Shown: positions 1-64,000 of the stretch, piece after piece
Layout of the letters: each line of letters begins with the position of its first letter
How positions within the stretch are numbered: position 1 is the stretch's first letter
Assembly: GCF_007830265.1 (NCBI RefSeq)
Contig: NZ_VLKE01000001.1
Location: 5,704,001-5,768,000, forward strand
Length of the DNA stretch: 64,000 nt
Origin: Micromonospora olivasterospora
GTDB lineage: Bacteria; Actinomycetota; Actinomycetes; Mycobacteriales; Micromonosporaceae
Direction: 5' to 3'
Notes under the pieces: model-generated
Database searches by the model: none
Seen by the model: only the letters and a program-made list of their open reading frames with translations
What the model was told of the DNA's origin: nothing
Position numbers and translations under genes: made by a program

Positions 1-1
1 C

Positions 2-118
2 TACGACAACGGGGTGCTGACGCTGCGCATCCCGGTGGCCGAGCGGGCCAAGCCGCGGCGGATCGCGGTCGCCGCCGGCAACGGCAACGGCAACGGCCGC
101 AAACAGATCGACGCCTGA
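2..118 (+). CDS. Hsp20/alpha-crystallin family small heat shock protein, C-terminal end (partial)
   Basis: Only the last 38 residues are inside the window; the gene starts upstream. The visible part begins YDNGVLTLRIPVAE and continues with KPRRIAV, the last beta strands of the alpha-crystallin domain (the conserved G-V-L-T-L-x-I-P-V-A-E strand) followed by the short extension. Hsp20 proteins are ATP-independent cytoplasmic holdases that bind unfolding proteins. The tail carries a GNGNGNG run, made by a repeated 6-bp unit. It ends tail to tail with the broken WYL regulator on the other strand. Confidence 0.8.
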   Translation, partial: YDNGVLTLRIPVAERAKPRRIAVAAGNGNGNGRKQIDA

Positions 119-119
119 T

Positions 120-761
120 ACGTGTACGGGTCCATCTCGGGGCGCCCCGATCCGCGTCCGGCGCGGGCGGCGGGTATCGGGCGGACCTGCCCGTCGGCGT
201 CGGCCACCAGATACCACCGCCCGGCCTTGAGCACCACGCCGAGCGGGGCGAGCCGGCGGGTCACCTCCCGCGGCGCCTTCCACCGCCGGTACCGCACCCG
301 GATCAGCCGGTCCTCCCACACCGCGTGAGCCAGCGCGGAAGGTGCGGGGTGGGCTCCGGGTCCCGGAACCAGCCGGGTGCGTCCAGGTGGAACCGCTGCC
401 GGATCAGCCCACCCCGGTCGGCCGGGCCGGCGGGCAGCGCGGCGAGCAGCTTCAGCTCCGCCGCCGCCAGCGTCGGCCCCAGGCCCAGATCGGCGGCCGC
501 GCCGGGTATCCCGGCGAGGAACAGCGCCTGCGCCTCGTCGCCGGTCGTCCCGGTCAGCCGGGTGCGGTAGCCGTCGACCAGCCGGTACCCGCCGGCCGGC
601 CCCCGGTCGGCGTAGACGGGCACGCCCGCCGCGCCGAGGGACTCCACGTCCCGGTACACGGTGCGCACCGACACCTCGAGGGCGTCGGCGAGCTGCCGCG
701 CGGTCATCCGCCCCCGCGACTGCAGGAGCAGCAGCAGGGCGACCAGGCGGCTGGCACGCAC
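120..761 (-). pseudogene. Broken YafY/WYL-type transcriptional regulator
   Basis: From GTG at 761 the frame gives a DeoR-like HTH ([13 protein letters not shown], then [21 protein letters not shown]) and the start of a WYL protein, then runs into a stop at 303. The WYL core ([28 protein letters not shown]) continues in the next frame from about 336; one missing base in a CCG/GCG context restores it. After the WYL core the protein dissolves at about 190-120, so the C-terminal WCX part, normally about 90 residues, is absent. Family members are about 320 residues and are DNA-binding regulators that sense small ligands or nucleic acids. With both a frame break and a lost C-terminus I regard it as non-functional. 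The frame break alone could be a sequence error. Confidence 0.75.
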
Positions 762-885
762 CCCGGCACCGTATCCCCACCGCCGACCGGCCGAGAACCG
801 GCGGCCGGGGCCGGACGCTGCCAGAGAACGGGTACGGCGGCGCGCCTCACCGCCGATCCGGCCCCGGGCTGAGAGTCTTTCTCGC

Positions 886-1887
886 ATGTCCCGTCCCGAG
901 GTTCCGGTGCTGTCCCGACCGTCGGCCCCTCCGGTGCTGCCCGGTGCGGGGCCCGAGGACTTCACCGAGGCGTGGCTGCGCAACCGGCGGCTGTCCGAGC
1001 ACACCCGCGACGCGTACCGGCGGGACGTGGCCGGCTGGCTGGCCTGGTGCGCCACCCGGGAGCTGGACCCGCTGCGGGCGACGTTCCTCGACGTCAACGC
1101 CTACGGCCGAACGCTGGAGGCCACCCCGGCCGGGCGTAACGGACAGCCGCTGACCCCCGCCACCGTGGCCCGCCGGCTGTCGGCCCTGTCCAGCTGGTAC
1201 GACTTTCTGGTCAAGCTTCGGGCCGTCGACGCCAACCCCGTGGCCGGGGCGGACCGGCCCCGCGTGGACCGGGACCACTCGGCGACCGTGGGGCTCACCC
1301 CGCAGGAGGTGGACGCGCTGCTGGCCGCCGCCGAGGCGGACACCGGCCCGACCGCCGTCCGTAACCGGGCGGCCATCGCGCTGCTGGCCGACCTGGGACT
1401 GCGGGTGGGCGAGCTCGTGTCGCTGGACGTGACCGACCTGGGCAGCGAGCGGGGGCACCGCAGCGTGCGGTTCGTCGGCAAGGGCGGAAAGCACCGGCGG
1501 CGGGCGCTGACCCCGTCCACCGCGTACGCGATCGACGCCTACCTGGCCGCACGGGCGGCGGCGCGGAACGTGGCGCCGCACGAGCTGACCGGGCCGCTGC
1601 TGGTCACCTCGACCGGCGCCCGCCTGGACCGGCACTCGGTGTTCCGGCTGGTGCGCCGGCTGGCCCGGGACGCCGGCATCCCGTCCTGGGCGAAGCTGTC
1701 GCCGCACTCGCTGCGGCACGCGTTCGCCACCACCGCCCGCGCCGAGGGCGTGCCGCTGGAGGACGTGCAGGACGCCATGGGGCACGCCGACCCGCGGACC
1801 ACCCGCCGCTACGACCGCGACCGGCACAACCTGGACCGGGACCCCGCGTACGTCATCTGGGCCGCCCGGGCCCGCCGCGGCGGCTGA
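886..1887 (+). CDS. Tyrosine recombinase/integrase (XerC/D-like)
   Basis: 333 residues from ATG 886. Residues about 20-110 form a SAM-like core-binding domain ([21 protein letters not shown]). The catalytic domain carries the full set: Arg in DLGLRVGEL, Lys in the beta hairpin [22 protein letters not shown] and the nucleophile Tyr in RRYDRDR near the C-terminus. It therefore looks catalytically intact. Size and simplicity match chromosomal Xer-like and small mobile-element integrases common in actinomycetes. No excisionase, relaxase, tRNA gene or att repeat is seen beside it, so I cannot say what DNA it recombines. It is convergent with the VOC gene across a strong hairpin. Confidence 0.85.
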
Positions 1888-1902
1888 CCCGAGGCAACCG
1901 CG

Positions 1903-1939
1903 GGGCGGCGCGCCCGGCCCACCGGCCGGCGCGCCGCCC
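1903..1939. terminator. GC-rich hairpin between convergent genes
   Basis: A 16-bp stem (arms 1903-1919 and 1924-1939, one bulged C) with a 4-base loop lies 15 bp after the integrase stop and 8 bp before the VOC stop on the other strand. No T-tract follows, as is usual in high-GC actinomycetes. It is placed to end transcription from both sides. Confidence 0.6.
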
Positions 1940-1947
1940 GCGTGCGG

Positions 1948-2319
1948 TCAGCCCTGTGGGCGGGGGCAGACGCAGAACGGCTGCCCGACGGGGTCGAGCA
2001 GCACCGTCCACCGCTCGCCGCCGGGCTGGTGCTCCGGCTTCGACGCCCCAGCCGCGCAGAACGCCTCCTCCGCCGCGGTGCGGTCGTCGACGTACACGTC
2101 GAGGTGGTAGCGCTTGCCGCCGCTGGGGTCCGGCCAGGCCGGCGGGGCGTACCCGTCGACCAGGCCGAAGCCGATGGCCACGCCGCCGCCGGTGACCATG
2201 GCGTACTCGGGTTGGCTGTGGGTGATCTCCCAGCCGAGGACACGGGCGTAGAACGCGGCGTGGGCGGCCGGGTCGGAGGAGTCGAGGTTGACCATGCACA
2301 GGTCGCCGGTGATCGTCAT
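1948..2319 (-). CDS. VOC (glyoxalase/bleomycin-resistance fold) protein
   Basis: 123 residues from ATG 2319. A single vicinal-oxygen-chelate module: the first beta-alpha-beta unit (MVNLDSSDPAAHAAFYARVLGWEI) and the second (YHLDVYVDDRTAAEEAFCAAG), ending WTVLLDPVGQPFCVCP. Such proteins bind metal or small molecules and act as dioxygenases, glyoxalases or drug-binding proteins; the substrate cannot be told. Upstream in-frame ATGs exist, but 2319 begins right before the first strand as usual for the family. It follows the acyl-CoA dehydrogenase gene on the same strand after about 60 bp and may be co-transcribed. Confidence 0.85.
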   Translation of the reverse strand: MTITGDLCMVNLDSSDPAAHAAFYARVLGWEITHSQPEYAMVTGGGVAIGFGLVDGYAPPAWPDPSGGKRYHLDVYVDDRTAAEEAFCAAGASKPEHQPGGERWTVLLDPVGQPFCVCPRPQG

Positions 2320-2382
2320 GCCGGCCAGCCTGCCGCGGGTACCTGACATCCGCTGGCAGGTGCCCGCGGTGACCGCCGACAC

Positions 2383-4089
2383 TCAGCAGAGCAGGTCGAG
2401 GTGCTGGTGGGCGTCGGCGGCGACGTCCTCGTGGCGCAGCCGCCGCCGCGCCCACAGCCGCGCGGCCGCCTCCGCCTGCTCGTCGCCCCACGCGGCGTGC
2501 TCCACCAGCAGCGCCGTGGTCAGCGCCGCCGCGGTGCGCAACGCCAGCCCGCGCGCCCCGGCGACCACGCCGGCGGCGCGCGGGTCGGCGGCCACGTCCG
2601 CGAGGGCGGCGGCCAGCTCCGCGGTGACGGCGGCCAGGGTGTCGGCCAGTGCGGGCGAGATCGGCCGGGCCAGGTCCACGGCGGCGTCCAGCCGGCGCAG
2701 CAGCGGCGCGCCGGCGTCCTCGCGGGTGACCGCGCGCAGCACGTCCAGGGCCAGGACGTTCGTGGTGCCCTCCCAGATCGGCAGGACCTGCGCGTCGCGC
2801 AGCAGCCGGGGCACGCCGGTGTCCTCCACGTACCCGGCGCCGCCGAACGCCTCCACGTACTCGCTGGCGGAGGAGACGGCGAGCCGGCCGGTGGCGAGCT
2901 TGGCCAGCGGCGCGACGACGCGCAGTTCGGCGGCGGCGTCCGGGTCGGCGCCCACCTCCGCGCGGCCGAGCAGCGCGAACGCGTGCCCGGCGAGGGCGAA
3001 CGCGGCGGCCGCGTCGACGGCGAGCGCGCCGAGGGTGGCCCGGTGCAGCGGGTTGTCGGCCAGCCGCCCGCCGGCGATCGTGCGGGCGTCGGCGTACGCG
3101 CGGGCGTAGGCCAGGCCGCGGCGCATCCCGCCGGCCGCGGCGGCCGCGTTGTGCACCCGGGTCACCACGACCAGCGTCATCGCCCGCACCAGGCCGGGCG
3201 CGGCCGGGTCGCCCAGCGGCAGCGCGTACGCCTCCCGCAGCCCGATCTCGGCGGTGGGCAGCGCCCGGGTGCCCAGCTTGTCCTTGAGCCGGTGCACGGT
3301 GACCCCGGGCGCCGGGGCGTACGGCGCGGCGTCGGCGGCGGTGAGGGGGGAGTCGGTGGCGTAGCGGGGCACCAGGAACGGCGTGAGGACGCGGCTGCCC
3401 GTCCCGGCGCCCTCGGGGCGGGCCAGGGCTACGGCCATCGTGGCGTCGGCGGCGGAGCAGAACCACTTCTCCCCGGTCAGCCGCCACGAACCGTCGTCGG
3501 CGGGTCGGGCGGTGGTGCCCGACCGGGACAGGTCGGAGCCGCCCTGCGACTCGGTCATCCACTGCCCGCTGACGATCGCGGTGTCGGGGTCGGTGGAGGT
3601 CAACCGGGGCAGCCACGCGTCGCGGACGGCCGCGTCGACCTCGGGAAGGCTGAGCAGCGCGGCGGCACCGTCGGCCATCGCCACCGGGCAGGAGAACGTG
3701 GCCGACTCCGGCCCGTACAGGTGCAGCAGCGCGTGCTGGACGACCCGGGTAGCGGCGCCCCACGTGCCGCGCGCGGAGTCCAGGTAGGGCAGGGCGACCA
3801 CGGCATGCCGGGCGGCGGCGGCGCGTTGGGCCCGCCAGCCGGCGGAGGTGTCGATCCGGTCGACGCGGGCGCCCCACGGGTCGTAACGCACGAGCGTGGG
3901 TGGGTGCGCCTCGGCGTCGGCGTGCGCGGCGCGCAGCGGCCCGGCGACGTCGGCGGCCAGGTCGGCCAGGCGGCCCTTCGCGGCGGCGTGCCCGGCCGGG
4001 CCGAGCTGCCGTTCCAGCCAGGACCGCAGCAGGCCGTCACCGGTGTACGGGTCGTCGGGGGCGGGCACCGGCTGCACGTAACGGGTCAT
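2383..4089 (-). CDS. Acyl-CoA dehydrogenase, AidB/isovaleryl type
   Basis: 568 residues from ATG 4089, matching the long AidB-like branch rather than the usual 380-residue enzymes. The middle domain has the FAD-contacting MTESQGGSDLS and TGEKWFCSAADA; the C-terminal helical domain has EAFGGAGYVEDTG and IWEGTTNVLALDVLR, where the conserved Glu/Gly region near the flavin lies. AidB proteins bind FAD and have weak isovaleryl-CoA dehydrogenase activity; Escherichia coli AidB is part of the adaptive response to alkylation. No ada-type regulator is nearby, so an ordinary acyl-CoA oxidation role is equally possible. The VOC gene lies downstream on the same strand. Confidence 0.85.
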   Translation of the reverse strand: MTRYVQPVPAPDDPYTGDGLLRSWLERQLGPAGHAAAKGRLADLAADVAGPLRAAHADAEAHPPTLVRYDPWGARVDRIDTSAGWRAQRAAAARHAVVALPYLDSARGTWGAATRVVQHALLHLYGPESATFSCPVAMADGAAALLSLPEVDAAVRDAWLPRLTSTDPDTAIVSGQWMTESQGGSDLSRSGTTARPADDGSWRLTGEKWFCSAADATMAVALARPEGAGTGSRVLTPFLVPRYATDSPLTAADAAPYAPAPGVTVHRLKDKLGTRALPTAEIGLREAYALPLGDPAAPGLVRAMTLVVVTRVHNAAAAAGGMRRGLAYARAYADARTIAGGRLADNPLHRATLGALAVDAAAAFALAGHAFALLGRAEVGADPDAAAELRVVAPLAKLATGRLAVSSASEYVEAFGGAGYVEDTGVPRLLRDAQVLPIWEGTTNVLALDVLRAVTREDAGAPLLRRLDAAVDLARPISPALADTLAAVTAELAAALADVAADPRAAGVVAGARGLALRTAAALTTALLVEHAAWGDEQAEAAARLWARRRLRHEDVAADAHQHLDLLC

Positions 4090-4207
4090 CGTCTCGCTCC
4101 AGGGGCGCGGTGTGGCGGGTGTGCGCCGACCGTAGACGATGCGCGGGCGGCGGCGACAGGTGCGAGTTGCTGCGCGCCGGCGGGCGCGTTGCCTACGGTC
4201 GGAGGTG

Positions 4208-4666
4208 ATGGGCAGGCGGCAGGCGTGGACGCGGCCGGTCCGGCGTCGCCGGCCGGTGCGCACCGGTCTGCTGTTCGCCGGGCTGGGGCTGGGCCTGTGC
4301 CTGATCGGGGTGGCCGGCCTGGGCGCGTGGAACCTGCAACTGGTGACGCGGTCGACCGAGCCGGTGCGGCAGACCGCGGACGGGTTCTTCCGGGAGGTCG
4401 CCGCCGGGGACGTCGACCGGGCGTACGAGCGGTTGTGCTCCGAGGCGCGCGGCAAGTGGAGCGCGGGCGGGTTCGGCGCCTGGGTGCGCACCCCGCCGCA
4501 GGTCACCGGCTACGAGATCACCGACGTGTCGGTGGCCACCCGCGGCGGCCGGCCGCTCGGCACGGTGACGGTGCGCCTGACCCGCGACGGCGGCGGCAGC
4601 GAGGAGCGCCGGCTGCCGGTGGTGCGCGAGGACGGCCGGTGGCGGGTGTGCGGGGACCCGTTCTGA
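4208..4666 (+). CDS. Membrane-anchored protein with NTF2-like/DUF4878-type domain
   Basis: 152 residues from ATG 4208, preceded by GGAGGTG at about 4200. A basic N-terminus (RRQAWTRPVRRRRPVR) is followed by one membrane segment at about residues 20-45 (GLLFAGLGLGLCLIGVAGLGAW), then an extracytoplasmic domain of about 100 residues with the pattern ADGFFREVAAGDVDRAYERLCSEAR, typical of small NTF2-like or lumazine-binding-like domains. It has no catalytic motif I recognise. It is divergent from the acyl-CoA dehydrogenase and convergent with tk. Confidence 0.7.
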   Translation: MGRRQAWTRPVRRRRPVRTGLLFAGLGLGLCLIGVAGLGAWNLQLVTRSTEPVRQTADGFFREVAAGDVDRAYERLCSEARGKWSAGGFGAWVRTPPQVTGYEITDVSVATRGGRPLGTVTVRLTRDGGGSEERRLPVVREDGRWRVCGDPF

Positions 4667-4715
4667 CCCCGGGCGGCTTCGACGGCTACCGCGACGACGG
4701 CGGGTGCCGGTGGCG

Positions 4716-5449
4716 TCAACGGCCGCCGAGGTCGCCGGCGCGGTAGTGCCGCCGGCACAGCACCTGGTAACGCACCTCGGCGGTGTCGACGGTGTCGCCG
4801 ATGACGACCTGCCGGCCCTCGCGGACCACCCGGCCGGCGACGACGCGGGCGTTGAGCAGCCCCTCCCGGCCGCACCAGCACAGCACCTCGACCTGGATGC
4901 GGGCCACCTCGTCGGCCAGTTCGAACAGTCGCTGGGCGGCGGGGAACAGGCAGGACCGGAAGTCGGTGGCCAGGCCGAAGGCGTACACGTCGACGTCGTA
5001 GTTGTCGACCAGGTCGGCCATCTGGTCGATGTGTTCCAGGTTGTAGAACGACGCCTCGTCGCAGACGAGGTAGTCCACGCGTACGCCCTCGGCCCACGCG
5101 TCTCGGACCAGGTCGCGCAGGTCGAGGGCGTCGGTGACCTCGACGGCGGCGTGGGCCAGGCCGATGCGGGTGGTGACCTGCGGGCCGAGGGAGCGGTCGA
5201 TGCGGGTGGTGACCAGGCCGCGGCGGCCCTGCCGGGCGTGGTTGTGGTTCATCTGCAACGCCATCGTGGACTTGCCGCAGTCCATCGGTCCCCAGAAGAA
5301 CTTGAGCGCGGCGGCGTGCAGCGGCCGGCCGTCGACGGCGCGGGCGGCGGCGCAGCCGGCGCGGGCGGCGGCGCAGCCGGCGCGGATGTCGTCCGGGCCC
5401 GGCAGGGGCGGGCCCGGCAGATCGGGGCGGCGGCGTCGTCGTCGGTCAC
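4716..5449 (-). CDS. tk: Thymidine kinase (type II), with a probable frame break near the N-terminus
   Basis: Phosphorylates thymidine with ATP in the pyrimidine salvage pathway, in the cytoplasm. The P-loop reads FFWGPMDCGKST; DEASF is the Walker B/lasso region; the zinc site is CWCG plus CRRH near the end. The first in-frame ATG (5285) lies inside the P-loop, so it cannot be the start; upstream in the same frame there is no ATG, GTG or TTG. A GTG at 5449 in another frame starts MTDDDAAAP, and one missing base at about 5427 joins it to DLPGPPLPGPDDI and on to HAAALKFFWGP. The span 4716-5449 is one base short of a multiple of three. A CTG at 5321 is the alternative start. A 21-bp tandem duplication lies in the N-terminal part. 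Confidence 0.8.
5340..5381. repeat. Two tandem copies of a 21-bp unit
   Basis: Two identical units, 5340-5360 and 5361-5381 (gcgggcggcggcg followed by cagccggc), lie in the 5-prime part of tk. The unit length keeps the frame and would encode the repeated peptide AGCAAAR. Confidence 0.85.
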
Positions 5450-5525
5450 GTCCGGGCAGCCTATCCCATCGATCGTCGACGATCAGGCCGGTGCGGCGCC
5501 GTCCGGCACCGCACCGGCGGCGCGG

Positions 5526-6923
5526 TCACAGCACGCGGGGCGGGGTGTTGCCGGCGGCGACGATGGCCCGCCGGATGGGCACGGCGGCCAGCAGCGCGAA
5601 CCCGAGCACGAAGAAGATCAGCAGGGAGACCAGGCCGACGCGGTAGGAGGAGGTGAGCTGGAACACCAGGCCGAACGCCAGCGGCCCGAGCCAGCTGGTG
5701 CCCTTGTCGCTGATCTCGTAGAAGCCGTAGTACTCGCCCTCCTTGCCGGCGGGGATGAGCTGGCTGAACAGCGACCGGCTCAGCGCCTGGCTGCCGCCGA
5801 GGACCAGGCCGATGGCCCCGCCGAGGATCATGAACGGCACCGGCGCCTCGGCCGGCAGCCGGAACGCCGCCACGATCACCCCGGTCCACAGCACGAGGCT
5901 GAGCAGCACGGTCTTCCAGGCGCCGATGCGCCGGGCGAGGGCGCCGAGGGCCAGCGCGCCGCCGAAGGCGAGGAACTGCACCACCAGGATCGTGACGATC
6001 AGGGTGTCCTGCTCCAGCCCCAACTCCTCGGTGCCGTACTGGCTGGCCAGGCCGACCACGGTCTGGATGCCGTCGTTGTAGATGAGGAAGGCCAGCAGGA
6101 AGAACAGCGTCAGCGGGTATGCCTTCATCTCCCGCACGGTGCGGCCGAGCTGCCGGAACCCGGCGGTGACCACGTTGCCGCCCCCGCCGCCGCGCAGCGC
6201 TTCGGCGGTGGGGTGCTCGCGCAGCCAGCGCAGCGGCACGAGGGTGAACGCGGCCCACCACACGCCGGCGGAGACGATCGACCAGCGGGCCAGGTCCAGG
6301 GTGCGCTGCGGGTTGCCCTCCTCGCTGAGGGCGCTGACCGCGGCGAGGTTCAGCGCGAGCAGCAGGCCGCCGCCGAGGTAGCCGAGCGCCCAGCCGCGGC
6401 TGGAGATGGCGTCCCGGTCATCGGGGCCGCCGAGTTGCGGCAGGAACGAGTTGTAGACCACCACGGCGGCGCCGAAGGCGATGTTGGCGATCAGGAACAG
6501 CACCCCGCCGAGCAGGTACCGGTCGCCGGTCACGAACACCATCGCGATGGTGGCGCCGGCACCGGTGAACGCGGCGCCGGCCAGCAGCGTCTTCTTGCGG
6601 GCGGAGCGGTCGGCGACGGCGCCCACGACCGGCAGCACGAAGACCGTCAGCAGCACCGACAGGGAGATCAGGTACGGCACGTAGGAGCCGACGGCGACGG
6701 CGATGCCGAGCGGGTGGACGTACCCGTCGCGGCACTTGTCCTCGATGTCGCAGCCGGCGGCGACCTTGGTGACGCCGGTGAGGAAGGGTCCGAGGAACAC
6801 GGTGATGACGGTGGTGGAGAACGCGGAGTTCGCCCAGTCGTAGAAGTACCAGCCGGTGCGTTCGCGGCGGGTGCTGCCTGGGTGGGCGGGCTCGGCGACG
6901 GCGGGGGTGACCGTTTCGGCCAT
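5526..6923 (-). CDS. MFS transporter of the Atg22/UMF1-like type
   Basis: 465 residues with about 12 hydrophobic segments. The N-terminus GWYFYDWANSAFSTTVITVFLGPFL is the signature opening of the vacuole-effluxer Atg22/BtlA-like branch of the major facilitator superfamily. GAVADRSARKK is the loop 2-3 motif. Bacterial members are poorly characterised; the yeast relative exports amino acids from the vacuole, so the substrate here is unknown. The GDPD gene ends 15 bp upstream of its start on the same strand, so the two are probably one transcript. Confidence 0.85.
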   Translation of the reverse strand: MAETVTPAVAEPAHPGSTRRERTGWYFYDWANSAFSTTVITVFLGPFLTGVTKVAAGCDIEDKCRDGYVHPLGIAVAVGSYVPYLISLSVLLTVFVLPVVGAVADRSARKKTLLAGAAFTGAGATIAMVFVTGDRYLLGGVLFLIANIAFGAAVVVYNSFLPQLGGPDDRDAISSRGWALGYLGGGLLLALNLAAVSALSEEGNPQRTLDLARWSIVSAGVWWAAFTLVPLRWLREHPTAEALRGGGGGNVVTAGFRQLGRTVREMKAYPLTLFFLLAFLIYNDGIQTVVGLASQYGTEELGLEQDTLIVTILVVQFLAFGGALALGALARRIGAWKTVLLSLVLWTGVIVAAFRLPAEAPVPFMILGGAIGLVLGGSQALSRSLFSQLIPAGKEGEYYGFYEISDKGTSWLGPLAFGLVFQLTSSYRVGLVSLLIFFVLGFALLAAVPIRRAIVAAGNTPPRVL

Positions 6924-6938
6924 CAGGTTCCTCGATGT

Positions 6939-7706
6939 TCAGGCGGCCCAGTGGCCGCGGCTGCGGTAGACGTCGCGCAGCACGCCGACGTGATCGGTCA
7001 TGATGCCATCCACTCCAAGATCAAGTAATTCGTGCATCTCGGCAGGTTCGTCGATCGTCCAGACGTGCACCTGCAACCCGAGCCGGTGGGCGTAGGCGAG
7101 GAGCCGGCGGTCCACCACCCGGATGCGTCCGTAGCGGGGCGGCACCTGCGCGGCCACCACCGACGGGGGCAGCCGCAGGGGCCGGCCGTGCAGCGAGGCC
7201 ATGCGCAGCCGGGCCACGCCGCGCATGCCGAGGCCGGTGGCGACGCGCCCCTGGGTGAGCACCCGCAGCCGGGCCAGCCGGGCGTCGCTGAACGAGGCCA
7301 GCAGCACCCGGTCGCCGGCGGCTGCCCGGATCACCGTCTCCACGGTCGGTTCGACCGCGCGGTCGGCCTTGACGTCGACGTTGAACCGGACGTCGGGCCA
7401 GGCGCCCAGCACCTCGTCGAGGCGGGGCACCAGGGCCGCGCCGCCGACGCGTACGGAGGTCAGGTCGGCCCAGCGCAGGTCGGCGATGCGGCCGCGTTCG
7501 CCGGTGACGCGTTCGAGGGTGGGGTCGTGGAACACCACGGCCACCCCGTCGGCGGTGGCGTGCACGTCGGTCTCGACGTGCCGGTAGCCGAGGGCGACGG
7601 CGCGCGCGAACGCCGCCGCGGTGTTCTCGTCGCCGTCGGCGGCGCCACCCCGGTGGGCGAACGCCAGCGGCGCGGGCGCGTCGAGGTAGCCGGAGGGGCC
7701 CTGCAC
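6939..7706 (-). CDS. Glycerophosphodiester phosphodiesterase
   Basis: 255 residues from GTG 7706, chosen because it sits about 12 residues before the first motif. Hydrolyses glycerophosphodiesters to glycerol-3-phosphate and an alcohol. GDPD motifs are complete: AHRGG, DENTAAAF, ETDVHATADG, VFHDPTLERVT, then FNVDVK and a C-terminal HVWTIDEP with GVDGIMTDHV, the last beta strands of the TIM barrel. No signal peptide is visible, so it acts in the cytoplasm. It is the promoter-proximal partner of the MFS gene, which hints at uptake or release of a phosphodiester-related solute. Confidence 0.9.
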   Translation of the reverse strand: MQGPSGYLDAPAPLAFAHRGGAADGDENTAAAFARAVALGYRHVETDVHATADGVAVVFHDPTLERVTGERGRIADLRWADLTSVRVGGAALVPRLDEVLGAWPDVRFNVDVKADRAVEPTVETVIRAAAGDRVLLASFSDARLARLRVLTQGRVATGLGMRGVARLRMASLHGRPLRLPPSVVAAQVPPRYGRIRVVDRRLLAYAHRLGLQVHVWTIDEPAEMHELLDLGVDGIMTDHVGVLRDVYRSRGHWAA

Positions 7707-7774
7707 GCACGGCAGTATGCCGGGCGCCGGTGGCCGCCCGGTGACCGGCCGGCGGCCCTCGACCCACGTCAGGG

Positions 7775-7821
7775 CGGCGACGTGGCGCGAACCGGGCCGC
7801 CCAGACCCCGCCACGTCGCCG
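7775..7821. repeat. Inverted repeat, 13-bp perfect arms
   Basis: Arms cggcgacgtggcg (7775-7787) and its exact complement (7809-7821) flank a 21-base loop between the acyltransferase stop and the GDPD start. The phrase gcgcgaacc recurs after each arm. It may act as a terminator for the acyltransferase gene or be a dispersed repeat element. Confidence 0.6.
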
Positions 7822-7847
7822 ACATCGCGCGAACCGGCCCGTCGGGG

Positions 7848-8630
7848 TCAGGTGGCCGGAGGCTGGTGGCGGCGGTGCGAGCGGCTGGTGTCGCTGGGGC
7901 GGCCGGGGTCGACGTGCCGGGGCCGGTCGGGCTCGTCGGGGCGCAGCGGGACGAGCGTGTCGGTGATCGCGTCGATGATCCGGTCGGTGGCGCGCCGGGC
8001 CGCCCCCGGCGCCGCGGGGTCGATGTCGCTCAGGTCGACGGGGTCACCGAAGCGCACCCTGACCTCGGGGCGGCGCAGCAGGGCCCGGCCGACCGCCCCG
8101 GCCAGGCCCTGGGGCGCCCGGTACGGCAGCACCTCGTGGGCGCCCCACTGGGCGACGGGGATCACGAGGGCGCCGCTGGCGAGGGCGAGCCGGGCGGCGC
8201 CGGTCTTGCTCCGCTCGGGCCACATGCCGGGGTCCAGGCCGATGCGCCCCTCGGGATAGACCAGGACCACCGAGCCCTCGGCGACGGCGCGGGCGGCGGC
8301 GTCGAGGGCCTGGTGCACGGCGGCGGTGCCCCGGTCGACGCGGATGTGCCCGGCGTGGCGCATGGCGGCGCCGACGACGGGGGCGCGGAACAGCCCGGCG
8401 GTGGCCATGATCCGCGGCGCGACGCCTCGGACGCGGCAGGCGGCGGCCATCACGATCGGGTCGAACGGGCTGATGTGGTTCGCGGCGAGGATCAGCGGCC
8501 CGCGGCGCAGGTGTGCGGGGATCTCGCCGCTGACCCGCAGGCGGGCCAGGGCGCCGACGACGGCGCGGGCGAGCAGTTGGGCGGCGCGCCAGATCAGGGG
8601 CGGGCGCCAGGTGTCGGTCGGGGTGTCCAT
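7848..8630 (-). CDS. 1-acyl-sn-glycerol-3-phosphate acyltransferase (PlsC family)
   Basis: 260 residues from ATG 8630. Transfers an acyl chain to lysophosphatidic acid or a related acceptor in phospholipid synthesis at the inner face of the membrane. The catalytic H-x4-D block is NHISPFDP and the phosphate-binding block is VYPEGRIG; IRVDRG is the third family motif. One hydrophobic stretch near residue 15-35 gives membrane association. The C-terminus is Arg/His/Pro-rich and probably disordered. It is divergent from cydA. Confidence 0.85.
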   Translation of the reverse strand: MDTPTDTWRPPLIWRAAQLLARAVVGALARLRVSGEIPAHLRRGPLILAANHISPFDPIVMAAACRVRGVAPRIMATAGLFRAPVVGAAMRHAGHIRVDRGTAAVHQALDAAARAVAEGSVVLVYPEGRIGLDPGMWPERSKTGAARLALASGALVIPVAQWGAHEVLPYRAPQGLAGAVGRALLRRPEVRVRFGDPVDLSDIDPAAPGAARRATDRIIDAITDTLVPLRPDEPDRPRHVDPGRPSDTSRSHRRHQPPAT

Positions 8631-8751
8631 CAGCGGTCGATCGTCGCACGGCGGCGCACGGCCGGGCGGGGGAGGCCCGGATCGGCGGCGGAGGTGATCA
8701 AGGTCATCCGCCCGGGACGGGCCGGAGCAGCCGCACCATCTACGACGCCAG

Positions 8752-8776
8752 GTAGTATTTACTACGTCCCGTAGTA
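8752..8776. promoter_or_regulatory. Candidate repressor operator upstream of cydA
   Basis: Three hexamers GTAGTA (8752-8757), TACTAC (8760-8765) and GTAGTA (8771-8776). The last two form a perfect inverted repeat with a 5-base spacer, 20 bp before the cydA start. Alternating TACTAC/GTAGTA dyads resemble operators of BlaI/MecI/CopY-type repressors, but no such gene is in the window. The match to that family is inference. Confidence 0.55.
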
Positions 8777-8796
8777 CCAACCGCTGGGGGTTCCAG

Positions 8797-10209
8797 GTGG
8801 ACGCGTTGGACGTCGCCCGCTGGCAGTTCGGTGTCACCACCGTCTACCACTTCCTGTTCGTACCGCTGACCATCGGCCTGTCCGTGCTGGTCGCGATCCT
8901 GCAGACCCGCTGGCACCGCACCGGCGACGAGCGCTACCTCAAGCTCACCAGGTTCTACGGCAAGCTGTTCCTCATCAACTTCGCCATGGGCGTGGTCACC
9001 GGCATCGTCCAGGAATTCCAGTTCGGCATGAACTGGAGCGACTACTCCCGCTTCGTCGGCGACATCTTCGGCGCCCCCCTCGCGATCGAGGCCCTCGTGG
9101 CCTTCTTCCTCGAATCCACCTTCATCGGCCTGTGGATCTTCGGCTGGGACCGGCTGCCCAAACGCCTGCACCTGGCCGCCATCTGGGCCGCCGCCATCGG
9201 CAGCAACCTGTCGGCCTACTTCATCCTCGCCGCCAACTCGTTCATGCAGAACCCCGTCGGCTACCGGATCAACCCCGACGCCGGGCGGGCCGAGCTGACC
9301 GACTTCCTCGCCGTGCTCACCAACAAGGTCGCCCTCGTCACGTTCCCCCACACCATCGCCGGCTCGTTCCTCGTCGCCGGGTCCCTCGTCGTCGCCGTCG
9401 GCCTGTGGCACCTCGTCCGCAACCGCGACAGCGCCGACACCCCCGCCTACCGCTACGCCACCCGGTTCGGCGCCTGGGTCGTCATGATCGCCACCGTCGG
9501 CGTGCTCGTCACCGGCGACATCCAAGGCAAGATCATGACCGAGGTGCAGCCCATGAAGATGGCCGCCGCCGAGGGCCTCTACACCACCGAGAGCCCCGCC
9601 TCATTCTCCGTGCTCACCGTCGGCAGCCTCGACGGCAGCCGCGAGGTCTTCGCCATCAAGATCCCCTACCTGCTGTCGTTCCTCGGCACCGGCGACCCCA
9701 ACGGCACCGTGCAGGGCATCAACGACCTACAGGCCCAGTACGCCAGCCAGTACGGCCCCGGCAGCTACACACCGATCATCCCCGTCACCTACTGGAGCTT
9801 CCGCTTCATGATCGCCTTCGGGCTCGCCGCCGCCGCGATCGCCGTGCTCGTCCTGTGGTCGCAGCGCCGGGGCCGCACCCCCACCAGCCGCTGGCTGCTG
9901 CGCGCCGGCCTGGCCATGCCCGTGCTGCCCCTGCTCGCCAACGCCTTCGGCTGGATCTTCACCGAGATGGGCCGCCAACCCTGGATCGTCTTCGGCGAGA
10001 TGCTCACCCGCGACGGCGTGTCCCGCAGCGTCTCCCTGACCGAGGTGCTCACCTCCTTCACCGCCTTCACCCTCGTCTACGCCACCCTCGCCGTCGTCGA
10101 GATCAAACTCCTGCTGCGCTACGCCAAAGCCGGCGTACCCGACCTGACCCCCGCGCCCGAACCCACCGACACCGACGACGCCGAGCGCCCGCTCGCCTTC
10201 GCCTACTGA
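8797..10209 (+). CDS. cydA: Cytochrome bd ubiquinol/menaquinol oxidase subunit I
   Basis: 470 residues from GTG 8797. Together with CydB it oxidises quinol and reduces oxygen to water with high affinity; it holds hemes b558, b595 and d. Visible signatures: the His of TVYHFLFVP, the His of TFPHTIAGSF, and the GRQPW motif (TEMGRQPWIVFGEM) near residue 390. The Q-loop is of the short type given the total length. Eight to nine membrane segments are apparent. cydB starts 15 bp downstream. No cydDC transporter genes follow in this window. The + strand here is strongly C-rich, unlike folD further on. Confidence 0.95.
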   Translation: MDALDVARWQFGVTTVYHFLFVPLTIGLSVLVAILQTRWHRTGDERYLKLTRFYGKLFLINFAMGVVTGIVQEFQFGMNWSDYSRFVGDIFGAPLAIEALVAFFLESTFIGLWIFGWDRLPKRLHLAAIWAAAIGSNLSAYFILAANSFMQNPVGYRINPDAGRAELTDFLAVLTNKVALVTFPHTIAGSFLVAGSLVVAVGLWHLVRNRDSADTPAYRYATRFGAWVVMIATVGVLVTGDIQGKIMTEVQPMKMAAAEGLYTTESPASFSVLTVGSLDGSREVFAIKIPYLLSFLGTGDPNGTVQGINDLQAQYASQYGPGSYTPIIPVTYWSFRFMIAFGLAAAAIAVLVLWSQRRGRTPTSRWLLRAGLAMPVLPLLANAFGWIFTEMGRQPWIVFGEMLTRDGVSRSVSLTEVLTSFTAFTLVYATLAVVEIKLLLRYAKAGVPDLTPAPEPTDTDDAERPLAFAY

Positions 10210-10224
10210 CCTGCGGAGCCCACC

Positions 10225-11223
10225 GTGGAACTGACCACCGCCTGGTTTCTCCTCGTCGCCGTGCTCTTCACCGGCTACTTCATCCTCGAGGGCTTCGACT
10301 TCGGCGTCGGCATGCTGCTGCCCGTCCTCGGCCGCGACGACCGGGAACGCCGCGTCCTGATCAACACCATCGGCCCCGTCTGGGACGGCAACGAGGTCTG
10401 GCTCATCACCGCCGGCGGCGCCATGTTCGCCGCCTTCCCCGAGTGGTACGCCACCCTCTTCTCCGGCTTCTACCTGCCCCTGCTGCTGATCCTGCTCGCC
10501 CTCATCGCCCGCGGCGTCGCCTTCGAGTACCGGCACAAGCGCCCCGAGGCATGGTGGAAACGCCGCTGGGACACCGCCATCTTCGTCGGCTCGCTCGTCC
10601 CCGCCGTGCTCTGGGGCGTCGCCTTCGCCAACATCCTGCGCGGCGTGCCCCTTTCCGCCGACCACGAGTACGTCGGCGGCCTGCTCGACCTGCTCCACCC
10701 GTACGCCCTGCTCGGCGGCGCCACCACCGGCGCGCTGTTCCTCACCCACGGCGCCGTGTTCGTCGCCCTCAAGACCGTCGGCGACATCCGTCACCGCGCC
10801 CGCGCCCTGGCCGTCAAGCTCGGCGCCGGCACCGCCGTGCTCGCGGTCGCCTTCCTGACCTGGACGCTGAACATCCGCTCCAGCGCCGCCGCCGTCGTGC
10901 TCGCCGCCGGCGCCGCCCTCGCCCTGGTCGGTGGACTCGCCGCCGCCCGGGTACGCCGGGAGGGCTGGGCGTTCACCGGCACCGCCGTGGCGATCGGGCT
11001 GGCCGTGGCGACCCTGTTCGCCGCGCTGTTCCCGAACGTGCTGCCGTCCACCCTGGACACCGCCGGCTCGCTGACCGCGAGCAACGCGGCGTCCACCCCG
11101 TACACCCTGAAGATCATGACCTGGGTGGCCGTGGTGTTCACCCCGGTCGTGCTGGCCTACCAGGGCTGGACCTACTGGGTGTTCCGCAGGCGCATCGGCG
11201 TCGCCCACATCCCGCGGCACTGA
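10225..11223 (+). CDS. cydB: Cytochrome bd oxidase subunit II
   Basis: 332 residues from GTG 10225. The N-terminal FILEGFDFGVGMLLPVLG is the family signature in the first membrane helix; WDGNEVWLI follows. Eight to nine membrane segments. It pairs with CydA to form the terminal oxidase in the cytoplasmic membrane. The 15-bp gap to cydA indicates a two-gene operon, closed by the hairpin at 11230-11263. Confidence 0.95.
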   Translation: MELTTAWFLLVAVLFTGYFILEGFDFGVGMLLPVLGRDDRERRVLINTIGPVWDGNEVWLITAGGAMFAAFPEWYATLFSGFYLPLLLILLALIARGVAFEYRHKRPEAWWKRRWDTAIFVGSLVPAVLWGVAFANILRGVPLSADHEYVGGLLDLLHPYALLGGATTGALFLTHGAVFVALKTVGDIRHRARALAVKLGAGTAVLAVAFLTWTLNIRSSAAAVVLAAGAALALVGGLAAARVRREGWAFTGTAVAIGLAVATLFAALFPNVLPSTLDTAGSLTASNAASTPYTLKIMTWVAVVFTPVVLAYQGWTYWVFRRRIGVAHIPRH

Positions 11224-11229
11224 CCCGCG

Positions 11230-11263
11230 CCCGGGGCCGGGGACGGCCCGGCCCGGCCCCGGG
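11230..11263 (+). terminator. Terminator hairpin after cydB
   Basis: A perfect 12-bp stem (11230-11241 with 11252-11263), all G/C, loop of 10 bases, 6 bp after the cydB stop and followed by AAAAACC rather than a T-run. The position supports a transcript end for cydAB. Confidence 0.65.
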
Positions 11264-11307
11264 AAAAACCGGTTTGGCGCCGCCCGAGCCGTGGCTACCG
11301 TCGGCAG

Positions 11308-12507
11308 ATGCCCACAAGCGTCGCCGTCCGCGAACTCACCCCCGACGACATCCCCGCCGCCTGGGCACTCGGCGGCCTCGCGTTCGGCTCCGACCCGCAA
11401 CCCCCGCCGGACGCCACCACCCGCGTCCGGCCCGGCATGACCCCCTACGGCGCGTTCGACCCCGCCGGCCGGCTGTGCGGCAAGGCCGTCGACCTGCACC
11501 ACGAGCAGTGGTGGTCCGGGCGGGCCGTGCCCGCCGCCGGCGTCGCCGGCGTCGCCGTGGCCCCCGAGGCCCGCGGCCGGGGCGTCGCCCGCGCCCTGCT
11601 GGCCGCCCTGCTGCGCGGCGCCCGCGAGCGCGGCGCCGCCGTCAGCGCCCTGTATCCCACCACCACCGGCCCCTACCGGGCCTGCGGCTGGGAGGTCGCC
11701 GGCACCCTGCGCACCGTCGACCTGGCCACCGCCGACCTGCCCCGGCACCGGCCCGCCCCGCACCTGAGCGTCCGCGCCGCCGGCGCGCAGGACATGCCCG
11801 CCGTCGCCGGCCTGTACGAGCGCGTCGCCCGCCACCGCCGCGGCATGCTCACCCGCCGCGGCGAACTGTTCGACCACCTCGGCGCCACCACCGCCCTGCC
11901 CACCGACGGCGTCACCCTCGTCGAGGACGCCGGCGAGCTGGTCGGCTACGTCAGCTGGGACCGCGGCCGCGGCGGCTACGGGCCCGATTCCGTCCTCACC
12001 GTCGAAGACGTCCTCGCCACCAGCGCCGACGCGGCCCGGGAACTCCTCGGCGTCCTCGCCAGTTGGCGCAGCGTCGCCCCCACCCTGCGGCTGCGCCTGC
12101 TCGACGGCGACGCCGTCACCGCCCAACTGCCCCTGGAGACGGTCCGGGAACACCGGCAGCAGCCCTGGATGCACCGGCCCGTGGACGTGACCCGGGCCGT
12201 ACGGGAACGCGGCTGGCCGGCGCACGCGCGCGGCGTCGTCGACCTCACCCTCCACGACGACCTCGCCGACTGGAACGCCGGCGCCTGGCGGCTGGAGGTC
12301 GCCGACGGCGCGGCCGAGCTGCGCCGGACCACCGGCGAACCGGCCCTGCACCTGAGCGTGCGCGGCTTCGCCCAGCTCTACGCCGGGGCCACCACCGCGG
12401 AGAGCCTCGTGCACGCCGACCAGCTCCGGCACCGACCCGACGCCGACCCCCGCGCCCTCGACCTGCTCGCCGCCGGCGGCCCCGCCCAGCTGCTCGACTA
12501 CTTCTGA
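11308..12507 (+). CDS. Eis-like GNAT N-acetyltransferase
   Basis: 399 residues from ATG 11308. Domain order fits the Eis family: an N-terminal GNAT domain with the acetyl-CoA loop (VAGVAVAPEARGRGVARALL), a second degenerate GNAT domain from about residue 160, and a C-terminal SCP2-like domain ending LLDYF, where the terminal carboxylate is catalytic in Eis. Eis enzymes acetylate lysine side chains and aminoglycoside amines; the natural substrate here is unknown. It is a single gene between the cydAB terminator and its own hairpin. Confidence 0.85.
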   Translation: MPTSVAVRELTPDDIPAAWALGGLAFGSDPQPPPDATTRVRPGMTPYGAFDPAGRLCGKAVDLHHEQWWSGRAVPAAGVAGVAVAPEARGRGVARALLAALLRGARERGAAVSALYPTTTGPYRACGWEVAGTLRTVDLATADLPRHRPAPHLSVRAAGAQDMPAVAGLYERVARHRRGMLTRRGELFDHLGATTALPTDGVTLVEDAGELVGYVSWDRGRGGYGPDSVLTVEDVLATSADAARELLGVLASWRSVAPTLRLRLLDGDAVTAQLPLETVREHRQQPWMHRPVDVTRAVRERGWPAHARGVVDLTLHDDLADWNAGAWRLEVADGAAELRRTTGEPALHLSVRGFAQLYAGATTAESLVHADQLRHRPDADPRALDLLAAGGPAQLLDYF

Positions 12508-12509
12508 CC

Positions 12510-12527
12510 GGGCGCCGCGCGGCGCCC
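12510..12527 (+). terminator. Short perfect palindrome after the Eis-like gene
   Basis: An 18-bp perfect palindrome (gggcgccgc and its complement) begins 3 bp after the stop codon. Its place suggests a transcription end; with almost no loop it could also form a cruciform only. Confidence 0.45.
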
Positions 12528-12531
12528 GACG

Positions 12532-12585
12532 CGGGATCCGGCCCGCCAGCCGCGCTCGCGGGATCCGGCCCGCCAGCCGCGCTCG
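12532..12585. repeat. Two tandem copies of a 27-bp unit
   Basis: Units 12532-12558 and 12559-12585 are identical, each opening with cgggatccgg and closing with agccgcgctcg. They sit in the intergenic stretch between the Eis-like gene and the dockerin-containing gene. No gene is visible in 12508-12793. Confidence 0.9.
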
Positions 12586-12750
12586 GCGGCAACGCAGGGG
12601 GAGTGCCTCGGCGGCCGTCAATGCCCCGACCGGTGCGGCCGGCCTCCTGGACGTGTCCCGCCGACTGTCGATCGACGGGACCGGCCACGCGAACAGCCGA
12701 TGCGCGGTGAGTAATCAGGCTGTTACTTTTCGCACCGGAATTCGGTTGAT

Positions 12751-12769
12751 CGCCTGTCGTCGACAGGCG
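12751..12769 (+). promoter_or_regulatory. Inverted repeat upstream of the dockerin-containing gene
   Basis: Arms cgcctgtc and gacaggcg with a 3-base spacer, 25 bp before the start codon of the large secreted protein and just after a relatively AT-rich stretch (gctgttacttttcgc). It could be an operator or a leader hairpin; no regulator is assigned. Confidence 0.4.
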
Positions 12770-12793
12770 TCCCGACGAGCCCGTGGAGGGGAC

Positions 12794-15415
12794 ATGAGAC
12801 GTGCTCGACCATTGATCGGGTTGGCCGCGCTCTGCCTTGTCGTACCGGCCGCGCCCGCCGTGGCCGCGGCCGCCGCCGCGCCCGTGACCCAACCGGCCAG
12901 CGCGGTCTACAGCGTCAGCGGCGGCGAACTGTCGGCGGGGCAGCAGGGCACGGTGCCGTTCACCGTCGCCGCCAGCGACTACACCCCGGCCGGGCACGGC
13001 CGCGTGCTGGTCGGCTTCACGCTCGACGCCGCGCCCGGCAGCGCCCTCGACCCCGGCATGATCGTGGTCCGCTCGAAGTCCGGCCCACCGCCGTACGTCT
13101 CCGTGCCGTGGCGCGCCGACACCCCCGGCAGCAGGTCCAGCTTCACCGTCGCCGCCCTCGCCCCCGGCGGCGCCTACGACGTCCTGATCAGATCCGACAA
13201 GAACACCTCCGGCGCCTACCAACTCTCCGCGTTCCTCGCCGGCGACGCCAACGCCGACTTCACCGTCAACCAGGACGACCTCGTCCTCATCGACTCCCTG
13301 GCCGGCACCGCGTACGGCGCGCCCACGTACTCGCCGTGGGCCGACGTGGACCGCAGCGGAACGATCAACCGACTCGACCGGATCGCCGCGGCGCTCAACC
13401 TCGGCGCGGCCACCCGACTACGGCTGACGGTCGAGAACCCCCTCGACGAGGCCCTGCCCGCAGACGCGCTCGCCCTGACCGACGTGTCGCCGACCGGCTT
13501 CAACCCCGCGTCCACCCCGGTGACGTTCAGCCTCTCCGGAGCGCAGTTCCACGCCGACCCGGCCGAGATGGCGCTCACCGTCAACGACCACCGGGTGCCG
13601 GCCGACCGGATCGCCGTCGAGCAGCACCGGGTGAGCGCGGCGTCCGCGCTGACCGACGGCCGCAACGACCTGCGCTTCGCCGGCGTCGACACCCTCGGCC
13701 GCCCCCTCTACCACACCGCCACCGTCTGGGCGGGCGCCAACACCCTCCGGGTGGACGTGGTGGACGAGGCCGGCGCGCCGGTCACCGAGCCGGTGAACGT
13801 GCGCGTCAGCCTCACCGACGACCAGGACATCTCCGTCGAGCACACCACCTCGACCGGTCAACTGACCGTGCCCAACGTCCCGTCCCGCACCGTCCTGGTC
13901 AAGGCCACCGCAAGCGGCAACCGGCACGGCCTCGCGGGCGTGTACGCCGGCGACGGGTCGGTCCGGGTCACGCTGCTCGGCTTCGCCCCGCCCAGCACCG
14001 TCGACAACAACGACTTCAGCCAGGGCACGGCGGGCTGGAACACCGGCACCGCCCCGGTCACCATCACCCCGCACGTGGAGGGCATCCCCGGCTCGGCCTC
14101 CGCCAACGGCCTGTCGGCGCAGCGCGGACAGCGTGCCTCGGCGCCCCCGATGACCCCGGCGAAGCCCACCGCGACCGACGCGAAGGTGACCCCGTCGAGC
14201 ATCGTGGACAACGACCTGACCCTCGGCACCGCCGGCGAGGGCGAACAGTCCGTGTCCCGCGCGTTCACCACCGACGAGGACGTGACCGCCGTGCGCGTCC
14301 GCTACCGGTTCATCACCAGCGAGGTGCCGGGCGGCTGGTTCGGCTCCGAGTTCAACGACTACTTCCGCATCTCCCTGCGCAGCCAGCAGGGCGGCGGGTC
14401 GGCCGCCGAGGCCAACAGCATGAACGGCCTGGGCCTGGGCCAGTTCGACTACGGCAGCGGCGCCACCGGCTGGCGGGAACTCACCCTGCCCGTGGACAAG
14501 GCCGGCGACACCATCCAGGTCGACCTGGGCGTGGCCAACGTCGCCGACGACCTGTTCGACTCGCAGGTCGTCGTCGACTTCGTCGAGGAGGTCCGCGACC
14601 AGATCCAGCCGAGCCTCACCTGGAACAACACCGCCGGCGGCATGGACCTGCGGTACACCGTGGACAACGGCGAACTCAAGCAGGCCGCCACCATCGACGT
14701 GTACTGGGCCAACGGCCCCGGCCACGCCAACCGGCTCGGGACGCCCATCTTCAGCCACTCCGTCCCCGCGGGCACCGCCGCCGGCCAGCACGGGCCAATC
14801 CGCATCGCCGGGAACCTGCTGGCCGACAACCCGGCCGGCGCCACCCACCTGATCGCGGTGGCCAGCCCCAGCCGGGTAGGCGCCCTGGCCGACGTGCAGG
14901 TGGCCTTCGGCGCCAACGCCAACGCCGCGGCGCTGAGCGCGGCCACCATCGACATCGTCAAGGACAGCCTGCGCGCCGCCGGCCAACGCACCGTCACCAT
15001 CACCAGCACCGCGCGCACCCCCGCCGACCAGGCGCGGGCGATGTTCCAGAACCTGACCAACGCGGCGAACCCGGTGAGCGTCAACGTCGCCAACCAGCTG
15101 GCGCTCTACGCCGCGGCCGGCGACGCGGTCGTCAACAGGTTCGTCCAGCAGACCCAGGGAATGACCCTGCAACAGATCCTGGCCAACTCCGCGACCATCC
15201 GCGCCGCCATGGAACAGGAGATCAACAACCAGGGCCCGCAGAACGTCTCCCGCCACTGCGCCGACCCCGCCGTCGTCAACGTCGCCGACCTCGGCGCCGG
15301 CGCCTTCAACGCGACCAACGGCCCGCTGTTCGTCAACGCGATCCGCCCGCGGGTGACCCGCTTCATCGACGAGCGCGCCACCAACAACTGCTACCACATC
15401 GAGATAACACAGTAG
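12794..15415 (+). CDS. Large secreted protein with dockerin-like repeats and C-terminal M15-like domain
   Basis: 873 residues from ATG 12794, preceded by GGAGGGG. Residues 1-27 are a signal peptide (MRRARPLIGLAALCLVV, then AVAAAAAAP). At about residues 150-200 lie two calcium-loop-like segments, GDANADFTVNQDDL and ADVDRSGTINRLDRI, spaced as in type I dockerins. The middle is a series of beta-sandwich-like stretches, including one with GTAGWNTGTAPVT as in carbohydrate-binding-like modules. The last 150 residues (TITSTARTPADQARAMF, VSRHCADP, NCYHIEI) resemble the Zn-peptidase M15 fold with candidate His/Asp/His ligands. I infer an extracellular, Ca-stabilised protein that may cleave peptidoglycan or a peptide; the function is not known. 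No cohesin or cellulosome genes are near. Confidence 0.7.
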   Translation: MRRARPLIGLAALCLVVPAAPAVAAAAAAPVTQPASAVYSVSGGELSAGQQGTVPFTVAASDYTPAGHGRVLVGFTLDAAPGSALDPGMIVVRSKSGPPPYVSVPWRADTPGSRSSFTVAALAPGGAYDVLIRSDKNTSGAYQLSAFLAGDANADFTVNQDDLVLIDSLAGTAYGAPTYSPWADVDRSGTINRLDRIAAALNLGAATRLRLTVENPLDEALPADALALTDVSPTGFNPASTPVTFSLSGAQFHADPAEMALTVNDHRVPADRIAVEQHRVSAASALTDGRNDLRFAGVDTLGRPLYHTATVWAGANTLRVDVVDEAGAPVTEPVNVRVSLTDDQDISVEHTTSTGQLTVPNVPSRTVLVKATASGNRHGLAGVYAGDGSVRVTLLGFAPPSTVDNNDFSQGTAGWNTGTAPVTITPHVEGIPGSASANGLSAQRGQRASAPPMTPAKPTATDAKVTPSSIVDNDLTLGTAGEGEQSVSRAFTTDEDVTAVRVRYRFITSEVPGGWFGSEFNDYFRISLRSQQGGGSAAEANSMNGLGLGQFDYGSGATGWRELTLPVDKAGDTIQVDLGVANVADDLFDSQVVVDFVEEVRDQIQPSLTWNNTAGGMDLRYTVDNGELKQAATIDVYWANGPGHANRLGTPIFSHSVPAGTAAGQHGPIRIAGNLLADNPAGATHLIAVASPSRVGALADVQVAFGANANAAALSAATIDIVKDSLRAAGQRTVTITSTARTPADQARAMFQNLTNAANPVSVNVANQLALYAAAGDAVVNRFVQQTQGMTLQQILANSATIRAAMEQEINNQGPQNVSRHCADPAVVNVADLGAGAFNATNGPLFVNAIRPRVTRFIDERATNNCYHIEITQ

Positions 15416-15421
15416 CCGCCA

Positions 15422-15465
15422 CACGATCGGCGGCAGGCGGCCACCGCCGCCTGCCGCCGATCGTG
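15422..15465. terminator. Bidirectional terminator hairpin
   Basis: A perfect 19-bp stem (15422-15440 with 15447-15465) and a 6-base loop lie between the stop codons of two convergent genes. It is the clearest hairpin in the window and should end transcription on both strands. Confidence 0.8.
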
Positions 15466-15485
15466 CCCGCCCACGGCAAGCCCGG

Positions 15486-16178
15486 TCAGCCCGCCTCGCG
15501 CAACTCCGCCAGCCGTGCCTCGATCTCCGCCAGCTCGGCGCGCAGCTTCTCCGCCTGCTGCTCGGCCTCCGCCCGCTCCGCGGCCAGGATCTGTTCCACC
15601 GCCTCCTGCACCCCCGGCACGTCCACCAGCGCCACCATCTTCAGCGCCTCCGCCGGCTTCACCACGTACGGCTTCGCGAGGGCCTTGCTGCCCTGCTGCG
15701 CCGCGACCGTCCACTCGCCGTCGGCGTACGCCAACGTCACCGTCAGCCCCGCCGGCCCCTTCGGCTTGGCCACCTTGGCCGCCCGCTTCGCCGGCTTCGC
15801 CTCCGCCTGCTGCTCCACTCTCGGCTCCTCCCGCCGCGCCGCCGGCACCCTCGGCGGGGTGTCCAGCACGAACTCCGGCTCCGCAGCCGGTTGCGGCTGC
15901 TCGACCACCGGCTCCGGCCGCGCCTCGGCCGCCCTGCGCCCCGCCCCGCGCGGCGCGATCGCCACGTCGGCGGGGGAGAACGGCAACTCGTCGCGGCCGA
16001 AGCGCACCACCACGTACTCGTCCGACTCCGCCGGATCGGCCAGCTCCACGACCTGACCCACCTGGCCGGCGATCTGACCGGCGGAGGCGGTGAACACCAC
16101 CTTCGGCTTCCGGCCGGCCGCCAACGCCTCCCGAATGCCCTCCACCTCGTCCGTGGACAAACCCTCGCCGCCGCCCAT
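15486..16178 (-). CDS. Conserved hypothetical protein with C-terminal coiled coil
   Basis: 230 residues from ATG 16178. The N-terminal 75 residues look like a small beta-rich domain (GRKPKVVFTASAGQIAGQVGQVVELAD, then VVVRFGRDELPFSPADVAI). A low-complexity Pro/Ala/Glu/Lys linker spans about 80-135 (PAKRAAKVAKPKGPAG). A second small domain follows (LTVTLAYADGEWTVAAQQG), and the last 35 residues are a heptad-patterned coiled coil (AERAEAEQQAEKLRAELAEI). No enzyme motif is visible and I do not recognise a named family. It is a single gene, divergent from the SDR gene. Confidence 0.65.
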   Translation of the reverse strand: MGGGEGLSTDEVEGIREALAAGRKPKVVFTASAGQIAGQVGQVVELADPAESDEYVVVRFGRDELPFSPADVAIAPRGAGRRAAEARPEPVVEQPQPAAEPEFVLDTPPRVPAARREEPRVEQQAEAKPAKRAAKVAKPKGPAGLTVTLAYADGEWTVAAQQGSKALAKPYVVKPAEALKMVALVDVPGVQEAVEQILAAERAEAEQQAEKLRAELAEIEARLAELREAG

Positions 16179-16347
16179 CACAACCCTCTTCCGTACACCT
16201 GTCTGATTCCTGCCTTGATACCAGTCGGCCCCGACAGCGCGAAGATCAGCCCCCGCTCGGGCGCCACTGCGACGGCGCTCTCCGGCACCGGGCCGATCAT
16301 CGCCGGTAACGTCACCGCCGACACCCGACGGCAGGGGAGCGGCCCGG

Positions 16348-17076
16348 ATGAACCCAGTCACCATCGTCACCGGCGGCAGCCGCGGCATCGGCGCCGCCAC
16401 GGCCCGCCGCCTCGCCCACGACGGCCACCACGTCGTCGTCGGCTACCGCCGCGACCACGACGCCGCCGCCCGCGTCGTCGCCGACATCCGCACCGCCGGG
16501 CGCCACGGCATCGCCGTCGCCGCCGAGGCGGCGGACCCCGAGCAGATCCAGCGGCTCTTCGACACCGCCGCCGACCTCGGCCCCCTGACCGGCCTGGTCA
16601 ACAACGCCGGCGTCACCAGCCCGATCGGCCCGTTCACCGACCTGCGCGTCGACGACCTGCGCCGCGTCGTCGACGTCAACCTCATCGGGTACGTCCTGGC
16701 CGCCCAGCAAGCCGCCCGCCGGATGAGCGCCGGCGGCGCGATCGTCAACGTCTCATCCGCCGCCGCCACCCTCGGCAGCCCGGGGGAGTACGTCCACTAC
16801 GCCGCGGTCAAGGCCGCCACCGACACCCTCACCGTCGGCCTGGCCAAGGAACTGGCCCCGCGCGGCATCCGCGTCAACGCGGTCGCCCCCGGCATCATCC
16901 GCACCGACCTGCACGCCGTGTCCGGCGCGCCCGACCGCCCCGACACCGCCGCCGGCCGCATCCCGATGGGCCGCGCCGGGCAGCCCGACGAGGTCGCCGG
17001 CGCGATCGCCTGGCTGCTCGGCCCCGACGCCGGCTACACCACCGGCGCCGTCCTGCGCGTCTCCGGCGGCCTCTGA
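16348..17076 (+). CDS. Short-chain dehydrogenase/reductase, FabG-like
   Basis: 242 residues from ATG 16348, after GCAGGGGAG. A classical SDR: TGGSRGIGAATA (NAD(P) loop), NNAGV, the catalytic Ser in NVSSAAA and YVHYAAVKAA (Tyr-x3-Lys), then NAVAPGIIRTD and GAVLRVSGGL at the end. It probably oxidises or reduces an alcohol or ketone with NADP(H); it has no operon partner to suggest the substrate. Codons end mostly in C. Confidence 0.85.
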   Translation: MNPVTIVTGGSRGIGAATARRLAHDGHHVVVGYRRDHDAAARVVADIRTAGRHGIAVAAEAADPEQIQRLFDTAADLGPLTGLVNNAGVTSPIGPFTDLRVDDLRRVVDVNLIGYVLAAQQAARRMSAGGAIVNVSSAAATLGSPGEYVHYAAVKAATDTLTVGLAKELAPRGIRVNAVAPGIIRTDLHAVSGAPDRPDTAAGRIPMGRAGQPDEVAGAIAWLLGPDAGYTTGAVLRVSGGL

Positions 17077-17101
17077 CCGCTGCGGCGGGGCGGCCGCGAT
17101 T

Positions 17102-17173
17102 GGCTCCATGGCGGCGACATGGGGGTATCCGAGTCCCCTGGATGCCCCCATGTCGGTGACACGGAGTGGATCA
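17102..17173. repeat. Dispersed imperfect palindromic repeat, copy 1
   Basis: A 72-bp imperfect inverted repeat built around cgacatgggggtatcc and its near-complement ggatgcccccatgtcgg. A second copy with about 80 percent identity by eye lies in opposite orientation at 58475-58549. It lies after the SDR stop codon and may also work as a terminator. Confidence 0.7.
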
Positions 17174-17216
17174 CCCCGGCCCACCCGTCAAACCGTGACG
17201 CCCCGGCCCGCCCGCG

Positions 17217-17473
17217 TCAGGGTTTGACGGCGAGCACGGGCCGGTCGGCGTCGAGCAGGATGCGCTGCGCTCACCGTCAGGGCGCGCGCGAGGCCGCGCG
17301 GGTCGACCCTCGGACCGTAGCCGGACGATGTACTCACCGGGGACCGGCCGAAGGCCCGGCGCGGCGTCCGTCGCCCTGACCGGTGACGGCGACGCGGGCG
17401 CCGCCGCGGCCGGTACGGCGGCCAGGGCGTTGCCTGCGGCCACCAGCAGGGCCACCAGGACCCGTGATCTCAT
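17217..17473 (-). pseudogene. Small secreted protein gene with frame break
   Basis: From ATG 17473 there is a clear signal peptide (MRSRVLVALLVAAGNALAAV, then PAAAAPA) followed by VPGEYIVRLRSEG, which resembles the first strand of an I9-type propeptide. The frame then fails, and the likely end, AQRILLDADRPVLAVKP and a stop at 17217, is in another frame. The span is one base short of a multiple of three, so one missing base would give a protein of about 85 residues. It may be a remnant of a secreted subtilase-type gene or a small stand-alone protein. It lies close to dif in a decayed zone. Confidence 0.5.
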
Positions 17474-17585
17474 GTTGCCTCCCAGAATCGCCCGGCGTCA
17501 TCGAGAGGGCGATGAACGTCCGGGCGCGGAGGCACGCCAGGTCGAGCGATGGCGAAACGTCAATGCCTCGCCCGCAGGTCGGCAT

Positions 17586-17613
17586 GGATTCGATAATGTA
17601 CATTATGTCAAGT
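17586..17613. other. dif: dif site (XerCD chromosome dimer resolution site)
   Basis: The 28-bp layout is exact: an 11-bp XerC-side arm GGATTCGATAA, a 6-bp centre TGTACA and an 11-bp XerD-side arm TTATGTCAAGT. The inner 14 bp (17593-17606) are a perfect palindrome. The right arm and CGATAAT core agree with my memory of the actinobacterial dif consensus (CGATAAT, ACATTATGTCAAGT); Escherichia coli dif has the same CATAA-6-TTATG skeleton. It is AT-rich within GC-rich DNA and lies among broken genes. XerCD act here to resolve chromosome dimers at division. Confidence 0.85.
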
Positions 17614-17652
17614 AGACAGGTCAGGTGCCTCCTCCGGCCCCGACCCAAGCCC

Positions 17653-17919
17653 CTACGCCGCCGACTCAGCCACCGACAGCGACCGCTCCGCCGGCAGCCG
17701 CGCCGCGACGACCGCGGTCAGCAGCACCAGCCCACACAGCGCGGGCAACGCCACGGCGAGACCGAACAGCGCCGCGACGGCCGGCCCCAGTGCCGCGCCG
17801 ATGAGCGCCGCGACCGCATCACCGGCCTGAAACGCCGCCGCCACCCGACCGCGCACCGCGTCCCCGGTGGCGGTCTGGACCCGGTGCACCGACACCACGA
17901 GCGCCACGGCTCCCGGCAC
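17653..17919 (-). pseudogene. C-terminal remnant of an MFS transporter
   Basis: About 88 residues read as the last helices of a major facilitator permease: VALVVSVHRVQTATGD, GRVAAAFQAGDAVAALIG, and FGLAVALPALCGLVLLTAVVAARLP, then a stop at 17653. No start codon or N-terminal part is present; before about 17919 the frame has no membrane character. It is a remnant left between dif and the Xer-like gene. Confidence 0.6.
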
Positions 17920-18034
17920 CCCGGCGGGCGGCGGTTGACGGAGCGGGACCTGCACCGGGTGCTTGACGGCGCGGCGCTGGTCACGGACGGCCCTTCCCGC
18001 TCCCCCTCTCGGCGGCCTCCCCACCGACGCGAAA

Positions 18035-18062
18035 ATAATGCATAATATGCCTTATGTACGAA
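18035..18062. other. Degenerate dif-like sequence over the recombinase start codon
   Basis: Read in dif layout: left arm ATAATGCATAA, centre TATGCC, right arm TTATGTACGAA. It keeps the inner CATAA and TTATGT of dif but the outer parts of both arms differ. The right arm contains the ATG (18054) of the adjacent Xer-like gene. The stretch is unusually AT-rich and could equally be the promoter -10 region of a leaderless transcript. Confidence 0.4.
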
Positions 18063-19057
18063 AAACAGGACGAATCGGTGGTCGGGTTGATCGAGGAGTT
18101 CCTGACGGCCCGGGCGACCCGCAAGCCCTCCCCCCACACGCTGGCCGCCTACCGGCGGGACCTGCTGGCCGTCGCCCACCTCGCGGCGGAGGGTGCCACC
18201 CCTCCCCTCCCCCTCGACGACCTGACGATCACGGCCCTCTCCCCCCGCACTATGCGCGCGGCGTTCGCCCGCTTCGCCGCGCCCGCGCCGCCGCGTCCGT
18301 GCACCGGGCCTGGTCGACGTGGAACAGTTTCTTCACCTTCCTGGTGGCCGAGGGGGTCGTGCCCGGCAACCCGATGCCCGCCGTGGGCCGGCCCCGGGCG
18401 CCGCTGCCCCACCCCAAGCCGCTGCGCGGCGACGACACCCCGGAGGAGTTGCTCGCGGCGGTGGCTCGCGGCGACGGCCGGCAGCGCGACCCGTGGCCGG
18501 AGCGGGACCTGGCCGTGCTCGCGCTGGCGCTGTGCGCCGGGCTGCGCCTGTCGGAGTTGCTGGCGTTGCGCGTCGCGTCGCTGGCGGGCCGGCCCGGTGA
18601 GCGGCGGGTCGACGTGGCGGGCAAGGGCGGACGGCCTCGGGTGGTGCCGATTGAGGCGGACCTGGACCGCCTGCTGGCCGACTACCTGGACAGCCGGGCC
18701 CGCCGGTTCGGCGCCCGCAGCGTGCGGCCGGACTCGCCGCTGCTGGTGGACCGGCGGGGCGAGCCACTGCGTCGGGGCGGCCTGCAGTACCTGGTGGAGT
18801 CCTGCTACCGGCGGGCGGGCATCGGCGACCGGGTGCCGCGCGGGGCGCGGTTGCACGCGTTGCGGCACACGTTCGCGACGCGGTTGGCCGAGGATGGGGC
18901 GAGCGCGGCGGAGATCATGCGGTTACTGGGGCACGCGTCGTTGGCGTCGTCGCAGACGTACATCGAGGTGACGGCGGGTCAGCAGCGGGCGGCGGTGGCG
19001 TCGAACCGGACGAACCGGGCGTTGGCGGGGCTGGGGGGCGGGGGCCGGGTGGGGTGA
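18054..19057 (+). pseudogene. Xer-like tyrosine recombinase with a frame break, adjacent to dif
   Basis: From ATG 18054 the core-binding domain reads MYEKQDESVVGLIEEFL, then KPSPHTLAAYRRDLLAVA. The frame breaks at about 18277 and resumes one frame over with HRAWSTWNSFFTFLVAEG. The catalytic domain is complete: Arg in GLRLSELLAL, Lys in GKGGRPRVVP, LHALRHTFATRL, LGHASLASS and Tyr in QTYIEVT. The span of 1004 bp is one base short of a multiple of three, so one inserted base restores a 334-codon XerC/D-size gene. It lies 440 bp from dif. It may be a dif-associated recombinase, the host XerC/D type, or a remnant of an element that integrated at dif. Confidence 0.75.
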
Positions 19058-19082
19058 CCGGTCGCGGTGGGTGTGGCAGGGT

Positions 19083-19165
19083 GGGGGTACGCGACTGGCG
19101 GCACCGGGGATGGGATCGACCATCGGGGAGCTCGTCGTGGGGGTCGTCCGCCTGGGCTCCCGCGG
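19083..19165 (+). promoter_or_regulatory. ZTP (pfl-motif) riboswitch upstream of folD
   Basis: The leader has the two hallmark blocks of the pfl/ZTP aptamer in order: GACTGGCG at 19093-19100 and CCGCCTGGGC at 19148-19157, with the stem-forming stretch ggatgggatcgaccatc between them. It ends 12 bp before the folD start codon. ZTP riboswitches sense the purine intermediate ZMP/ZTP, which builds up when 10-formyl-tetrahydrofolate is short, and turn on folate one-carbon genes such as folD. Confidence 0.8.
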
Positions 19166-19177
19166 GCGAGGTGTCGC

Positions 19178-20053
19178 ATGTCTGCTGTGGGTACGACGAC
19201 TGCGCGGGTGCTGTCCGGCAAGCCGGTGGCGGAGCGGGTGTTGGCGGAGATCGCCGAGGGGGTGGCGGCGTTGCGGGCGGCGGGGGTGACGCCGTCGTTG
19301 GCGACGGTGCTGGTGGGTGACGACGACGCGAGCGTCGGGTACATCCGGATCAAGCAGCGGCAGGCGGCGGAGTTGGGTTTCGCGTCGCCGCATGTGCATC
19401 TGCCGGCGTCGGCGTCGCAGGCGGATCTGCACCGGGTGTTGGAGGAGTTCAACTCCGACGCGGGTGTGCACGGGGTGTTGGTGCAGCATCCGATTCCGGG
19501 GCATCTGGACTACGACCGGGCGTTGCAGGTTCTCGATCCGGACAAGGACGTGGACGGGATGCATCCGGTGAACATGGGCCGTCTGGCGTTGGGGTTGCCG
19601 GGTCCGCTGCCGTGTACGCCGGCGGGAATCGAGGCGTTGTTGGCGTTCCACGGGGTTCCGGTGGCGGGTCGGGAGGTGGTGGTCCTGGGTCGGGGTGCGA
19701 CGTTGGGGCGGCCGTTGGCGATGTTGTTGGCGCAGCAGCGGCCGACGGCGAACGCGGCGGTGACGGTGGTGCACACGGGGGTGGCGGACTGGGCGCGGTA
19801 CACGCGGCGGGCGGAGATTCTGGTGGCGGCGGCGGGGGTGCCGGGGATCGTGCGGCCGGAGCATGTGCGTCCGGGTGCGGTGGTGGTTGGTGGTGGGGTG
19901 CGGTACGAGGGGCGGCGGTTGCTGCCGGATGTAGACGAGTCGTGTGCGGGGGTGGCGGGGGCGATCACGCCGCGGGTCGGTGGGGTGGGTCCGACGACGG
20001 TGGCGATGTTGTTCCGTAACGCGTTGGCGGCGGCGCGGCGGGCCGCGGGCTGA
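19178..20053 (+). CDS. folD: Methylene-tetrahydrofolate dehydrogenase / methenyl-tetrahydrofolate cyclohydrolase
   Basis: 291 residues from ATG 19178. Converts 5,10-methylene-THF to 10-formyl-THF in two steps with NADP, supplying one-carbon units for purines and fMet-tRNA. The catalytic domain has VGYIRIKQRQA (Tyr and Lys of the YxxxK pair), VLVQHPIPGHLD and DKDVDGMHPVN; the nucleotide domain has VVLGRGATLGRPL and PGAVVVGGG. The usual SD is replaced by the end of the ZTP riboswitch expression platform. The coding strand is very G-rich (GTG, TTG, GCG codons), in contrast to cydAB and the SDR gene. Confidence 0.95.
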   Translation: MSAVGTTTARVLSGKPVAERVLAEIAEGVAALRAAGVTPSLATVLVGDDDASVGYIRIKQRQAAELGFASPHVHLPASASQADLHRVLEEFNSDAGVHGVLVQHPIPGHLDYDRALQVLDPDKDVDGMHPVNMGRLALGLPGPLPCTPAGIEALLAFHGVPVAGREVVVLGRGATLGRPLAMLLAQQRPTANAAVTVVHTGVADWARYTRRAEILVAAAGVPGIVRPEHVRPGAVVVGGGVRYEGRRLLPDVDESCAGVAGAITPRVGGVGPTTVAMLFRNALAAARRAAG

Positions 20054-20089
20054 CGGCTGCGTGTCTTCCGGCCGTGGGAGGGTTGCCGG

Positions 20090-20176
20090 GTGTTGAGGGT
20101 GTTGCTGTGTTCGGTGCTGGTGTTCGTGGCTCTGGGTGGGGTGGGGATCTGGTTGCGGCGGCGCCGGGGCCGGTGA
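20090..20176 (+). CDS. Possible 28-residue membrane peptide
   Basis: A short frame from GTG 20090, with GGGAGGG about 8 bases upstream, encodes one hydrophobic helix (VLLCSVLVFVALGGVGIW) and a basic end (LRRRRGR). It lies between folD and the TSUP gene on the same strand. Topology would be N-out with a positively charged cytoplasmic tail. There is no family evidence, so it may be chance in G/T-rich DNA. Confidence 0.35.
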   Translation: MLRVLLCSVLVFVALGGVGIWLRRRRGR

Positions 20177-20267
20177 CGCCGGGCGCGTGCCTGCTGGCGG
20201 TGAGGGGCGACACAGCGCTTCCCGCTGGTCGGGGCCGGGTGGGGGTGGGTGGGCAGAATGGCGGCCC

Positions 20268-20951
20268 GTGGATCCCTTGTCGCTGACCACCCTGCTCGCT
20301 GCGGCCGCGATGGCCGGTTGGGTCGATGCCGTTGTCGGCGGGGGCGGGTTGCTGCTGTTGCCGGCGTTGCTGGTGGCCGCGCCGGGGGTGCCGGTGGCGA
20401 TGGCGTTGGGTACGAACAAGCTGGCGGCGATCTTCGGTACGTCGACGGCGGCGGTGACGTATGGGCGGCGTACGAAGCTGGACTGGCGGGTGGCGGGGCC
20501 GGCGGCGGGGTTGGCGGTGTTGTTCGTGCTGACCCGGCCGCGGTTGGGGGTGGTGGCTCATCCGCACCGGCGTACGGGGGTGCGGGTCGTGGTGGCGGTG
20601 GCGGTGGCGGGGTTGGGCATCGCGCTGTACGACGGGTTGATCGGTCCGGGTACGGGCACGTTCCTGGTGTTGGCGTTCACGGCGCTGATCGGGGCGGATT
20701 TCGTGCATGCCTCGGCGATGGCGAAGGTGGTCAACGCGGGTACGAACCTGGGTGCGTTGGTGGTGTTCGCGGCGACGGGGCACGTGTGGTGGCTGCTGGG
20801 GGCGGCGATGGCGGTGTGCAACGTCGCCGGAGCCGCGCTGGGCGCGCGGATGGCGTTGCGGCGCGGCTCCGGCTTCGTGCGGGTGGTGCTGCTGGTGGTG
20901 GTGGGGGCGTTGGTGGCGAAGTTGGGTTACGACCAGTGGCGGGCGGCCTGA
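20268..20951 (+). CDS. TSUP-family (TauE/SafE) membrane permease, internally shortened
   Basis: 227 residues from GTG 20268. TSUP permeases move sulfite, sulfonates or related organic anions across the membrane. Half 1: AGWVDAVVGGGGLLLLPALL and ALGTNKLAAIFGTSTAAVTY; half 2: GIALYDGLIGPGTGTFLVLAF and NAGTNLGALVVF, both the expected family motifs. Between AAGLAV and FVLTRPRLG about 35-40 residues that normally hold a helix pair appear to be missing, and the total is shorter than the usual 250-260. The frame is open through this point, so it is an in-frame deletion; transport ability is doubtful. Confidence 0.8.
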   Translation: MDPLSLTTLLAAAAMAGWVDAVVGGGGLLLLPALLVAAPGVPVAMALGTNKLAAIFGTSTAAVTYGRRTKLDWRVAGPAAGLAVLFVLTRPRLGVVAHPHRRTGVRVVVAVAVAGLGIALYDGLIGPGTGTFLVLAFTALIGADFVHASAMAKVVNAGTNLGALVVFAATGHVWWLLGAAMAVCNVAGAALGARMALRRGSGFVRVVLLVVVGALVAKLGYDQWRAA

Positions 20952-20991
20952 GTTTCGGGCGGGGCCGGGGCGCCGCGGGTGGCTGGTTGGG

Positions 20992-21591
20992 TCAGGCGTG
21001 GCGGACGACGTCGTCGTAGTCGAGGCGGGGCAGTCGGGGGAACCAGGCGTCGGGGCCGGGCTTGCCGATGTTGACCACGAGCAGGGACTTCCAGGAGTTG
21101 TCGGTGAAGAAGTCCTTGTCGACGCCGGCGTGGTCGAAGCCGGCCATGGGCCCGGCGGCGAGGCCGGCGGCGCGGACGGCGAGTAGCCAGTAGCCGATCT
21201 GGAGGGCGGCGTTGAAGCGGGCCATCTGTTCGCGGGCGGCGGGGTCGCCGGCGAGGGTGTCGCGCATCTCGGGGCGGATCGGGAAGACGCGGGGGACGAA
21301 CTCGTGGAAGTCGGTGTCGGCGGCGAGTACGGCGACGACGGGGGCGGAGGCGGTCTTGGCGCGGTTGCCTTCGGCCATGTGGGTGAGCAGTCGCTGGCGG
21401 GGTTCGCCGTCGCGGATGAACAGGACGCGCAGTGGCTGGGTGTTGGCGGCGGTGGGCGGGTACTTGGCGAGTTCGAAGATGGCGCGCAGTTGTTCGTCGG
21501 TGACGGGTTCGTCGGTGAAGGTGTTGGCGGTGCGGGCGTCGGTGAACAGTTGGGCCTGCGCGTCGGGGTGCAGGGTGATCGGGTCGCTCAT
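20992..21591 (-). CDS. Nitroreductase-family protein (RutE/HadB-like malonic semialdehyde reductase type)
   Basis: 199 residues from ATG 21591, after GGAGCCC. FMN-dependent oxidoreductase fold: the N-terminal ARTANTFTDEPVTDEQL, KYPPTAANTQPLR (FMN phosphate/ribityl region), and the C-terminal VVNIGKPGPDAWFPRLPRLDYDDVV are the signature of the RutE-like branch, which reduces malonic semialdehyde or quinone-like substrates with NAD(P)H. It is divergent from the HxlR regulator, the usual arrangement for oxidoreductases controlled by HxlR-type sensors of electrophiles. Confidence 0.85.
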   Translation of the reverse strand: MSDPITLHPDAQAQLFTDARTANTFTDEPVTDEQLRAIFELAKYPPTAANTQPLRVLFIRDGEPRQRLLTHMAEGNRAKTASAPVVAVLAADTDFHEFVPRVFPIRPEMRDTLAGDPAAREQMARFNAALQIGYWLLAVRAAGLAAGPMAGFDHAGVDKDFFTDNSWKSLLVVNIGKPGPDAWFPRLPRLDYDDVVRHA

Positions 21592-21685
21592 GGGCTCCTC
21601 ATTCTCGCGAAGCCGCTCCACTTACCGGAGGGGCTAGCTTTTTAGTAGCGCATTGCCGCGTCAGCGTAGCGCGTATCCTGGGGCC

Positions 21686-22048
21686 ATGACGACGAGGCCC
21701 GAGGCGAGCGCGGTCCCCCGCGCGTGCGACGCCGGTCTGGCGCTGGCCTTCGCGTTCCTCGGCAAGCGGTGGAACGGGGTGCTGCTGGGCACTCTCGCGG
21801 TCGGGCCGGCGGGCTTCGCGGAGCTGGCCCGCGCGCTGCCCGGTATCAGCGAGTCGGTGCTGTCGGACCGCCTCGGCGAGCTGTGCCGGGTGGGCCTGGT
21901 CTCGCGCACTGTGCGCCAGGGCCCGCCGGTGGGGGTCAGCTATCAGCTCACCGACCGCGGGGCGGCCCTGGCGCCGGCGCTGGAGGCGCTCGCCCGGTGG
22001 GCGCACGAGAATCTGCCGGCCGAGGCGGGACGCGCCGGCGGCTGCTGA
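21686..22048 (+). CDS. HxlR-family winged-helix transcriptional regulator
   Basis: 120 residues from ATG 21686. A single HxlR domain: CDAGLALAFAFLGKRWNGVLL (with the conserved Cys near the N-terminus), FAELARALPGISESVLSDRL (recognition helix), LVSRTVRQGPPVGVSYQLTDRG (wing) and ALARWAHENLP. Proteins of this type often sense quinones or aldehydes through the N-terminal Cys. The 94-bp gap to the divergent nitroreductase holds related half-sites tagtagcgcat and gcgtagcgcgt, which could be its operator. Confidence 0.85.
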   Translation: MTTRPEASAVPRACDAGLALAFAFLGKRWNGVLLGTLAVGPAGFAELARALPGISESVLSDRLGELCRVGLVSRTVRQGPPVGVSYQLTDRGAALAPALEALARWAHENLPAEAGRAGGC

Positions 22049-22072
22049 CCCCGGTTGTGTGATCATGGGCGG

Positions 22073-22844
22073 GTGCCCGTCCGCGCCGAACACGACCGGG
22101 CCGTCCTGGCCGAGCTGCTGGGCCGGGATCCGGTGCTGCACGCCTACCAGCTGGGCGACCTGGACGACTTCTTCTGGCCGTACACGTCGTGGTATCGCCG
22201 GGGCGACCAGGTGGCGCTGCTGTACCACGGCGTGGCCACCCCGACGTTGCTGGCGTTCGCCGCCCCGGAGCGGGCCGGTGAACTGGCGACGCTGTTGGAC
22301 GAGCTGGCCCCGGTGTTGCCGGCCCGGCTGTGGGCGCACCTGTCTCCCGGCCTGGACGCCACGGTGGCCCGCTGGTACGAGGTGTCCGACGCCGCCGCGC
22401 ACCACCGGATGGCGTTGACCGATCCGGCGCGGCTGGCGCAGGTCGGCCCGGCCGGGGAGGTGCTCGGCCGGGCGGACCTGCCGGCGCTGCTGGAGCTGTA
22501 CGCGGTGGCGTACCCGGGGAACTGGTTCGACCCGCGGATGCTGGACACGGGCCAGTACGTGGGTGTGCGGGACGCCGGGGAGCTGGTCGCGGTGGCCGGG
22601 GTGCACGTGTTCTCCCCCACCTGGCGGGTGGCCGCCCTGGGTAACGTCACCACCCATCCGCGCGCGGGGCCGGGGCCTGGCCGCGGCGTCGGTGTCCGCG
22701 CTGTGCGCGCGGCTGCGTGCCCGCGTGGACCATGTGACGCTCAACGTGCGGGCGGACAACACCGCCGCGGTGCGCCTGTACGAGCGGCTCGGCTTCACGC
22801 GGGTGGCCGACTTCACCGAGTGCGGGCTGCGCCGCCGGGCGTGA
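22073..22844 (+). pseudogene. GNAT-family acetyltransferase with a frame break
   Basis: From GTG 22073 the frame gives an N-terminal domain (LHAYQLGDLDDFFWPYTSWY) and the first GNAT strands (GVRDAGELVAVAGVHVFS, then AALGNVTTHPRA). At about 22663 the frame is lost; the acetyl-CoA loop and end continue in another frame as RGRGLAAASVSALCARL, VTLNVRADNTAAVRLYERL and GFTRVADFTE. The span leaves a remainder of one base, so one base too many or two missing. The break falls exactly in the RGxG acetyl-CoA loop. If the sequence is right, the protein lacks its cofactor site. Confidence 0.7.
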
Positions 22845-22915
22845 CCGTCGCGGGGCGCTGGCTCGGGGCGGGCCCGGCGGGGCGTGGTGTGGTGTGGTGT
22901 GGGCCTGATCCGGCC

Positions 22916-23599
22916 TCAGGGTTCGCGGGCGCGCAGGTACGCGTCGAGGTGGGCGGCGCCGGTGAGCATGGCGCGGCCCCGGGCGGACAGGCGGGCCTGC
23001 CAGTCGCGCAGGGCCGACTCCAGCGGGGCGACGCCTCCGGCGGAGCGGACCTGGGCGAGCAGCGGGGCGATCCGCTCCAGCAGGTAGCCGCCGCGTCTGA
23101 GCTGGTGGGCCAGGCGGGCGTCCCGTACGTCGGCCGCGCTGTATACGCGGTAGCCCGTCTGCGGGTCGCGGCGCGGTTGGACCACGCCGGCGCGTTCCCA
23201 GGTGCGCAGGGTGGCGGGGCGGATGCCGAGCCTTCTCGCCAGGGGGCCGATGAACGTGTCGCCGCGTTCCTGCGGCACGGGGGCCAGATCGCGTAGCGCG
23301 GCGTCGACGGCCTGGAGGGTGCGGCGGTCGTCGAGAAGCTGGCCGTGGCTCTCGTCGATGAGCCGAAACGCGTCGTCGGTGGCGCCCCGGTTGACCGCCT
23401 GCATGACCGACGTGGCCGTCCGGTGACCGTGCCCGGGCGCGAGGGCGAGGAACGCGCGCAGGGCTTGCGCGTGCAGCGGCGTGTAGGTGCGGTAGCCGTG
23501 GACGGTGCGTTCGGCGGCGGGCAGGATGCCGGCGTCCTCGTAGTTCCTGACCGCCTGGGTGGACAGGCCGTGCTCGCGCGCCAGGTCCACTGGCCTCAT
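22916..23599 (-). CDS. MerR-type regulator with two HTH modules (TioE-like)
   Basis: 227 residues from ATG 23599. The N-terminal MerR HTH (MRPVDLAREHGLSTQAVRNYEDAG, preceded by no extra domain; GYRTYTPLHAQALRAF) is followed at about residue 110-180 by a second MerR-like HTH (FIGPLARRLGIRPATLRTWE, GYRVYSAADVRDARL). Duplicated-HTH MerR proteins are found beside self-resistance genes in actinomycetes. Here it is divergent from the erythromycin-esterase-like gene, which is therefore its likely target; two perfect palindromes lie between them. The dimerisation helix is at about residues 75-100. Confidence 0.8.
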   Translation of the reverse strand: MRPVDLAREHGLSTQAVRNYEDAGILPAAERTVHGYRTYTPLHAQALRAFLALAPGHGHRTATSVMQAVNRGATDDAFRLIDESHGQLLDDRRTLQAVDAALRDLAPVPQERGDTFIGPLARRLGIRPATLRTWERAGVVQPRRDPQTGYRVYSAADVRDARLAHQLRRGGYLLERIAPLLAQVRSAGGVAPLESALRDWQARLSARGRAMLTGAAHLDAYLRAREP

Positions 23600-23621
23600 G
23601 GGTGCATCACCGGTTGAAGGT

Positions 23622-23683
23622 TTGTCGCGACAATAGCGGGGTTTGCCAGACAAAGTTTACATCGGGAGTTCAACGATATCGTT
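23622..23683. promoter_or_regulatory. Two perfect 12-bp palindromes between divergent genes
   Basis: TTGTCGCGACAA (23622-23633) and AACGATATCGTT (23672-23683) are both perfect dyads in the 90-bp gap between the MerR-type gene and the esterase-like gene. The second ends 6 bp before the esterase start codon. They are candidate operators; MerR proteins bind dyads set between -35 and -10 boxes. Confidence 0.5.
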
Positions 23684-23689
23684 AATGGT

Positions 23690-24865
23690 ATGGATATCAA
23701 GGACGCGGCCCGGCCGCTCGACGGCGCGGGCGTCTCGGCATTCCTGCGGTCGCTTCCCGCCCGGCCCCTGCTGCTCGGCCTCGGCGAGGCCCGGCACTTC
23801 GTCGGGGAGTTGGGCGAGTTGCGCAACGAGATATTCCGACACCTGGTCGAGCACGAGGGCTACCGGTCGTTCGCCATCGAGAGCGACTGCCTCATGGGCC
23901 TCGTGGTGGACGACTTCGTCACGACGGGCGCGGGTACCCTCGGCGACGTCATGGAACGCGGCTTCAGCCACGGCTTCGGCGCGTCGCCGGCCAATCGGGA
24001 GCTCGTGCGCTGGATGCGCGCGTACAACGAGGAGCACGATGAGAAGGTCCGGTTCTTCGGGTTCGACGGCCCTCTGGAGTACTGGGCGGCGAGCCCGCGC
24101 CAGGCGCTCACCGGCCTCTACGCCCTCCTCGACGGTCCGCTCCCCCGCACGGTGGTGACCAGGGAAACCCTCGACACGCTGCTGGGCCCGGACGACCGGT
24201 GGGCGAACGAGGCCACGGCCATGGACCCGTCCCGGTCGATCGGCCGGTCCGCCGACGCCCAGCGGCTGCGTCTGATCGCCGACGACCTGGTGGCGCTGCT
24301 CGACACCCAGGCGCCGCTGCTGAGCGCGGAGGACCGGGAGCGGGCGGCACTGTACGGGCGTACCGCCACCGGCCTGCTGCGCTACCACTACTGGATGGCC
24401 GACACGTCCCCGGCCCGGTGGGCGCGGCTGTCGGCCCTGCGGGACGCGATGATGGCCGCCAACCTGCGTGCCGTCGCCGGGCACGGCCCGGCGCTGGTCT
24501 TCGCCAGCAACCTCCACCTGCAGCGGAACAAGAGCTTCATGCCGTTCGGCGAGCAGGTGCTGCAGTGGTGGAGCGCGGGGGCGATCACCGCGACCCACCT
24601 GGGTGACCGGTTCGCCTTCCTGGCCTCCGCCCTCGGCACGGTCGGCGACGACGCCCCGCCTCCGGACACCGTCGAGGGCATCCTGTCCACGCTTCCGTGG
24701 GATCACTGTCTCGTCGACGCCCGCCGCCTGGCCGGGGCGGCGACGAAGGCCGTACCGCGCAGTTCCCGCGACTTCGCCTATTTCCCGCTGGACCCGGCCC
24801 ACCTCGACATGATCGACGGTGTCGTCTTCCTCCGGCAGGCGGTCGGGCTGGGTTCGCTGGGCTGA
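23690..24865 (+). CDS. Erythromycin-esterase-family protein
   Basis: 391 residues from ATG 23690. The family hydrolyses the macrolactone of erythromycin (EreA/EreB) or succinoglycan-type substrates. Visible blocks: LLGLGEARHFVGELGELRNEIF, where Ere enzymes usually read GEATHG, FAIESDCLMGLVVDDF, FFGFDGP, and YHYWMADTSPARWARLSALRD with ALVFASNLHLQRN, where the catalytic His and Glu of the core lie. The changed first motif (ARHF in place of ATHG) suggests a different substrate from erythromycin. No strong SD is seen near the start. The divergent MerR-type gene suggests drug-inducible expression. Confidence 0.8.
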   Translation: MDIKDAARPLDGAGVSAFLRSLPARPLLLGLGEARHFVGELGELRNEIFRHLVEHEGYRSFAIESDCLMGLVVDDFVTTGAGTLGDVMERGFSHGFGASPANRELVRWMRAYNEEHDEKVRFFGFDGPLEYWAASPRQALTGLYALLDGPLPRTVVTRETLDTLLGPDDRWANEATAMDPSRSIGRSADAQRLRLIADDLVALLDTQAPLLSAEDRERAALYGRTATGLLRYHYWMADTSPARWARLSALRDAMMAANLRAVAGHGPALVFASNLHLQRNKSFMPFGEQVLQWWSAGAITATHLGDRFAFLASALGTVGDDAPPPDTVEGILSTLPWDHCLVDARRLAGAATKAVPRSSRDFAYFPLDPAHLDMIDGVVFLRQAVGLGSLG

Positions 24866-24905
24866 TGGGGGGCGGGCGCCGTGGAGAGGTGCCCGCGCGG
24901 CGCCG

Positions 24906-25415
24906 TCAGGCCCGGCGGCGGGGCGAGTCGAAGCGGCCGGCGCGGATCTCCCGCAGCGCCCGGCGCCGGACGTCCCCGCGCAGGGTGTCGACGTAGAGGC
25001 GGCCGGCGAGGTGGTCGGTCTCGTGTTGCAGGGCGCGGGCCAGGAACCCGCTGCCGGAGATCGTCAGCGGTTCGCCGTGCTGGTCGATGCCGCGGGCGGT
25101 GGCGTGCATGGCGCGGCGGGTCGGGAAGTACAGGCCGGGGATCGACAGGCAGCCCTCGTCGTCGTCCTGCGGTTCGTCGGACAGCTCCAGGGTCGGGTTG
25201 ACCATGTGTCCGCGGTGGCCGTCGGCGTCGTAGACGAACACCTGGACCGGCACGCCGATCTGCGGGGCGGCGACGCCGGCGCGGCCGGGGGCGCCGAGCA
25301 GGGTGTCCATCAGGTCGGCGACCAGGGCGCGCAGTTCGGTGTCGAAGCTGGTCACCGGCTCGCAGGCGGTGCGCAGCACCGGGTCGCCGATGATCCGGAT
25401 GGGCCGCATCGTCAT
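24906..25415 (-). CDS. def: Peptide deformylase
   Basis: 169 residues from ATG 25415. Removes the formyl group from the N-terminal Met of new proteins; metal enzyme in the cytoplasm. The three motifs are present: GVAAPQIG (GxGxAAxQ with the first Gly shifted), EGCLSIPG with the metal Cys, and QHETDHLAG with the two metal His and catalytic Glu. It starts 10 bp after the pabB stop on the same strand, so the two are likely co-transcribed. Confidence 0.95.
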   Translation of the reverse strand: MTMRPIRIIGDPVLRTACEPVTSFDTELRALVADLMDTLLGAPGRAGVAAPQIGVPVQVFVYDADGHRGHMVNPTLELSDEPQDDDEGCLSIPGLYFPTRRAMHATARGIDQHGEPLTISGSGFLARALQHETDHLAGRLYVDTLRGDVRRRALREIRAGRFDSPRRRA

Positions 25416-25425
25416 GGTAGGCAGG

Positions 25426-26633
25426 CTAGCGGTACGCGGGTGCGGGGTCGCCGCCCAGGGCGGCGCGTACGGGGCGGGCCTTGGCGGCGGCCTCGGCGAC
25501 CTCGGCGTCGGGGTCGCTGTCCCAGGTGATGCCGCCGCCGGCCCAGGCGTGCAGCAGGTGGCCGTCGGCGGCGGCGGTGCGGATGGTCAGGCCCAGGTCG
25601 AGGTGGCCGGGGCCGATCCAGCCCAGCGCGCCCATGCTGGCGCCGCGGCCGGCGGGTTCGCAGGCGGCGACCACGTCGAGGGCGGCCAGTTTCGGGGCGC
25701 CGGTGACGGACCCGCCGGGGCAGACCGCGCGGAGCAGGTCGGCCAGGCCGAGCCCGTCGGCGCAGGTGGCGGAGATGGTGGATTCGGCCTGCCACAGGTC
25801 GCACCAGCGGCGTACGGCGAACAGTTCGTCGACGGTGACGCTGCCGGTGGCGGCGACGCGGGCGAGGTCGTTGCGTTCCAGGTCGACGATCATGATGTGT
25901 TCGGCGCGTTCCTTGGCGGAGGCGAGCAGTTCGCGGCGTCCGGCGCCGGTGGCGGGGCGGGTGCCCTTGATGGGGCGGGTGACCAGCCGGCCGGCGTGCA
26001 GGGCGATCAGGGTCTCCGGGGAGGCGCTGCCGATCGTCCAGCCGGGGCCGTGCAGGGTGCCGCCGTAGCGGGCGCCGGGCAGGCGGGCCAGCCGGGCCAG
26101 GGCGGGGCGGGGGTCGCCGGTGTAGGGGGCGGCGGCGTGGCCGACGAGGTTGACCTGGTAGACGTCGCCGCGGCCGATGGCGGCCCGGACGGCGGCGACG
26201 GCGTCGGCGTGCTGGCGGTCGCTCCAGCTGGGTGTCCACGGCCCGACCCACCACGGGCCGGGCGCGGGGGCGGCCGGGGCCGGGGCGGCGGCGTGGTCGT
26301 AGACGACGACGGCGAGGTCGGGTAGGGCGGGGGCGGGCTGGGCGCGCCGGGGTGGCCGGCGGCCAGGATGGCGCCGGCGGCGGCGGAGACGTACAGGGCG
26401 GCCCCGCACGGCCTGTCGGGGTGGTGGGCGGCCGGGCGGTTGAGGTCGTCGGCGGTGAGGCCGTGGGCGGTCAGGAACGCCTCGGCGAGGGCGGCCGGGT
26501 CGCCGCCGTCGGCGAGGCGCCACTCGAGTCGCTCGCGTTCGACGAGCCGGTCGCGGCAGCCGTGCGGGGCGGCGGGTGCGTCGACCCGTGTCAATGGGAG
26601 CGCTTCCACACCGTCTGGCCCATTCTTCCTCAT
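25426..26633 (-). pseudogene. pabB: Aminodeoxychorismate synthase component I, frame-broken
   Basis: Makes 4-amino-4-deoxychorismate from chorismate on the way to folate. The N-terminal part from ATG 26633 (VERERLEWRLADGGDPAALA) runs in one frame to about 26341 (GHPGAPSPPP), and the catalytic part continues in another (ALPDLAVVVYD). The catalytic motifs are intact: GDVYQVNLVGHA, RPIKGTRPA, AKERAEHIMIVDLERNDLARV, CPGGSVTGAPKLAALD and AGGGITWDSDPDAE. The span of 1208 bp is one base short of a multiple of three. As folate synthesis is essential and all motifs are kept, a sequence error is the simpler reading. Confidence 0.8.
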
Positions 26634-26711
26634 CCGTTCAGTGGATTTCCCGCCAACATGACGGGAACCGGCTCGATGCTGCGCGCAATAGCTTGGTACT
26701 GTGCGTCACTG

Positions 26712-26728
26712 GTCATGTGAACCATGAC
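26712..26728. promoter_or_regulatory. Inverted repeat in the pabB/DUF5999 divergent gap
   Basis: GTCATG and CATGAC with a 5-base spacer, 28 bp before the start of the small DUF5999 gene. It is a candidate operator or promoter element; an SD-like GGAG follows nearer the start. Confidence 0.4.
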
Positions 26729-26756
26729 ACAGTGCCCCCACAGTCCGGAGAACCCG

Positions 26757-26957
26757 ATGTGCCAGCATCAACCCACCTGCCCCTCCGCTGAAGCCACCGA
26801 CAGGGAAGCCGCCAGAGCCATCGCCTGCTTCCCTGAGCAGGGCTGGAGCCTACTCTGCAACGGCGTCATCGTCTTCGAGGACACCGGCGAACTACTCCCC
26901 GACGGCCGGACCATCGCCCCCCACCGCGGCCCCGCCCGCCACGCCCTGGTCGCCTGA
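26757..26957 (+). CDS. DUF5999-family small protein
   Basis: 66 residues from ATG 26757, with CGGAG upstream. The sequence opens MCQHQPTCPSAEATDREAARAI and continues FPEQGWSLLCNGVIVFEDTG and LLPDGRTIAPHR, matching a short actinomycete family of unknown function as I remember it. Four conserved Cys/His residues at the N-terminus (C2, H4, C8) and a later Cys suggest metal binding. It is a single gene in a divergent gap and convergent with gcvP. Confidence 0.75.
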   Translation: MCQHQPTCPSAEATDREAARAIACFPEQGWSLLCNGVIVFEDTGELLPDGRTIAPHRGPARHALVA

Positions 26958-27006
26958 CCCATCACTCAGCGTCAGCACCCGGGCCGGTCACCCGGGCACG
27001 CCGGCC

Positions 27007-27039
27007 GGCGCCCCACCCGCACGCGCCGGCCGGGGCGCC
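27007..27039. terminator. Hairpin between convergent genes
   Basis: Arms ggcgcccc (27007-27014) and ggggcgcc (27032-27039) lie between the DUF5999 stop and the gcvP stop. The stem is 8 bp with a 17-base GC-rich loop that can pair further. It is likely a shared transcription end. Confidence 0.5.
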
Positions 27040-27064
27040 ACCAGCGCCACCCCGGCGCCGCCCG

Positions 27065-29887
27065 TCACAGCTCGAACGCCTCCGGCGACGGACACGAGCA
27101 CACCAGGTTCCGGTCGCCGTACGCGCCGTCGATACGCCGCACCGGCGGCCAGTACCGCCCCGCCCGATCCACCCCCGCCGGGTACGCACCCACCGACCGC
27201 GGGTACGCGTGCCCCCACTCGTCGGCCGCCACCATCGCCGCCGTGTGCGGCGCGTTCACCAGGGGATTGTCCCCCGCCGGCCACTCACCCGAGGCCACCT
27301 TGTCGATTTCACCCCGGATGGCGATCATCGCATCGCAGAACCGGTCCACCTCGGCCAGGTCCTCACTCTCCGTCGGCTCCACCATCAGCGTCCCCGCCAC
27401 CGGGAACGACATCGTCGGCGCGTGGAAACCATAGTCGATCAGCCGCTTCGCCACGTCGTCCACGCTCACCCCGCTGGCCTTCGACAGCGGACGCAGGTCC
27501 AGGATGCACTCGTGCGCCACCAGGCCCTTGTTGCCCGCGTACAGCACCGGAAAATGCTCACGCAACCGCGCCGCCACGTAGTTCGCGGCCAGCACCGCCA
27601 CCCCCGTCGCGCGGGTCAGCCCCGCCGCCCCCATCATCCGCAGGTACGCCCACGGAATCGGCAGGATCCCCGCCGACCCGTAACGGGCCGCCGAGATCGC
27701 CGGCCCGCCCTCACCCGGGGCACCGGCCGGGTCACCCGGCAGGAACGGCGCCAGGTGCGCCCGCACCGCCACCGGGCCCACCCCCGGCCCACCGCCGCCG
27801 TGCGGAATGCAGAACGTCTTGTGCAGGTTCAGGTGCGACACGTCCGCCCCGAACCGGCCCGGCTTGGCGAACCCGACCAGCGCGTTGAGATTCGCCCCGT
27901 CGACGTACACCTGCCCACCGGCGTCGTGGACCTTCGCGCACAGCGACGCGATGCCCGTCTCGTACACCCCGTGCGTCGACGGATACGTCACCATGATCGC
28001 CGCGAGCGCGTCCCGATGCTTGTCGATCTTCGCGTCGAGGTCGACCAGGTCCACGTTGCCGTCGGCGTCGCAGCCCACCACGACCACCCGCATCCCCGCC
28101 ATCACCGCCGACGCCGCGTTCGTGCCGTGCGCCGACGACGGGATCAGGCACACGTCCCGGTGCCACTCACCCCGCGAACGGTGGTACGCGCGGATCGCCA
28201 GCAGCCCCGCCAACTCCCCCTGCGACCCCGCGTTGGGCTGCACGCTGACCGCGTCGTACCCGGTCACCTCCGCCAGCCACCCCTCCAGCTGCGCGATCAG
28301 CTCCCGGTACCCGGCGGTCTGCGCCGGCGGCGCGAACGGGTGGATGTGGGCGAACTCCGCCCAGCTCACCGGCTCCATCTCGGTGGTGGCGTTCAGCTTC
28401 ATCGTGCACGACCCCAACGGGATCATGCCGCGGTCCAGGGCGTAGTCGAAGTCGGCCAGCCGCCGCAGGTACCGCAGCATCGCCGTCTCCGAATGGTGGC
28501 TGCGGAACACCGGATGGGTCAGGAAGTCACTGGTGCGCCGCAACGCCTCCGGCAGCCGGGTGTCCGTCTCCCCGTGCGCGGCCGGCACCCCGAACGCGGC
28601 GCACACCGCGTCCAGGTGCGCCTGGGTGGTCGTCTCGTCGCAGGAGATCCCCACCCGGTCGGCGTCGACCAGCCGCAGATTGACGTGCCGCTGCGCGGCG
28701 GCGGCCACCACCTCGGCGGCCCGGCCCGGCACCACCGCGGTGATCGTGTCGAAGAACGGCACGTCGACGACCTCGACGCCACCGTCACGCAGGCCGCCGG
28801 CCAGCCGCGCCGCCATCCGGTGCGTGCGCTCGGCGATCTCACGCAGCCCGTCCGGGCCGTGGTAGACGGCGTACATCCCGGCCATCACCGCCAGCAGCAC
28901 CTGCGCGGTGCAGATGTTGCTGGTCGCCTTCTCCCGCCGGATGTGCTGCTCACGGGTCTGCAACGCCAGCCGGTACGCCGGGTCACCGGCCGCGTCGCGG
29001 GACACCCCCACCAGCCGGCCCGGCAGCATCCGCTCCAGCCCGGCACGCACCGCCAGGTAGCCGGCGTGCGGGCCGCCGAAGCCCATCGGCACCCCGAACC
29101 GTTGGGTGGTGCCCGCGGCGATGTCGGCGCCGACCTCCCCCGGCGGGCGCAGCAGCGTCAACGCCAGCAGGTCCGCCGCCACCGTCACCAGCGCCCCGGC
29201 GGCGTGCGCGGCGGCGACCAGACCCCCGTGGTCGCGTACCGCCCCCGACGCCCCCGGATACTGCAGGTGCAGGCCGAAGAAATCCGCCGGCAGCTCCTGC
29301 ACGTCCAGGTCGAGCACCCGCACGTCGATGCCGAGCGGCTCCGCCCGGCCGATGATCACCGCGACGGTCTGCGGGAGGGTGTCCGCGTCGACCACGTACA
29401 CCGGGCTCCTGCTCTTCGACGCCCGCCGGGCGAGGGTCATCGCCTCCGCCGCCGCCGTGCCCTCGTCGAGCATCGACGCGTTCGCCGTGGCCAGCCCCGT
29501 CAGGTCCGTGACCATCGTCTGGAAGTTCAGCAGCGCCTCCAGCCGGCCCTGGCTGATCTCCGGCTGGTACGGCGTGTACGCCGTGTACCAGGCCGGGTTC
29601 TCCAGCACGTTACGGCGGATCACCGCCGGGGTGTGCGTACCGTGATACCCCAGGCCGATCATGGACACGGCGACGGTGTTGCGGGCGGCCAGCGCCCGCA
29701 GCTCGGCCAGGGCGTCGTGCTCGCTGGCCGGCTCCGGCAGGTCAAGGGTGCCGTGCCAGCGGATCACCTCGGGGATCGCCGCGTCCATCAGCTCGTCGAT
29801 CGAGTCGTAGCCGACGGCCTGCAGCATGCGGCGCTCCGCCTGCGGGTCGGGGCCGATGTGACGGGCGGCGAACTGCTCTGCGGTCAT
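27065..29887 (-). CDS. gcvP: Glycine dehydrogenase (aminomethyl-transferring), glycine cleavage P protein
   Basis: 940 residues from ATG 29887. The PLP-dependent P protein decarboxylates glycine and passes the aminomethyl group to the lipoyl arm of GcvH (encoded at 36.9 kb). The pseudo-catalytic N-half starts [17 protein letters not shown]; the catalytic half has the PLP lysine in [15 protein letters not shown] and [16 protein letters not shown]. The length is normal for the fused form. It is preceded by a glycine riboswitch on the same strand. gcvT is not in this window. In mycobacteria the same gene (gcvB) sits near the FtsR-GarA cluster, as here. Confidence 0.95.
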
Positions 29888-29979
29888 GGGCGACGCTCCC
29901 GAGGGGATGAGGTCGAACGGGTCGGCCTCCCCCTGAGTCGCACCCCCACGGCGCGGGGCTGCTCCACAGTGCCTGCCCA

Positions 29980-30062
29980 CGAGGTCCTTTTGCCTGAGAG
30001 GTTCCGGGGAGGGATCTGCCCCTTCGGCGCCGCCCGCGGCACCGCGGGCGGTCTCTCCCACG
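29980..30062 (-). promoter_or_regulatory. Glycine riboswitch (single aptamer) upstream of gcvP
   Basis: On the minus strand the leader reads GGGAGAGACCGCC, then CGCCGAAGGGGCAGAUCC and CCGGAACCUCUCAGGC followed by AAAAGGACC, the ordered conserved blocks of the glycine aptamer. The P3 hairpin is a GC-rich extension. A second full aptamer is not seen downstream, only a GC-rich stretch before the gcvP start 93 bp away. Glycine binding should raise gcvP expression. Confidence 0.9.
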
Positions 30063-30144
30063 TGGGTGGTACCGGCGCGGTCAACGCTACCAGCGCCGCC
30101 CCGGCCGCCGCGCCTCCGGGCCGGGTGACCGACCGGGGCGGCCC

Positions 30145-30990
30145 CTACGCCGGCGCGCCGGCGGCCGCCCCGGCGACCCGGTCGACCACCGCCGGCAGGA
30201 CCCGCCCCAGCGGCGCGTCCACCGTCACGGCCGCGTACCCGTCGCCGCGGGTCGCACCCTGGTTGACGATCGCCACCGGAATGCCCCGCCGCGCCGCGCG
30301 GATCACGAACCGGCGCCCCGACATCACCGTCAACGACGACCCGAGCACCAGCAGCGACCGGGCCCCGTCCACCAGGTCGAAACAGCGCGCCACCCGCGCG
30401 GGCGGCACCGTCTCACCGAAGAACACCACGTCCGGTTTCAGCATCCCCGTGCCGCAGAACGTGCAGTCGACCGTGGTGAACCCCGCCACCGCCCCGTCCG
30501 GCAGCTCCACGTCCCCGTCGGGGTTGACCGCCGCGGCGGCGGCGGCGAACCCCGGGTTCGCCTCCCGCAGCCGCCGGTCCAGCTCCTGCCGGGAGGTGAG
30601 GTTGCCGCAGTCCAGGCACACCACCTCGTCGAGGCGGCCGTGCAACTCCACCACCGACGTCGACCCGGCCGCGGTGTGCAGCCCGTCGACGTTCTGGGTG
30701 ATCACCGCCTCGACCAGCCCCGCCCGTTGCAGCCGGGCCACCGCCCGGTGCCCCGCGTTCGGCGCGGCCCGGGCGATCGTGCGCCACCCCAGGTGGCTAC
30801 GCGCCCAGTACCGGCGGCGGGCCACCGGGTCGCCGGTGAACGCCTGATAGGTCATCGGAGTGTGCCGGCGGGCCGCGCCGCTCGGCCCCCGGTAGTCCGG
30901 AATGCCGGACTCGGTGGACAGCCCGGCGCCGGACAACACCACGACCCCACCGGCGGCGAGCAGCCGGGCCAACGCGTCGATCTCCGTCAC
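30145..30990 (-). CDS. Sir2-family NAD-dependent protein deacylase
   Basis: 281 residues from ATG 30990. Removes acyl groups from lysine using NAD. Motifs: [20 protein letters not shown] (NAD site), [14 protein letters not shown] (QNxDxLH), LHGRL with the catalytic His, and the zinc Cys pairs CLDCGN and [26 protein letters not shown] and VAIVNQG complete the Rossmann part. The branch with DYRGP and this length matches the bacterial class II-like sirtuins. It lies alone between gcvP and the globin operon. Confidence 0.9.
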
Positions 30991-31073
30991 CCGTCCATGC
31001 TGCCTCAGCCGCTGCCCTCACCTCCACCGGGCGACCGCCGTCGCCCGGTGGGGCCGATACTCACGCGGCCGGC

Positions 31074-31110
31074 CCGTGGTCGGCCCACCGACGCGGGGGG
31101 CCGACCACGG
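31074..31110 (-). terminator. Hairpins closing the globin/DivIVA operon
   Basis: A perfect 12-bp stem (31074-31085 with 31099-31110) begins 3 bp downstream of the DivIVA-like stop on the minus strand. A second perfect 9-bp stem with a 4-base loop (31027-31048) follows 26 bp further on. Together they make a strong transcription end. Confidence 0.7.
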
Positions 31111-31113
31111 GGA

Positions 31114-31902
31114 TCAGCGCTGCTGGTGCTGGGGCGGCAACGCCACCCGCACCCGGCCACCACCCACCGGCGCACCCACCGGCGTGCCACCCGCGGGCGC
31201 ACCCGCCGGCGTGCCACCCGCCGAGACGCCACCGCCGCCAACCGCCGCGGCGGCGCCCGCCGGGGCAGCCCCGCCCACCTCCGCGGCAATCCGCTCCATG
31301 GTCCGCGCCAGCTGCTCACTACCGTCGTCGAGATGCCGGGCCGCCGCCTGCATGTGCGAGACCATCATCTCGCCGAAGATCCGCAACGCCTCCCGCGTCG
31401 CCACCGAGTCGTCGAAGCTCGCGCCGGCACTGCTGCGGTAGTCCGCCACCGCCCGCTCGGCCTCCTGCTTCGCCTCCTCCGCCGCCGCCCGCACGTAGCT
31501 CTCGTACTGCGTCCGCGCGTACTCGGCCACCCGCCGGGCGTAGTCATGCGCCTGGGCGATGATCTGCTCGGCCTCCCGCTGCGCCGCCGACAGCAGGTTG
31601 ACCTCCTTCGCCGCCGGCAGCTTCGCCGCCACCCCGCTGCTCGGGATCACCCCGTGCCGGTGCAGCTCCAGGTGGTCGTTGAGCAGCCCGTTCTCGGCCC
31701 GCAGGTCCGCCACCTGCGTCGCCAGCATGTCCAGCTCGTCGGCCACCTGCATCCGGAACCGGTCCACGTCGCTGGGATCGTATCCGCGGCGGGTGAACGA
31801 CGCCGCGCTGAACTCCCACCGGCGCACCCGGTCCGGGGTCAACCGGACCTGCACGCTGGCGACCTGACCCCCGTCATACCTCCTGATCGGGGTTGCGCTC
31901 AC
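31114..31902 (-). CDS. DivIVA-domain coiled-coil protein
   Basis: 262 residues from GTG 31902, with GGGGAG upstream. The DivIVA-like N-terminus is WEFSAASFTRRGYDPSDVDRF, followed by a long coiled coil to about residue 200 (VADELDMLATQVADLRAEN, AAQREAEQIIAQAHDYARR, AAAEEAKQEAERAVADYRS). The tail is Gly/Ala/Pro low complexity (GTPAGAPAGGTPVGAPVGG). DivIVA-domain proteins of actinomycetes organise polar growth or scaffold the cytoskeleton. It is the last gene of a unit with two globins, an unusual partner; about 50 bp separate it from the flavohemoglobin-like gene. Confidence 0.8.
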   Translation of the reverse strand: MSATPIRRYDGGQVASVQVRLTPDRVRRWEFSAASFTRRGYDPSDVDRFRMQVADELDMLATQVADLRAENGLLNDHLELHRHGVIPSSGVAAKLPAAKEVNLLSAAQREAEQIIAQAHDYARRVAEYARTQYESYVRAAAEEAKQEAERAVADYRSSAGASFDDSVATREALRIFGEMMVSHMQAAARHLDDGSEQLARTMERIAAEVGGAAPAGAAAAVGGGGVSAGGTPAGAPAGGTPVGAPVGGGRVRVALPPQHQQR

Positions 31903-31954
31903 CGGGCTCCCCTTCCCTTCGCGGCCGCTTGGCTCGCGAGCTCGCGCCTCACGC

Positions 31955-33121
31955 TCACCGGACACCTCCGGAATCGTCAGGGGCGGTCGCGGTCCGCCAC
32001 GTCGGCCCGTACCAATGCTTGCCGAAACCCTCATGGTGCAGCTGACCGGCGTGGTAACCCGCCCGGGCCAACGTCGTCACCGAATGACCGACCATCTCGT
32101 CCGAGCCGCAGATGTAGACGTGCCGGGACCGCCAGTCCCCGTCGGCCAGCGCCCGGTCCACCACGTGCCCGGACTCCGCCGGCCGCTGAGGGTCCAGCCC
32201 CACCACGTAGGTGACCGCCAACCACGGATACACGGCTGCCAGCTTCTCGATCGCCTCGTTGTCGTAGAACTCGCCAGGCGACCGGGCCCCCACATACAGG
32301 TCGACCCGGCGGCGCGAACCCTCCGCCGCGACCTGCTCCACCAGCGCCTTCAGCGGAGCCCAGCCGGTGCCGCTGCCCAACAACAGCAGATCGGACGTTC
32401 CGGCCGGCCACAGCGTCAACCGGTCCCCCACCGGGGCGGCCAGGTGGATCTGATCACTCACCGCGCACCCGTACACCAGCCGCGACGACACGGCGCCACC
32501 GGGCGCCGCGCGCACGTGCAGCTCCAACGTCCCATCCGAACGCGGCGCGTTCGCCGGCGAGTAGTACCGCCACGCGCGCACCGCCGGATGGGACACCCCG
32601 ATCGACTGACCCGGTGCGAACGGCAGCAGATACTGCGGACGCAGCGTCAGCACCGCCACGTCGAACGACCGCCGCTCGTGCCCAAGGATCTCGGCCACCC
32701 ACCACGGCGGATTCACCGCCTCGGCCGCCTGCGCCCCGTCGATCATCACCTGCGAGATCAGCCCGTACGCGGCCGTCCAGTCCTGCGTCAGCTCGTCGGT
32801 CCACGCCTCGCCGAGGAAATGCCGCAACGTCGCCAGCAGCGCCTCCCCGACCGCCGGGTAGTGCTCGGCGCGCACCGCGAACTTGCGGTGGTCGCCCCCG
32901 AGGTCATGCAGGAACCCCACCAGGCTGTCCACCTGGTCCACGTGGGACACGATGTGCCCCAACGCGGACACCAGCCGGTCCCGCTGCCCGGCCATGTTCG
33001 ACGGGAACATCTGCCGGGTCTCGGGGTAGGCCAGGAACAACGTCGAATAGAAGTGGAGCGGCACCAGGTCACCGAACTCGGCGACCTGGGACCAGCTCTG
33101 CTTCAGCCGTGCCGCGTCCAC
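31955..33121 (-). CDS. Flavohemoglobin-like globin-reductase protein
   Basis: 388 residues from GTG 33121. Residues 1-135 are a globin (FGDLVPLHFYSTLFLAYPE with the B10 Tyr, FAVRAEHYPAVGEALL with the proximal His). From about 150 a ferredoxin-reductase module follows: RAWRYYSPAN (FAD), LLLLGSGTGWAPLKALV (NAD), and VYICGSDEMVGHSV. Such proteins oxidise nitric oxide to nitrate or reduce electron acceptors. The branch is divergent from Hmp and looks like actinobacterial flavohemoglobin-like proteins. Its start is 3 bp from the truncated hemoglobin stop, so the two are translationally close and probably act together. Confidence 0.85.
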   Translation of the reverse strand: MDAARLKQSWSQVAEFGDLVPLHFYSTLFLAYPETRQMFPSNMAGQRDRLVSALGHIVSHVDQVDSLVGFLHDLGGDHRKFAVRAEHYPAVGEALLATLRHFLGEAWTDELTQDWTAAYGLISQVMIDGAQAAEAVNPPWWVAEILGHERRSFDVAVLTLRPQYLLPFAPGQSIGVSHPAVRAWRYYSPANAPRSDGTLELHVRAAPGGAVSSRLVYGCAVSDQIHLAAPVGDRLTLWPAGTSDLLLLGSGTGWAPLKALVEQVAAEGSRRRVDLYVGARSPGEFYDNEAIEKLAAVYPWLAVTYVVGLDPQRPAESGHVVDRALADGDWRSRHVYICGSDEMVGHSVTTLARAGYHAGQLHHEGFGKHWYGPTWRTATAPDDSGGVR

Positions 33122-33123
33122 AC

Positions 33124-33519
33124 TCAGACGCCCGTTCCGCGTCCCTGGGCCACCACCTGGTCCTGCACCTTCTCCAGGACGACCTGCACGTCACCGATGA
33201 TGTCCCCCGGCACACCCAGCTCCGTCAGCGTCGCCGTCAGGTGCTCACCGACCTTGAGGTAATGCGCCACCGGGATGTTCAACGGCTGGTGTGCCTCGGC
33301 AAGCTCCCGGCCGTCGTACTCGTTCGGCCCGCCGAGCACCACAGTCAGCATCAACGCCAGGTGCCGCCGCTGCTCGGCCATGTTGAGGTCGGCGAAGTAG
33401 CCAGCCAGCTCCGGATCGGCGAGCACCTTGTCGTAGAACAGGGCCACCGCGGCCTTGACCGAACTGGCACCGCCAATCCGCTCGTAGTGCGATGGCGCGG
33501 TCTCTTCGATAACCGTCAC
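33124..33519 (-). CDS. glbN: Group 1 truncated hemoglobin (trHbN)
   Basis: 131 residues from GTG 33519, with GGAAGGA 7 bases upstream. The 2-over-2 globin fold: YERIGGASSVKAAVALFYDKVLADPELAGYFADL (B-helix Phe-Tyr), RRHLALMLTVVLGGPNEYDG, LAEAHQPLNI with the proximal His region. trHbN proteins dioxygenate nitric oxide; the next gene on the strand supplies a reductase domain, which would fit an electron donor. It is the first gene of the three-gene operon. Confidence 0.9.
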   Translation of the reverse strand: MTVIEETAPSHYERIGGASSVKAAVALFYDKVLADPELAGYFADLNMAEQRRHLALMLTVVLGGPNEYDGRELAEAHQPLNIPVAHYLKVGEHLTATLTELGVPGDIIGDVQVVLEKVQDQVVAQGRGTGV

Positions 33520-33979
33520 GGTCGTTCCTTCCGGGTGAAAGGTCGCGCCGGTCGGCGCGGAGGGGCAACCGGTCGGCTGATAGGAGGTGCCGTAACGTCG
33601 CGACAGCCGACCGTGTGGGACCTTAGCGCGCCGCCCACCCGAAGGCACGGCCGGCCTATCAGAATTTTGGCAACCACCGACCGGCCAGCGCGCTCCTCCT
33701 CCGGAAGGACCGTTCACCGCCGCGCCCATCCCACACCCACAAAACCCACCGGCGGTAGACCTGCCCGCGTGACACCCTCCACCCTGGACCGGCCCGCCCA
33801 CCCGTCGCACCTCAGCGCGGTGACCGGCCCCGAGCACCGCGGCCGCCCGTCCCACCCACCGGGACCCGCTCCCGGCAACCCGACATGCAGGCACACGCAA
33901 AAGATCGCGCCGGGCCCCCGGCCACGACGCGATCCTGCACACCCACCCCGGCGAAAGACCCCGCCACCGGGGCGCCGGC
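33520..33979. other. Intergenic stretch, no gene found
   Basis: 460 bp upstream of the globin operon and downstream of the MerR-type gene. It is C-rich on the + strand, with one AT-richer island at about 33655-33675 (gcctatcagaattttggc) that could carry the globin promoter. No conserved protein or RNA is visible. Confidence 0.5.
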
Positions 33980-34567
33980 TCAACCCGCGCGCCGACGTGC
34001 CCGGCGCGCCGCCAACTCGTCGCCCACCGGATCCGCCGCCTCCTCCTGCGGCACCGACCCCATCGCCGGCTCCGCAGGCAGATGCGACAGCGAACCCTCG
34101 ATCTCCTTGAACGCCCCGCCGATCGCGATGCCGAACACGCCCTGGCCGCCCTGCAACAGGTCGACCACCTCCTCCGGCGACCGGCACTCGTACACCGTCG
34201 TCCCGTCCGAGATCAACGTGATGCCCGCCAGATCGGCAACCCCACGCGACCGCAACGCCTCGATCGCCTTACGGATGTTCTGCAACGACACCCCGGCGTC
34301 CAACAGACGCTTCACGACCTTCAACACCACCAGGTCACGGAACGAGTACAGCCGAGACGTCCCCGAACCCGACGCGTCCCGCACGCTCGGCACCACCAGC
34401 GACGTCCGCGCCCAGTAGTCCAACTGCCGATACGTGATACCCACCGCGTGGCACGCCGTCACACCCCGGTAGCCCACCGCGCCGTCACCCTCAGTCGCCG
34501 GCCCCGCCGGCCCACCCCCCGCCCCGTGCTGCTGCCTACCAGGATCGGGATCTCGCGGCTCGTGCAT
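33980..34567 (-). CDS. MerR-family regulator (ortholog of mycobacterial Rv1830 by position)
   Basis: 195 residues from ATG 34567. HTH and wing: GYRGVTACHAVGITYRQLDYWA, SLVVPSVRDASGSGTSRLYS, then FRDLVVLKVVKRLLDAGVSL. The N-terminus is Gly/Pro-rich and the C-terminus (ALRSRGVADLAGITLISDGT, PEEVVDLLQGGQGVFGIAIGG) is a conserved effector or dimer region. In mycobacteria the counterpart lies next to the bifunctional nuclease and is reported to affect growth. Here it follows the nuclease gene on the same strand after about 200 bp. Confidence 0.85.
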   Translation of the reverse strand: MHEPRDPDPGRQQHGAGGGPAGPATEGDGAVGYRGVTACHAVGITYRQLDYWARTSLVVPSVRDASGSGTSRLYSFRDLVVLKVVKRLLDAGVSLQNIRKAIEALRSRGVADLAGITLISDGTTVYECRSPEEVVDLLQGGQGVFGIAIGGAFKEIEGSLSHLPAEPAMGSVPQEEAADPVGDELAARRARRRAG

Positions 34568-34770
34568 CCGGACAACCTCCCCGCCAGTGCGGTGACACGT
34601 CGCTTCCGGGACGTGCACCCCTCGACACGGCAACCCTATAGCGCCCTTGAAGAGTTACCGGGCAGGAAAGGACGCGACACGCCGCACAACCACGGCAAAG
34701 ATCAGAAACACCACCGAACGATCACCCACCGTGACCAACCCGGGACGCGAAAACAGAACCGGCGAAGACC

Positions 34771-35235
34771 TCAGCCCGCGAAATCCTCCGGGCGCACCTG
34801 CTCCAGGAACTCCCGGAACTTCTCCACCTCGTCCTCCTGCTCGTCCGGGATCACGATCCCCGCCTCACTGAGGACCTGCTCGGCACAACGAATCGGCGCC
34901 CCGACCCGCAACGCCAACGCGATCGAATCGCTCGGCCGCGCCGACACCCGCACCCCATCACCGATCAACAGATCGGCGTAGAAGACGTTCTCCTTCAACT
35001 CGGTGATCTCCACCGCCCGCAACGGCGCCTGCAACGCCGCCAACACGTCCCGCAGAAGATCATGCGTCAACGGCCGGGCCGGCTTGACCCCCTGCTGCTC
35101 GTAAGCGATCGCCGTCGCCTCGACCGCGCCGATCCAGATCGGCAGATAGCGGTCCCCCTCGACCTCCCGCAGCAGGACGATCGGCTGGTTGCTGGGCAGC
35201 TCCACCCGAACCCCGACCACGCTCAGCTCGCGCAC
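34771..35235 (-). CDS. Bifunctional nuclease family protein
   Basis: 154 residues from GTG 35235, chosen because GGAGG lies 5 bases upstream and the protein starts directly with the conserved strand RELSVVGVRVELPSNQP. Also visible: YLPIWIGAVEATAIAYEQQG, PLTHDLLRDVLAAL and SARPSDSIALALRVGAPI, the BFN signatures. The acidic tail (IPDEQEDEVEKFREFLEQV) is typical. The plant and thermotoga relatives have RNase/DNase activity; the role in actinobacteria is not settled. Its neighbours on both sides are MerR-type regulators. Confidence 0.9.
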   Translation of the reverse strand: MRELSVVGVRVELPSNQPIVLLREVEGDRYLPIWIGAVEATAIAYEQQGVKPARPLTHDLLRDVLAALQAPLRAVEITELKENVFYADLLIGDGVRVSARPSDSIALALRVGAPIRCAEQVLSEAGIVIPDEQEDEVEKFREFLEQVRPEDFAG

Positions 35236-35485
35236 CGCCGCCTCCGTGTCGTTGTCACCTACGCCCGCACCGCGCCCTTCCTGCACGGTACACGGACCGC
35301 GACACACACGTCCCATGCGCTACGTGCACCACGCCCCGCGCCAGAAAGGGGTTACCCCGGCAAGCCTACGACACGCACCCACACCCAGATCTTTCCCACC
35401 GCCCCCACCGAGGCGCGCGGACCGACCCGCCCACAAACACCACGCGGCCCGGGCAACCGCCCGAGCCGCGCAGCACCACCAGGGG

Positions 35486-36244
35486 TCACCGACCCAACGT
35501 CGACCGCAACCCCACCCGCACCAACGCCGCGTGCAACTGCTGCGACAACGCCACCAACTCACGCGCCGTCTCCGCCGCCCGCGCCCGCGCCGCCGGATCA
35601 CTCTGCCGCGCCAACGGCGCCACCAACTGCGCGAACAGACCGACCTCCCGATCCGCCGCCGTCCGATAACCCCGCAGATGCCGCGGCTGGAACCCGTACG
35701 CCGCCAGACCCGCCACCGCCCGCGCGATGATCAACGCATCCCCGTCATACCAACCCGGCGGATCCGACACCACCAACCCCAGCCGCTCCAACTCGGCCAG
35801 CGTCGACTCCTCGACCCCACTGCGCGCGATCAGATCCGACCGCCCCAGCCGCAGCTGCGCCGAATCCGCCGGCTCCGCCGACGCGTCCCGGCCCGGCACC
35901 TCACCACCCGGACCCACCGCCACCAACGCCGGCCGCGGCGGCGCCGGCCCGTCACCCGACGCGTCCCAACCGGCAAGCTGCTCACGGATCACCCGCAACG
36001 GCAGATACTGGTCCCGCTGCGCGGTCAACACAAACCGCAACCGCGCCACATCGTCCCAGCTGTACTTCCGGTACCCCGCCGCCGTCCGCTGCGGCTCCAC
36101 CAGCCCCTCGGCCTCCAGGAACCGCAACTTCGAGATCGTGACGTCCGGAAACTCCACCCGCAGATGCGCCAGCACCTCACCGATGCTCATCAGCGCCTGG
36201 GACCGGGACACCCCGGCCGGCATCGAAGCCGCAGGCTCGTTCAC
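35486..36244 (-). CDS. ftsR: MerR-family cell division regulator FtsR
   Basis: 252 residues from GTG 36244, overlapping the garA stop by 4 bp (GTGA), so translation is coupled. HTH: LMSIGEVLAHLRVEFPDVTI, KLRFLEAEGLVEPQRTAAGY, then RKYSWDDVARLRFVLTAQRD. A Pro/Gly linker precedes a C-terminal domain (DLIARSGVEESTLAELERLG, RAVAGLAAYGFQPRHLRGYR). The corynebacterial ortholog FtsR activates ftsZ; the mycobacterial one is Rv1828. Synteny with garA supports the name. Confidence 0.85.
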   Translation of the reverse strand: MNEPAASMPAGVSRSQALMSIGEVLAHLRVEFPDVTISKLRFLEAEGLVEPQRTAAGYRKYSWDDVARLRFVLTAQRDQYLPLRVIREQLAGWDASGDGPAPPRPALVAVGPGGEVPGRDASAEPADSAQLRLGRSDLIARSGVEESTLAELERLGLVVSDPPGWYDGDALIIARAVAGLAAYGFQPRHLRGYRTAADREVGLFAQLVAPLARQSDPAARARAAETARELVALSQQLHAALVRVGLRSTLGR

Positions 36245-36693
36245 CCCCGGCCGGCCTCCTCCTCCGGACGCGGACCGGCGATGAACACCACCCGGAACTT
36301 ACCGATCTGCACCTCGTCACCGTTGCTCAACGTGGCCGCCTCCACCCGCTCCCGGTTCACGTACGTGCCGTTCAAACTCCCCACGTCCCGCACCGTGAAC
36401 GTGCCACCATCCCGGTGGAACTCGGCATGCCGCCGCGACACCGTCACATCGTCCAGGAAGATGTCACTGTCCGGGTGCCGACCACTCGTCGTCACATCAT
36501 GATCCAACAAGAACCGGGCACCCGCATTCGGACCCCGACGAACCACCAGCAGCGCCATCCCCGGCGGCAACGAACCGGACATCCGGCTCGGCACCACATC
36601 GGTGTCCGGCCCCTCCAGCACTTCGTCGAGCGAACCGAGATTGAGCGTCGAAGTGACGTCGAGCGGGGGGAACTCGTCGTCTGGGCGCGTCAT
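36241..36693 (-). CDS. garA: FHA-domain regulator of 2-oxoglutarate metabolism (GarA/OdhI)
   Basis: 150 residues from ATG 36693. An N-terminal phospho-acceptor segment (DVTSTLNLGSLDE; Thr/Ser in the place of the ETTS motif) is followed by one FHA domain: MALLVVRRGPNAGARFLLD, SGRHPDSDIFLDDVTVSRRH, and VRDVGSLNGTYVNRE, with the phosphopeptide-binding Arg, Ser, His and Asn. When unphosphorylated, GarA/OdhI inhibits 2-oxoglutarate dehydrogenase and controls glutamate enzymes; PknB/PknG kinases phosphorylate the N-terminus. It is coupled to ftsR and follows gcvH after 210 bp. Confidence 0.9.
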   Translation of the reverse strand: MTRPDDEFPPLDVTSTLNLGSLDEVLEGPDTDVVPSRMSGSLPPGMALLVVRRGPNAGARFLLDHDVTTSGRHPDSDIFLDDVTVSRRHAEFHRDGGTFTVRDVGSLNGTYVNRERVEAATLSNGDEVQIGKFRVVFIAGPRPEEEAGRG

Positions 36694-36903
36694 GGATCAC
36701 CTCACGGATCTGTTTCGCGTCGGCGTCGGGTAATGGCGGGTCTGGCCGCCGGGCACACACCCCGGCGGCTGGCTCCCCGTGCCCGCAAAGGCAATTCCGC
36801 AACGCTCAACTATTTGATTCTCGGTCGACTGGGCGAGCCTAGCCAGCGCCGAAAAGCAGGGCAACCGGACGCGCGGAAACAACCCCACACGCCCAACGGA
36901 CAC

Positions 36904-37284
36904 TCAGCTCTCGGTGAGCTCCCGGTACGCACCGGCGGTCAACAACCCGTCCACCGCCGCCGGATCACTCGGTGTGATCTCCACCAACCAACCCGCACCG
37001 TACGGATCCGAGTTGATCACCTCAGGAGCGTCCGCCAACGCCTCGTTGCGCGCCGCCACCGTCCCACTGACCGGGGCGTAGATCTCCGACACACTCTTCG
37101 TCGACTCGATCTCACCCAACGAGTCACCCGCGGCGACCTCCGCGCCCTCCTCCGGCAACTGGACGTACACGATGTCACCCAGCGCGTCCTGCGCGAAGTG
37201 CGTGATGCCGACCCGGACCGAACCCGACCCGTCACCCGCCACCCACTCGTGCTCGGCGGTGTACCGCAGATCCTCAGGAATCAC
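36904..37284 (-). CDS. gcvH: Glycine cleavage system H protein
   Basis: 126 residues from ATG 37284. Carries the lipoyl arm that shuttles the aminomethyl group from GcvP to GcvT. YTAEHEWV at the start, GDIVYVQLPEEG and IESTKSVSEIYAPVSG, whose Lys is the lipoylation site; NSDPYGAGWLVEI ends the domain. The distance from gcvP (7 kb) and the lack of a glycine riboswitch here mean the two are regulated separately. Confidence 0.95.
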   Translation of the reverse strand: MIPEDLRYTAEHEWVAGDGSGSVRVGITHFAQDALGDIVYVQLPEEGAEVAAGDSLGEIESTKSVSEIYAPVSGTVAARNEALADAPEVINSDPYGAGWLVEITPSDPAAVDGLLTAGAYRELTES

Positions 37285-37352
37285 CAGACGCGTCCTTCAT
37301 CGTCGTGCCGACCATCGCGTTGCACCGGAAGAACCGGCGTGGCCCGTACCGG

Positions 37353-38276
37353 TCAGGAGACCGGACGGGCATGCTCCAACTTCACAGGCGCGTGCAGCGC
37401 CGAAACCTCGGCAACCTCACGCTCCTCGACGATCACGGTACCGCCGTCACCGGCAACCGATGCGGCCACCCCGCCCGGAATCCTCAACGCGGTCTCCATC
37501 GTCGTCGGATCACCGATCACCGTGATCGTGAACGGACCCGTCAACCGCCGCCCGTCCACCACCAACGAACCGTCCGCCCCGTCCAGGAAGTACGTCGACG
37601 CGATGATCCGCACCGTCGCCCGATCCCCCGCCGAAATCTGCATCGCCTCCGCGCCCGCGCCCCGCAACTCCTGCACCGCGTCCAGGATCCGGTACGCCGA
37701 GATCGGCTTCGCCCCCGCCTCGAACCGCACCTCCAACCCCGGCCCCCGCGCCGGCAGAATCCCCGCCAGGATCCCCAACTCGTCCGCGCGACGGGTCGCC
37801 TCCTCCAACGCCGCCTGCCGACCCTGCTCACCCGAGCGCAACTGCCGCTGGCTCTCCTCCAACGACTCGATGTCCTGCCGCAGCCGCTTCTCCCGCGAAT
37901 CCAGATCCGAGAAGATCCGAACCAGGTCCTCCTGCCGCGTCGCCGCCGCCGTCGGATCCGTCGACGTCGTCCGCAACTGCACCACCAGCGTGAAGCCCAA
38001 CAAACCCAGCAACAGCGCGATCATCACCCCGGCCGAGGTGAACCGCCGGCCCGCCGCCGCGGCCGACCCGCCGGCCGACCCCTCGGAGGCCGACTCCGAC
38101 TCGACCTCCGGCGACTCCGGCCGCCCCTCACCCGGCTCAGCCTCCGGCGCCAACGGGCTCACCTCATCCGAATCCGGCGCCTGCGGCCGCGGATCAGGCT
38201 CCCCCGCCGGCCCACCCGGACGCCCCGGAACCACCGACGGCCACCCGGTACCCGTCTCGCTCTGCTCCTCGCTCAT
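37353..38276 (-). CDS. DUF881-family membrane protein (Rv1825-like)
   Basis: 307 residues from ATG 38276 (a GTG two codons upstream is an alternative). The first 80 residues are acidic and Pro-rich, then one membrane helix (GVMIALLLGLLGFTLVVQL), a coiled-coil stretch (DSREKRLRQDIESLEESQRQ) and the DUF881 domain (GILAGILPARGPGLEVRF, ISAYRILDAVQELRGAGAEA, ITVIGDPTTMETALRIPGG). DUF881 proteins are extracytoplasmic and conserved next to the small basic protein; work in mycobacteria links them to cell division. The sbp gene lies 11 bp upstream on the strand. Confidence 0.85.
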   Translation of the reverse strand: MSEEQSETGTGWPSVVPGRPGGPAGEPDPRPQAPDSDEVSPLAPEAEPGEGRPESPEVESESASEGSAGGSAAAAGRRFTSAGVMIALLLGLLGFTLVVQLRTTSTDPTAAATRQEDLVRIFSDLDSREKRLRQDIESLEESQRQLRSGEQGRQAALEEATRRADELGILAGILPARGPGLEVRFEAGAKPISAYRILDAVQELRGAGAEAMQISAGDRATVRIIASTYFLDGADGSLVVDGRRLTGPFTITVIGDPTTMETALRIPGGVAASVAGDGGTVIVEEREVAEVSALHAPVKLEHARPVS

Positions 38277-38287
38277 CCCCACGAACC

Positions 38288-38620
38288 CTACGCCCGGAAC
38301 AGGTGCCGACGGATCGCCGCCACGTTGCCGAAGATGCGCACCCCGAGCACGACCACCACACCGGTGGACAACTGCCCACCCACCCCCAACTGGTCACCCA
38401 GATACACGATCAGAGCCGCCACCAGCACGTTCGAGATGAACGACACCACGAACTGCTTGTCGTCGAAGATCCGATCCAGCTTCGCCCGCACCCCGCCGAA
38501 CACCGCGTCCAACGCGGCCACCACGGCGATCGGCAGGTACGGCTGCAACGCCGCGGGAACAGTGGGGTCGAGGTACACCCCGAGGACCACACCGGCGAGC
38601 AACGCCAGCACCGCGATCAT
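38288..38620 (-). CDS. sbp: Small basic protein, DUF1290
   Basis: 110 residues from ATG 38620, overlapping the upstream DUF881 stop by 4 bp. Three membrane segments (IAVLALLAGVVLGVYLD, YLPIAVVAALDAVFGGVRA, FISNVLVAALIVYLGDQ) and a basic end (RRHLFRA). The family also occurs beside division genes in firmicutes. It is fixed between two DUF881 genes in actinobacteria, so the three probably form a membrane complex; this is inference from gene order. Confidence 0.9.
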   Translation of the reverse strand: MIAVLALLAGVVLGVYLDPTVPAALQPYLPIAVVAALDAVFGGVRAKLDRIFDDKQFVVSFISNVLVAALIVYLGDQLGVGGQLSTGVVVVLGVRIFGNVAAIRRHLFRA

Positions 38621-39585
38621 CGGCCACCTCCGGAGGGGCTGGGAGACGAACCCGAACCGGACGGCCCGGGACTGGACTTCGGCGCGGCCGGCGAACCCGA
38701 CACGAGCGGACTCGGACTGACCGACGGCTCGGCGTAGCGTAGCCGTGGCTCCGGAGCCGCCGGCAGGGTGAGGTCGTCCACCTCACGCACCTGGAACGAC
38801 AACCCCACCGACTCCACCAGGTCCCGCATCAGGTACGCCGCCCGACTGTCCTCGAACCGGTCCCGCAACGACCTCGGCCCGATCGCCGACACCTCGTACG
38901 GACCCGTCACCGGACGGAAATCCACCAGGATCGCCTCACCCGCCGACCGGATCGTCGACGTCGCCGTCAACCGCTGACCGTTGATCGCCACCGCCTCCGC
39001 GCCCGACGCCCACAGGTCGTTGGCCACCTTCTGCAGATCCGTGTACAACACCCGCGGCGGACCACCCGACGACCCCGTCACCGCGTCCTTGTCCTTCGCC
39101 GGCGCGTCCGCCAGGCGCACCACCACACCGTCACCGCGCACCCGACCCAGCCCGGTGCCCGCCTCCAGCGTGCGCAGCCGGGACGCCTGCGAACCGCTCA
39201 ACGCCGCGTCGCGCTGCCGGCCGACCTCCTCCCGCAACTGGTCCGCCCGCGCCGCCAACTCGTCCGTCTCCGCCTCGCGCTCCTTGATCTGCGCCACCAG
39301 ACCCGCCCGGGCCGTGTTGCGCCCCGGCTCCTCGGCCATCGTCTGCCGGTACGCCACCGCGAACAGGAAACCCACCACCACGATCACCAGCAGGCTCACC
39401 GAACGCGTCGAGGCCCGCCGCCAACCCGCCGGCGGCGGCGACTCCCGGCGCCGGGCCGCCGCGTCCTCGTATCCCGGGTCCAGCGGATTGCGGAACAACT
39501 CCGTCAGGAAGTCCGGCGTGAACACCCGGCTCGCCGGCCGGCCCGCGCCGGACTTCTCCGCCGACGCGCGCTGCGGGCCCGTCAT
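38617..39585 (-). CDS. DUF881-family membrane protein (Rv1823-like)
   Basis: 322 residues from ATG 39585, overlapping both neighbours by 4 bp. The N-terminal 60 residues are cytoplasmic, then one helix (VSLLVIVVVGFLFAVAYRQ), a coiled coil (LVAQIKEREAETDELAARAD) and DUF881 (LGRVRGDGVVVRLADAP, VLYTDLQKVANDLWASGAEA, ISTIRSAGEAI-like TSTIRSAGEAILVDF). The C-terminal 40 residues are Pro/Ser/Gly low complexity (SPSPLVSGSPAAPKSSPGP). It pairs with the DUF881 protein at 37.4 kb. Confidence 0.85.
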   Translation of the reverse strand: MTGPQRASAEKSGAGRPASRVFTPDFLTELFRNPLDPGYEDAAARRRESPPPAGWRRASTRSVSLLVIVVVGFLFAVAYRQTMAEEPGRNTARAGLVAQIKEREAETDELAARADQLREEVGRQRDAALSGSQASRLRTLEAGTGLGRVRGDGVVVRLADAPAKDKDAVTGSSGGPPRVLYTDLQKVANDLWASGAEAVAINGQRLTATSTIRSAGEAILVDFRPVTGPYEVSAIGPRSLRDRFEDSRAAYLMRDLVESVGLSFQVREVDDLTLPAAPEPRLRYAEPSVSPSPLVSGSPAAPKSSPGPSGSGSSPSPSGGGR

Positions 39586-40235
39586 GCCGCCACTCCCCCC
39601 GGCCCGGCGGCCCGCGCCGCCCGCACCAGCCGCGCCGCCTGCACCACGTAGAGCCCGCCGGCCGCCCAGTACAGCACCAGACCCCACCACGCCAGGCCCC
39701 AGCCGACCGCGCCGGCGGCCGTCGCCGTGACCGCCGTCGTGGCGTGCGCCAGCAACAGGGTCGGGAACGCGGCCAGCAACAGGAACGTCGCCGTCTTGCC
39801 CACGTAGTGCACCGGCGGCGGGCCGTACCCGTGCCGGCGCAGCACCCCCAGCGAGCCCAGCAACAGCAGCTCCCGGGCCAACAGCGCCGCCGTGAACTGC
39901 CACGGCACCACCTCCCGGGCCGTGAACGCCAGCAGGGTCGCCAGGATGTAGAGCCGGTCGGCGAGCGGATCGAGCAGCTCGCCGAGGCGACTGACCTGAC
40001 GCAGCCGGCGGGCGATCCACCCGTCCACCCAGTCCGTCGTGCCGCCGATCGCGAGCACCACCACGGCGGCGACGTCGGCGTGCGCGACCAGCAGCAGGTA
40101 GAGGAAGAGCGGCACGCCGAGCAGCCGGACGAAGCTGATCAGGTTGGGCAGCGTGAGCACCCGGTCCCCGCTCGGCGCGGCGCCGGGGCCGCCGGTGTAC
40201 TCCGAGGGCTGCGCCCCCGCCGGCCGACGCGACAC
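39582..40235 (-). CDS. CDP-alcohol phosphatidyltransferase (PgsA2-like)
   Basis: 217 residues from GTG 40235, with GAGGGAGG upstream. The CDP-OH-P motif is complete: DWVDGWIARRLRQVSRLGEL then LDPLADR (D-G-x2-A-R-x8-G-x3-D-x3-D), and LTLPNLISFVRLLGVPLFLY is the usual first helix. It has about six membrane segments. It joins a CDP-diacylglycerol to an alcohol such as glycerol-phosphate; which one cannot be told, though gene order matches pgsA2 of mycobacteria. It overlaps the DUF881 gene by 4 bp and heads the four-gene unit. Confidence 0.9.
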   Translation of the reverse strand: MSRRPAGAQPSEYTGGPGAAPSGDRVLTLPNLISFVRLLGVPLFLYLLLVAHADVAAVVVLAIGGTTDWVDGWIARRLRQVSRLGELLDPLADRLYILATLLAFTAREVVPWQFTAALLARELLLLGSLGVLRRHGYGPPPVHYVGKTATFLLLAAFPTLLLAHATTAVTATAAGAVGWGLAWWGLVLYWAAGGLYVVQAARLVRAARAAGPGGVAA

Positions 40236-40526
40236 CGAACCTCCCTCCGCAGCACGATCCGGCGCCGCGACGGGCGCTGCGGAGGCACGTGCGCGTTGCC
40301 GGGCCGGCTCTCGCCGGCGCCTGTGCGATCCCGGGCTGGGACCTCCCCTGGTGCGGCCCGTGATCACCACGATCCCGGGCCAGCACGTTGCGCTGCCACT
40401 ATATCGGGCTCGTTTTCGCCTCCCCGGAGGCCGCTTTGTCGGCGCGGTCCGCTGGCTGTCGCGGTGGGGGTCACGCGGCGTAGAGCGTCCTGGGAAACTT
40501 GTGGTCGCCGACGGGTGGCGACGGGC

Positions 40527-40982
40527 TCAGGCGGTACGGGCGGACGAGTCCGCCTCGGACGCGGCCGCCCGGGCGAACGCCAGCAGCCCCAGCAACAGTT
40601 CGTGCTGCGTGCGGGGCGGCATCCGGTCCAGCACCGCCTGCACCGCGCGCAACCGGCGCGCCTTCAACTCCCGCAGCAGGGCCTCGGCCGCCGGCGTGGG
40701 CACCAGCCGGACCTCGCGCCGGTCCCGGGGGTCGACCACCCGGCGCAGCAGCCCGACCGCCTCCAGCCGGTCGCACAGCCGGCTCGCCGACGAGGGCACC
40801 ACGTCCAGCAGCTCGGCGAGCCCGTTGACGTTGGTCACCGGGCGGCCGCTGATCAGCGACAACACCCGCAGCTGCGTCGGCGAGACCGGCATGCGCTGCC
40901 GCGAGCCCGCGCCGTCCAGCACACCGACGAACGCCTCGGCGGCGGCGTCGATCGCCGCGGCGAAATCCGGAGATTGATCCAC
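40527..40982 (-). CDS. MarR-family transcriptional regulator
   Basis: 151 residues from GTG 40982, with GGGGA upstream. Winged HTH: SPTQLRVLSLISGRPVTNVN, GLAELLDVVPSSASRLCDRL (recognition helix), EAVGLLRRVVDPRDRREVRL (wing), then LRAVQAVLDRMPPRTQHELL. Such regulators usually control a drug or phenol response and bind palindromes upstream of their own gene. The following phosphatase gene lies 45 bp upstream on the same strand, so the two may share a transcript. Confidence 0.85.
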   Translation of the reverse strand: MDQSPDFAAAIDAAAEAFVGVLDGAGSRQRMPVSPTQLRVLSLISGRPVTNVNGLAELLDVVPSSASRLCDRLEAVGLLRRVVDPRDRREVRLVPTPAAEALLRELKARRLRAVQAVLDRMPPRTQHELLLGLLAFARAAASEADSSARTA

Positions 40983-41026
40983 CGACGTCCCCTGCGATTC
41001 TCCGCTCGTGACCCGCTACGGTCGCC

Positions 41027-42214
41027 TCACCGCGCCCCGCCGCCCGCTCCCCCGCCCCGGCCGTGCCAGTCGAGGCAGACGACCACGGCGTCGTCGCGCA
41101 GATCGCGGTCCGCGTGGTAGGACTGCAGCCCGCGCATCACCGTACCAACCGCCTCGGTCGCCGGCTGCAGCCGCGTCGCGCGCATCGACCGCGCCATCGC
41201 CCGCTCCCCGAACGGCTCCCGGCCGCCGGGGGCCGCCGCGTACACCCCGTCGCTGACGACGAACAGCCGGTCGCCCGGCTCGAGGCTGAACTCCTGCACC
41301 TCGTACCGGGTCTCGGCGAACATGCCCAGTGGCAGTTGCTGCTCCAGCGGCACCCGCACCACCGACCCGCCGCGCAGCCGCAGCACGTGCGGGGAGCCGG
41401 CGTCCACGGCCCGCACCCGGCCGTCGGTCGCGTCCAGCTCCAGCAGCAGCGTCGCCACGTGCCGGTTGCCGCGGTGCTGGGAGAAGACGGTGTCCGAGGC
41501 CAGTTCCGCCTGCTCGACCAGCCCGCCGCCGGAGCGGCGGGCGTTGCGCATGGCGTTGACGGTGACCGCGGTCAGCAGGGCCGCCGACAGGCCCGCGCCC
41601 CCGCCGTTGAGCACCGTCACGGTGAGCCGGTCGCCGTCGACGGACCAGTCGAAGTGGTCACCGCCCACTGTGTACGCCGGCTCCAGCTGCCCGGCCAGCA
41701 GGAACGCGCCGTGGGTGACGCTTCGCCCCGGCAACAGGTCCCACTGCATCTCCGCGGCCATGCTCAGCCGCTCCCGGCGCCGGGCCCGGCGGTACCGGTC
41801 CGTACCCCGCTCGGCCGCGCGCAGCGCCAGGGCCAGCTCGCCGGCGATGTCCGCGGCCGCGTCCAGGGTGGACGGCGACGGGCCGGCCGGCAGCTCCACC
41901 AGCAGCACGCCGAGGCGCTCGCCCCAGACCGTCAGCGGCAGATACACCCGGCACCGGCCGTCGCCGGCCCCGTCCAGCACGAGCTGCTGGCTGCTGAAGC
42001 ACCGCTGGGCCACTCCCTGACAGGCGAGGAAGCCGGCGTCGGGCAGGTCCGGGTCCAGCACCGGCCACAGCCCGCTGATCCGGTAGTCGGCGACGAACAC
42101 GTCGGTCCGCGACGCGCCCAACCGGGCGCGGATGGCCCGGTCGGCGGCCTCCGCCAACCGGTCGGGCGGCGCCTCCCGCAGCGCGCGGGACACGGTCGCG
42201 GACGCGTCCGGCAT
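41027..42214 (-). CDS. SpoIIE-type PP2C protein phosphatase with N-terminal GAF-like domain
   Basis: 395 residues from ATG 42214, spaced 7 bases from GGAGG; the ATG one codon upstream is also possible. Residues about 20-150 look like a GAF sensor (DVFVADYRISGLWPVLDPD, RVYLPLTVWGERLGVLLVEL). The phosphatase domain has AYTVGGDHFDWSVDGDRLTV with metal Asp residues, GGGAGLSAALLTAV, LLELDATDGRVRAVDAGSP and GDRLFVVSDGVYAA, ending RDDAVVVCLDW. Proteins like this dephosphorylate anti-sigma factor antagonists in partner-switching stress pathways. No RsbW/RsbV gene is beside it. Confidence 0.85.
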   Translation of the reverse strand: MPDASATVSRALREAPPDRLAEAADRAIRARLGASRTDVFVADYRISGLWPVLDPDLPDAGFLACQGVAQRCFSSQQLVLDGAGDGRCRVYLPLTVWGERLGVLLVELPAGPSPSTLDAAADIAGELALALRAAERGTDRYRRARRRERLSMAAEMQWDLLPGRSVTHGAFLLAGQLEPAYTVGGDHFDWSVDGDRLTVTVLNGGGAGLSAALLTAVTVNAMRNARRSGGGLVEQAELASDTVFSQHRGNRHVATLLLELDATDGRVRAVDAGSPHVLRLRGGSVVRVPLEQQLPLGMFAETRYEVQEFSLEPGDRLFVVSDGVYAAAPGGREPFGERAMARSMRATRLQPATEAVGTVMRGLQSYHADRDLRDDAVVVCLDWHGRGGGAGGGAR

Positions 42215-42391
42215 CATCACCCTCCGACAACTCTTGCTGTAGGGCAAGCATCATACGGAGGGAACCTGACGGGCTACGGGCACGGTCGACTCCGCCCACC
42301 GGCCGAGCCCCTGGCAGGGCGGAGACACGGCGGCCGGGCACGACGAACTGGATCTCGTCGCGCGCGGCCCGACGCGGGCGGCCCGCGCCGG

Positions 42392-43138
42392 TCAGGCGGC
42401 GGGCTTGGTGGCCAAGGCGCCGTAGAAGGCGTCGGGCAGGTCGGCCGGCGGCGCCTCCGGCCGCCAGTGCTGCACCGGGACGATCCCGTCGGCCGTCGGC
42501 GTCCACCGGCCCAGCAGCGGGGCGAACGCGGCGGGCGGGCGCATCCGGAACGCCGGCCCCATCATGGCCAGGGCCTGCGGGTGCGCGGCCAGTTCCTCGC
42601 TGTCGAAGTCCACCGCGAGGAAGCTGCCCGGCGCCACCGCCGCGTACAGCTCGTCGAGGGTACCGGCCAGGGTCGCGTCGTCGAGGAACGCCGCCAGCCC
42701 GAGGAAGATCACCCCGACCGGGCGTCGCCCCCAGCCGGGCACGAACCGGTGCAGCAGCGCCGGGTCGATCGTGCCGACGTCGGTGGCGTCACCGAAGCCG
42801 TAGCCGGCGCGGTCGCTGCCGGCCAGGATCCGCTGGCCGAGGCGGATGGTCACCGGGTCGACGTCGGTGTAGAGCACCGTCGCCTCCGGGGCGGCCTCGT
42901 GCACGTTGCCCTGGGTCGGCACGCCCGCGCCGAAGACCAGGAAACCGTCCACCCCGGCCGCCGCGATCGCGCGCACCGTCCGGCCGAGGAACCCGCGCAT
43001 CTCCCGGAACAGCGGGGCGCAGGGGCCGTACGCGCCCTCGAAGGCGCGCGCCGCGGCCACGTCGACGGGGAAATGGTGCGCCCCTCCCAACCAGAAATCG
43101 ATCATACGGGCGGTGCTCGGCTGGTCGGCCTCTTCCAT
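42392..43138 (-). CDS. DUF574-type SAM-dependent methyltransferase
   Basis: 248 residues from ATG 43138, after GGGAGGGGAG. The family opening PSTARMIDFWLGGAHHFPVD is clear, then FLVFGAGVPTQGNVHEAA (SAM loop), VLYTDVDPVTIRLGQRIL (acidic ribose-binding end of strand 2) and RPVGVIFLGLAAFLDD. The usual family sequence has GxGxPTxxNxH, so it fits. These proteins are numerous in actinomycetes and their substrates are mostly unknown. It is divergent from the universal stress protein gene. Confidence 0.85.
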   Translation of the reverse strand: MEEADQPSTARMIDFWLGGAHHFPVDVAAARAFEGAYGPCAPLFREMRGFLGRTVRAIAAAGVDGFLVFGAGVPTQGNVHEAAPEATVLYTDVDPVTIRLGQRILAGSDRAGYGFGDATDVGTIDPALLHRFVPGWGRRPVGVIFLGLAAFLDDATLAGTLDELYAAVAPGSFLAVDFDSEELAAHPQALAMMGPAFRMRPPAAFAPLLGRWTPTADGIVPVQHWRPEAPPADLPDAFYGALATKPAA

Positions 43139-43321
43139 CGACGCTGCTCCCCTCCCCGGCGATTCGGGCCAGCGTACCGATCCCGCCGGCCTGCGCGGTA
43201 TCGCCCCGACGGCCCCGACCCGGCCGGGATACTGGCCGCGGACCGAGGGTCCAAACCCGGCCGGGGAGGTGGGTGAGCCGCCCGAGCCGGGCCGGGTCGA
43301 TGGCCCACGGGAGGTACTGCG

Positions 43322-44197
43322 GTGAACGACGGCGCGGCGGTGGTGGTGGGCGTGGACGACTCGGAGCCGGCCCGGCGGGCCATCAGGCTGGCGGCCACGG
43401 AGGCCGCCCGGCGGCGCCTGCCGCTGCGCGTGGTGCACGGCTTCATCTGGCCGCTGCTGCGCGTCCCCGTCGGCCCGCCGCAGGGCGCGCCGGCCGGCGC
43501 CGGGTTGCGGCCCCAGGCCGAGCGGCTCGTCGCGCGGGCGGTGGCCGAGGCCGAGGCGGCCGCCCGCGGGGTACGGGTCAGCGGCGAGATCCTCGACGGT
43601 GAGGCGGCCGCCGTGCTGGTCGGCGAGTCGCGCACCGCCGCCATGATCGTCCTCGGCGACCGCGGGCTGGGCGGGTTCGCCGCCCTGGTGATCGGCTCCG
43701 TCGCCGGCCAGGTCGCCGCGTACGCCGAATGCCCGGTGCTCGTCGCCCGCGGCGCCGAACGCGCCGACGGGCCGGTGGTGGTCGGGGTCGACGGCTCGGC
43801 GCTGTCCCGGGCCGCCGTGCGGTTCGCCGCCGACGAGGCGGCCCTACGCGGCGCCCCGCTGCGGGCCGTGCACGCCTACCGGCACCCGGCCTCCACCGGG
43901 CCCGGCGACATGCAACCGCTGGTCCATGATGCGGACCTGCTGCGCGGCGAGGAGGAGCGGGTGCTGGCCGATTCGCTGGCCGGGCTCGCCGAGCACCACC
44001 CCGAGGTCACCGTCGAGAAGGTGGTGGCCCACGCCCGACCCGCCGCGGCGCTGGCCGAGGCGTCCCGCACCGCGCAGTTGCTGGTCGTCGGAGCGCGGGG
44101 CCACGGCGAACTCACCAGCCTGGTCCTCGGCTCGGTCAGCCACGCCGCGCTGCACCACGCCGACTGCCCCGTCGCCGTGGTGCGCGCCGCCGGGTGA
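43322..44197 (+). CDS. Universal stress protein, two UspA domains
   Basis: 291 residues from GTG 43322. Two tandem Usp domains: VVVGVDDSEPARRAIRLAA with the nucleotide loop LGDRGLGGFAALVIGSVA, and VVVGVDGSALSRAAVRFAA with GARGHGELTSLVLGSVS. Both keep the G-x2-G-x9-G-S pattern, so ATP binding is expected in each. In actinobacteria such genes belong to hypoxia or stationary-phase regulons. No regulator site is recognised upstream. Confidence 0.9.
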   Translation: MNDGAAVVVGVDDSEPARRAIRLAATEAARRRLPLRVVHGFIWPLLRVPVGPPQGAPAGAGLRPQAERLVARAVAEAEAAARGVRVSGEILDGEAAAVLVGESRTAAMIVLGDRGLGGFAALVIGSVAGQVAAYAECPVLVARGAERADGPVVVGVDGSALSRAAVRFAADEAALRGAPLRAVHAYRHPASTGPGDMQPLVHDADLLRGEEERVLADSLAGLAEHHPEVTVEKVVAHARPAAALAEASRTAQLLVVGARGHGELTSLVLGSVSHAALHHADCPVAVVRAAG

Positions 44198-44280
44198 CCG
44201 GCCCGCGCCGGCGACGGTTGGCCCCGGCGCAGCCGGGTAGACGGCGTACGCAACGGCCACAGCGACCTCGGGAGGCGGCG

Positions 44281-44489
44281 ATGCCAGGACCACGGCCGGG
44301 CAGCAGCGCGTACGACAAGGAGCGGGCGCGGCTGCGCGATCTGATCGAGAATTCCGGACGGGCGGCCGACAGCGAGGCCAACGAGGTCGCCAACCGGATC
44401 CTGCAGGAGGAGCGGGGACAGCGCGGCGTCGTACGCGGGAACGGACGTACGGGCCGAAGGGCGAGCGGGAACCGGGTGACCCCAAGTGA
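44281..44489 (+). pseudogene. Small hydrophilic protein gene with a frame break
   Basis: From ATG 44281 the sequence reads MPGPRPGSSAYDKERARLRD and EANEVANRILQEERGQRGVV, then passes without stop into the next gene. In another frame, ERTYGPKGEREPGDPK ends at TGA 44487-44489, and the GTG of the next gene overlaps it as GTGA. The span of 209 bp is one base short, so one missing base at about 44440 would give a 69-residue protein. The overlap with the next start codon argues that the repaired version is the true gene. Function unknown; it looks like short actinomycete proteins with a helical EANEVAN core. Confidence 0.65.
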
Positions 44490-44956
44490 GGCGCTCCGGG
44501 GCCCTCGACGGCGCCATCGCCGGCGCGGTCGGCACCGTCGCGCTCAACCTGGTCACGTACCTCGACATGGTGCTGCGCGCCCGCCCGGCGAGCAGCGCCC
44601 CGGAGGAGAGCGCCCGGCGGCTCGCCGGGCTCGCGCACGTGGACCTCGGCCCCGAGGATCGTGCGGCGAACCGCCGCTCGGGCCTCGGGGCCCTGATCGG
44701 CTACGCCACGGGCATCGCCGGCGCCACCGCGTACGGCGCGCTCGCCCGACGCCGGTTGCCGCTGCCCGTGTCCGCGGCGGCGCTCGGTGGGAGCGTGATG
44801 GCCATGTCCGACGGTTCGCTGGCCGCCCTGGGGGTCAGCGACCCGCGCCGGTGGAGCAGGACGGACTGGCTCTCGGACGTCGTGCCCCACCTGGCGTACG
44901 GAATGGCGGCCGCCGCCACCCTGGGGAGGCTGCGGCCGCCGGACTCCCGACGCTGA
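44486..44956 (+). CDS. Conserved hypothetical membrane protein
   Basis: 156 residues from GTG 44486, translationally coupled to the small gene before it. Hydrophobic stretches with many Gly/Ala: GALDGAIAGAVGTVALNLVT, GALIGYATGIAGATAYGALA, PLPVSAAALGGSVMAMS and VVPHLAYGMAAAATLG. The pattern suggests three to four short helices and a loop with charged residues (LRARPASSAPEESARRLAGL). I do not recognise a named family. Confidence 0.7.
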   Translation: MRRSGALDGAIAGAVGTVALNLVTYLDMVLRARPASSAPEESARRLAGLAHVDLGPEDRAANRRSGLGALIGYATGIAGATAYGALARRRLPLPVSAAALGGSVMAMSDGSLAALGVSDPRRWSRTDWLSDVVPHLAYGMAAAATLGRLRPPDSRR

Positions 44957-44960
44957 CAAC

Positions 44961-45164
44961 TCAGCGTGCGTCGCTCTCGTCGTCGGCGACCTGCGCCCCG
45001 GCCGGGCCGTACGGTGAGACCTGGCCGCGCGGCACCGTGCGACCGCGGTCGCCCTGCGAGGTGCCGCTGTTACGGGGATGGCCGGACGCGCCGGGGCCCT
45101 TGGCGTCCTGCACCGCGTCGTTGCGCGCGTTGCGGCGCAGCTCCGGCTGCTGCGGGTTCGTCAC
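44961..45164 (-). CDS. Small disordered hypothetical protein
   Basis: 67 residues from GTG 45164, with GGGAG 8 bases upstream. It is hydrophilic, rich in Asn, Gln, Gly and Arg (NPQQPELRRNARNDAVQDAK, then GASGHPRNSGTSQGDRGR) and without predicted structure. The good SD and codon pattern support expression. It is convergent with the membrane protein gene. Confidence 0.6.
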   Translation of the reverse strand: MTNPQQPELRRNARNDAVQDAKGPGASGHPRNSGTSQGDRGRTVPRGQVSPYGPAGAQVADDESDAR

Positions 45165-45322
45165 GGGATTCTCCCTTCCGGGTGGTGGGCGGGCTCTTGG
45201 GCGCGCCCACCACCGGTTACCCGCCGCCGTGGCCGCCATGCCGCCGGCCCGCCCACGGGCCACGCGCACCGCGCCTCCGGCCACGCACGGGTGGGCGTCC
45301 CGCGAGCGGGTACCCGGGGATC

Positions 45323-45976
45323 GTGGCAGACGATCGGAGGACCGCCCGGGTCCTGCTGGAGCGGCAGGGGCGCACGTACGCCGAGGAGGCGGGCATCCGG
45401 CTCGCCGACCGGCCGGCCCCGCTGTACCAGCTGCTGGTGCTGGCCACCCTGCTCAGCACCCGCATCCGGGCGAGCGTCGCGGTGGCCGCCGCCCGGGAGC
45501 TGATCGCCGCCGGCTACAAGACACCGCAGGCGATGGAGGCGGCGAGCTGGCAGGACCGGGTCGACGCGCTGGGCCGCGGGCACTACCGCCGCTACGACGA
45601 GCGGACCGCCACCATGCTCGGCACGGGCGCCCGGCTGTGCCTGGACCGCTGGCGCGGCGACCTGCGCCGGCTGCACCGCGAGGCCGACGGGAACCGGCAG
45701 GCGCTGCGCCGGCTGCTCACCGAGTTCCCCGGGATCGGCCCGACCGGCGCGGACATCTTCCTGCGCGAGGCGCAGGCGGTCTGGCCGGACGTGCGCCCGT
45801 ACGCCGACCGGCGGACCCTGGCCGGGGCGAAGCGGCTGGGGCTGCCGGCCAACCCGGACGGGCTGGCCGGGCTGGTCGACGAGGACGAGTTCGGCCTGCT
45901 CGCCTCGGCGCTGGTCCGGGTCGCCCTCGGGCAGGAGTCCGCCGGGGAGGTCACCCGCACCGCCGCCGGCGGCTGA
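45323..45976 (+). CDS. HhH-GPD (endonuclease III-like) DNA-repair protein
   Basis: 217 residues from GTG 45323. The fold is that of the base-excision glycosylases: LYQLLVLATLLSTRIRASVA (helix opening), LLTEFPGIGPTGADIFLREA (helix-hairpin-helix) and VWPDVRPYADRRTL with an Asp at the position of the catalytic acid. The iron-sulfur cluster Cys tetrad of EndoIII is absent. Such short forms without the cluster are common in actinobacteria; the damaged base removed is not known. Confidence 0.75.
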   Translation: MADDRRTARVLLERQGRTYAEEAGIRLADRPAPLYQLLVLATLLSTRIRASVAVAAARELIAAGYKTPQAMEAASWQDRVDALGRGHYRRYDERTATMLGTGARLCLDRWRGDLRRLHREADGNRQALRRLLTEFPGIGPTGADIFLREAQAVWPDVRPYADRRTLAGAKRLGLPANPDGLAGLVDEDEFGLLASALVRVALGQESAGEVTRTAAGG

Positions 45977-45985
45977 CCCGCCCGG

Positions 45986-46156
45986 TCACTTGACGGGGCC
46001 GTCCTTCGGCCGGGTCAGGTGCCAGGCCAGCGCGGCGGCCAGCACGGCCAGCACGATCACCCCGCTGGACACCCCGCCGCCCTGCTCGGGGCTGCGGCCC
46101 TTGCTGCCGAAGTAGATGACCGCGAGGCCGGCCAGCACCGCGACGGCCGTACGCAT
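45986..46156 (-). CDS. Small two-helix membrane protein
   Basis: 56 residues from ATG 46156. Helix 1 is TAVAVLAGLAVIYFG, a basic loop SKGRSPEQ follows, and helix 2 is SSGVIVLAVLAAALAWHL; the tail is RPKDGPVK. No family is recognised. It lies convergent with the HhH gene and downstream of the CNNM-type gene. Confidence 0.6.
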   Translation of the reverse strand: MRTAVAVLAGLAVIYFGSKGRSPEQGGGVSSGVIVLAVLAAALAWHLTRPKDGPVK

Positions 46157-46262
46157 TCCTCGGTCCCTCACCCCCCGGACGGTACGGCGGCACGCGGCGC
46201 GGAGGCGGCCGGAGGCGGGCGCGTTCCCCCGTCCGGGTGGGATGCCGCCCGGACGGGGCGGC

Positions 46263-47540
46263 TCAGCCGCGCAGTGCGTCGCCGTGCAGCCGGACCCGGC
46301 GGATCGCCCGCCCGGACACCTCCACCACCTCGACGGTCAGCCCCGGCAGCCGCACCGTCTCCCCGGGGCCGGCCGGGACGTGTCCCAGCCCGGCCAGGAC
46401 CAGCCCGGCCACGGTGGTGTAGTCCCGCGACAGCGGGAGGGTCAGCCGCACCCCGACGTCGGGCAGGTCGTGCAGCGGGAAGTCCCCGGGCAGCAGCAGC
46501 GCCCCGTCCGGTTCCCGGGTCACGCCGCCGACGTCCCGGTCGGTCTCGTCGTACAGCTCGCCGACGACCTCCTCGAGGAGGTCCTCCATGGTGACCAGGC
46601 CGTCGACGCCGCCGCGCTCGTCGACGACCAGGGCCAGCTGCTGGCGGCGCTGGCGCAGCTGGCGCATCGCGTCGGCCACCGGCAGGGTGGCCGGCAGCAG
46701 CAGCGGCGGGTGGGCCCGCCCGCCCACGGTGTCGTCCCCGGCGTCCACCAGGTCGCGGATGTGCACCACCCCGACCACGTCCTCGCGCCCGCCGGGCCCG
46801 ACGACCGGCACCCGCGTACGTCCCGCCGCGGCCAGCTGGCGCATCCCCTCCCCGGCACCCAGCGTGGCGGGCAGGACGGTCATGTCGCCCCGGGGGACGA
46901 GGATCTGCCGCAGCGTCCGGCCGGCGATGTCGAACGCCCCGCTGACGATCTCCCGCTGCTGGGCCGACAGCCCGCGCTGGCTGACCAGCATCTCCCGCAG
47001 TTCCTCCTCGGTGACCTCCGCCCGCTGGGCGCGCGGATCGCCGCCGGAGAGCCGCACCACCACGTCCGTGGCGCGGCTGAGCAACCACACGGCCGGGCGG
47101 GACAGGCGGGACACCAGGTCCAGCGGGCCGGCGCCGAGCAGCGCCCACCGTTCCGCCCACTGCATCGCCAGCCGCTTCGGGGCCAGCTCCCCGAGCACCA
47201 GGGTGACGAAGGTGAGCAGCATGGTCACCGCCAGCACCGCCACCGGATGGGCCAGCCCGCCGAGCACGTCCAGCGACCCGGCCAGCGGCTCGGCCAGGGA
47301 CACCGCGGCCGCCGCCGAGGCGAGGAACCCGGCGAGGGTGATCCCGAGCTGGATGGTGGCCAGGTAGCGGTTCGGGTCGCGGGCGAGGTCGGCCAGCCTG
47401 GCCCCGGACCGGCCGTGCCGGGCCAGCCGGCGCACCTGGCCCTCCCGCAGCGACACCAGCGCCATCTCGCTGCCCGACAGGGCCGCGTTGAGCAGCACCA
47501 GCACGGCGATCAGCGCCAGCTCGCCCAGCCGACCCCCCAC
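46263..47540 (-). CDS. CNNM/CorC (HlyC)-type membrane protein with CBS domains
   Basis: 425 residues. DUF21 membrane domain with four helices at residues 5-150 (ALIAVLVLLNAALSGSEMAL, ATIQLGITLAGFLASAAAA, HPVAVLAVTMLLTFVTLVLG-ELAPK). Two CBS repeats follow (ILVPRGDMTVLPATLGAGEG, DVVGVVHIRDLVD; ALVVDERGGVDGLVTMEDLL) and a C-terminal CorC/HlyC domain (YTTVAGLVLAGLGHVPAGPG). Relatives bind Mg-ATP through CBS domains and transport or gate Mg2+. The gene stands alone. Confidence 0.9.
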   Translation of the reverse strand: MGGRLGELALIAVLVLLNAALSGSEMALVSLREGQVRRLARHGRSGARLADLARDPNRYLATIQLGITLAGFLASAAAAVSLAEPLAGSLDVLGGLAHPVAVLAVTMLLTFVTLVLGELAPKRLAMQWAERWALLGAGPLDLVSRLSRPAVWLLSRATDVVVRLSGGDPRAQRAEVTEEELREMLVSQRGLSAQQREIVSGAFDIAGRTLRQILVPRGDMTVLPATLGAGEGMRQLAAAGRTRVPVVGPGGREDVVGVVHIRDLVDAGDDTVGGRAHPPLLLPATLPVADAMRQLRQRRQQLALVVDERGGVDGLVTMEDLLEEVVGELYDETDRDVGGVTREPDGALLLPGDFPLHDLPDVGVRLTLPLSRDYTTVAGLVLAGLGHVPAGPGETVRLPGLTVEVVEVSGRAIRRVRLHGDALRG

Positions 47541-47592
47541 CGCACACCCCCTCCCCGCGCTTCGCCACGCCCCGGCCCCGCCCGGCCCCCGG

Positions 47593-47790
47593 TCAGTCGC
47601 TCTCCAGGTCGCCGAGGGACAGCGAGTGGGTCATCAGCCAGCGGGCCAGGGCGGCCATCCCGAACAGCCACAGCGGCGCCGACTCGGTGGTGCCGTTGGT
47701 GGCGAAGATGGCGAAGCGCAGGTCCGGCGCCCGGTACGCCTCGATCCGCCAGCGGTGGTTCCTGTCCCGCCACGTCGCCGCAGGGTCCAT
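47593..47790 (-). CDS. Conserved hypothetical small protein
   Basis: 65 residues from ATG 47790. The sequence WRDRNHRWRIEAYRAPDLRF and APLWLFGMAALARWLMTHSL shows a basic/aromatic N-terminus and one possible amphipathic or membrane helix. It lies between the CNNM-type gene and selB on the same strand. No function can be assigned. Confidence 0.5.
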   Translation of the reverse strand: MDPAATWRDRNHRWRIEAYRAPDLRFAIFATNGTTESAPLWLFGMAALARWLMTHSLSLGDLESD

Positions 47791-47868
47791 GCCGTCACGG
47801 TAGGCGACCGTCCCCCCGCCGGGACCGGGTTGCCGGGGATCGGCGCCGCGGCCCGCCCGGGCGCCCGG

Positions 47869-49635
47869 TCACGGGCCGGGTGGGGCGACCACCGTTCGGG
47901 CGTCGTCAGGCAGCCGGCGGGTGACGCCCCGCCGGTCCAGCAGCTCCAGCAGCGGCACCGCCACCCGCCGGGTGGTGTCCAGGGCCTGCCGGGCGGCGCT
48001 GAGCGTGAACGGCTGCGGCAGCCGGGCCAGCACCCGGGCGGCGTCGTCGACCGCCCCGGGCAGCAGCACCACGTTCTCGGCCAGCCGCAGCAGCGCGCCG
48101 GCCCGCACCGCCGCCCCGATCTCCCGGGGCCCCAGCCCGATCTCGGCCAGCCGGTACGCCTCGGGGGCCTGGAACGGTCGGCCGCCGTACTCCGCCCGGA
48201 TTCGGGCCACGGCGCGGGCCACCGGCGCGGGCAGCGCGCCCTGCGCCGACGCGGTGACCCGGCCGTCGGCCAGTCGCAGCGGCGGGCGGACGAGGGCCTC
48301 CACCAGCGCCCGGTCGGGCAGGTCGAGGCGGTGGCGCAGCACGTCCACGGGGACGCCCGGCTCCAGCGGGTGCGCGGCGGCGTACCGGGCGGCCTCGGCG
48401 GCCAGCCGGGCGGCCAGGTCACGCCAGTGCTCCGGGTCGGCGAGCCAGTCCCCGGCGACCGGGGCCGCGGTGGCCGGCACCCCCATCCGGGTCAGCGCGT
48501 CGCGGCGGACCAGGGCGCGGCGGCGCAGCTCGCCGGCCAGGTCGGGCCGCCCGTCCAGGCCGGCGAGCACCCGGGCGCGGGCGGCGGCCGCGCCGCGACG
48601 GTCCAGCGGCGGCGGGGCCACGTCCAGGACGGTGACGCCGCCGGACACGTGGCGCCGGCCCGGGTCGCGCAGCAGCGCCCGGTCCCCGATGAGCAGCGGC
48701 AGCGGGTGGGCCAGCCGCAGCCGGGCGGTGTCCGGGCCCAGGGGGCGCACCCGGGCGGGCACGGCCGCGGAGCCGACGTGCAGGGTGAGCGTGGCCGGCA
48801 GGTCCGCCGCCGCGTCCCCGGCGATCCGCACGTCGAGCAGGTCGGTGCGGCCGAACCGGCCGGGGGTGAGCAGGGCGTCGCCGCGGCGCAGCCGGTCCCG
48901 GGGGACGTTGCGCAGGTTGACCGCCACCCGGGCCACCGCGTCGACCCGGTCGCGGGCGGCGCCGAGGCGGTGCAGGCCGCGTACCCGCACCGGCTCCCCG
49001 GTGTCGGCCAGCTCGAGCTGGTCGCCGGCGGCCAGCCGGCCGCCGCCGAGGGTGCCCGTGACGACCGTGCCGCTGCCCCGGATGGTGAACGCCCGGTCGA
49101 CCCACAGCCGCACCGGCGCGTCGAGCGCCGGCGCGGGCAGCCTGGCGACGAGCCGGTCCAGGGCGGCCCGCAGCTCCGGTAGGCCCGCGCCGGTGACCGC
49201 GCTGACCGGCACGGCCTCCACGGCACCGAGGCAGGTCGCGGCGATCCGGTCCCGGGCCTGGGCCAGCACCGGCCCGGGGTCGGCCAGGTCCGCGCGGGTC
49301 ACCGCCAGCAGCCCGTACGACACCCCGAGCGCGTGCAGCGCGGCCAGGTGCTCGGCCGACTGGGGCATCCACCCCTCGTCGGCGGCCACGACCAGCAGGG
49401 CGGCCGGGACGGGGCCGACACCGGCGAGCATGTTCGGCACGAACCGCTCGTGGCCGGGCACGTCGACGAACGCGACGGTGCCGCCGGAGGGCAGCGCCGT
49501 CCACGCGAAGCCGAGGTCGATGGTCATGCCCCGGCGGCGTTCCTCGGCCCACCGGTCGGGTTCCATTCCGGTCAGCGCCCGGACCAGGGTCGACTTGCCG
49601 TGGTCGACGTGCCCGGCGGTGGCCACCACCCACAT
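47869..49635 (-). CDS. selB: Selenocysteine-specific elongation factor
   Basis: 588 residues from ATG 49635, one base after the selA stop. Delivers Sec-tRNA to UGA codons followed by a SECIS hairpin. GTPase domain: ATAGHVDHGKSTLVRALTG (P-loop), GMTIDLGFAW (switch I), DVPGHERFV (G3), TRADLAD (G4, TRAD for the usual NKxD). Domains II-III follow to about 340, and the C-terminal winged-helix repeats that bind the SECIS hairpin cover about 400-588 (RAVARIRAEYGGRPFQAPEA). The downstream end is near the small hypothetical gene. It works with selA, tRNA-Sec and fdhA beside it. Confidence 0.95.
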   Translation of the reverse strand: MWVVATAGHVDHGKSTLVRALTGMEPDRWAEERRRGMTIDLGFAWTALPSGGTVAFVDVPGHERFVPNMLAGVGPVPAALLVVAADEGWMPQSAEHLAALHALGVSYGLLAVTRADLADPGPVLAQARDRIAATCLGAVEAVPVSAVTGAGLPELRAALDRLVARLPAPALDAPVRLWVDRAFTIRGSGTVVTGTLGGGRLAAGDQLELADTGEPVRVRGLHRLGAARDRVDAVARVAVNLRNVPRDRLRRGDALLTPGRFGRTDLLDVRIAGDAAADLPATLTLHVGSAAVPARVRPLGPDTARLRLAHPLPLLIGDRALLRDPGRRHVSGGVTVLDVAPPPLDRRGAAAARARVLAGLDGRPDLAGELRRRALVRRDALTRMGVPATAAPVAGDWLADPEHWRDLAARLAAEAARYAAAHPLEPGVPVDVLRHRLDLPDRALVEALVRPPLRLADGRVTASAQGALPAPVARAVARIRAEYGGRPFQAPEAYRLAEIGLGPREIGAAVRAGALLRLAENVVLLPGAVDDAARVLARLPQPFTLSAARQALDTTRRVAVPLLELLDRRGVTRRLPDDARTVVAPPGP

Positions 49636-49636
49636 G

Positions 49637-50947
49637 TCAGCCGTCCCCGCGCACGCGCACGCGCAGGATCGCCGCGCGCAGGACGTCGTCGGCGTCGGCG
49701 GGCACGCAGCGCAGGTCCAGCAGCAGCCGGCCGTGGGCGAGGCGGCCGAGCACCGGCGGCGCGCCCGTGCGCAGCGGCCGGGCGTACCGCTCGGGCAGCG
49801 ACAGCACCCACGACTCCAGCTCGACGCCGGGCGCGCCGCCACCGCCCACCACCGCGACGGCGGGCACCACCTCGGTCTTGCAGCCGTCGGCGGCCAGCCG
49901 GTCGCGCAGCCGTTCGGTGCGCTCGCGCAGCCGGGCCGCGTCGGCGTGCAGGGCGGCCCGGGTGGGGGTGTCGGGGCGGTGCAGGGTGGCCGCGAGGGCG
50001 GCGAGGGTCAGCTTGTCGACCCGCAACGCCCGGGCGAGCGGGTGCCGGCGCAGCCGGTCGACCAGGGCGGCGTCGCCGAGCAGCAGCCCGGCCTGCGGCC
50101 CGCCGAGGAGTTTGTCGCCGCTGGCGGTGACCAGGTGGGCGCCGGCGCGCAGCGTGGTGGTGGCGTCCGGCTCGGCGGGCAGCAGCGGGTCGGGGGCGAG
50201 CAGCCCGGAGCCGATGTCGGCGACCACGGGCACACCCAGGGTGGCCAGCCGGTCCACCCCGACGGCGGAGGTGAAGCCGGTGACCACGAAGTTCGACGGG
50301 TGGACCTTGAGCACGAAGCCGGTGTCGGGGCCGATCACGGCGGCGTAGTCGCCGAGCGTGGTGCGGTTGGTGGTGCCGACCTCGCGCAGCCGGGCGCCGG
50401 TGCTGGCCAGCAGGTCGGGCAGGCGGAACCCGTCGCCGATCTCGACCAGCTCGCCCCGGCTGACCACGATCTCCCGCCCGGCGGCCAGCGCGGTGGCGGC
50501 GAGCACCAGGGCGGCGGCGCCGTTGTTGACCACGTGCACGGCCCGCGCGTCGGGCACGGCGGCGGCGAGCGCGGCGAGGGCGGCGCGGCCACGGCGGGCC
50601 CGCCGGCCGGTGGCCAGGTCCAGCTCGACATCGGTGTGCCCGGCCGCGGCGACCAGTGCCTCGACGGCGGCGGCGGACAGCGCGGCCCGGCCGAGATTGG
50701 TGTGCAGCACGACGCCGGTGGCGTTGAGCACGGCCCGGGGGGCGGGCGACCGCAGCGCCGCGAGGGCCGCGTCGCGTACCCGCTCGGGGGTGATCTCGCC
50801 GCGGCGGGCGCGGTCCTGGGCCGCGACGACGGCGGCCTTGACCCGGTCGCGGCCGAACGTGTCGGCGGCGGCGGCCAACCCCGGGTCGGCGAGCAGCGCG
50901 TCGGTACGCGGCACGCGCCGCCGCGGGTCGGCCGTGCCGTCACGCAT
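49637..50947 (-). CDS. selA: L-seryl-tRNA(Sec) selenium transferase
   Basis: 436 residues from ATG 50947, with GGGAGACG upstream. A PLP enzyme that converts Ser-tRNA(Sec) to Sec-tRNA(Sec) using selenophosphate. NATGVVLHTNLGRAALS, VVNNGAAALVLAATAL, SRGELVEIGDGFRLPDLLA, and the PLP lysine in VTASGDKLLGGPQAG. The selenophosphate donor synthetase gene selD is not in this window. The unit order selB-selA-tRNA-Sec-fdh on one strand forms a Sec island. Confidence 0.95.
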   Translation of the reverse strand: MRDGTADPRRRVPRTDALLADPGLAAAADTFGRDRVKAAVVAAQDRARRGEITPERVRDAALAALRSPAPRAVLNATGVVLHTNLGRAALSAAAVEALVAAAGHTDVELDLATGRRARRGRAALAALAAAVPDARAVHVVNNGAAALVLAATALAAGREIVVSRGELVEIGDGFRLPDLLASTGARLREVGTTNRTTLGDYAAVIGPDTGFVLKVHPSNFVVTGFTSAVGVDRLATLGVPVVADIGSGLLAPDPLLPAEPDATTTLRAGAHLVTASGDKLLGGPQAGLLLGDAALVDRLRRHPLARALRVDKLTLAALAATLHRPDTPTRAALHADAARLRERTERLRDRLAADGCKTEVVPAVAVVGGGGAPGVELESWVLSLPERYARPLRTGAPPVLGRLAHGRLLLDLRCVPADADDVLRAAILRVRVRGDG

Positions 50948-50966
50948 CGGATCGTCTCCCTGGCAG

Positions 50967-51050
50967 GCCTCGCAGAGGCAGGATCCCCGTGGTCGCCTCG
51001 CAGAGGCAGGATCCTCGTGGTCGCCTCGCAGAGGCGGAGCCCCCGGGGCT
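50967..51050. repeat. Three tandem 28-bp units between selA and tRNA-Sec
   Basis: Units 50967-50994, 50995-51022 and 51023-51050; the first two differ by one base (cgtgg context), the third has drifted at its 3-prime half. Each starts with the small hairpin gcctcgcagaggc. The array sits between the 3-prime end of tRNA-Sec and the selA start on the minus strand, so it will lie in the RNA that joins them. Confidence 0.85.
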
Positions 51051-51053
51051 GCT

Positions 51054-51149
51054 TGGCGGAGACGGACGGGAATCGAACCCGCCTGGCCCGGATCCCGGAC
51101 CACACCGGTTTTGAAGACCGGGAGGGGCACCAGCCGCCTGAACGCCTCC
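51054..51149 (-). tRNA. selC: tRNA-Sec (anticodon TCA)
   Basis: 96 nt on the minus strand, with CCA encoded. The anticodon stem and loop read CCGGTCTTCAAAACCGG, giving TCA between pyrimidine-TT and AA. The T-arm is GGCGGGTTCGATTCCCGTC. The acceptor starts GGAGGCG and ends CGTCTCC then GCCA, and the variable arm (GTGGTCCGGGATCCGGGCCAG region) is long, all as expected for Sec-tRNA. A possible -10 box TTAAGT lies 8 bp before the 5-prime end. Confidence 0.95.
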
Positions 51150-51208
51150 ACGGAGCACTTAACCACACGGGACCTGCGCCCATTCACCGCAGGGGCGGAG
51201 CCCGGCGG

Positions 51209-52422
51209 TCAGGGCCCGGGCGTCTCGAAGTCCGGCCGGGGCCCGCCCTGGCCACCCCCGGTGCCCGGCCCCCTGACGTCCCGCGACTCGCGCCGCCGAA
51301 CTCGCTCCCGCTGCGGCACCACCGTGTACTTCGGGTCGCGGGCCGAGGCGACGCCGGCGTGGTAGACGCCGAAGCGCAGCGCCAGCGACGCGGCGAGCAG
51401 GGCCGCGCCGGAGACGGCCGACACGGCGCGGCTGCGCCGGCCCGCGAGGGCCCCGACCGCCCCGGCGACGGCCAGTGCCCGGGCGGCGCGCAGCAGCCGG
51501 CCGGGGGTGCCGGTGCGGTAGGGCTCACTGAGCAGGCCGAGGCCGGTTTCCACCCGGTGCGCGTTCCACAGCTCCAGGGCCGCGCCGGCCACGGCCATCC
51601 GGCGGGCCGGGCCGGCCTGGTCGCCGGGCGCGGCGAGCAGGCCCACGCCGGCGCCGCTGGCCAGGGCGCTGCCCGCGAACAGGGCCGGCAGCTGCCGGTA
51701 CGCCTCGTGCCACGACGGGACGGCCGTGTCGGCCAGCAGCACCCCGGTGTACGTGGCCAGGGCCGGCGCGGTGGCGGCCGCGAGCAGCCCGGCGGCGCGC
51801 CCGGCCGGGGGCAGCAGCCGGCGGCCCAACCCGAGCACGCCCCGCTCGGGCAGCCACGGCGCGGCCTCGGCGACGGCGGCGACCCCGGCGGCCGGCCCGT
51901 AGGCGGTCAGGATCCAGGTGCCCATCGACATCGGGGAGGTCGGCTTCGCCACCCGCAGCATGTGGTGGAACCGGTCGGGCCGGCCGAGGTCGTGGACGAG
52001 GAAGTACGCGCTGGCGCCGATCGCCGCCAGTGCGGTGACCCGGCCGGCGCGGCGCAGCGCCGGACGGCCGGTGAGCTGCCCGCCGGCGGCCAGCAGCGAC
52101 GACCCGGCGGCCAGCCCGCCGGTGAACAGGTACGCGGCGATGTCCCACTTCCACACCGGCGCCTTGAGGATGGGCCGGCCGTAGTAGGAGGTGAACTCGG
52201 CCGGCGGCACGGCGAGGTCCTCGCCGCCGCGGCGACCCCGCCGGCCCGACGGCGGCCGGCGCGGCGGGTCCGGGGCGAGGTCGGCGGCCCGGGCGCCCCG
52301 GTCGGCGTGCGGGGCGCCGGGCCGGAGCCGGTGCGGCCGGCGCTGAACCCGTCGGGCCGGCCCGCGGCGCCGAGGCGGTGCAGGAAGCGCCGGAAGCGGT
52401 CGCCGGGACGGGGCGGACTCAC
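51209..52422 (-). pseudogene. NrfD/PsrC-like membrane subunit of formate dehydrogenase, frame-broken
   Basis: From GTG 52422 (overlapping the fdhB stop as GTGA) the N-terminus reads MSPPRPGDRFRRFLHRLGAA and continues to GSGPAP at about 52320. The rest is in another frame: FTSYYGRPILKAPVWKWDIA, AYLFTGGLAAGSSLLAAGGQ, LVHDLGRPDRFHHMLR and PMSMGTWILTAYG, the NrfD family signatures with about eight helices. The span of 1214 bp is one base short of a multiple of three, so a single missing base would explain it. This subunit would anchor the enzyme and pass electrons to menaquinone. Confidence 0.8.
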
Positions 52423-53330
52423 GAGTGACCTCCGACGAACGCGGCGACGGCCGCCGCCGCCATGGCCAGGGCGGCCAGGCCCGCCCGCTTCCACATCCTC
52501 GGCAGGTCCCGGGTGGTGACCACCGGATCCGGCGGCAGGCCGTACACCTCGGGCTCGTCGAGCAGCAGGAAGAACGCCCCGTCGCCACCCACCCCGTCGG
52601 TGGGGTCGTGGCCGTACAGCCGGGCCTCGGGCACCCCGCGCTCGTGCAGGGCGGCCACCCGCGCGGCCGCCCGCTCCCGCAGCTCGTCCAGCGGGCCGTA
52701 CTGGATGGACTCGGTGGGGCAGGCCTGCGCGCAGGCGGGGGTCTTCCCGGCGCCGACGCGGTCGTAGCACAGGGTGCACTTCCAGGCCCGGCCGTCGCCC
52801 CTGCGCTGGTCGATGACCCCGTACGGGCAGGCGGGGATGCAGTAGCCGCAGCCGTTGCAGATGTCCTCCTGCACCACGACCGTGCCGAACTCCGTGCGGA
52901 ACAGTGAGCCGGTGGGGCAGACGTCGAGGCAGGCGGCGTGGGTGCAGTGCTTGCAGACGTCCGACATCATCAGCCAGCGGAAGTCGGTGCGCCCGGCGGC
53001 CCCGGTGGCCCGCCCCGGCGGCGCGGCGCCGGGCATGCCGAGGAACTGCGGCCCGGCGGACGTGCGGTGCCCGGCCGGGCGGGCCTGCTCCACGAACGCG
53101 ACGTGCCGCCACGAGTTCGCGGTCAGCGCGCCGGTGTTGTCGTACGACATGCCGAGCAGGTCGAACCCGGAGGCGGGGACGCCGTTCCACTCCTTGCACG
53201 CCACCTCGCACGCCTTGCAGCCGATGCAGACGCTGGTGTCGGTGAAGAAGCCCATCCGGGGCGGGGCGTCGGACCAGCCGGCGTCCGGGGCCGGGTCCAG
53301 CGGCCCGTAGAGGCTGTTGGCGTCAGGCAT
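52419..53330 (-). CDS. Formate dehydrogenase iron-sulfur subunit (four 4Fe-4S)
   Basis: 303 residues from ATG 53330. Ferredoxin-like electron conduit: CIGCKACEVACKEWN, CKHCTHAACLDVCPTGS, CNGCGYCIPACPYG, and WKCTLCYDRVGAGKTPACAQ, sixteen cysteines in four sets. A C-terminal helix (AGLAALAMAAAAVAAFVGGH) gives membrane contact, as in FdnH. It overlaps the fdhA stop by 8 bp and the next start by 4 bp, so the three subunits are translated together. Confidence 0.9.
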   Translation of the reverse strand: MPDANSLYGPLDPAPDAGWSDAPPRMGFFTDTSVCIGCKACEVACKEWNGVPASGFDLLGMSYDNTGALTANSWRHVAFVEQARPAGHRTSAGPQFLGMPGAAPPGRATGAAGRTDFRWLMMSDVCKHCTHAACLDVCPTGSLFRTEFGTVVVQEDICNGCGYCIPACPYGVIDQRRGDGRAWKCTLCYDRVGAGKTPACAQACPTESIQYGPLDELRERAAARVAALHERGVPEARLYGHDPTDGVGGDGAFFLLLDEPEVYGLPPDPVVTTRDLPRMWKRAGLAALAMAAAAVAAFVGGHS

Positions 53331-56300
53331 CCTCGCCTCTCTCGTCCTCGGCAGCGGTGGTGCCGACGGGCACCTCGCCCGGGGTGAGCCCGGCCCGGCG
53401 CCGGTACTCGGCCACCAGCTCCAGCAGGGCGGGCCCGGTCGGCCGCCGGCCCGGCCGGACGTCGCAGGTGCCCACCTTGCTCTCCTGGATCAGCACGTTC
53501 GGGTCCAGGGTGATGCCGAACAGGTCGTTGGCCGAGTCGCCCGTGACCAGCCCCTCGGTGCCGAAGTGGTACGGCAGCCACAGCTGGTGGATCCGGCGGC
53601 CCTCCACGCGCAGCGGGGTGAGCCGGTCGGTGACCAGCACCTTCGCCTCGATGACCGCCCGGCCGCTGATCAGGTGCGCCCAGCCCAGGTGGGACAGCCC
53701 CGCCTCGGCGGCCAGCTCCGGGGACACCTCCACGAACATCTCCGGCTGCAGCTCCGCGAGCGGCCGTACGGTGCGGCTCATCCCGCCCGCGGTGTGGTGC
53801 TCGGTGAGCCGGCTGACCGTGAACACGTACGGGAAGACATCGCTGTGTCCGTCCGGGGGGCTCGGGTTGACCGAGTTCACCGGGTGGTCGTACACCTTGC
53901 GGGTCGGGTTGGCCTGCTGCCCGTACATCGGGTTGCGGATCGGGGACTCGGCCGGCTCGTAGTGCGTCGGCAGCGGCCCGTCGAGCACCCCGCGGGGCAC
54001 GTACAGCCAGCCCTTGCCGTCGCCCTGCATGACGAACGGGTCGTCGCCGGCGATCGCCTCGGGCCCGGTGGCGCCCTCCGGCGGCCGGTACGTCGGCGGC
54101 TTCGTCCGCTCGAAGTCCGGCACGTCGTACCCGGTCCACTCCCCGGCGTCCGGATCCCACCAGACGTACTTCTTGCGCTCGCTCCACGGCCGGCCATGCG
54201 GGTCGGCGGAGGCCCGGTTGTACAGGGTGCGCCGGTTCGCCGGCCACGCCCAGCCCCACTCGGCGGCCACCCAGTCCTGCTCGTGCCGGGGCCTGCGCCG
54301 GGCGGCCTGGTTCACCCCGTCGGCGTACACCCCGCTGTAGATCCAGCAGCCGACGGCGGTGGAGCCGTCGTCGCGGGCCTCGGGGAACCCGCCGAGGAGG
54401 CGGCCGGTGGCCACCTCGTACCCGTTGATCTCGCGCAGCACCGCGTCGGCGCTCGGCTCGGCGTCGGGCCGTGCGTCGGGTAGTCCCAGGCGAGGTCGAG
54501 CAGGGCCCGGTCGCGGGGGCGGGTGGAGCCGGCCAGCTTCTCCCGCAGCCTCCGCCCGAGGTGGTAGAAGAACCACAGCTCGGAGCGGGCGTCGCCCGGC
54601 GGCTCGACGGCCTTCTCCCGCCACTGCAGCAGCCGCTGGGTCTGGGTGAACGTGCCCTCCTTCTCCACGTGCGAGGCCGCGGGCAGGAAGAACACCTCCG
54701 TGCGGCACTCCTGCGGCACGATCTCCCCGGTGGCCACCTCGGGGCTGTTCTTCCAGAACGTGGCGCTCTCGATCATGAACAGGTCGCGGACCACCAGCCA
54801 GTCGAGGTTGGCCATGCCGAGCCGCTGGGCGCGGCCGTGCGCGGAGCCGACCGCCGGATTCTGGCCGAGCAGGAAGTAGCCCTTGACCCGCCCGTCGATC
54901 ATGCTCAGCACCTGCTGGTACGTCCCGTGGTCGCCGGTCATCCGGGGCAGGTACCCGTAGCAGAAGTCGTTCTCCGGCGTCGCCGCGTCCCCCCAGTACG
55001 CCTTCAGCAGGCTCGCCGCGTACGCCCGCGAGTTGCCCCAGAAGCCCTTCTGGTGGGGGTGGCGGATGCTGTCGACCCAGTCGTCGAAGGTGACGTGGGC
55101 GGCGTGGTGCGGCATCGGCAGGTAGCCGGGCAGCAGGTTGAACAGCGTCGGGATGTCGGTGGAGCCCTGGATGCTGGCGTGTCCCCGCAGCGCCAGGACG
55201 CCGCCGCCCGGCCGGCCCACGTTGCCCAGCAGCAGTTGGATGATCGCCCCGGTGCGGATGTACTGCACGCCGACGCTGTGCTGCGTCCAGCCCACCGAGT
55301 AGACCAGCGCGCCGGTGCGCTCGCGGCCGGAGTTCTCCGTCCAGGCGCGGGCCAGCTCCAGGAACTTCTCCTGCGGGATGCCGCAGACCCGCTCCACCAT
55401 CTCCGGCGTGTAGCGGGCGAAGTGCCGCCTGAGGATCTGGTACACGCAGCGCGGATGCTGCAACGTGTCGTCCCGCAGCGTCTGCCCGGGCACCGGCACG
55501 CCGTGCGACTCGTGCCGCAGGCCGGCCGCGGTCTCCCGCTGCATGCTGGTGTCCGCGCTGCCGGCCGGGTTCTCCTGGCCCGCGTACTGCCAGCTCGCCT
55601 GGTCGTACGAGCCGGTCTCCGGGTCGTAGCCGGAGAACAGCCCGTCCAGGTCCTCGGTGTCGACGAACCGCTCGCTGACGATCGCCGCCGCGTTCGTGTA
55701 CGCCAGCACGTACTCCCGGAAATCCAGCTCGTTCTCGAGGATGTACCGCACCACGCCGCCGAGCAGCGCGATGTCGGTGCCCGCCCGGATCGGCAGGTAC
55801 GTGTCGGCGAGCGCACTCGTCCGGGTGAACCGGGGGTCGACGTGGAAGACCTTGGCGCCGTGCTTCTTCGCCTCCATCACCCACTGGAAGCCCACCGGGT
55901 GGGCCTCGGCCATGTTGGAGCCCTGGATGACGATGACGTCAGCGTTGGCCAGGTTCTGCTGGAAGTCCGTCGCGCCGCCGCGACCGAAGCTGGTCCCCAG
56001 ACCGGGGACGGTGGCGGAGTGTCAAATGCGGGCCTGGTTCTCGATCTGCAAGGCCCCCATCGCCGTGAACAGCTTCTTGATGAGGTAGTTCTCCTCGTTG
56101 TCCAGCGTCGCCCCGCCCAGCGCCGAGATGCCGAGCGTCCGGTTGAGCGGCCGGCCGGCGTCGTCGACGTCCTCCCAGGTCTCCTCGCGGGCGGCGAGAA
56201 TCCGGTCGGCGATCATGTCCACGGCGGTGTCGAGGTCGAGGTCCTCCCACTCCGTGGCGTACGGCCGGCGGTAGCGGACCCTCGTCTGTCGCAGGGGGCT

Positions 56301-56591
56301 GGTGACCAGGCTCTTGCTGGCCGAACCCTTCGGGCACAGCCGACCCCGGGAGATCGGGCTGTCCGGGTCGCCCTCGATCTGGGTGACCCGGCCGTCGGCG
56401 ACGTACACCCGCTGGCCGCAGCCCACGGCGCAGTAGGGGCAGACGGAGCGGGCCACGCGGTCGGCCGTCTCGGTGCGCGGGGTCAGCGCCGCCGAACGGG
56501 CCGACCGGGCCGCGGCGCCCCGGCCCAGCGGGTCGGTGCCGGTGAGCTGCCGGTAGACCGGCCACCCCTCGATGAAGGTCCGCAGACCCAT
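53323..56591 (-). CDS. fdhA: Selenocysteine-containing formate dehydrogenase, catalytic subunit
   Basis: Oxidises formate to CO2 at a Mo/W-bis-MGD centre. From ATG 56591 (GGAGGAGG upstream): the 4Fe-4S site CPYCAVGCG, GRLCPKGSASKSL, TLDNEENYLIKKL, then NQARI and an in-frame TGA at 56024-56022. Translation continues HSATVPGLGTSFGRGGATDF, MAEAHPVGFQWVMEAKKHGA, just as in FDH-N/O with Sec at the metal. A SECIS-like hairpin begins 12 bases after TGA. A frame break lies at about 54473 (DLAWDYPTHGP to DAEPSADAVLREINGYEVA). The span of 3269 bp is one base short, so the repaired protein has about 1089 residues. No twin-Arg signal is seen at the N-terminus. Confidence 0.9.
55993..56009 (-). promoter_or_regulatory. 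SECIS element of fdhA
   Basis: In the mRNA, GUCCCC and GGGGAC form a 6-bp stem closing the loop GGUCU, 12 bases after the UGA. The bacterial fdhF/fdnG SECIS hairpins have the same GGUCU apical loop at the same distance (as I recall them), which SelB binds. Confidence 0.75.
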
Positions 56592-56747
56592 CCCGGGACA
56601 CCTCCTCCCCGTTGGCGGAAGTCGACCACCCGAACATAGGCCAGGCTCCGCCGCCCCGCGACCCGGCCCCGGTCTTTTCCCGGACGTCGGGCCGGGTCCA
56701 CCCAGGCGGGACGGTTTGAACCGGGCACCGTAGGCAAAGCGGCGAGC

Positions 56748-57146
56748 ATGTCGGACCGCCACCGGCCCGGGCCCTCGCCCCGACCGGCCCGCCGGCCGCC
56801 CCGGCCACGGGCCGCCCGGAGCGCCGTGCGGGGCACGCGGGCGCTGGCGGTCGGGGGTCTGCCGACCCTGCTGTTCTGGTTCGGCGCCGGGCCGGGGCCG
56901 AACCGGCTGGTGGGACCCACCGTGGGGCTGGCCGGGCTGGCCGTGGCCCGCGTCCTGCCCCGGGCGTGGCGCACCCGCGTCTCCGTCGGCGCCGCCGCCA
57001 CGGGCATCCTGCTGCTGGTGGCGGCCCCGATGCTCACCCGGCCGCACCTGTCGGGGGCCCTCACGTTCCTCGCCCTGTTCTGGGGCATGCTGCTGGCCAG
57101 CACCGTCTGCGAGGTCGCGGCGCGACGCCGCCGCGGCCAGTACTGA
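56748..57146 (+). CDS. Hypothetical membrane protein
   Basis: 132 residues from ATG 56748. The first 30 residues are Arg/Pro-rich (RPGPSPRPARRPPRPRAARS), followed by four hydrophobic stretches: LAVGGLPTLLFWFG, LVGPTVGLAGLAVARVL, GAAATGILLLVAAPML and ALTFLALFWGMLLASTV. No family is recognised. It is divergent from fdhA and convergent with the lysozyme-like gene across a terminator. Confidence 0.6.
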   Translation: MSDRHRPGPSPRPARRPPRPRAARSAVRGTRALAVGGLPTLLFWFGAGPGPNRLVGPTVGLAGLAVARVLPRAWRTRVSVGAAATGILLLVAAPMLTRPHLSGALTFLALFWGMLLASTVCEVAARRRRGQY

Positions 57147-57172
57147 ACAAGTCCCCGGCGCCGGCCGGACGC

Positions 57173-57206
57173 GAAACCGCCCCCGACCCTGCCGGGCCGG
57201 GGGCGG
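57173..57206. terminator. Bidirectional terminator
   Basis: Arms aaccgcccccg (57173-57183) and cgggggcggtt (57196-57206) form a perfect 11-bp stem between convergent genes. The outer A/T pairs give a short T-run on each strand. Confidence 0.8.
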
Positions 57207-57407
57207 TTCGCGATGTCGATGTGCAGGTCGCCTCTCGGCGAGTGGCGCGACGCGGCTCCAGCCGAACGGTATTCCGCGAAGGCGATATTGGTGAGGCCCG
57301 GGGACACTGGACACACCGACACCGGGTCCAACGTACCCGCTCGGCGCCCTGTTCCACCTGGCGCCGTAATCCACCTCACCCGACGTACCGGGCGAGGGGG
57401 GTCAGGG

Positions 57408-58007
57408 TCAGCTGTTCCAGTGCTGGGCGACCAGGTCGGCGGCCTGCTGCTCCCACTGCGCGTACGCGTCGGGGTACGCCGACACCTGCACCGTCTGCGC
57501 GGCCTGGGTCAGCGGCATGTCCTGCCACCCGTCGACCTGCCGCAGACCCTTCAGGAACGCGGTCGTCGAGTACTCCGGGTCGGTGATCTGCTCCGGGGTG
57601 CCCCAACCCGACGACGGGCGCTGCTGGAACAGGCCCAGCGAGTCGTGGTCGTTGGCGTCACCCAGGTGCCCCAGGTTCTCCAGCTTCGACTCCTGCAGGC
57701 TGGTGGCGATCGAGATCACCGCCGCCCGCTCCGGCAGACCGGCCTTCTTCGTCGCCGCGATGATCGCCTTCGCGTTCGCGGTCTGCTCGTCGTTCAGGTC
57801 GATGTGGGACTGCTGGCCCTGCACACCGTGCGGGATCAGCTTGGTGTTGTCGGGCTTGTCGGCCTGCACCGTCACCGCGACCGGCTTGCCCTGCACCGGG
57901 GTCCCGGCGTGGGCGGCGGTGGCATGCAGCGGACCAGCGGCCAGCCCACCGGCGAACGCCAGACCAGCAACACCGAGAACACTCTTACGCAGCAGCATCG
58001 TGTTCAT
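57408..58007 (-). CDS. Secreted lysozyme-like protein, paralogue A
   Basis: 199 residues from ATG 58007. A signal peptide (MLLRKSVLGVAGLAFAGGLA, then ATAAHA) is followed by a linker and the conserved domain: IPHGVQGQQSHIDLNDEQTA, VISIATSLQESKLENLGHLG, and DSLGLFQQRPSSGWGTPEQI. The Glu in QESKL and the GLFQQRPSxGWG block suggest a transglycosylase-like fold acting on cell-wall peptidoglycan. About 60 percent of the mature domain is shared with the gene at 58.6 kb. Both are on the same strand but are separated by 630 bp with repeats, so they are probably an old duplication. Confidence 0.75.
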   Translation of the reverse strand: MNTMLLRKSVLGVAGLAFAGGLAAGPLHATAAHAGTPVQGKPVAVTVQADKPDNTKLIPHGVQGQQSHIDLNDEQTANAKAIIAATKKAGLPERAAVISIATSLQESKLENLGHLGDANDHDSLGLFQQRPSSGWGTPEQITDPEYSTTAFLKGLRQVDGWQDMPLTQAAQTVQVSAYPDAYAQWEQQAADLVAQHWNS

Positions 58008-58124
58008 GATCAAAGCTCCATTCGGGGGTCGACGCACACCAAAGGGGGACGGCGTGCGCAAGCACCGCCAGGCGCTCGAAAGCTCGAAGGGGAAGTCTTC
58101 TGCCCGGTGCGACCGCGGGCGGCG

Positions 58125-58262
58125 GGCCTCGTCGTCGGGCGGGCTCGTCGGGCGGGCCTCGTCGGGGCGGGCCTCGTCGGGGCGGGCTCGTCGCGGGCGG
58201 GCCTCGTCGCGGGCGGGGCCTCGTCGCGGGCGGGCCTCGTCGCGGGCGGGGCCTCGTCGCGG
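58125..58262. repeat. Tandem array of nine short GC-rich units
   Basis: Nine units of 13-17 bp, each with CTCGTCG inside a GGGC run, fill 58125-58262 between the two lysozyme-like genes. The rest of 58008-58637 holds no gene, only this array, a dispersed repeat copy at 58475-58549 and the promoter region of the gene at 57.4 kb. No spacers are present, so it is not CRISPR. Confidence 0.85.
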
Positions 58263-58474
58263 TGCCGGGAACCATGTCCAACGACCGGCGACCCACCATC
58301 ATTCCGGGCCCGGCCAGCCCGCCTCCCTGAGGGCGGGCGGCCTTCCTCGGTCGTGCGTCACAGGTGTAACGACCCCACCCCGGCCACGATTCCGCCCCCA
58401 CGATGCCGCCGGTCACACCCAGGGGCCGCGATCGGACCGGACATACCGCGTGAATCGGCGCACCCGGATCAGAA

Positions 58475-58549
58475 GATCCACTCCATGTCGCCGTCATCGG
58501 GGCGTCCGTGCCGCCCGGATACCCCCATGTCGCCGACATGGGGCCGATC
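58475..58549. repeat. Dispersed imperfect palindromic repeat, copy 2
   Basis: A 75-bp imperfect inverted repeat with gatccactccatgtcg at one end and acccccatgtcgccgacatg at the other. Its reverse complement aligns along its length with 17102-17173 at about 80 percent by eye. It lies in the intergenic region between the lysozyme-like paralogues. Confidence 0.7.
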
Positions 58550-58637
58550 ACGACCTAACCGAATCGAGCCAGGCACCCGAAAGGCCCCCGGCCGAGCCCT
58601 TGCCGGGGGGGCTCGGCCGGGGCTGATCAGAAGAGGG

Positions 58638-59447
58638 TCACCACAGCTGCTGGACGATGTCCGCCGCCTGCTCCTCCCACTGCGCGTACGCGTACGGGAA
58701 CGCCGACCCCTGCACCGTCTGCGCCGCGGCGGTCAGCGGCAGGTCCCGCCAGCCGCCCACGTTCTTGAGGGCGTTGAAGAACGCCTTCGAGGCGTAGTCC
58801 GGGTCGGTGATCTGCTCGGGCGAGCCCCAGCCGGACGACGGGCGCTGCTGGAACAGGCCCTGCGAGTCGTGGTCGTTGTACATGCCCAGGTGGCCGAGGT
58901 TGTACAGCTTCGACTCCTGCAGCGACGTGGCCACACCGATCACCGCGCCGCGCTTGCCCACCCCGGTCTCCTTGGCGGCGTTGACGATCGCCTTGGCGTT
59001 GGCGAGTTGCGCGTCGTCCAGCGGGATGCGCGACTGCGCGCCCTCGACGCCGTGCGGGATCAGCTCGTCCCGGGTCGGCTTGTCGGCCGGCGCCCTGTTG
59101 CTCGCCTCGTCGCTCTCCGCGCCGGTCGTCAGCGCGGACTCGGCCGTGGCGCCCTGCCGGGCCTTGCCGGTGGCGAGGTCGATGGCGGCGACGGCGCCGG
59201 CGTGGGGGCCGCCGGTGACCGGCGCGGCGACGGCCGTGGGGCCGAAGGCCAGGCCGCCGAGGACGGCGACGCCGGCGATGCTCAGGACCGCCTTGCGGTT
59301 CGTGGTCTTGGCGACAGCCGGGAGCCATCGGTCCGTGGTCTTGGCGACAGCCGGGAGCCATCGGTCCGTGGTCTTGGCGATGGCCGGGAGCCATCGGTCC
59401 GTGGTCTTGGCGATGGCCGGGAGCCATCGAGTGAAGTCGGCCTTCAC
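58638..59447 (-). CDS. Secreted lysozyme-like protein, paralogue B, with repeats before the signal peptide
   Basis: 269 residues from GTG 59447. The first 51 residues are MKADFTR followed by four copies of the 11-residue unit WLPAIAKTTDR (or WLPAVAKTTNR at the end), then the hydrophobic signal core AVLSIAGVAVLGGLAFG and TAVAAP. The mature part has IPHGVEGAQSRIPLDDAQLA, VIGVATSLQESKLYNLGHLG and DSQGLFQQRPSSGWGSPEQI, as in paralogue A. The repeat is coded by four 33-bp units and makes an unusually long n-region. A start inside or after the repeats is possible, but the frame is open throughout. Confidence 0.7.
   Translation of the reverse strand: MKADFTRWLPAIAKTTDRWLPAIAKTTDRWLPAVAKTTDRWLPAVAKTTNRKAVLSIAGVAVLGGLAFGPTAVAAPVTGGPHAGAVAAIDLATGKARQGATAESALTTGAESDEASNRAPADKPTRDELIPHGVEGAQSRIPLDDAQLANAKAIVNAAKETGVGKRGAVIGVATSLQESKLYNLGHLGMYNDHDSQGLFQQRPSSGWGSPEQITDPDYASKAFFNALKNVGGWRDLPLTAAAQTVQGSAFPYAYAQWEEQAADIVQQLW
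59295..59426. repeat. Four tandem 33-bp units inside the signal-peptide region
   Basis: Four units coding WLPA-I/V-AKTT-D/N-R, nearly identical in DNA (the phrases gccatcggtccgtggtcttgg recur). Unit length is a multiple of three, so copy number can change without breaking the gene. Confidence 0.9.
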
Positions 59448-59666
59448 GATGGTTGCCCTTTCGATCGTTACGACGCGCTCCGGTTTGAGCGCCCCTCGGG
59501 GGAACTGCCGCGCCGGCGAGGTTTACCGGCGGGAGGTACGGGGGACACAACCAGGCTGGCATGTCGGTCATTCCGGAAATGAGGCAGCCTCCCGCGGCTG
59601 CGACCCCGGTCACCCGCGAGGATGGGACAAAACCGCAGCTCCCCGCCCGACCAGGTGCCGACCGCC

Positions 59667-59845
59667 CCGAACCGACCCGGAGGCGCGCCGCGCCCCGAAC
59701 CGACCCGGAGGCGCGCGGCGCCCGAACCGGTCAGGAGGCGCGCCGCGCCCCGAACCGACCCGGAGGCGCGCGGCGGCGCCCCGAACCGGTCAGGAGGCGC
59801 GCGGCGCTCCGAACCGTCAGCGGGCGCGCGGCGCCCCGAACCGGA
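59667..59845. repeat. Tandem array of seven ~28-bp units
   Basis: CCGAACCG recurs at 59667, 59695, 59722, 59750, 59781, 59809 and 59836, followed by GGAGGCGCG-type stretches. Spacing is 27-31 bp, not a multiple of three. The last unit runs into the stop codon of the DUF3626 gene (59817). The rest of 59448-59666 shows no gene. Confidence 0.85.
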
Positions 59846-60950
59846 CGAGCACGTGCCAGAGCTGCTTGAGGTGTTGGAGGGTCACCGGCAGCGGCCCCCG
59901 GTCCGCCCAACGGTCCGGCTCGGTGACCAGGGAGGCCGCCGCCCGGCCGATGAGCGCGGCGTCGACCGGGTCGCCCGGCCGGGCGAACTCGGCGTGGATC
60001 CGCGCGGCCAGCGGCGGGATGTCCGGGCCGCGGAACGCCGGATCGATCCCGTCGGCGGGCAGTTCGAACCCCGCGTGCCAGCGCAGCGTGATCCCGTGCC
60101 GGGCGGCGAGGTCGGCCAGCGTCCGGCCCACCTCGGTGCCCTCGAAAGACGGGTCCAGCACCAGCGCCTCGACGTCCCGGGCCAGGTTGATCTCGCCGTG
60201 GACCTGCGCCTCGGCGTAGTCGTCCAGGGAACGCGCGGCGGGGCCGGGGCGCCAGGCGTCCCGCTCGCGGCGGCGCAGCAGCGCCCGGGCGAGGGCGGCG
60301 GTGTCCATCCCGGCCACGCCGAGGCTGACGCCGGTGTCGGCGTGTCGATCCGGTCGGTCACCACCTCGGCGCGGCGTCGAGGAGGGCGGCGAGCACCGCT
60401 TCGGGTGCCTCCGCCGTGCCGAGACACGTCGGCCCGAGGTGGCTGTCGCCGAAGCAGAGCGTCGCGCGGGTCAGCGCGTCGGGGCGCAGCCGCAGGTGGC
60501 AGGAGCCGAACCGGGGGCAGGCGCCGTCGGGGTGGTCGAGCAGGTTGAGCCCCCCGTACTTCGGGCGGTCCGCCGGCAACACACCGGTGCCTGGTACGCG
60601 CCGCCGAACAGCGCCTCCTCCCACCGGTCCCGGTCCCCTCCCGGGTACGCGCTGAGGCCACCGTTGGAGATGCCCGTCTCGAACTGGCTGCGGTACACGC
60701 CGTCCCCGGCCAGCGCCGCGGCCACCGTGCGCCCGTCGGCGAGCAGCCGGTCAGGGTGGAAGTTGAGCGTCAACCGGCCGTGCACCGCGACCGCGGCGAC
60801 CAGCTGCTCCGGCTGGTACGTCGTCCCCGAGCCGGCCAGGTGCCGGGCGATCACGGCGAGGGCGGACGGGCGGTCCCGCAGGGCCGTGCGGCCCACGTGG
60901 GCCAGAGCGGCGGCCTGGGCGGGGGCCAACGCGGCGGGGGCGGCGGGCAC
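59817..60950 (-). pseudogene. DUF3626-family protein, frame-broken at two points
   Basis: From GTG 60950 the first part reads LNFHPDRLLADGRTVAAAL, YRSQFETGISNGGLSAYPGG and ALFGGAYQAP to about 60586; the second part, in another frame, reads RPKYGGLNLLDHPDGACPRF, GSCHLRLRPDALTRATLCFG and SHLGPT to about 60375; the third, GINLARDVEALVLDP-like INLARDVEALVLDPSFEGTE, and GITLRWHAGFELPADGIDP to the stop. The first break needs one inserted base, the second the opposite shift, so the total is a multiple of three (378 codons). All the conserved family blocks are kept. DUF3626 has no known function. A tandem array overlaps its 3-prime end. Confidence 0.7.
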
Positions 60951-61152
60951 GGGCCCGAGTATGCCGACGCGGGATGTCCCCGCCCCAGCGATTTCCGACG
61001 GTCGGCCGTCCCGGCCGGGTGCCGAAGCCGACCGGCGCCGCCCGTTCGCCCGCGGCACTGGTTGGCGTACCGCGGACGGGCTCACCGGGTCGATCCTGGT
61101 GACGGCGTCCGCTCGGGCCGCCGCCCGCCGGGGGCGGCGGCCCGACCGGCGG

Positions 61153-61782
61153 TCAGTGGCCCCGGGCGATCCACTCCTCGAGGTGCGGTGCCTCCGCCCC
61201 GATGGTGGTGCTGTCGCCGTGGCCGGTGTGCACCGCCGTCTCGGGCGGCAGGGTGAGCAGCCGGGTACGGATCGACTCGATGATCGTGCCGAAGTCGCTG
61301 TACGAGCGGCCGGTCGCGCCCGGCCCGCCGGCGAAGAGGGTGTCGCCGGTGAAGACGGCACCGAGGGCCGGGGCGTACAGGCTGCAGGCGCCGGGGCTGT
61401 GGCCGGGGGTGTGCAGCGCCCGCACCGGCGTGCCGGCCACCTCGATCGTCGTCCCGTCGCGCAGCTCGCCGTCGGGGGCCACGTCGGGGTGGACCAGGTC
61501 CCACAGCACCCGGTCGTCGGGGTGCAGCAGCACCGGCGCGCCGGTGGCCCGGGACAGCGCCGGGGCCACCCGGACGTGGTCGTCGTGCGCGTGGGTGGCC
61601 AGGATCGCCACCACCCGCCGTCCACCGACCACCCGCAGGATCGCCTCCACGTCGTGCGGCGCGTCGACGACCAGGCACTCGGTGTCGTCGCCGACGACCC
61701 ACACGTTGTTGTCGACGTCGAAGGTCTGCCCGTCCAGCGAGAAGGTGCCGGAGGTGACGGTGTGGTCGACGCGGGCGGTCAC
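61153..61782 (-). CDS. Metallo-beta-lactamase-fold hydrolase, probable formaldehyde-pathway partner
   Basis: 209 residues from GTG 61782, overlapping the stop of the dehydrogenase by 4 bp (GTGA). The zinc motif is THAHDDH, with [23 protein letters not shown] and HTGHGDSTT. In actinobacteria this protein follows the mycothiol-dependent formaldehyde dehydrogenase and is thought to hydrolyse S-formylmycothiol to formate and mycothiol. The substrate assignment rests on gene context. Confidence 0.85.
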
Positions 61783-62867
61783 GGGAAGACCACCACCGAG
61801 CGCAGCACGTCGCCGTGGTGCATCCGGGTGAACGCCTGCTCGACCTGGTCCAGGGCGATCTCCTCGGTGACGAACGCGTCCAGGTCGAGCCGGCCCTGCA
61901 GGTACAGAGCGGTGAGCATCGGGAAGTCGCGGCTGGGCAGGCAGTCGCCGTACCAGCTGGACTTGAGGGCGCCGCCGCGGCCGAAGACGTCCAGCAGGGG
62001 CAGATCGACCTGCATCTGCGGGGTCGGCACGCCGACCAGTACCACGGTGCCGGCGAGGTCGCGGGCGTAGAACGCCTGCTTCCAGGTCTCGGGCCGGCCG
62101 ACGGCGTCGATGACGACGTCGGCGCCGAAGCCGCCGGTGGCCGCCCGGATCGCCTCGACCACGTCGTCCTCGGAGGCGTTGACGGTGTGGGTGGCGCCGA
62201 ACCTGCGGGCCCAGTCGAGCTTGCGGGAGTCGGTGTCCACGGCGATGATCGTCGTCGCGCCGGCCAGCGTCGCGCCGGCGACGGCGGCGTCGCCGACCCC
62301 GCCGCAGCCGATGACGGCCACCGAGTCGCCGCGGCTGACCGCGCCGGTGTTCACGGCCGCGCCGAGACCGGCCATCACGCCGCAGCCGAGCAGGCCGACG
62401 GCGGCGGGCCGGGCGGCCGGGTCCACCTTCGTGCACTGTCCGGCGTGGACGAGGGTCTTCTCGGCGAACGCGCCGATGCCGAGCGCCGGCGACAGCTCGG
62501 TGCCGTCGGTGAGGGTCATCTTCCGGGTGGCGTTGTGGGTGTTGAAGCAGTACCAGGGCCGGCCGCGCCGGCAGGCACGGCAGACGCCGCACACCGCCCG
62601 CCAGTTGAGCACGACGAAGTCGCCGGGCGCCACGTCGGTGACCCCGTCGCCCACCTGCTCGACGATGCCGGCGGCCTCGTGGCCGAGCAGGAACGGGTAC
62701 TCGTCGTTGATCCCGCCCTCCCGGTAGTGCAGGTCGGTGTGACAGACCCCGCAGGACTGGACGCGGACCACCGCCTCACCCGGCCCCGGGTCGGGCACCA
62801 CGATGGTGGCCACCTCCACCGGCGCGCCCTTGCTGCGTGAGATGACTCCCCGGACTTCCTGGCTCAC
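61779..62867 (-). CDS. mscR: S-(hydroxymethyl)mycothiol dehydrogenase (mycothiol-dependent formaldehyde dehydrogenase)
   Basis: 362 residues from GTG 62867, with GGAGG 5 bases upstream. Zinc-dependent class III-like alcohol dehydrogenase: [13 protein letters not shown] (catalytic zinc Cys/His), [13 protein letters not shown], the structural-zinc segment [15 protein letters not shown], and the NAD site [17 protein letters not shown]. It oxidises the formaldehyde-mycothiol adduct to S-formylmycothiol. A GTGA overlap couples it to the hydrolase gene. Formate made here could feed the formate dehydrogenase at 53-56 kb. Confidence 0.9.
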
Positions 62868-63061
62868 GTTCGCCTCCTGCTCCACGCCGTGTCCGTCGCC
62901 CCTGCCGGCCCGCACGGCCGGACGCGGCGGGGCGGCACCGGCGCCGCGTACCGCCCCAGGCGAAACTACCGCCGGCCGCCACGCCGGGCCGCATCACCCG
63001 GCGGTTACCGGCGCCGTCGCCGGGTAGGCGGGGGCACTGTCGTCGGGGTACGGAGGGCCAG

Positions 63062-63484
63062 ATGAAGCTCACGCACGTGCCGCTGCGCGCCACTGTCGGC
63101 GCGTACATCCTCAACTCGGGCCTGGGCAAGCGGAGCCTGGAGGGCGAGTCGGCCACGGGCATGCACGGCATGGCCGCCGGGGCGATCCCGCAGCTGCGGC
63201 AGCTCGACCCGGCCCGGTTCGCCCGGTTGCTGTCCCGGGGCGAGATGGCGCTCGGGGCCGCCCTGCTCGCGCCGTTCGTCCCGTCCCTGCTCGCGGGGTT
63301 GGGCCTGGCCGCGTTCGGGGCGGGGCTGGTGAAGCTGTACCTGAGCACCCCCGGCATGCGGGAGCCGGGCAGCCTGAAGCCGACGCCGCAGGGCATCGGC
63401 CTCGCCAAGGACGTCTGGCTGGTCGGCGCCGGGCTGACGCTGGTGCTGGACGACCTCACCCACCGCCGCTTCCGCCGCGCCTGA
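63062..63484 (+). CDS. Hypothetical membrane protein (DoxX-like topology)
   Basis: 140 residues from ATG 63062, after GGAGGG. It starts MKLTHVPLRATVGAYILNSG, then hydrophobic stretches FVPSLLAGLGLAAFGAGLVK and DVWLVGAGLTLVLDDL. The order of helices and the polar GKRSLEG/ESATGMHGM loop resemble small DoxX-type proteins, but I have no firm motif. It is divergent from mscR. Confidence 0.55.
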   Translation: MKLTHVPLRATVGAYILNSGLGKRSLEGESATGMHGMAAGAIPQLRQLDPARFARLLSRGEMALGAALLAPFVPSLLAGLGLAAFGAGLVKLYLSTPGMREPGSLKPTPQGIGLAKDVWLVGAGLTLVLDDLTHRRFRRA

Positions 63485-63517
63485 CCCGGGTCGCACGCGA
63501 CGCGGCCCCTCGCCGAT

Positions 63518-63578
63518 CTTGCAGCTTCGGCCCTCAGTTCGGGCTGTTTGCGCGTTTTGCGGGGGCAGTAACTGCAAG
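63518..63578. repeat. Palindromic repeat arms at the IS110 junction
   Basis: cttgcag (63518-63524) and ctgcaag (63572-63578) form the inner part of a palindrome whose left flank continues as gccgatc; the matching right flank gatcggc is missing and the sequence changes at 63579. The left part belongs to a style of intergenic repeat common in Micromonosporaceae, by my memory. The break is a likely insertion point of the IS110-family element. Confidence 0.5.
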
Positions 63579-64000
63579 TCACCCGGTCTTTTCGGGACGC
63601 CTCGCAGGCGTGAAAATGGTGGACAGGTCGCCCGCCGACGCCGATCGATCTTGGTCTAGTTGAGGCCGTCTGCAAGTCTGGCGCCGGGGCCCGGACTCTT
63701 GTGGGTCACGCACTGTTGCTTCGAGCACGCCGGTCAGATTTTCGGTTCCCGACCGAGGCCCCCGGGCGACCTACCCACTGGTCGATCACGGTGAGGAGGG
63801 ACGCGGGCGGATGCGCGGGTTACCCGAAGAGATCCCGGACGCTGACAGCGAGAAGGTCTGGGAGCGGGTGTGTGCGGTCGATGTGGCCAAGGAGTCGGGG
63901 ATGGTGTGTACCCGGCTACCCGCCGCGGGTGGGCGGCGGGTGAGCCGGGTGTGGCAGGTGACGGCGACCACGAACGCGGTCAGTGACCTTGCCGCCGATC
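63579..64000 (+). mobile_element. IS110-family insertion sequence, left end (partial)
   Basis: From the point where the palindromic repeat is cut, about 230 bp of non-coding DNA leads to an IS110-type transposase start at 63811. IS110 elements lack inverted termini and carry a long non-coding end that specifies a bridge RNA in characterised members; this stretch is where it should lie. The right end is outside the window. Confidence 0.6.
63811..64000 (+). CDS. IS110-family transposase (N-terminal part)
   Basis: 63 residues to the window edge. After MRGLPEEIPDADSEKV comes CAVDVAKESGMVCTRLP, with the first Asp of the DEDD catalytic set in the RuvC-like fold, and VSRVWQVTATTNAVSDLA. This is the typical opening of IS110-family recombinases. 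GAGGAGGG lies 10-15 bases upstream of ATG 63811. The serine catalytic domain is beyond the window. Confidence 0.8.
   Translation, partial: MRGLPEEIPDADSEKVWERVCAVDVAKESGMVCTRLPAAGGRRVSRVWQVTATTNAVSDLAAD

Follow-up and report, generated by a model that had tools for sequence, protein, structure and literature searches.

The window analysed here, a stretch of 64,000 bases at C1:5,704,001-5,768,000, contains a dif-like sequence flanked by broken genes, one of which encodes a tyrosine recombinase. The question raised by this locus is whether it is simply the terminus site of the chromosome among decaying neighbours, as an earlier note on the same DNA had proposed, or a dif site with the remains of a second recombination system beside it. 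The genome measures 7.07 Mb and is assembled in two contigs (C1, 6,945,737 bases; C2, 126,023 bases).

The dif-like sequence lies on the forward strand at 17586..17613 and has an 11-6-11 layout. The left arm GGATTCGATAA (17586-17596) is the XerC side and the right arm TTATGTCAAGT (17603-17613) the XerD side, both by family convention, and the centre is TGTACA (17597-17602). A perfect 14-bp palindrome, ATAATGTACATTAT, is read directly from its interior, and all of these elements fall exactly where the earlier note had placed them. With up to three mismatches allowed, the window has a single match to the 22-bp core GATAATGTACATTATGTCAAGT, and none of 100 shuffled controls has any. The genome search that the note had suggested at four mismatches was run at up to three, and returned a single match for the 28-mer, at C1:5,721,586; the reversed pattern gave no genome match at the same threshold. 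When the pattern was relaxed to leave the centre free, one further genome match appeared, with three mismatches and without the symmetry of dif. A chance dif-like sequence is ruled out by the shuffles together with the single genome match, and neither equal copies nor a better match, either of which would have spoken against the identification, were found elsewhere at the mismatch levels searched. The expectation of a single dif is also borne out among relatives, since 99 of 101 same-genus genomes (this one included) have exactly one copy each; the other two, G061 and G092, gave no match at the threshold used.

The sequence is that of an actinobacterial dif. Its inner 22 bp differ by one base from the suggested dif of Frankia alni, also an 11-6-11 site used with XerC and XerD, as printed in the accessible part of PMC3025954. 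As far as that source reaches, the likeness to actinobacterial dif systems extends to the single copy, the position near a skew maximum and the presence of XerC-like and XerD-like genes (both named by best score), and dif itself has no distinguishing feature among the features compared. We regard 17586-17613 as the dif of this chromosome with near certainty. By what is known of the family, XerC and XerD would resolve chromosome dimers at this site.

The position of the site fits the replication terminus, with some latitude. The dnaA gene is at C1:2,642,603, so that dif splits C1 into arms of about 3.08 and 3.87 Mb and lies approximately 394 kb from the exact antipode; the claim that it lies opposite oriC therefore holds roughly and not precisely. 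Over 864 kb of contiguous sequence around dif, the maximum of cumulative GC skew is at C1:5,712,727, 8.9 kb from the site. For comparison, the part of PMC2731167 available to us gives a median of 7,277 bp for this distance in 161 proteobacterial chromosomal sequences. The predicted proximity to a skew extreme is thus found locally, while a coarse genome-wide sample (61 stretches of 20 kb) is noisy, with cumulative extremes away from dif and, when the origin is fixed, a best split at 5.93 Mb. Sequence polarity also switches at dif. Among all octamers scanned in C1:5,304,001-6,168,000, CGGGGGAG reverses most strongly at the site, and the motif GGGGGAG occurs 70 times on the plus and 10 times on the minus strand to the left of dif and 7 and 80 times, respectively, to the right, although the motif was chosen from these same 864 kb and this score is not independent. 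The nearest copies of CGGGGGAG, at 16781..16788 (plus strand) and 24140..24147 (minus strand), both point towards dif and are candidate FtsK-orienting sequences. The E. coli-type motif GGGNAGGG shows mild polarity only (74 plus and 53 minus on the left, 37 and 70 on the right), with a cumulative maximum 56 kb away from dif.

The broken genes around dif are real, and they are of mixed kinds. A fragment with a signal-peptide-like start and no Pfam match occupies 17171-17473 on the minus strand. A weak remnant of an MFS transporter, whose Pfam MFS_1 match (E 0.006) is below the cut-off, lies at 17653-18024, also on the minus strand. The gene at 18054..19057 on the plus strand encodes a Xer-family tyrosine recombinase, the third Xer gene of this genome on the evidence given below, and its reading frame is lost at a point between 18255 and 18295, a frameshift that rests on one assembly. 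Its second piece matches the Phage_integrase family with an E value of 3.8e-24. Other tyrosine recombinases occur in the vicinity: a further domain lies at 1294-1821 of the window (plus strand; open frame of 423 aa), 16 kb from dif, and three adjacent genes on one strand at C1:5,675,465-5,677,817, approximately 44 kb from dif, resemble a recombinase-in-trio element.

The notion of typical terminus decay is not supported for the recombinase gene. We compared the 30 same-genus loci returned out of 99 matches, with the two pieces of the gene searched apart. The first piece is matched beside dif in all 30 and the second in 26, the other four loci ending inside the gene; the frame is intact in each of the 26 relatives readable across the frameshift stretch, and dif lies 297-1408 bp ahead of the recombinase start codon in 30 of 30. 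Thirty same-genus loci around the companion site described below contain a complete gene of 329-347 aa in 28 cases and a gene cut by a contig end in the remaining two, so that all 28 uncut genes are intact. Across 2847 pairs drawn from 76 third-recombinase genes, the median dN/dS is 0.25. Random decay around dif might still be argued from the MFS and other remnants and from the 35 integrase-domain matches in this genome, but in most relatives examined the same recombinase is intact and adjoins dif, and this conserved linkage refutes that explanation for the recombinase and leaves the simple form of the earlier proposal scarcely tenable. The gene is evidently what is left of a module of recombinase and site that most relatives examined keep intact.

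The protein belongs with the Xer recombinases and is neither XerC nor XerD. An intact orthologue scores 163.1 bits on the XerC model (cut-off 335.15), 141.3 on the XerD model (cut-off 329.6) and 71.9 on the XerS model (cut-off 267), below the NCBIfam equivalog cut-off in each case. The XerC-like protein of this genome scores 295.1 of 335.15 on the XerC model, and the XerD-like protein 308.4 of 329.6 on the XerD model and 356.6 on NF001399 (cut-off 279); on the XerC and XerD models the two are themselves below their equivalog cut-offs, and far above the third protein. In a tree of 33 rows, arbitrarily rooted and with 17 of its 29 inner branches open, the third recombinase groups apart from the XerC and XerD of this genome. 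The seven rows of family f15 cluster as a clade, and a further clade unites four genes from mycobacterial plasmids with one chromosomal gene from family f8 (f15 may be Pseudonocardiaceae and f8 Mycobacteriaceae). The low model scores and the separate group together identify a third Xer. Relocation of XerC or XerD to dif was considered and rejected, since the XerC-like and XerD-like genes sit at C1:4.13 Mb and 6.80 Mb; their presence was established in this genome only. The nearest solved structure to the third recombinase is XerD, and R165, K191, H268, R271, H294 and Y303, which we take to be the catalytic residues of the family, are invariant in nine aligned orthologues. Together with the Pfam match, these features point to a catalytic Xer-type tyrosine recombinase.

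A second symmetric element accompanies this gene. In aligned gene starts it overlaps the recombinase start codon, and it typically reads TCATGCATAA-TATCCC-TTATGCATGA, with Xer spacing (11-6-11) and identical arms. We refer to it as the companion site. Among 80 named loci with a neighbouring recombinase gene, mostly from Micromonospora, which is thus probably the genus concerned here, L195, which starts within the gene, was excluded. In the remaining 79 the companion site is at the start codon throughout (at most two mismatches in the inner part), 7-11 of 11 arm pairs are symmetric and the inner arm is perfect in all but one. The dif site lies upstream on the same strand, at 246-1386 bp, in 78 of the 79. 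At up to three mismatches, 87 of 101 same-genus genomes have one companion copy each, and at least four of the 14 misses have diverged only outside the inner arms (G003 and G012, read at L102 and L106; G038 and G007, read at L337 and L354). Symmetry of the 11-6-11 type is common in this GC-rich window, where it occurs at eight places, and the weight of the companion site comes only from its conservation. The arrangement in G100 differs from that of the other same-genus genomes looked at: dif and companion site are on opposite strands approximately 2.1 kb apart (G100:C2:1,879,049-1,881,164), a local inversion.

The copy in the window, ATAATGCATAA-TATGCC-TTATGTACGAA at 18035..18062 on the plus strand, is eroded. 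It lies 421 bp from dif and overlaps the start codon at 18054-18056, retains symmetry at 7 of 11 arm pairs and has a broken inner arm. The companion pattern has no match in this genome at up to three mismatches. With the reading frame and the symmetry of the site both lost, gene and companion site have evidently eroded together.

Site and gene also go together across a set of 80 genomes selected as contrasting cases. All 17 genomes of the home family with a close orthologue have the exact inner motif at the gene, and none of 31 family genomes with dif and without the gene has it near dif, a test that covers this one exact inner motif only; one of these 31 genomes, G193, has an asymmetric match on another contig. 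The motif is likewise absent from 18 genomes of other families without the gene, and it is not found near dif in 14 genomes with a divergent orthologue, one of which (G103) has a single match 1.7 Mb away. The upstream interval was read in 12 of these 14 divergent carriers. Five have near-perfect symmetric sites with other arms, such as TTCAGCATAA-GTGACA-TTATGCTGAA and TTCCACATAA-CTACCC-TTATGTGGAA, four have imperfect symmetric sites, and no site was found in the remaining three intervals. The two companion arms covary, with related genomes counted separately: at the fifth base from the centre, 52 companion sites near dif in f15 and f8 comprise 30 G/G, 16 C/C and 6 mixed pairs. None of the 52 centres is palindromic. 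Outer arm positions show weak or no covariation in a separate search, whose pattern fixed most inner bases, so that its covariation figures are set aside.

The spread of the system was searched within the order, with related genomes counted as separate. In the home family an orthologue (E 1e-60 or better) is present in 60 of 121 genomes and 20 of 44 genera, and dif is matched in 89 of 121 genomes. Both are matched in 57 genomes, 56 of them on one contig, and in all 56 they are within 10 kb of each other; 47 of the 56 have the pair within 2.5 kb on the same strand and six have it in opposite orientation. In three carriers without a dif match (G106, G125 and G139), a dif-like sequence that has diverged further lies no more than 1.6 kb from the gene. 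Over the order, an orthologue at 1e-55 or better is found in 124 of 397 genomes, namely 66 from the home family, 50 from f15, seven from f8 and one from f9.

The families f15 and f8 separate the site from the gene. Companion arms in f15 read ATG[C/G]ATAA (at most one mismatch), and 48 of 50 genomes carry the companion site on the left-arm side of dif, at a distance of 262-1047 bp; with this pattern none was found near dif in G314 and G492. In 31 of the 50, gene and dif are no more than 3 kb apart. Seventeen f15 genomes keep the companion site at dif although their gene maps to another contig or to a position 120 kb to 1.6 Mb distant, and in nine of these 17, whose neighbourhoods were read, no recombinase relative lies within 1.5 kb of dif. 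The companion site is within 1 kb of dif in four of seven f8 genomes, and the other three have none near dif at the pattern used; G458 carries gene, companion site and dif within about 1.5 kb. Altogether, 52 of 68 matches to the companion pattern in the 58 f15 and f8 genomes are within 1.5 kb of dif. One f15 contig, G363:C55:6,710-8,057, has a second dif-like site (three mismatches) together with a second companion-type site, and is possibly a large plasmid with the same site pair.

The module resembles known single-recombinase Xer systems in part. XerS/difSL and XerH/difH each consist of one recombinase gene adjoining its own terminus site, according to the parts of PMC5357621 and PMC2731167 consulted, and the third recombinase likewise has its own dif-like site near the terminus. 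Those systems, as these sources describe them, stand in for XerCD, whereas the companion module has XerCD/dif next door: XerC-like and XerD-like genes and dif are all present in this genome, and the module is not a sole system replacing XerCD. The difSL centre is also 11 bp long in that account, compared with 6 bp in the companion site. XerL/dif of the Legionellales, in the portion of PMC9765430 accessible to us, is a single recombinase that can act in trans, with a plasmid-borne gene in one genus. It shares with the present case a gene able to sit away from its chromosomal site, and differs in that this portion of the account reports no XerCD/dif companion. Among the literature matches listed, with subscription journals and preprints outside their range, there is no account of a third Xer or of a second site beside dif in actinobacteria.

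Relatives also occur on large mycobacterial plasmids, at approximately 41% identity over 93% of the protein in the best rows among the 20 listed of 570 matched records. These genes are plasmid-borne and unlinked to dif. One plasmid carries TCATGCATAA-CAGCTA-TTATGCATGA, with the same arms, 638 bp upstream of its recombinase gene, and a second has a near-symmetric site at the gene start, judged by eye. A plasmid-type multimer-resolution module may plausibly have moved onto chromosomes, or the reverse. A phage attachment remnant was considered and rejected, phage relatives being 27-30% identical in the best 8 of 84 records. The exact motif occurs in 15 viral contigs, three of which (L271, L274 and L277) encode the recombinase at 79% identity; these look like Salinispora-type chromosome ends inside provirus calls.

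We propose that this locus comprises dif for XerCD and a decayed companion module for dimer resolution by a single recombinase, and give this reading, mechanism included, a probability of roughly 55%. It builds on the two sites and their linkage, the covariation of the arms, the co-occurrence of site and gene, the conserved catalytic residues and the decay in this genome, all read from sequence; the companion binding, strand exchange, dimer resolution and any FtsK role that we infer would proceed as follows. In relatives with an intact module, two recombinase monomers would most likely bind the identical companion arms, and strand exchange would take place across the 6-bp centre, by analogy with XerS/difSL, XerH/difH and XerL/dif. 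Since there is one companion copy per genome, its natural partner would be the sister chromosome, and recombination between the companion sites of sisters at the terminus would amount to dimer resolution. The module would then provide a second, XerCD-independent route in the DNA that is the last to be brought to the septum by FtsK.

Polarity counts against this proposal. In 78 named relatives GGGGGAG occurs 83 times on the plus and once on the minus strand to the left of dif, 0 and 32 times between dif and companion site, and 1 and 218 times beyond the companion site. In loci from 23 of the 50 f15 genomes, the counts are 22 plus and 0 minus to the left of the companion site and 1 plus and 20 minus to the right of dif, with no occurrence in between. 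Both sets, which serve as the check on the motif, are homologous DNA. The pattern fits a candidate FtsK-orienting sequence that converges on dif itself and not on the companion site, and FtsK would arrive at dif along such motifs. In addition, two active sites so close together could undo each other's work. The recombinase gene is also absent from 61 of 121 family genomes, so it is dispensable in half of the family, and this genome is losing it. The f15 and f8 genomes and the divergent carriers in which no companion site was found also speak against the proposal.

The convergence on dif would suit an alternative in which the companion site is a terminus landmark without routine strand exchange, where the third Xer binds beside dif and aids some other task there, for example SMC unloading or the tuning of XerCD or FtsK. 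Such a role would also agree with a site that stays within approximately 1 kb of dif in genomes whose gene lies far off, and XerD unloads SMC at dif in B. subtilis, as cited in the available part of PMC13342612. All catalytic residues are nonetheless kept, and an 11-6-11 layout with non-palindromic centres is a layout for strand exchange, so that we consider a landmark unlikely. The module could instead be a passenger: a resolution module of the plasmid or mobile-element type that sits by dif and is inherited but answers no chromosomal need. Its nearest non-chromosomal relatives on mycobacterial plasmids, its patchy presence (20 of 44 family genera) and its loss in this genome are in keeping with that idea, but purifying selection, the intact state of every uncut same-genus gene and the retention of the site at dif after the gene had moved in 17 f15 genomes make it rather improbable.

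Two further explanations confine the companion site or dispense with it. The recombinase might hold down its own synthesis by binding at its gene start, with the linkage to dif incidental, as the overlap of site and start codon in the home family would allow. This operator-only reading is disfavoured and very unlikely, because the 17 f15 genomes with an unlinked gene, nine of them free of any related gene within 1.5 kb of dif, imply that the site acts at dif as more than an operator. Alternatively, the third recombinase might work at dif itself, with or instead of XerC or XerD; it is closely linked to dif, and a TTATG half-site is common to dif and the companion site. Its own better-matching symmetric site co-occurs with the gene, however, and dif persists in 31 family genomes that lack the gene, and we judge work at dif highly improbable. 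We return to the reading in which the companion module resolves dimers at a site of its own.

On balance we favour, by a small measure, the view that two Xer systems lie side by side at the terminus in many actinobacteria of this order. XerCD/dif with its FtsK polarity would be one, and the other, put forward with the same slight preference, would be a third Xer whose symmetric site is kept within approximately 1 kb of dif, also where its gene has moved off. It is similarly somewhat probable that the companion site recombines sisters by a rule of its own, perhaps one suited to many-genome hyphae. GGGGGAG offers a testable candidate for orienting FtsK, the companion site a symmetric substrate and this genome a natural loss mutant, and the question of why the second site must stay so close to dif becomes open to experiment. 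Single-recombinase Xer systems described so far, in the parts of the literature consulted, stand in for XerCD. If the present reading is true, dimer resolution or another Xer task at the terminus would be duplicated, and perhaps divided, in actinobacteria.
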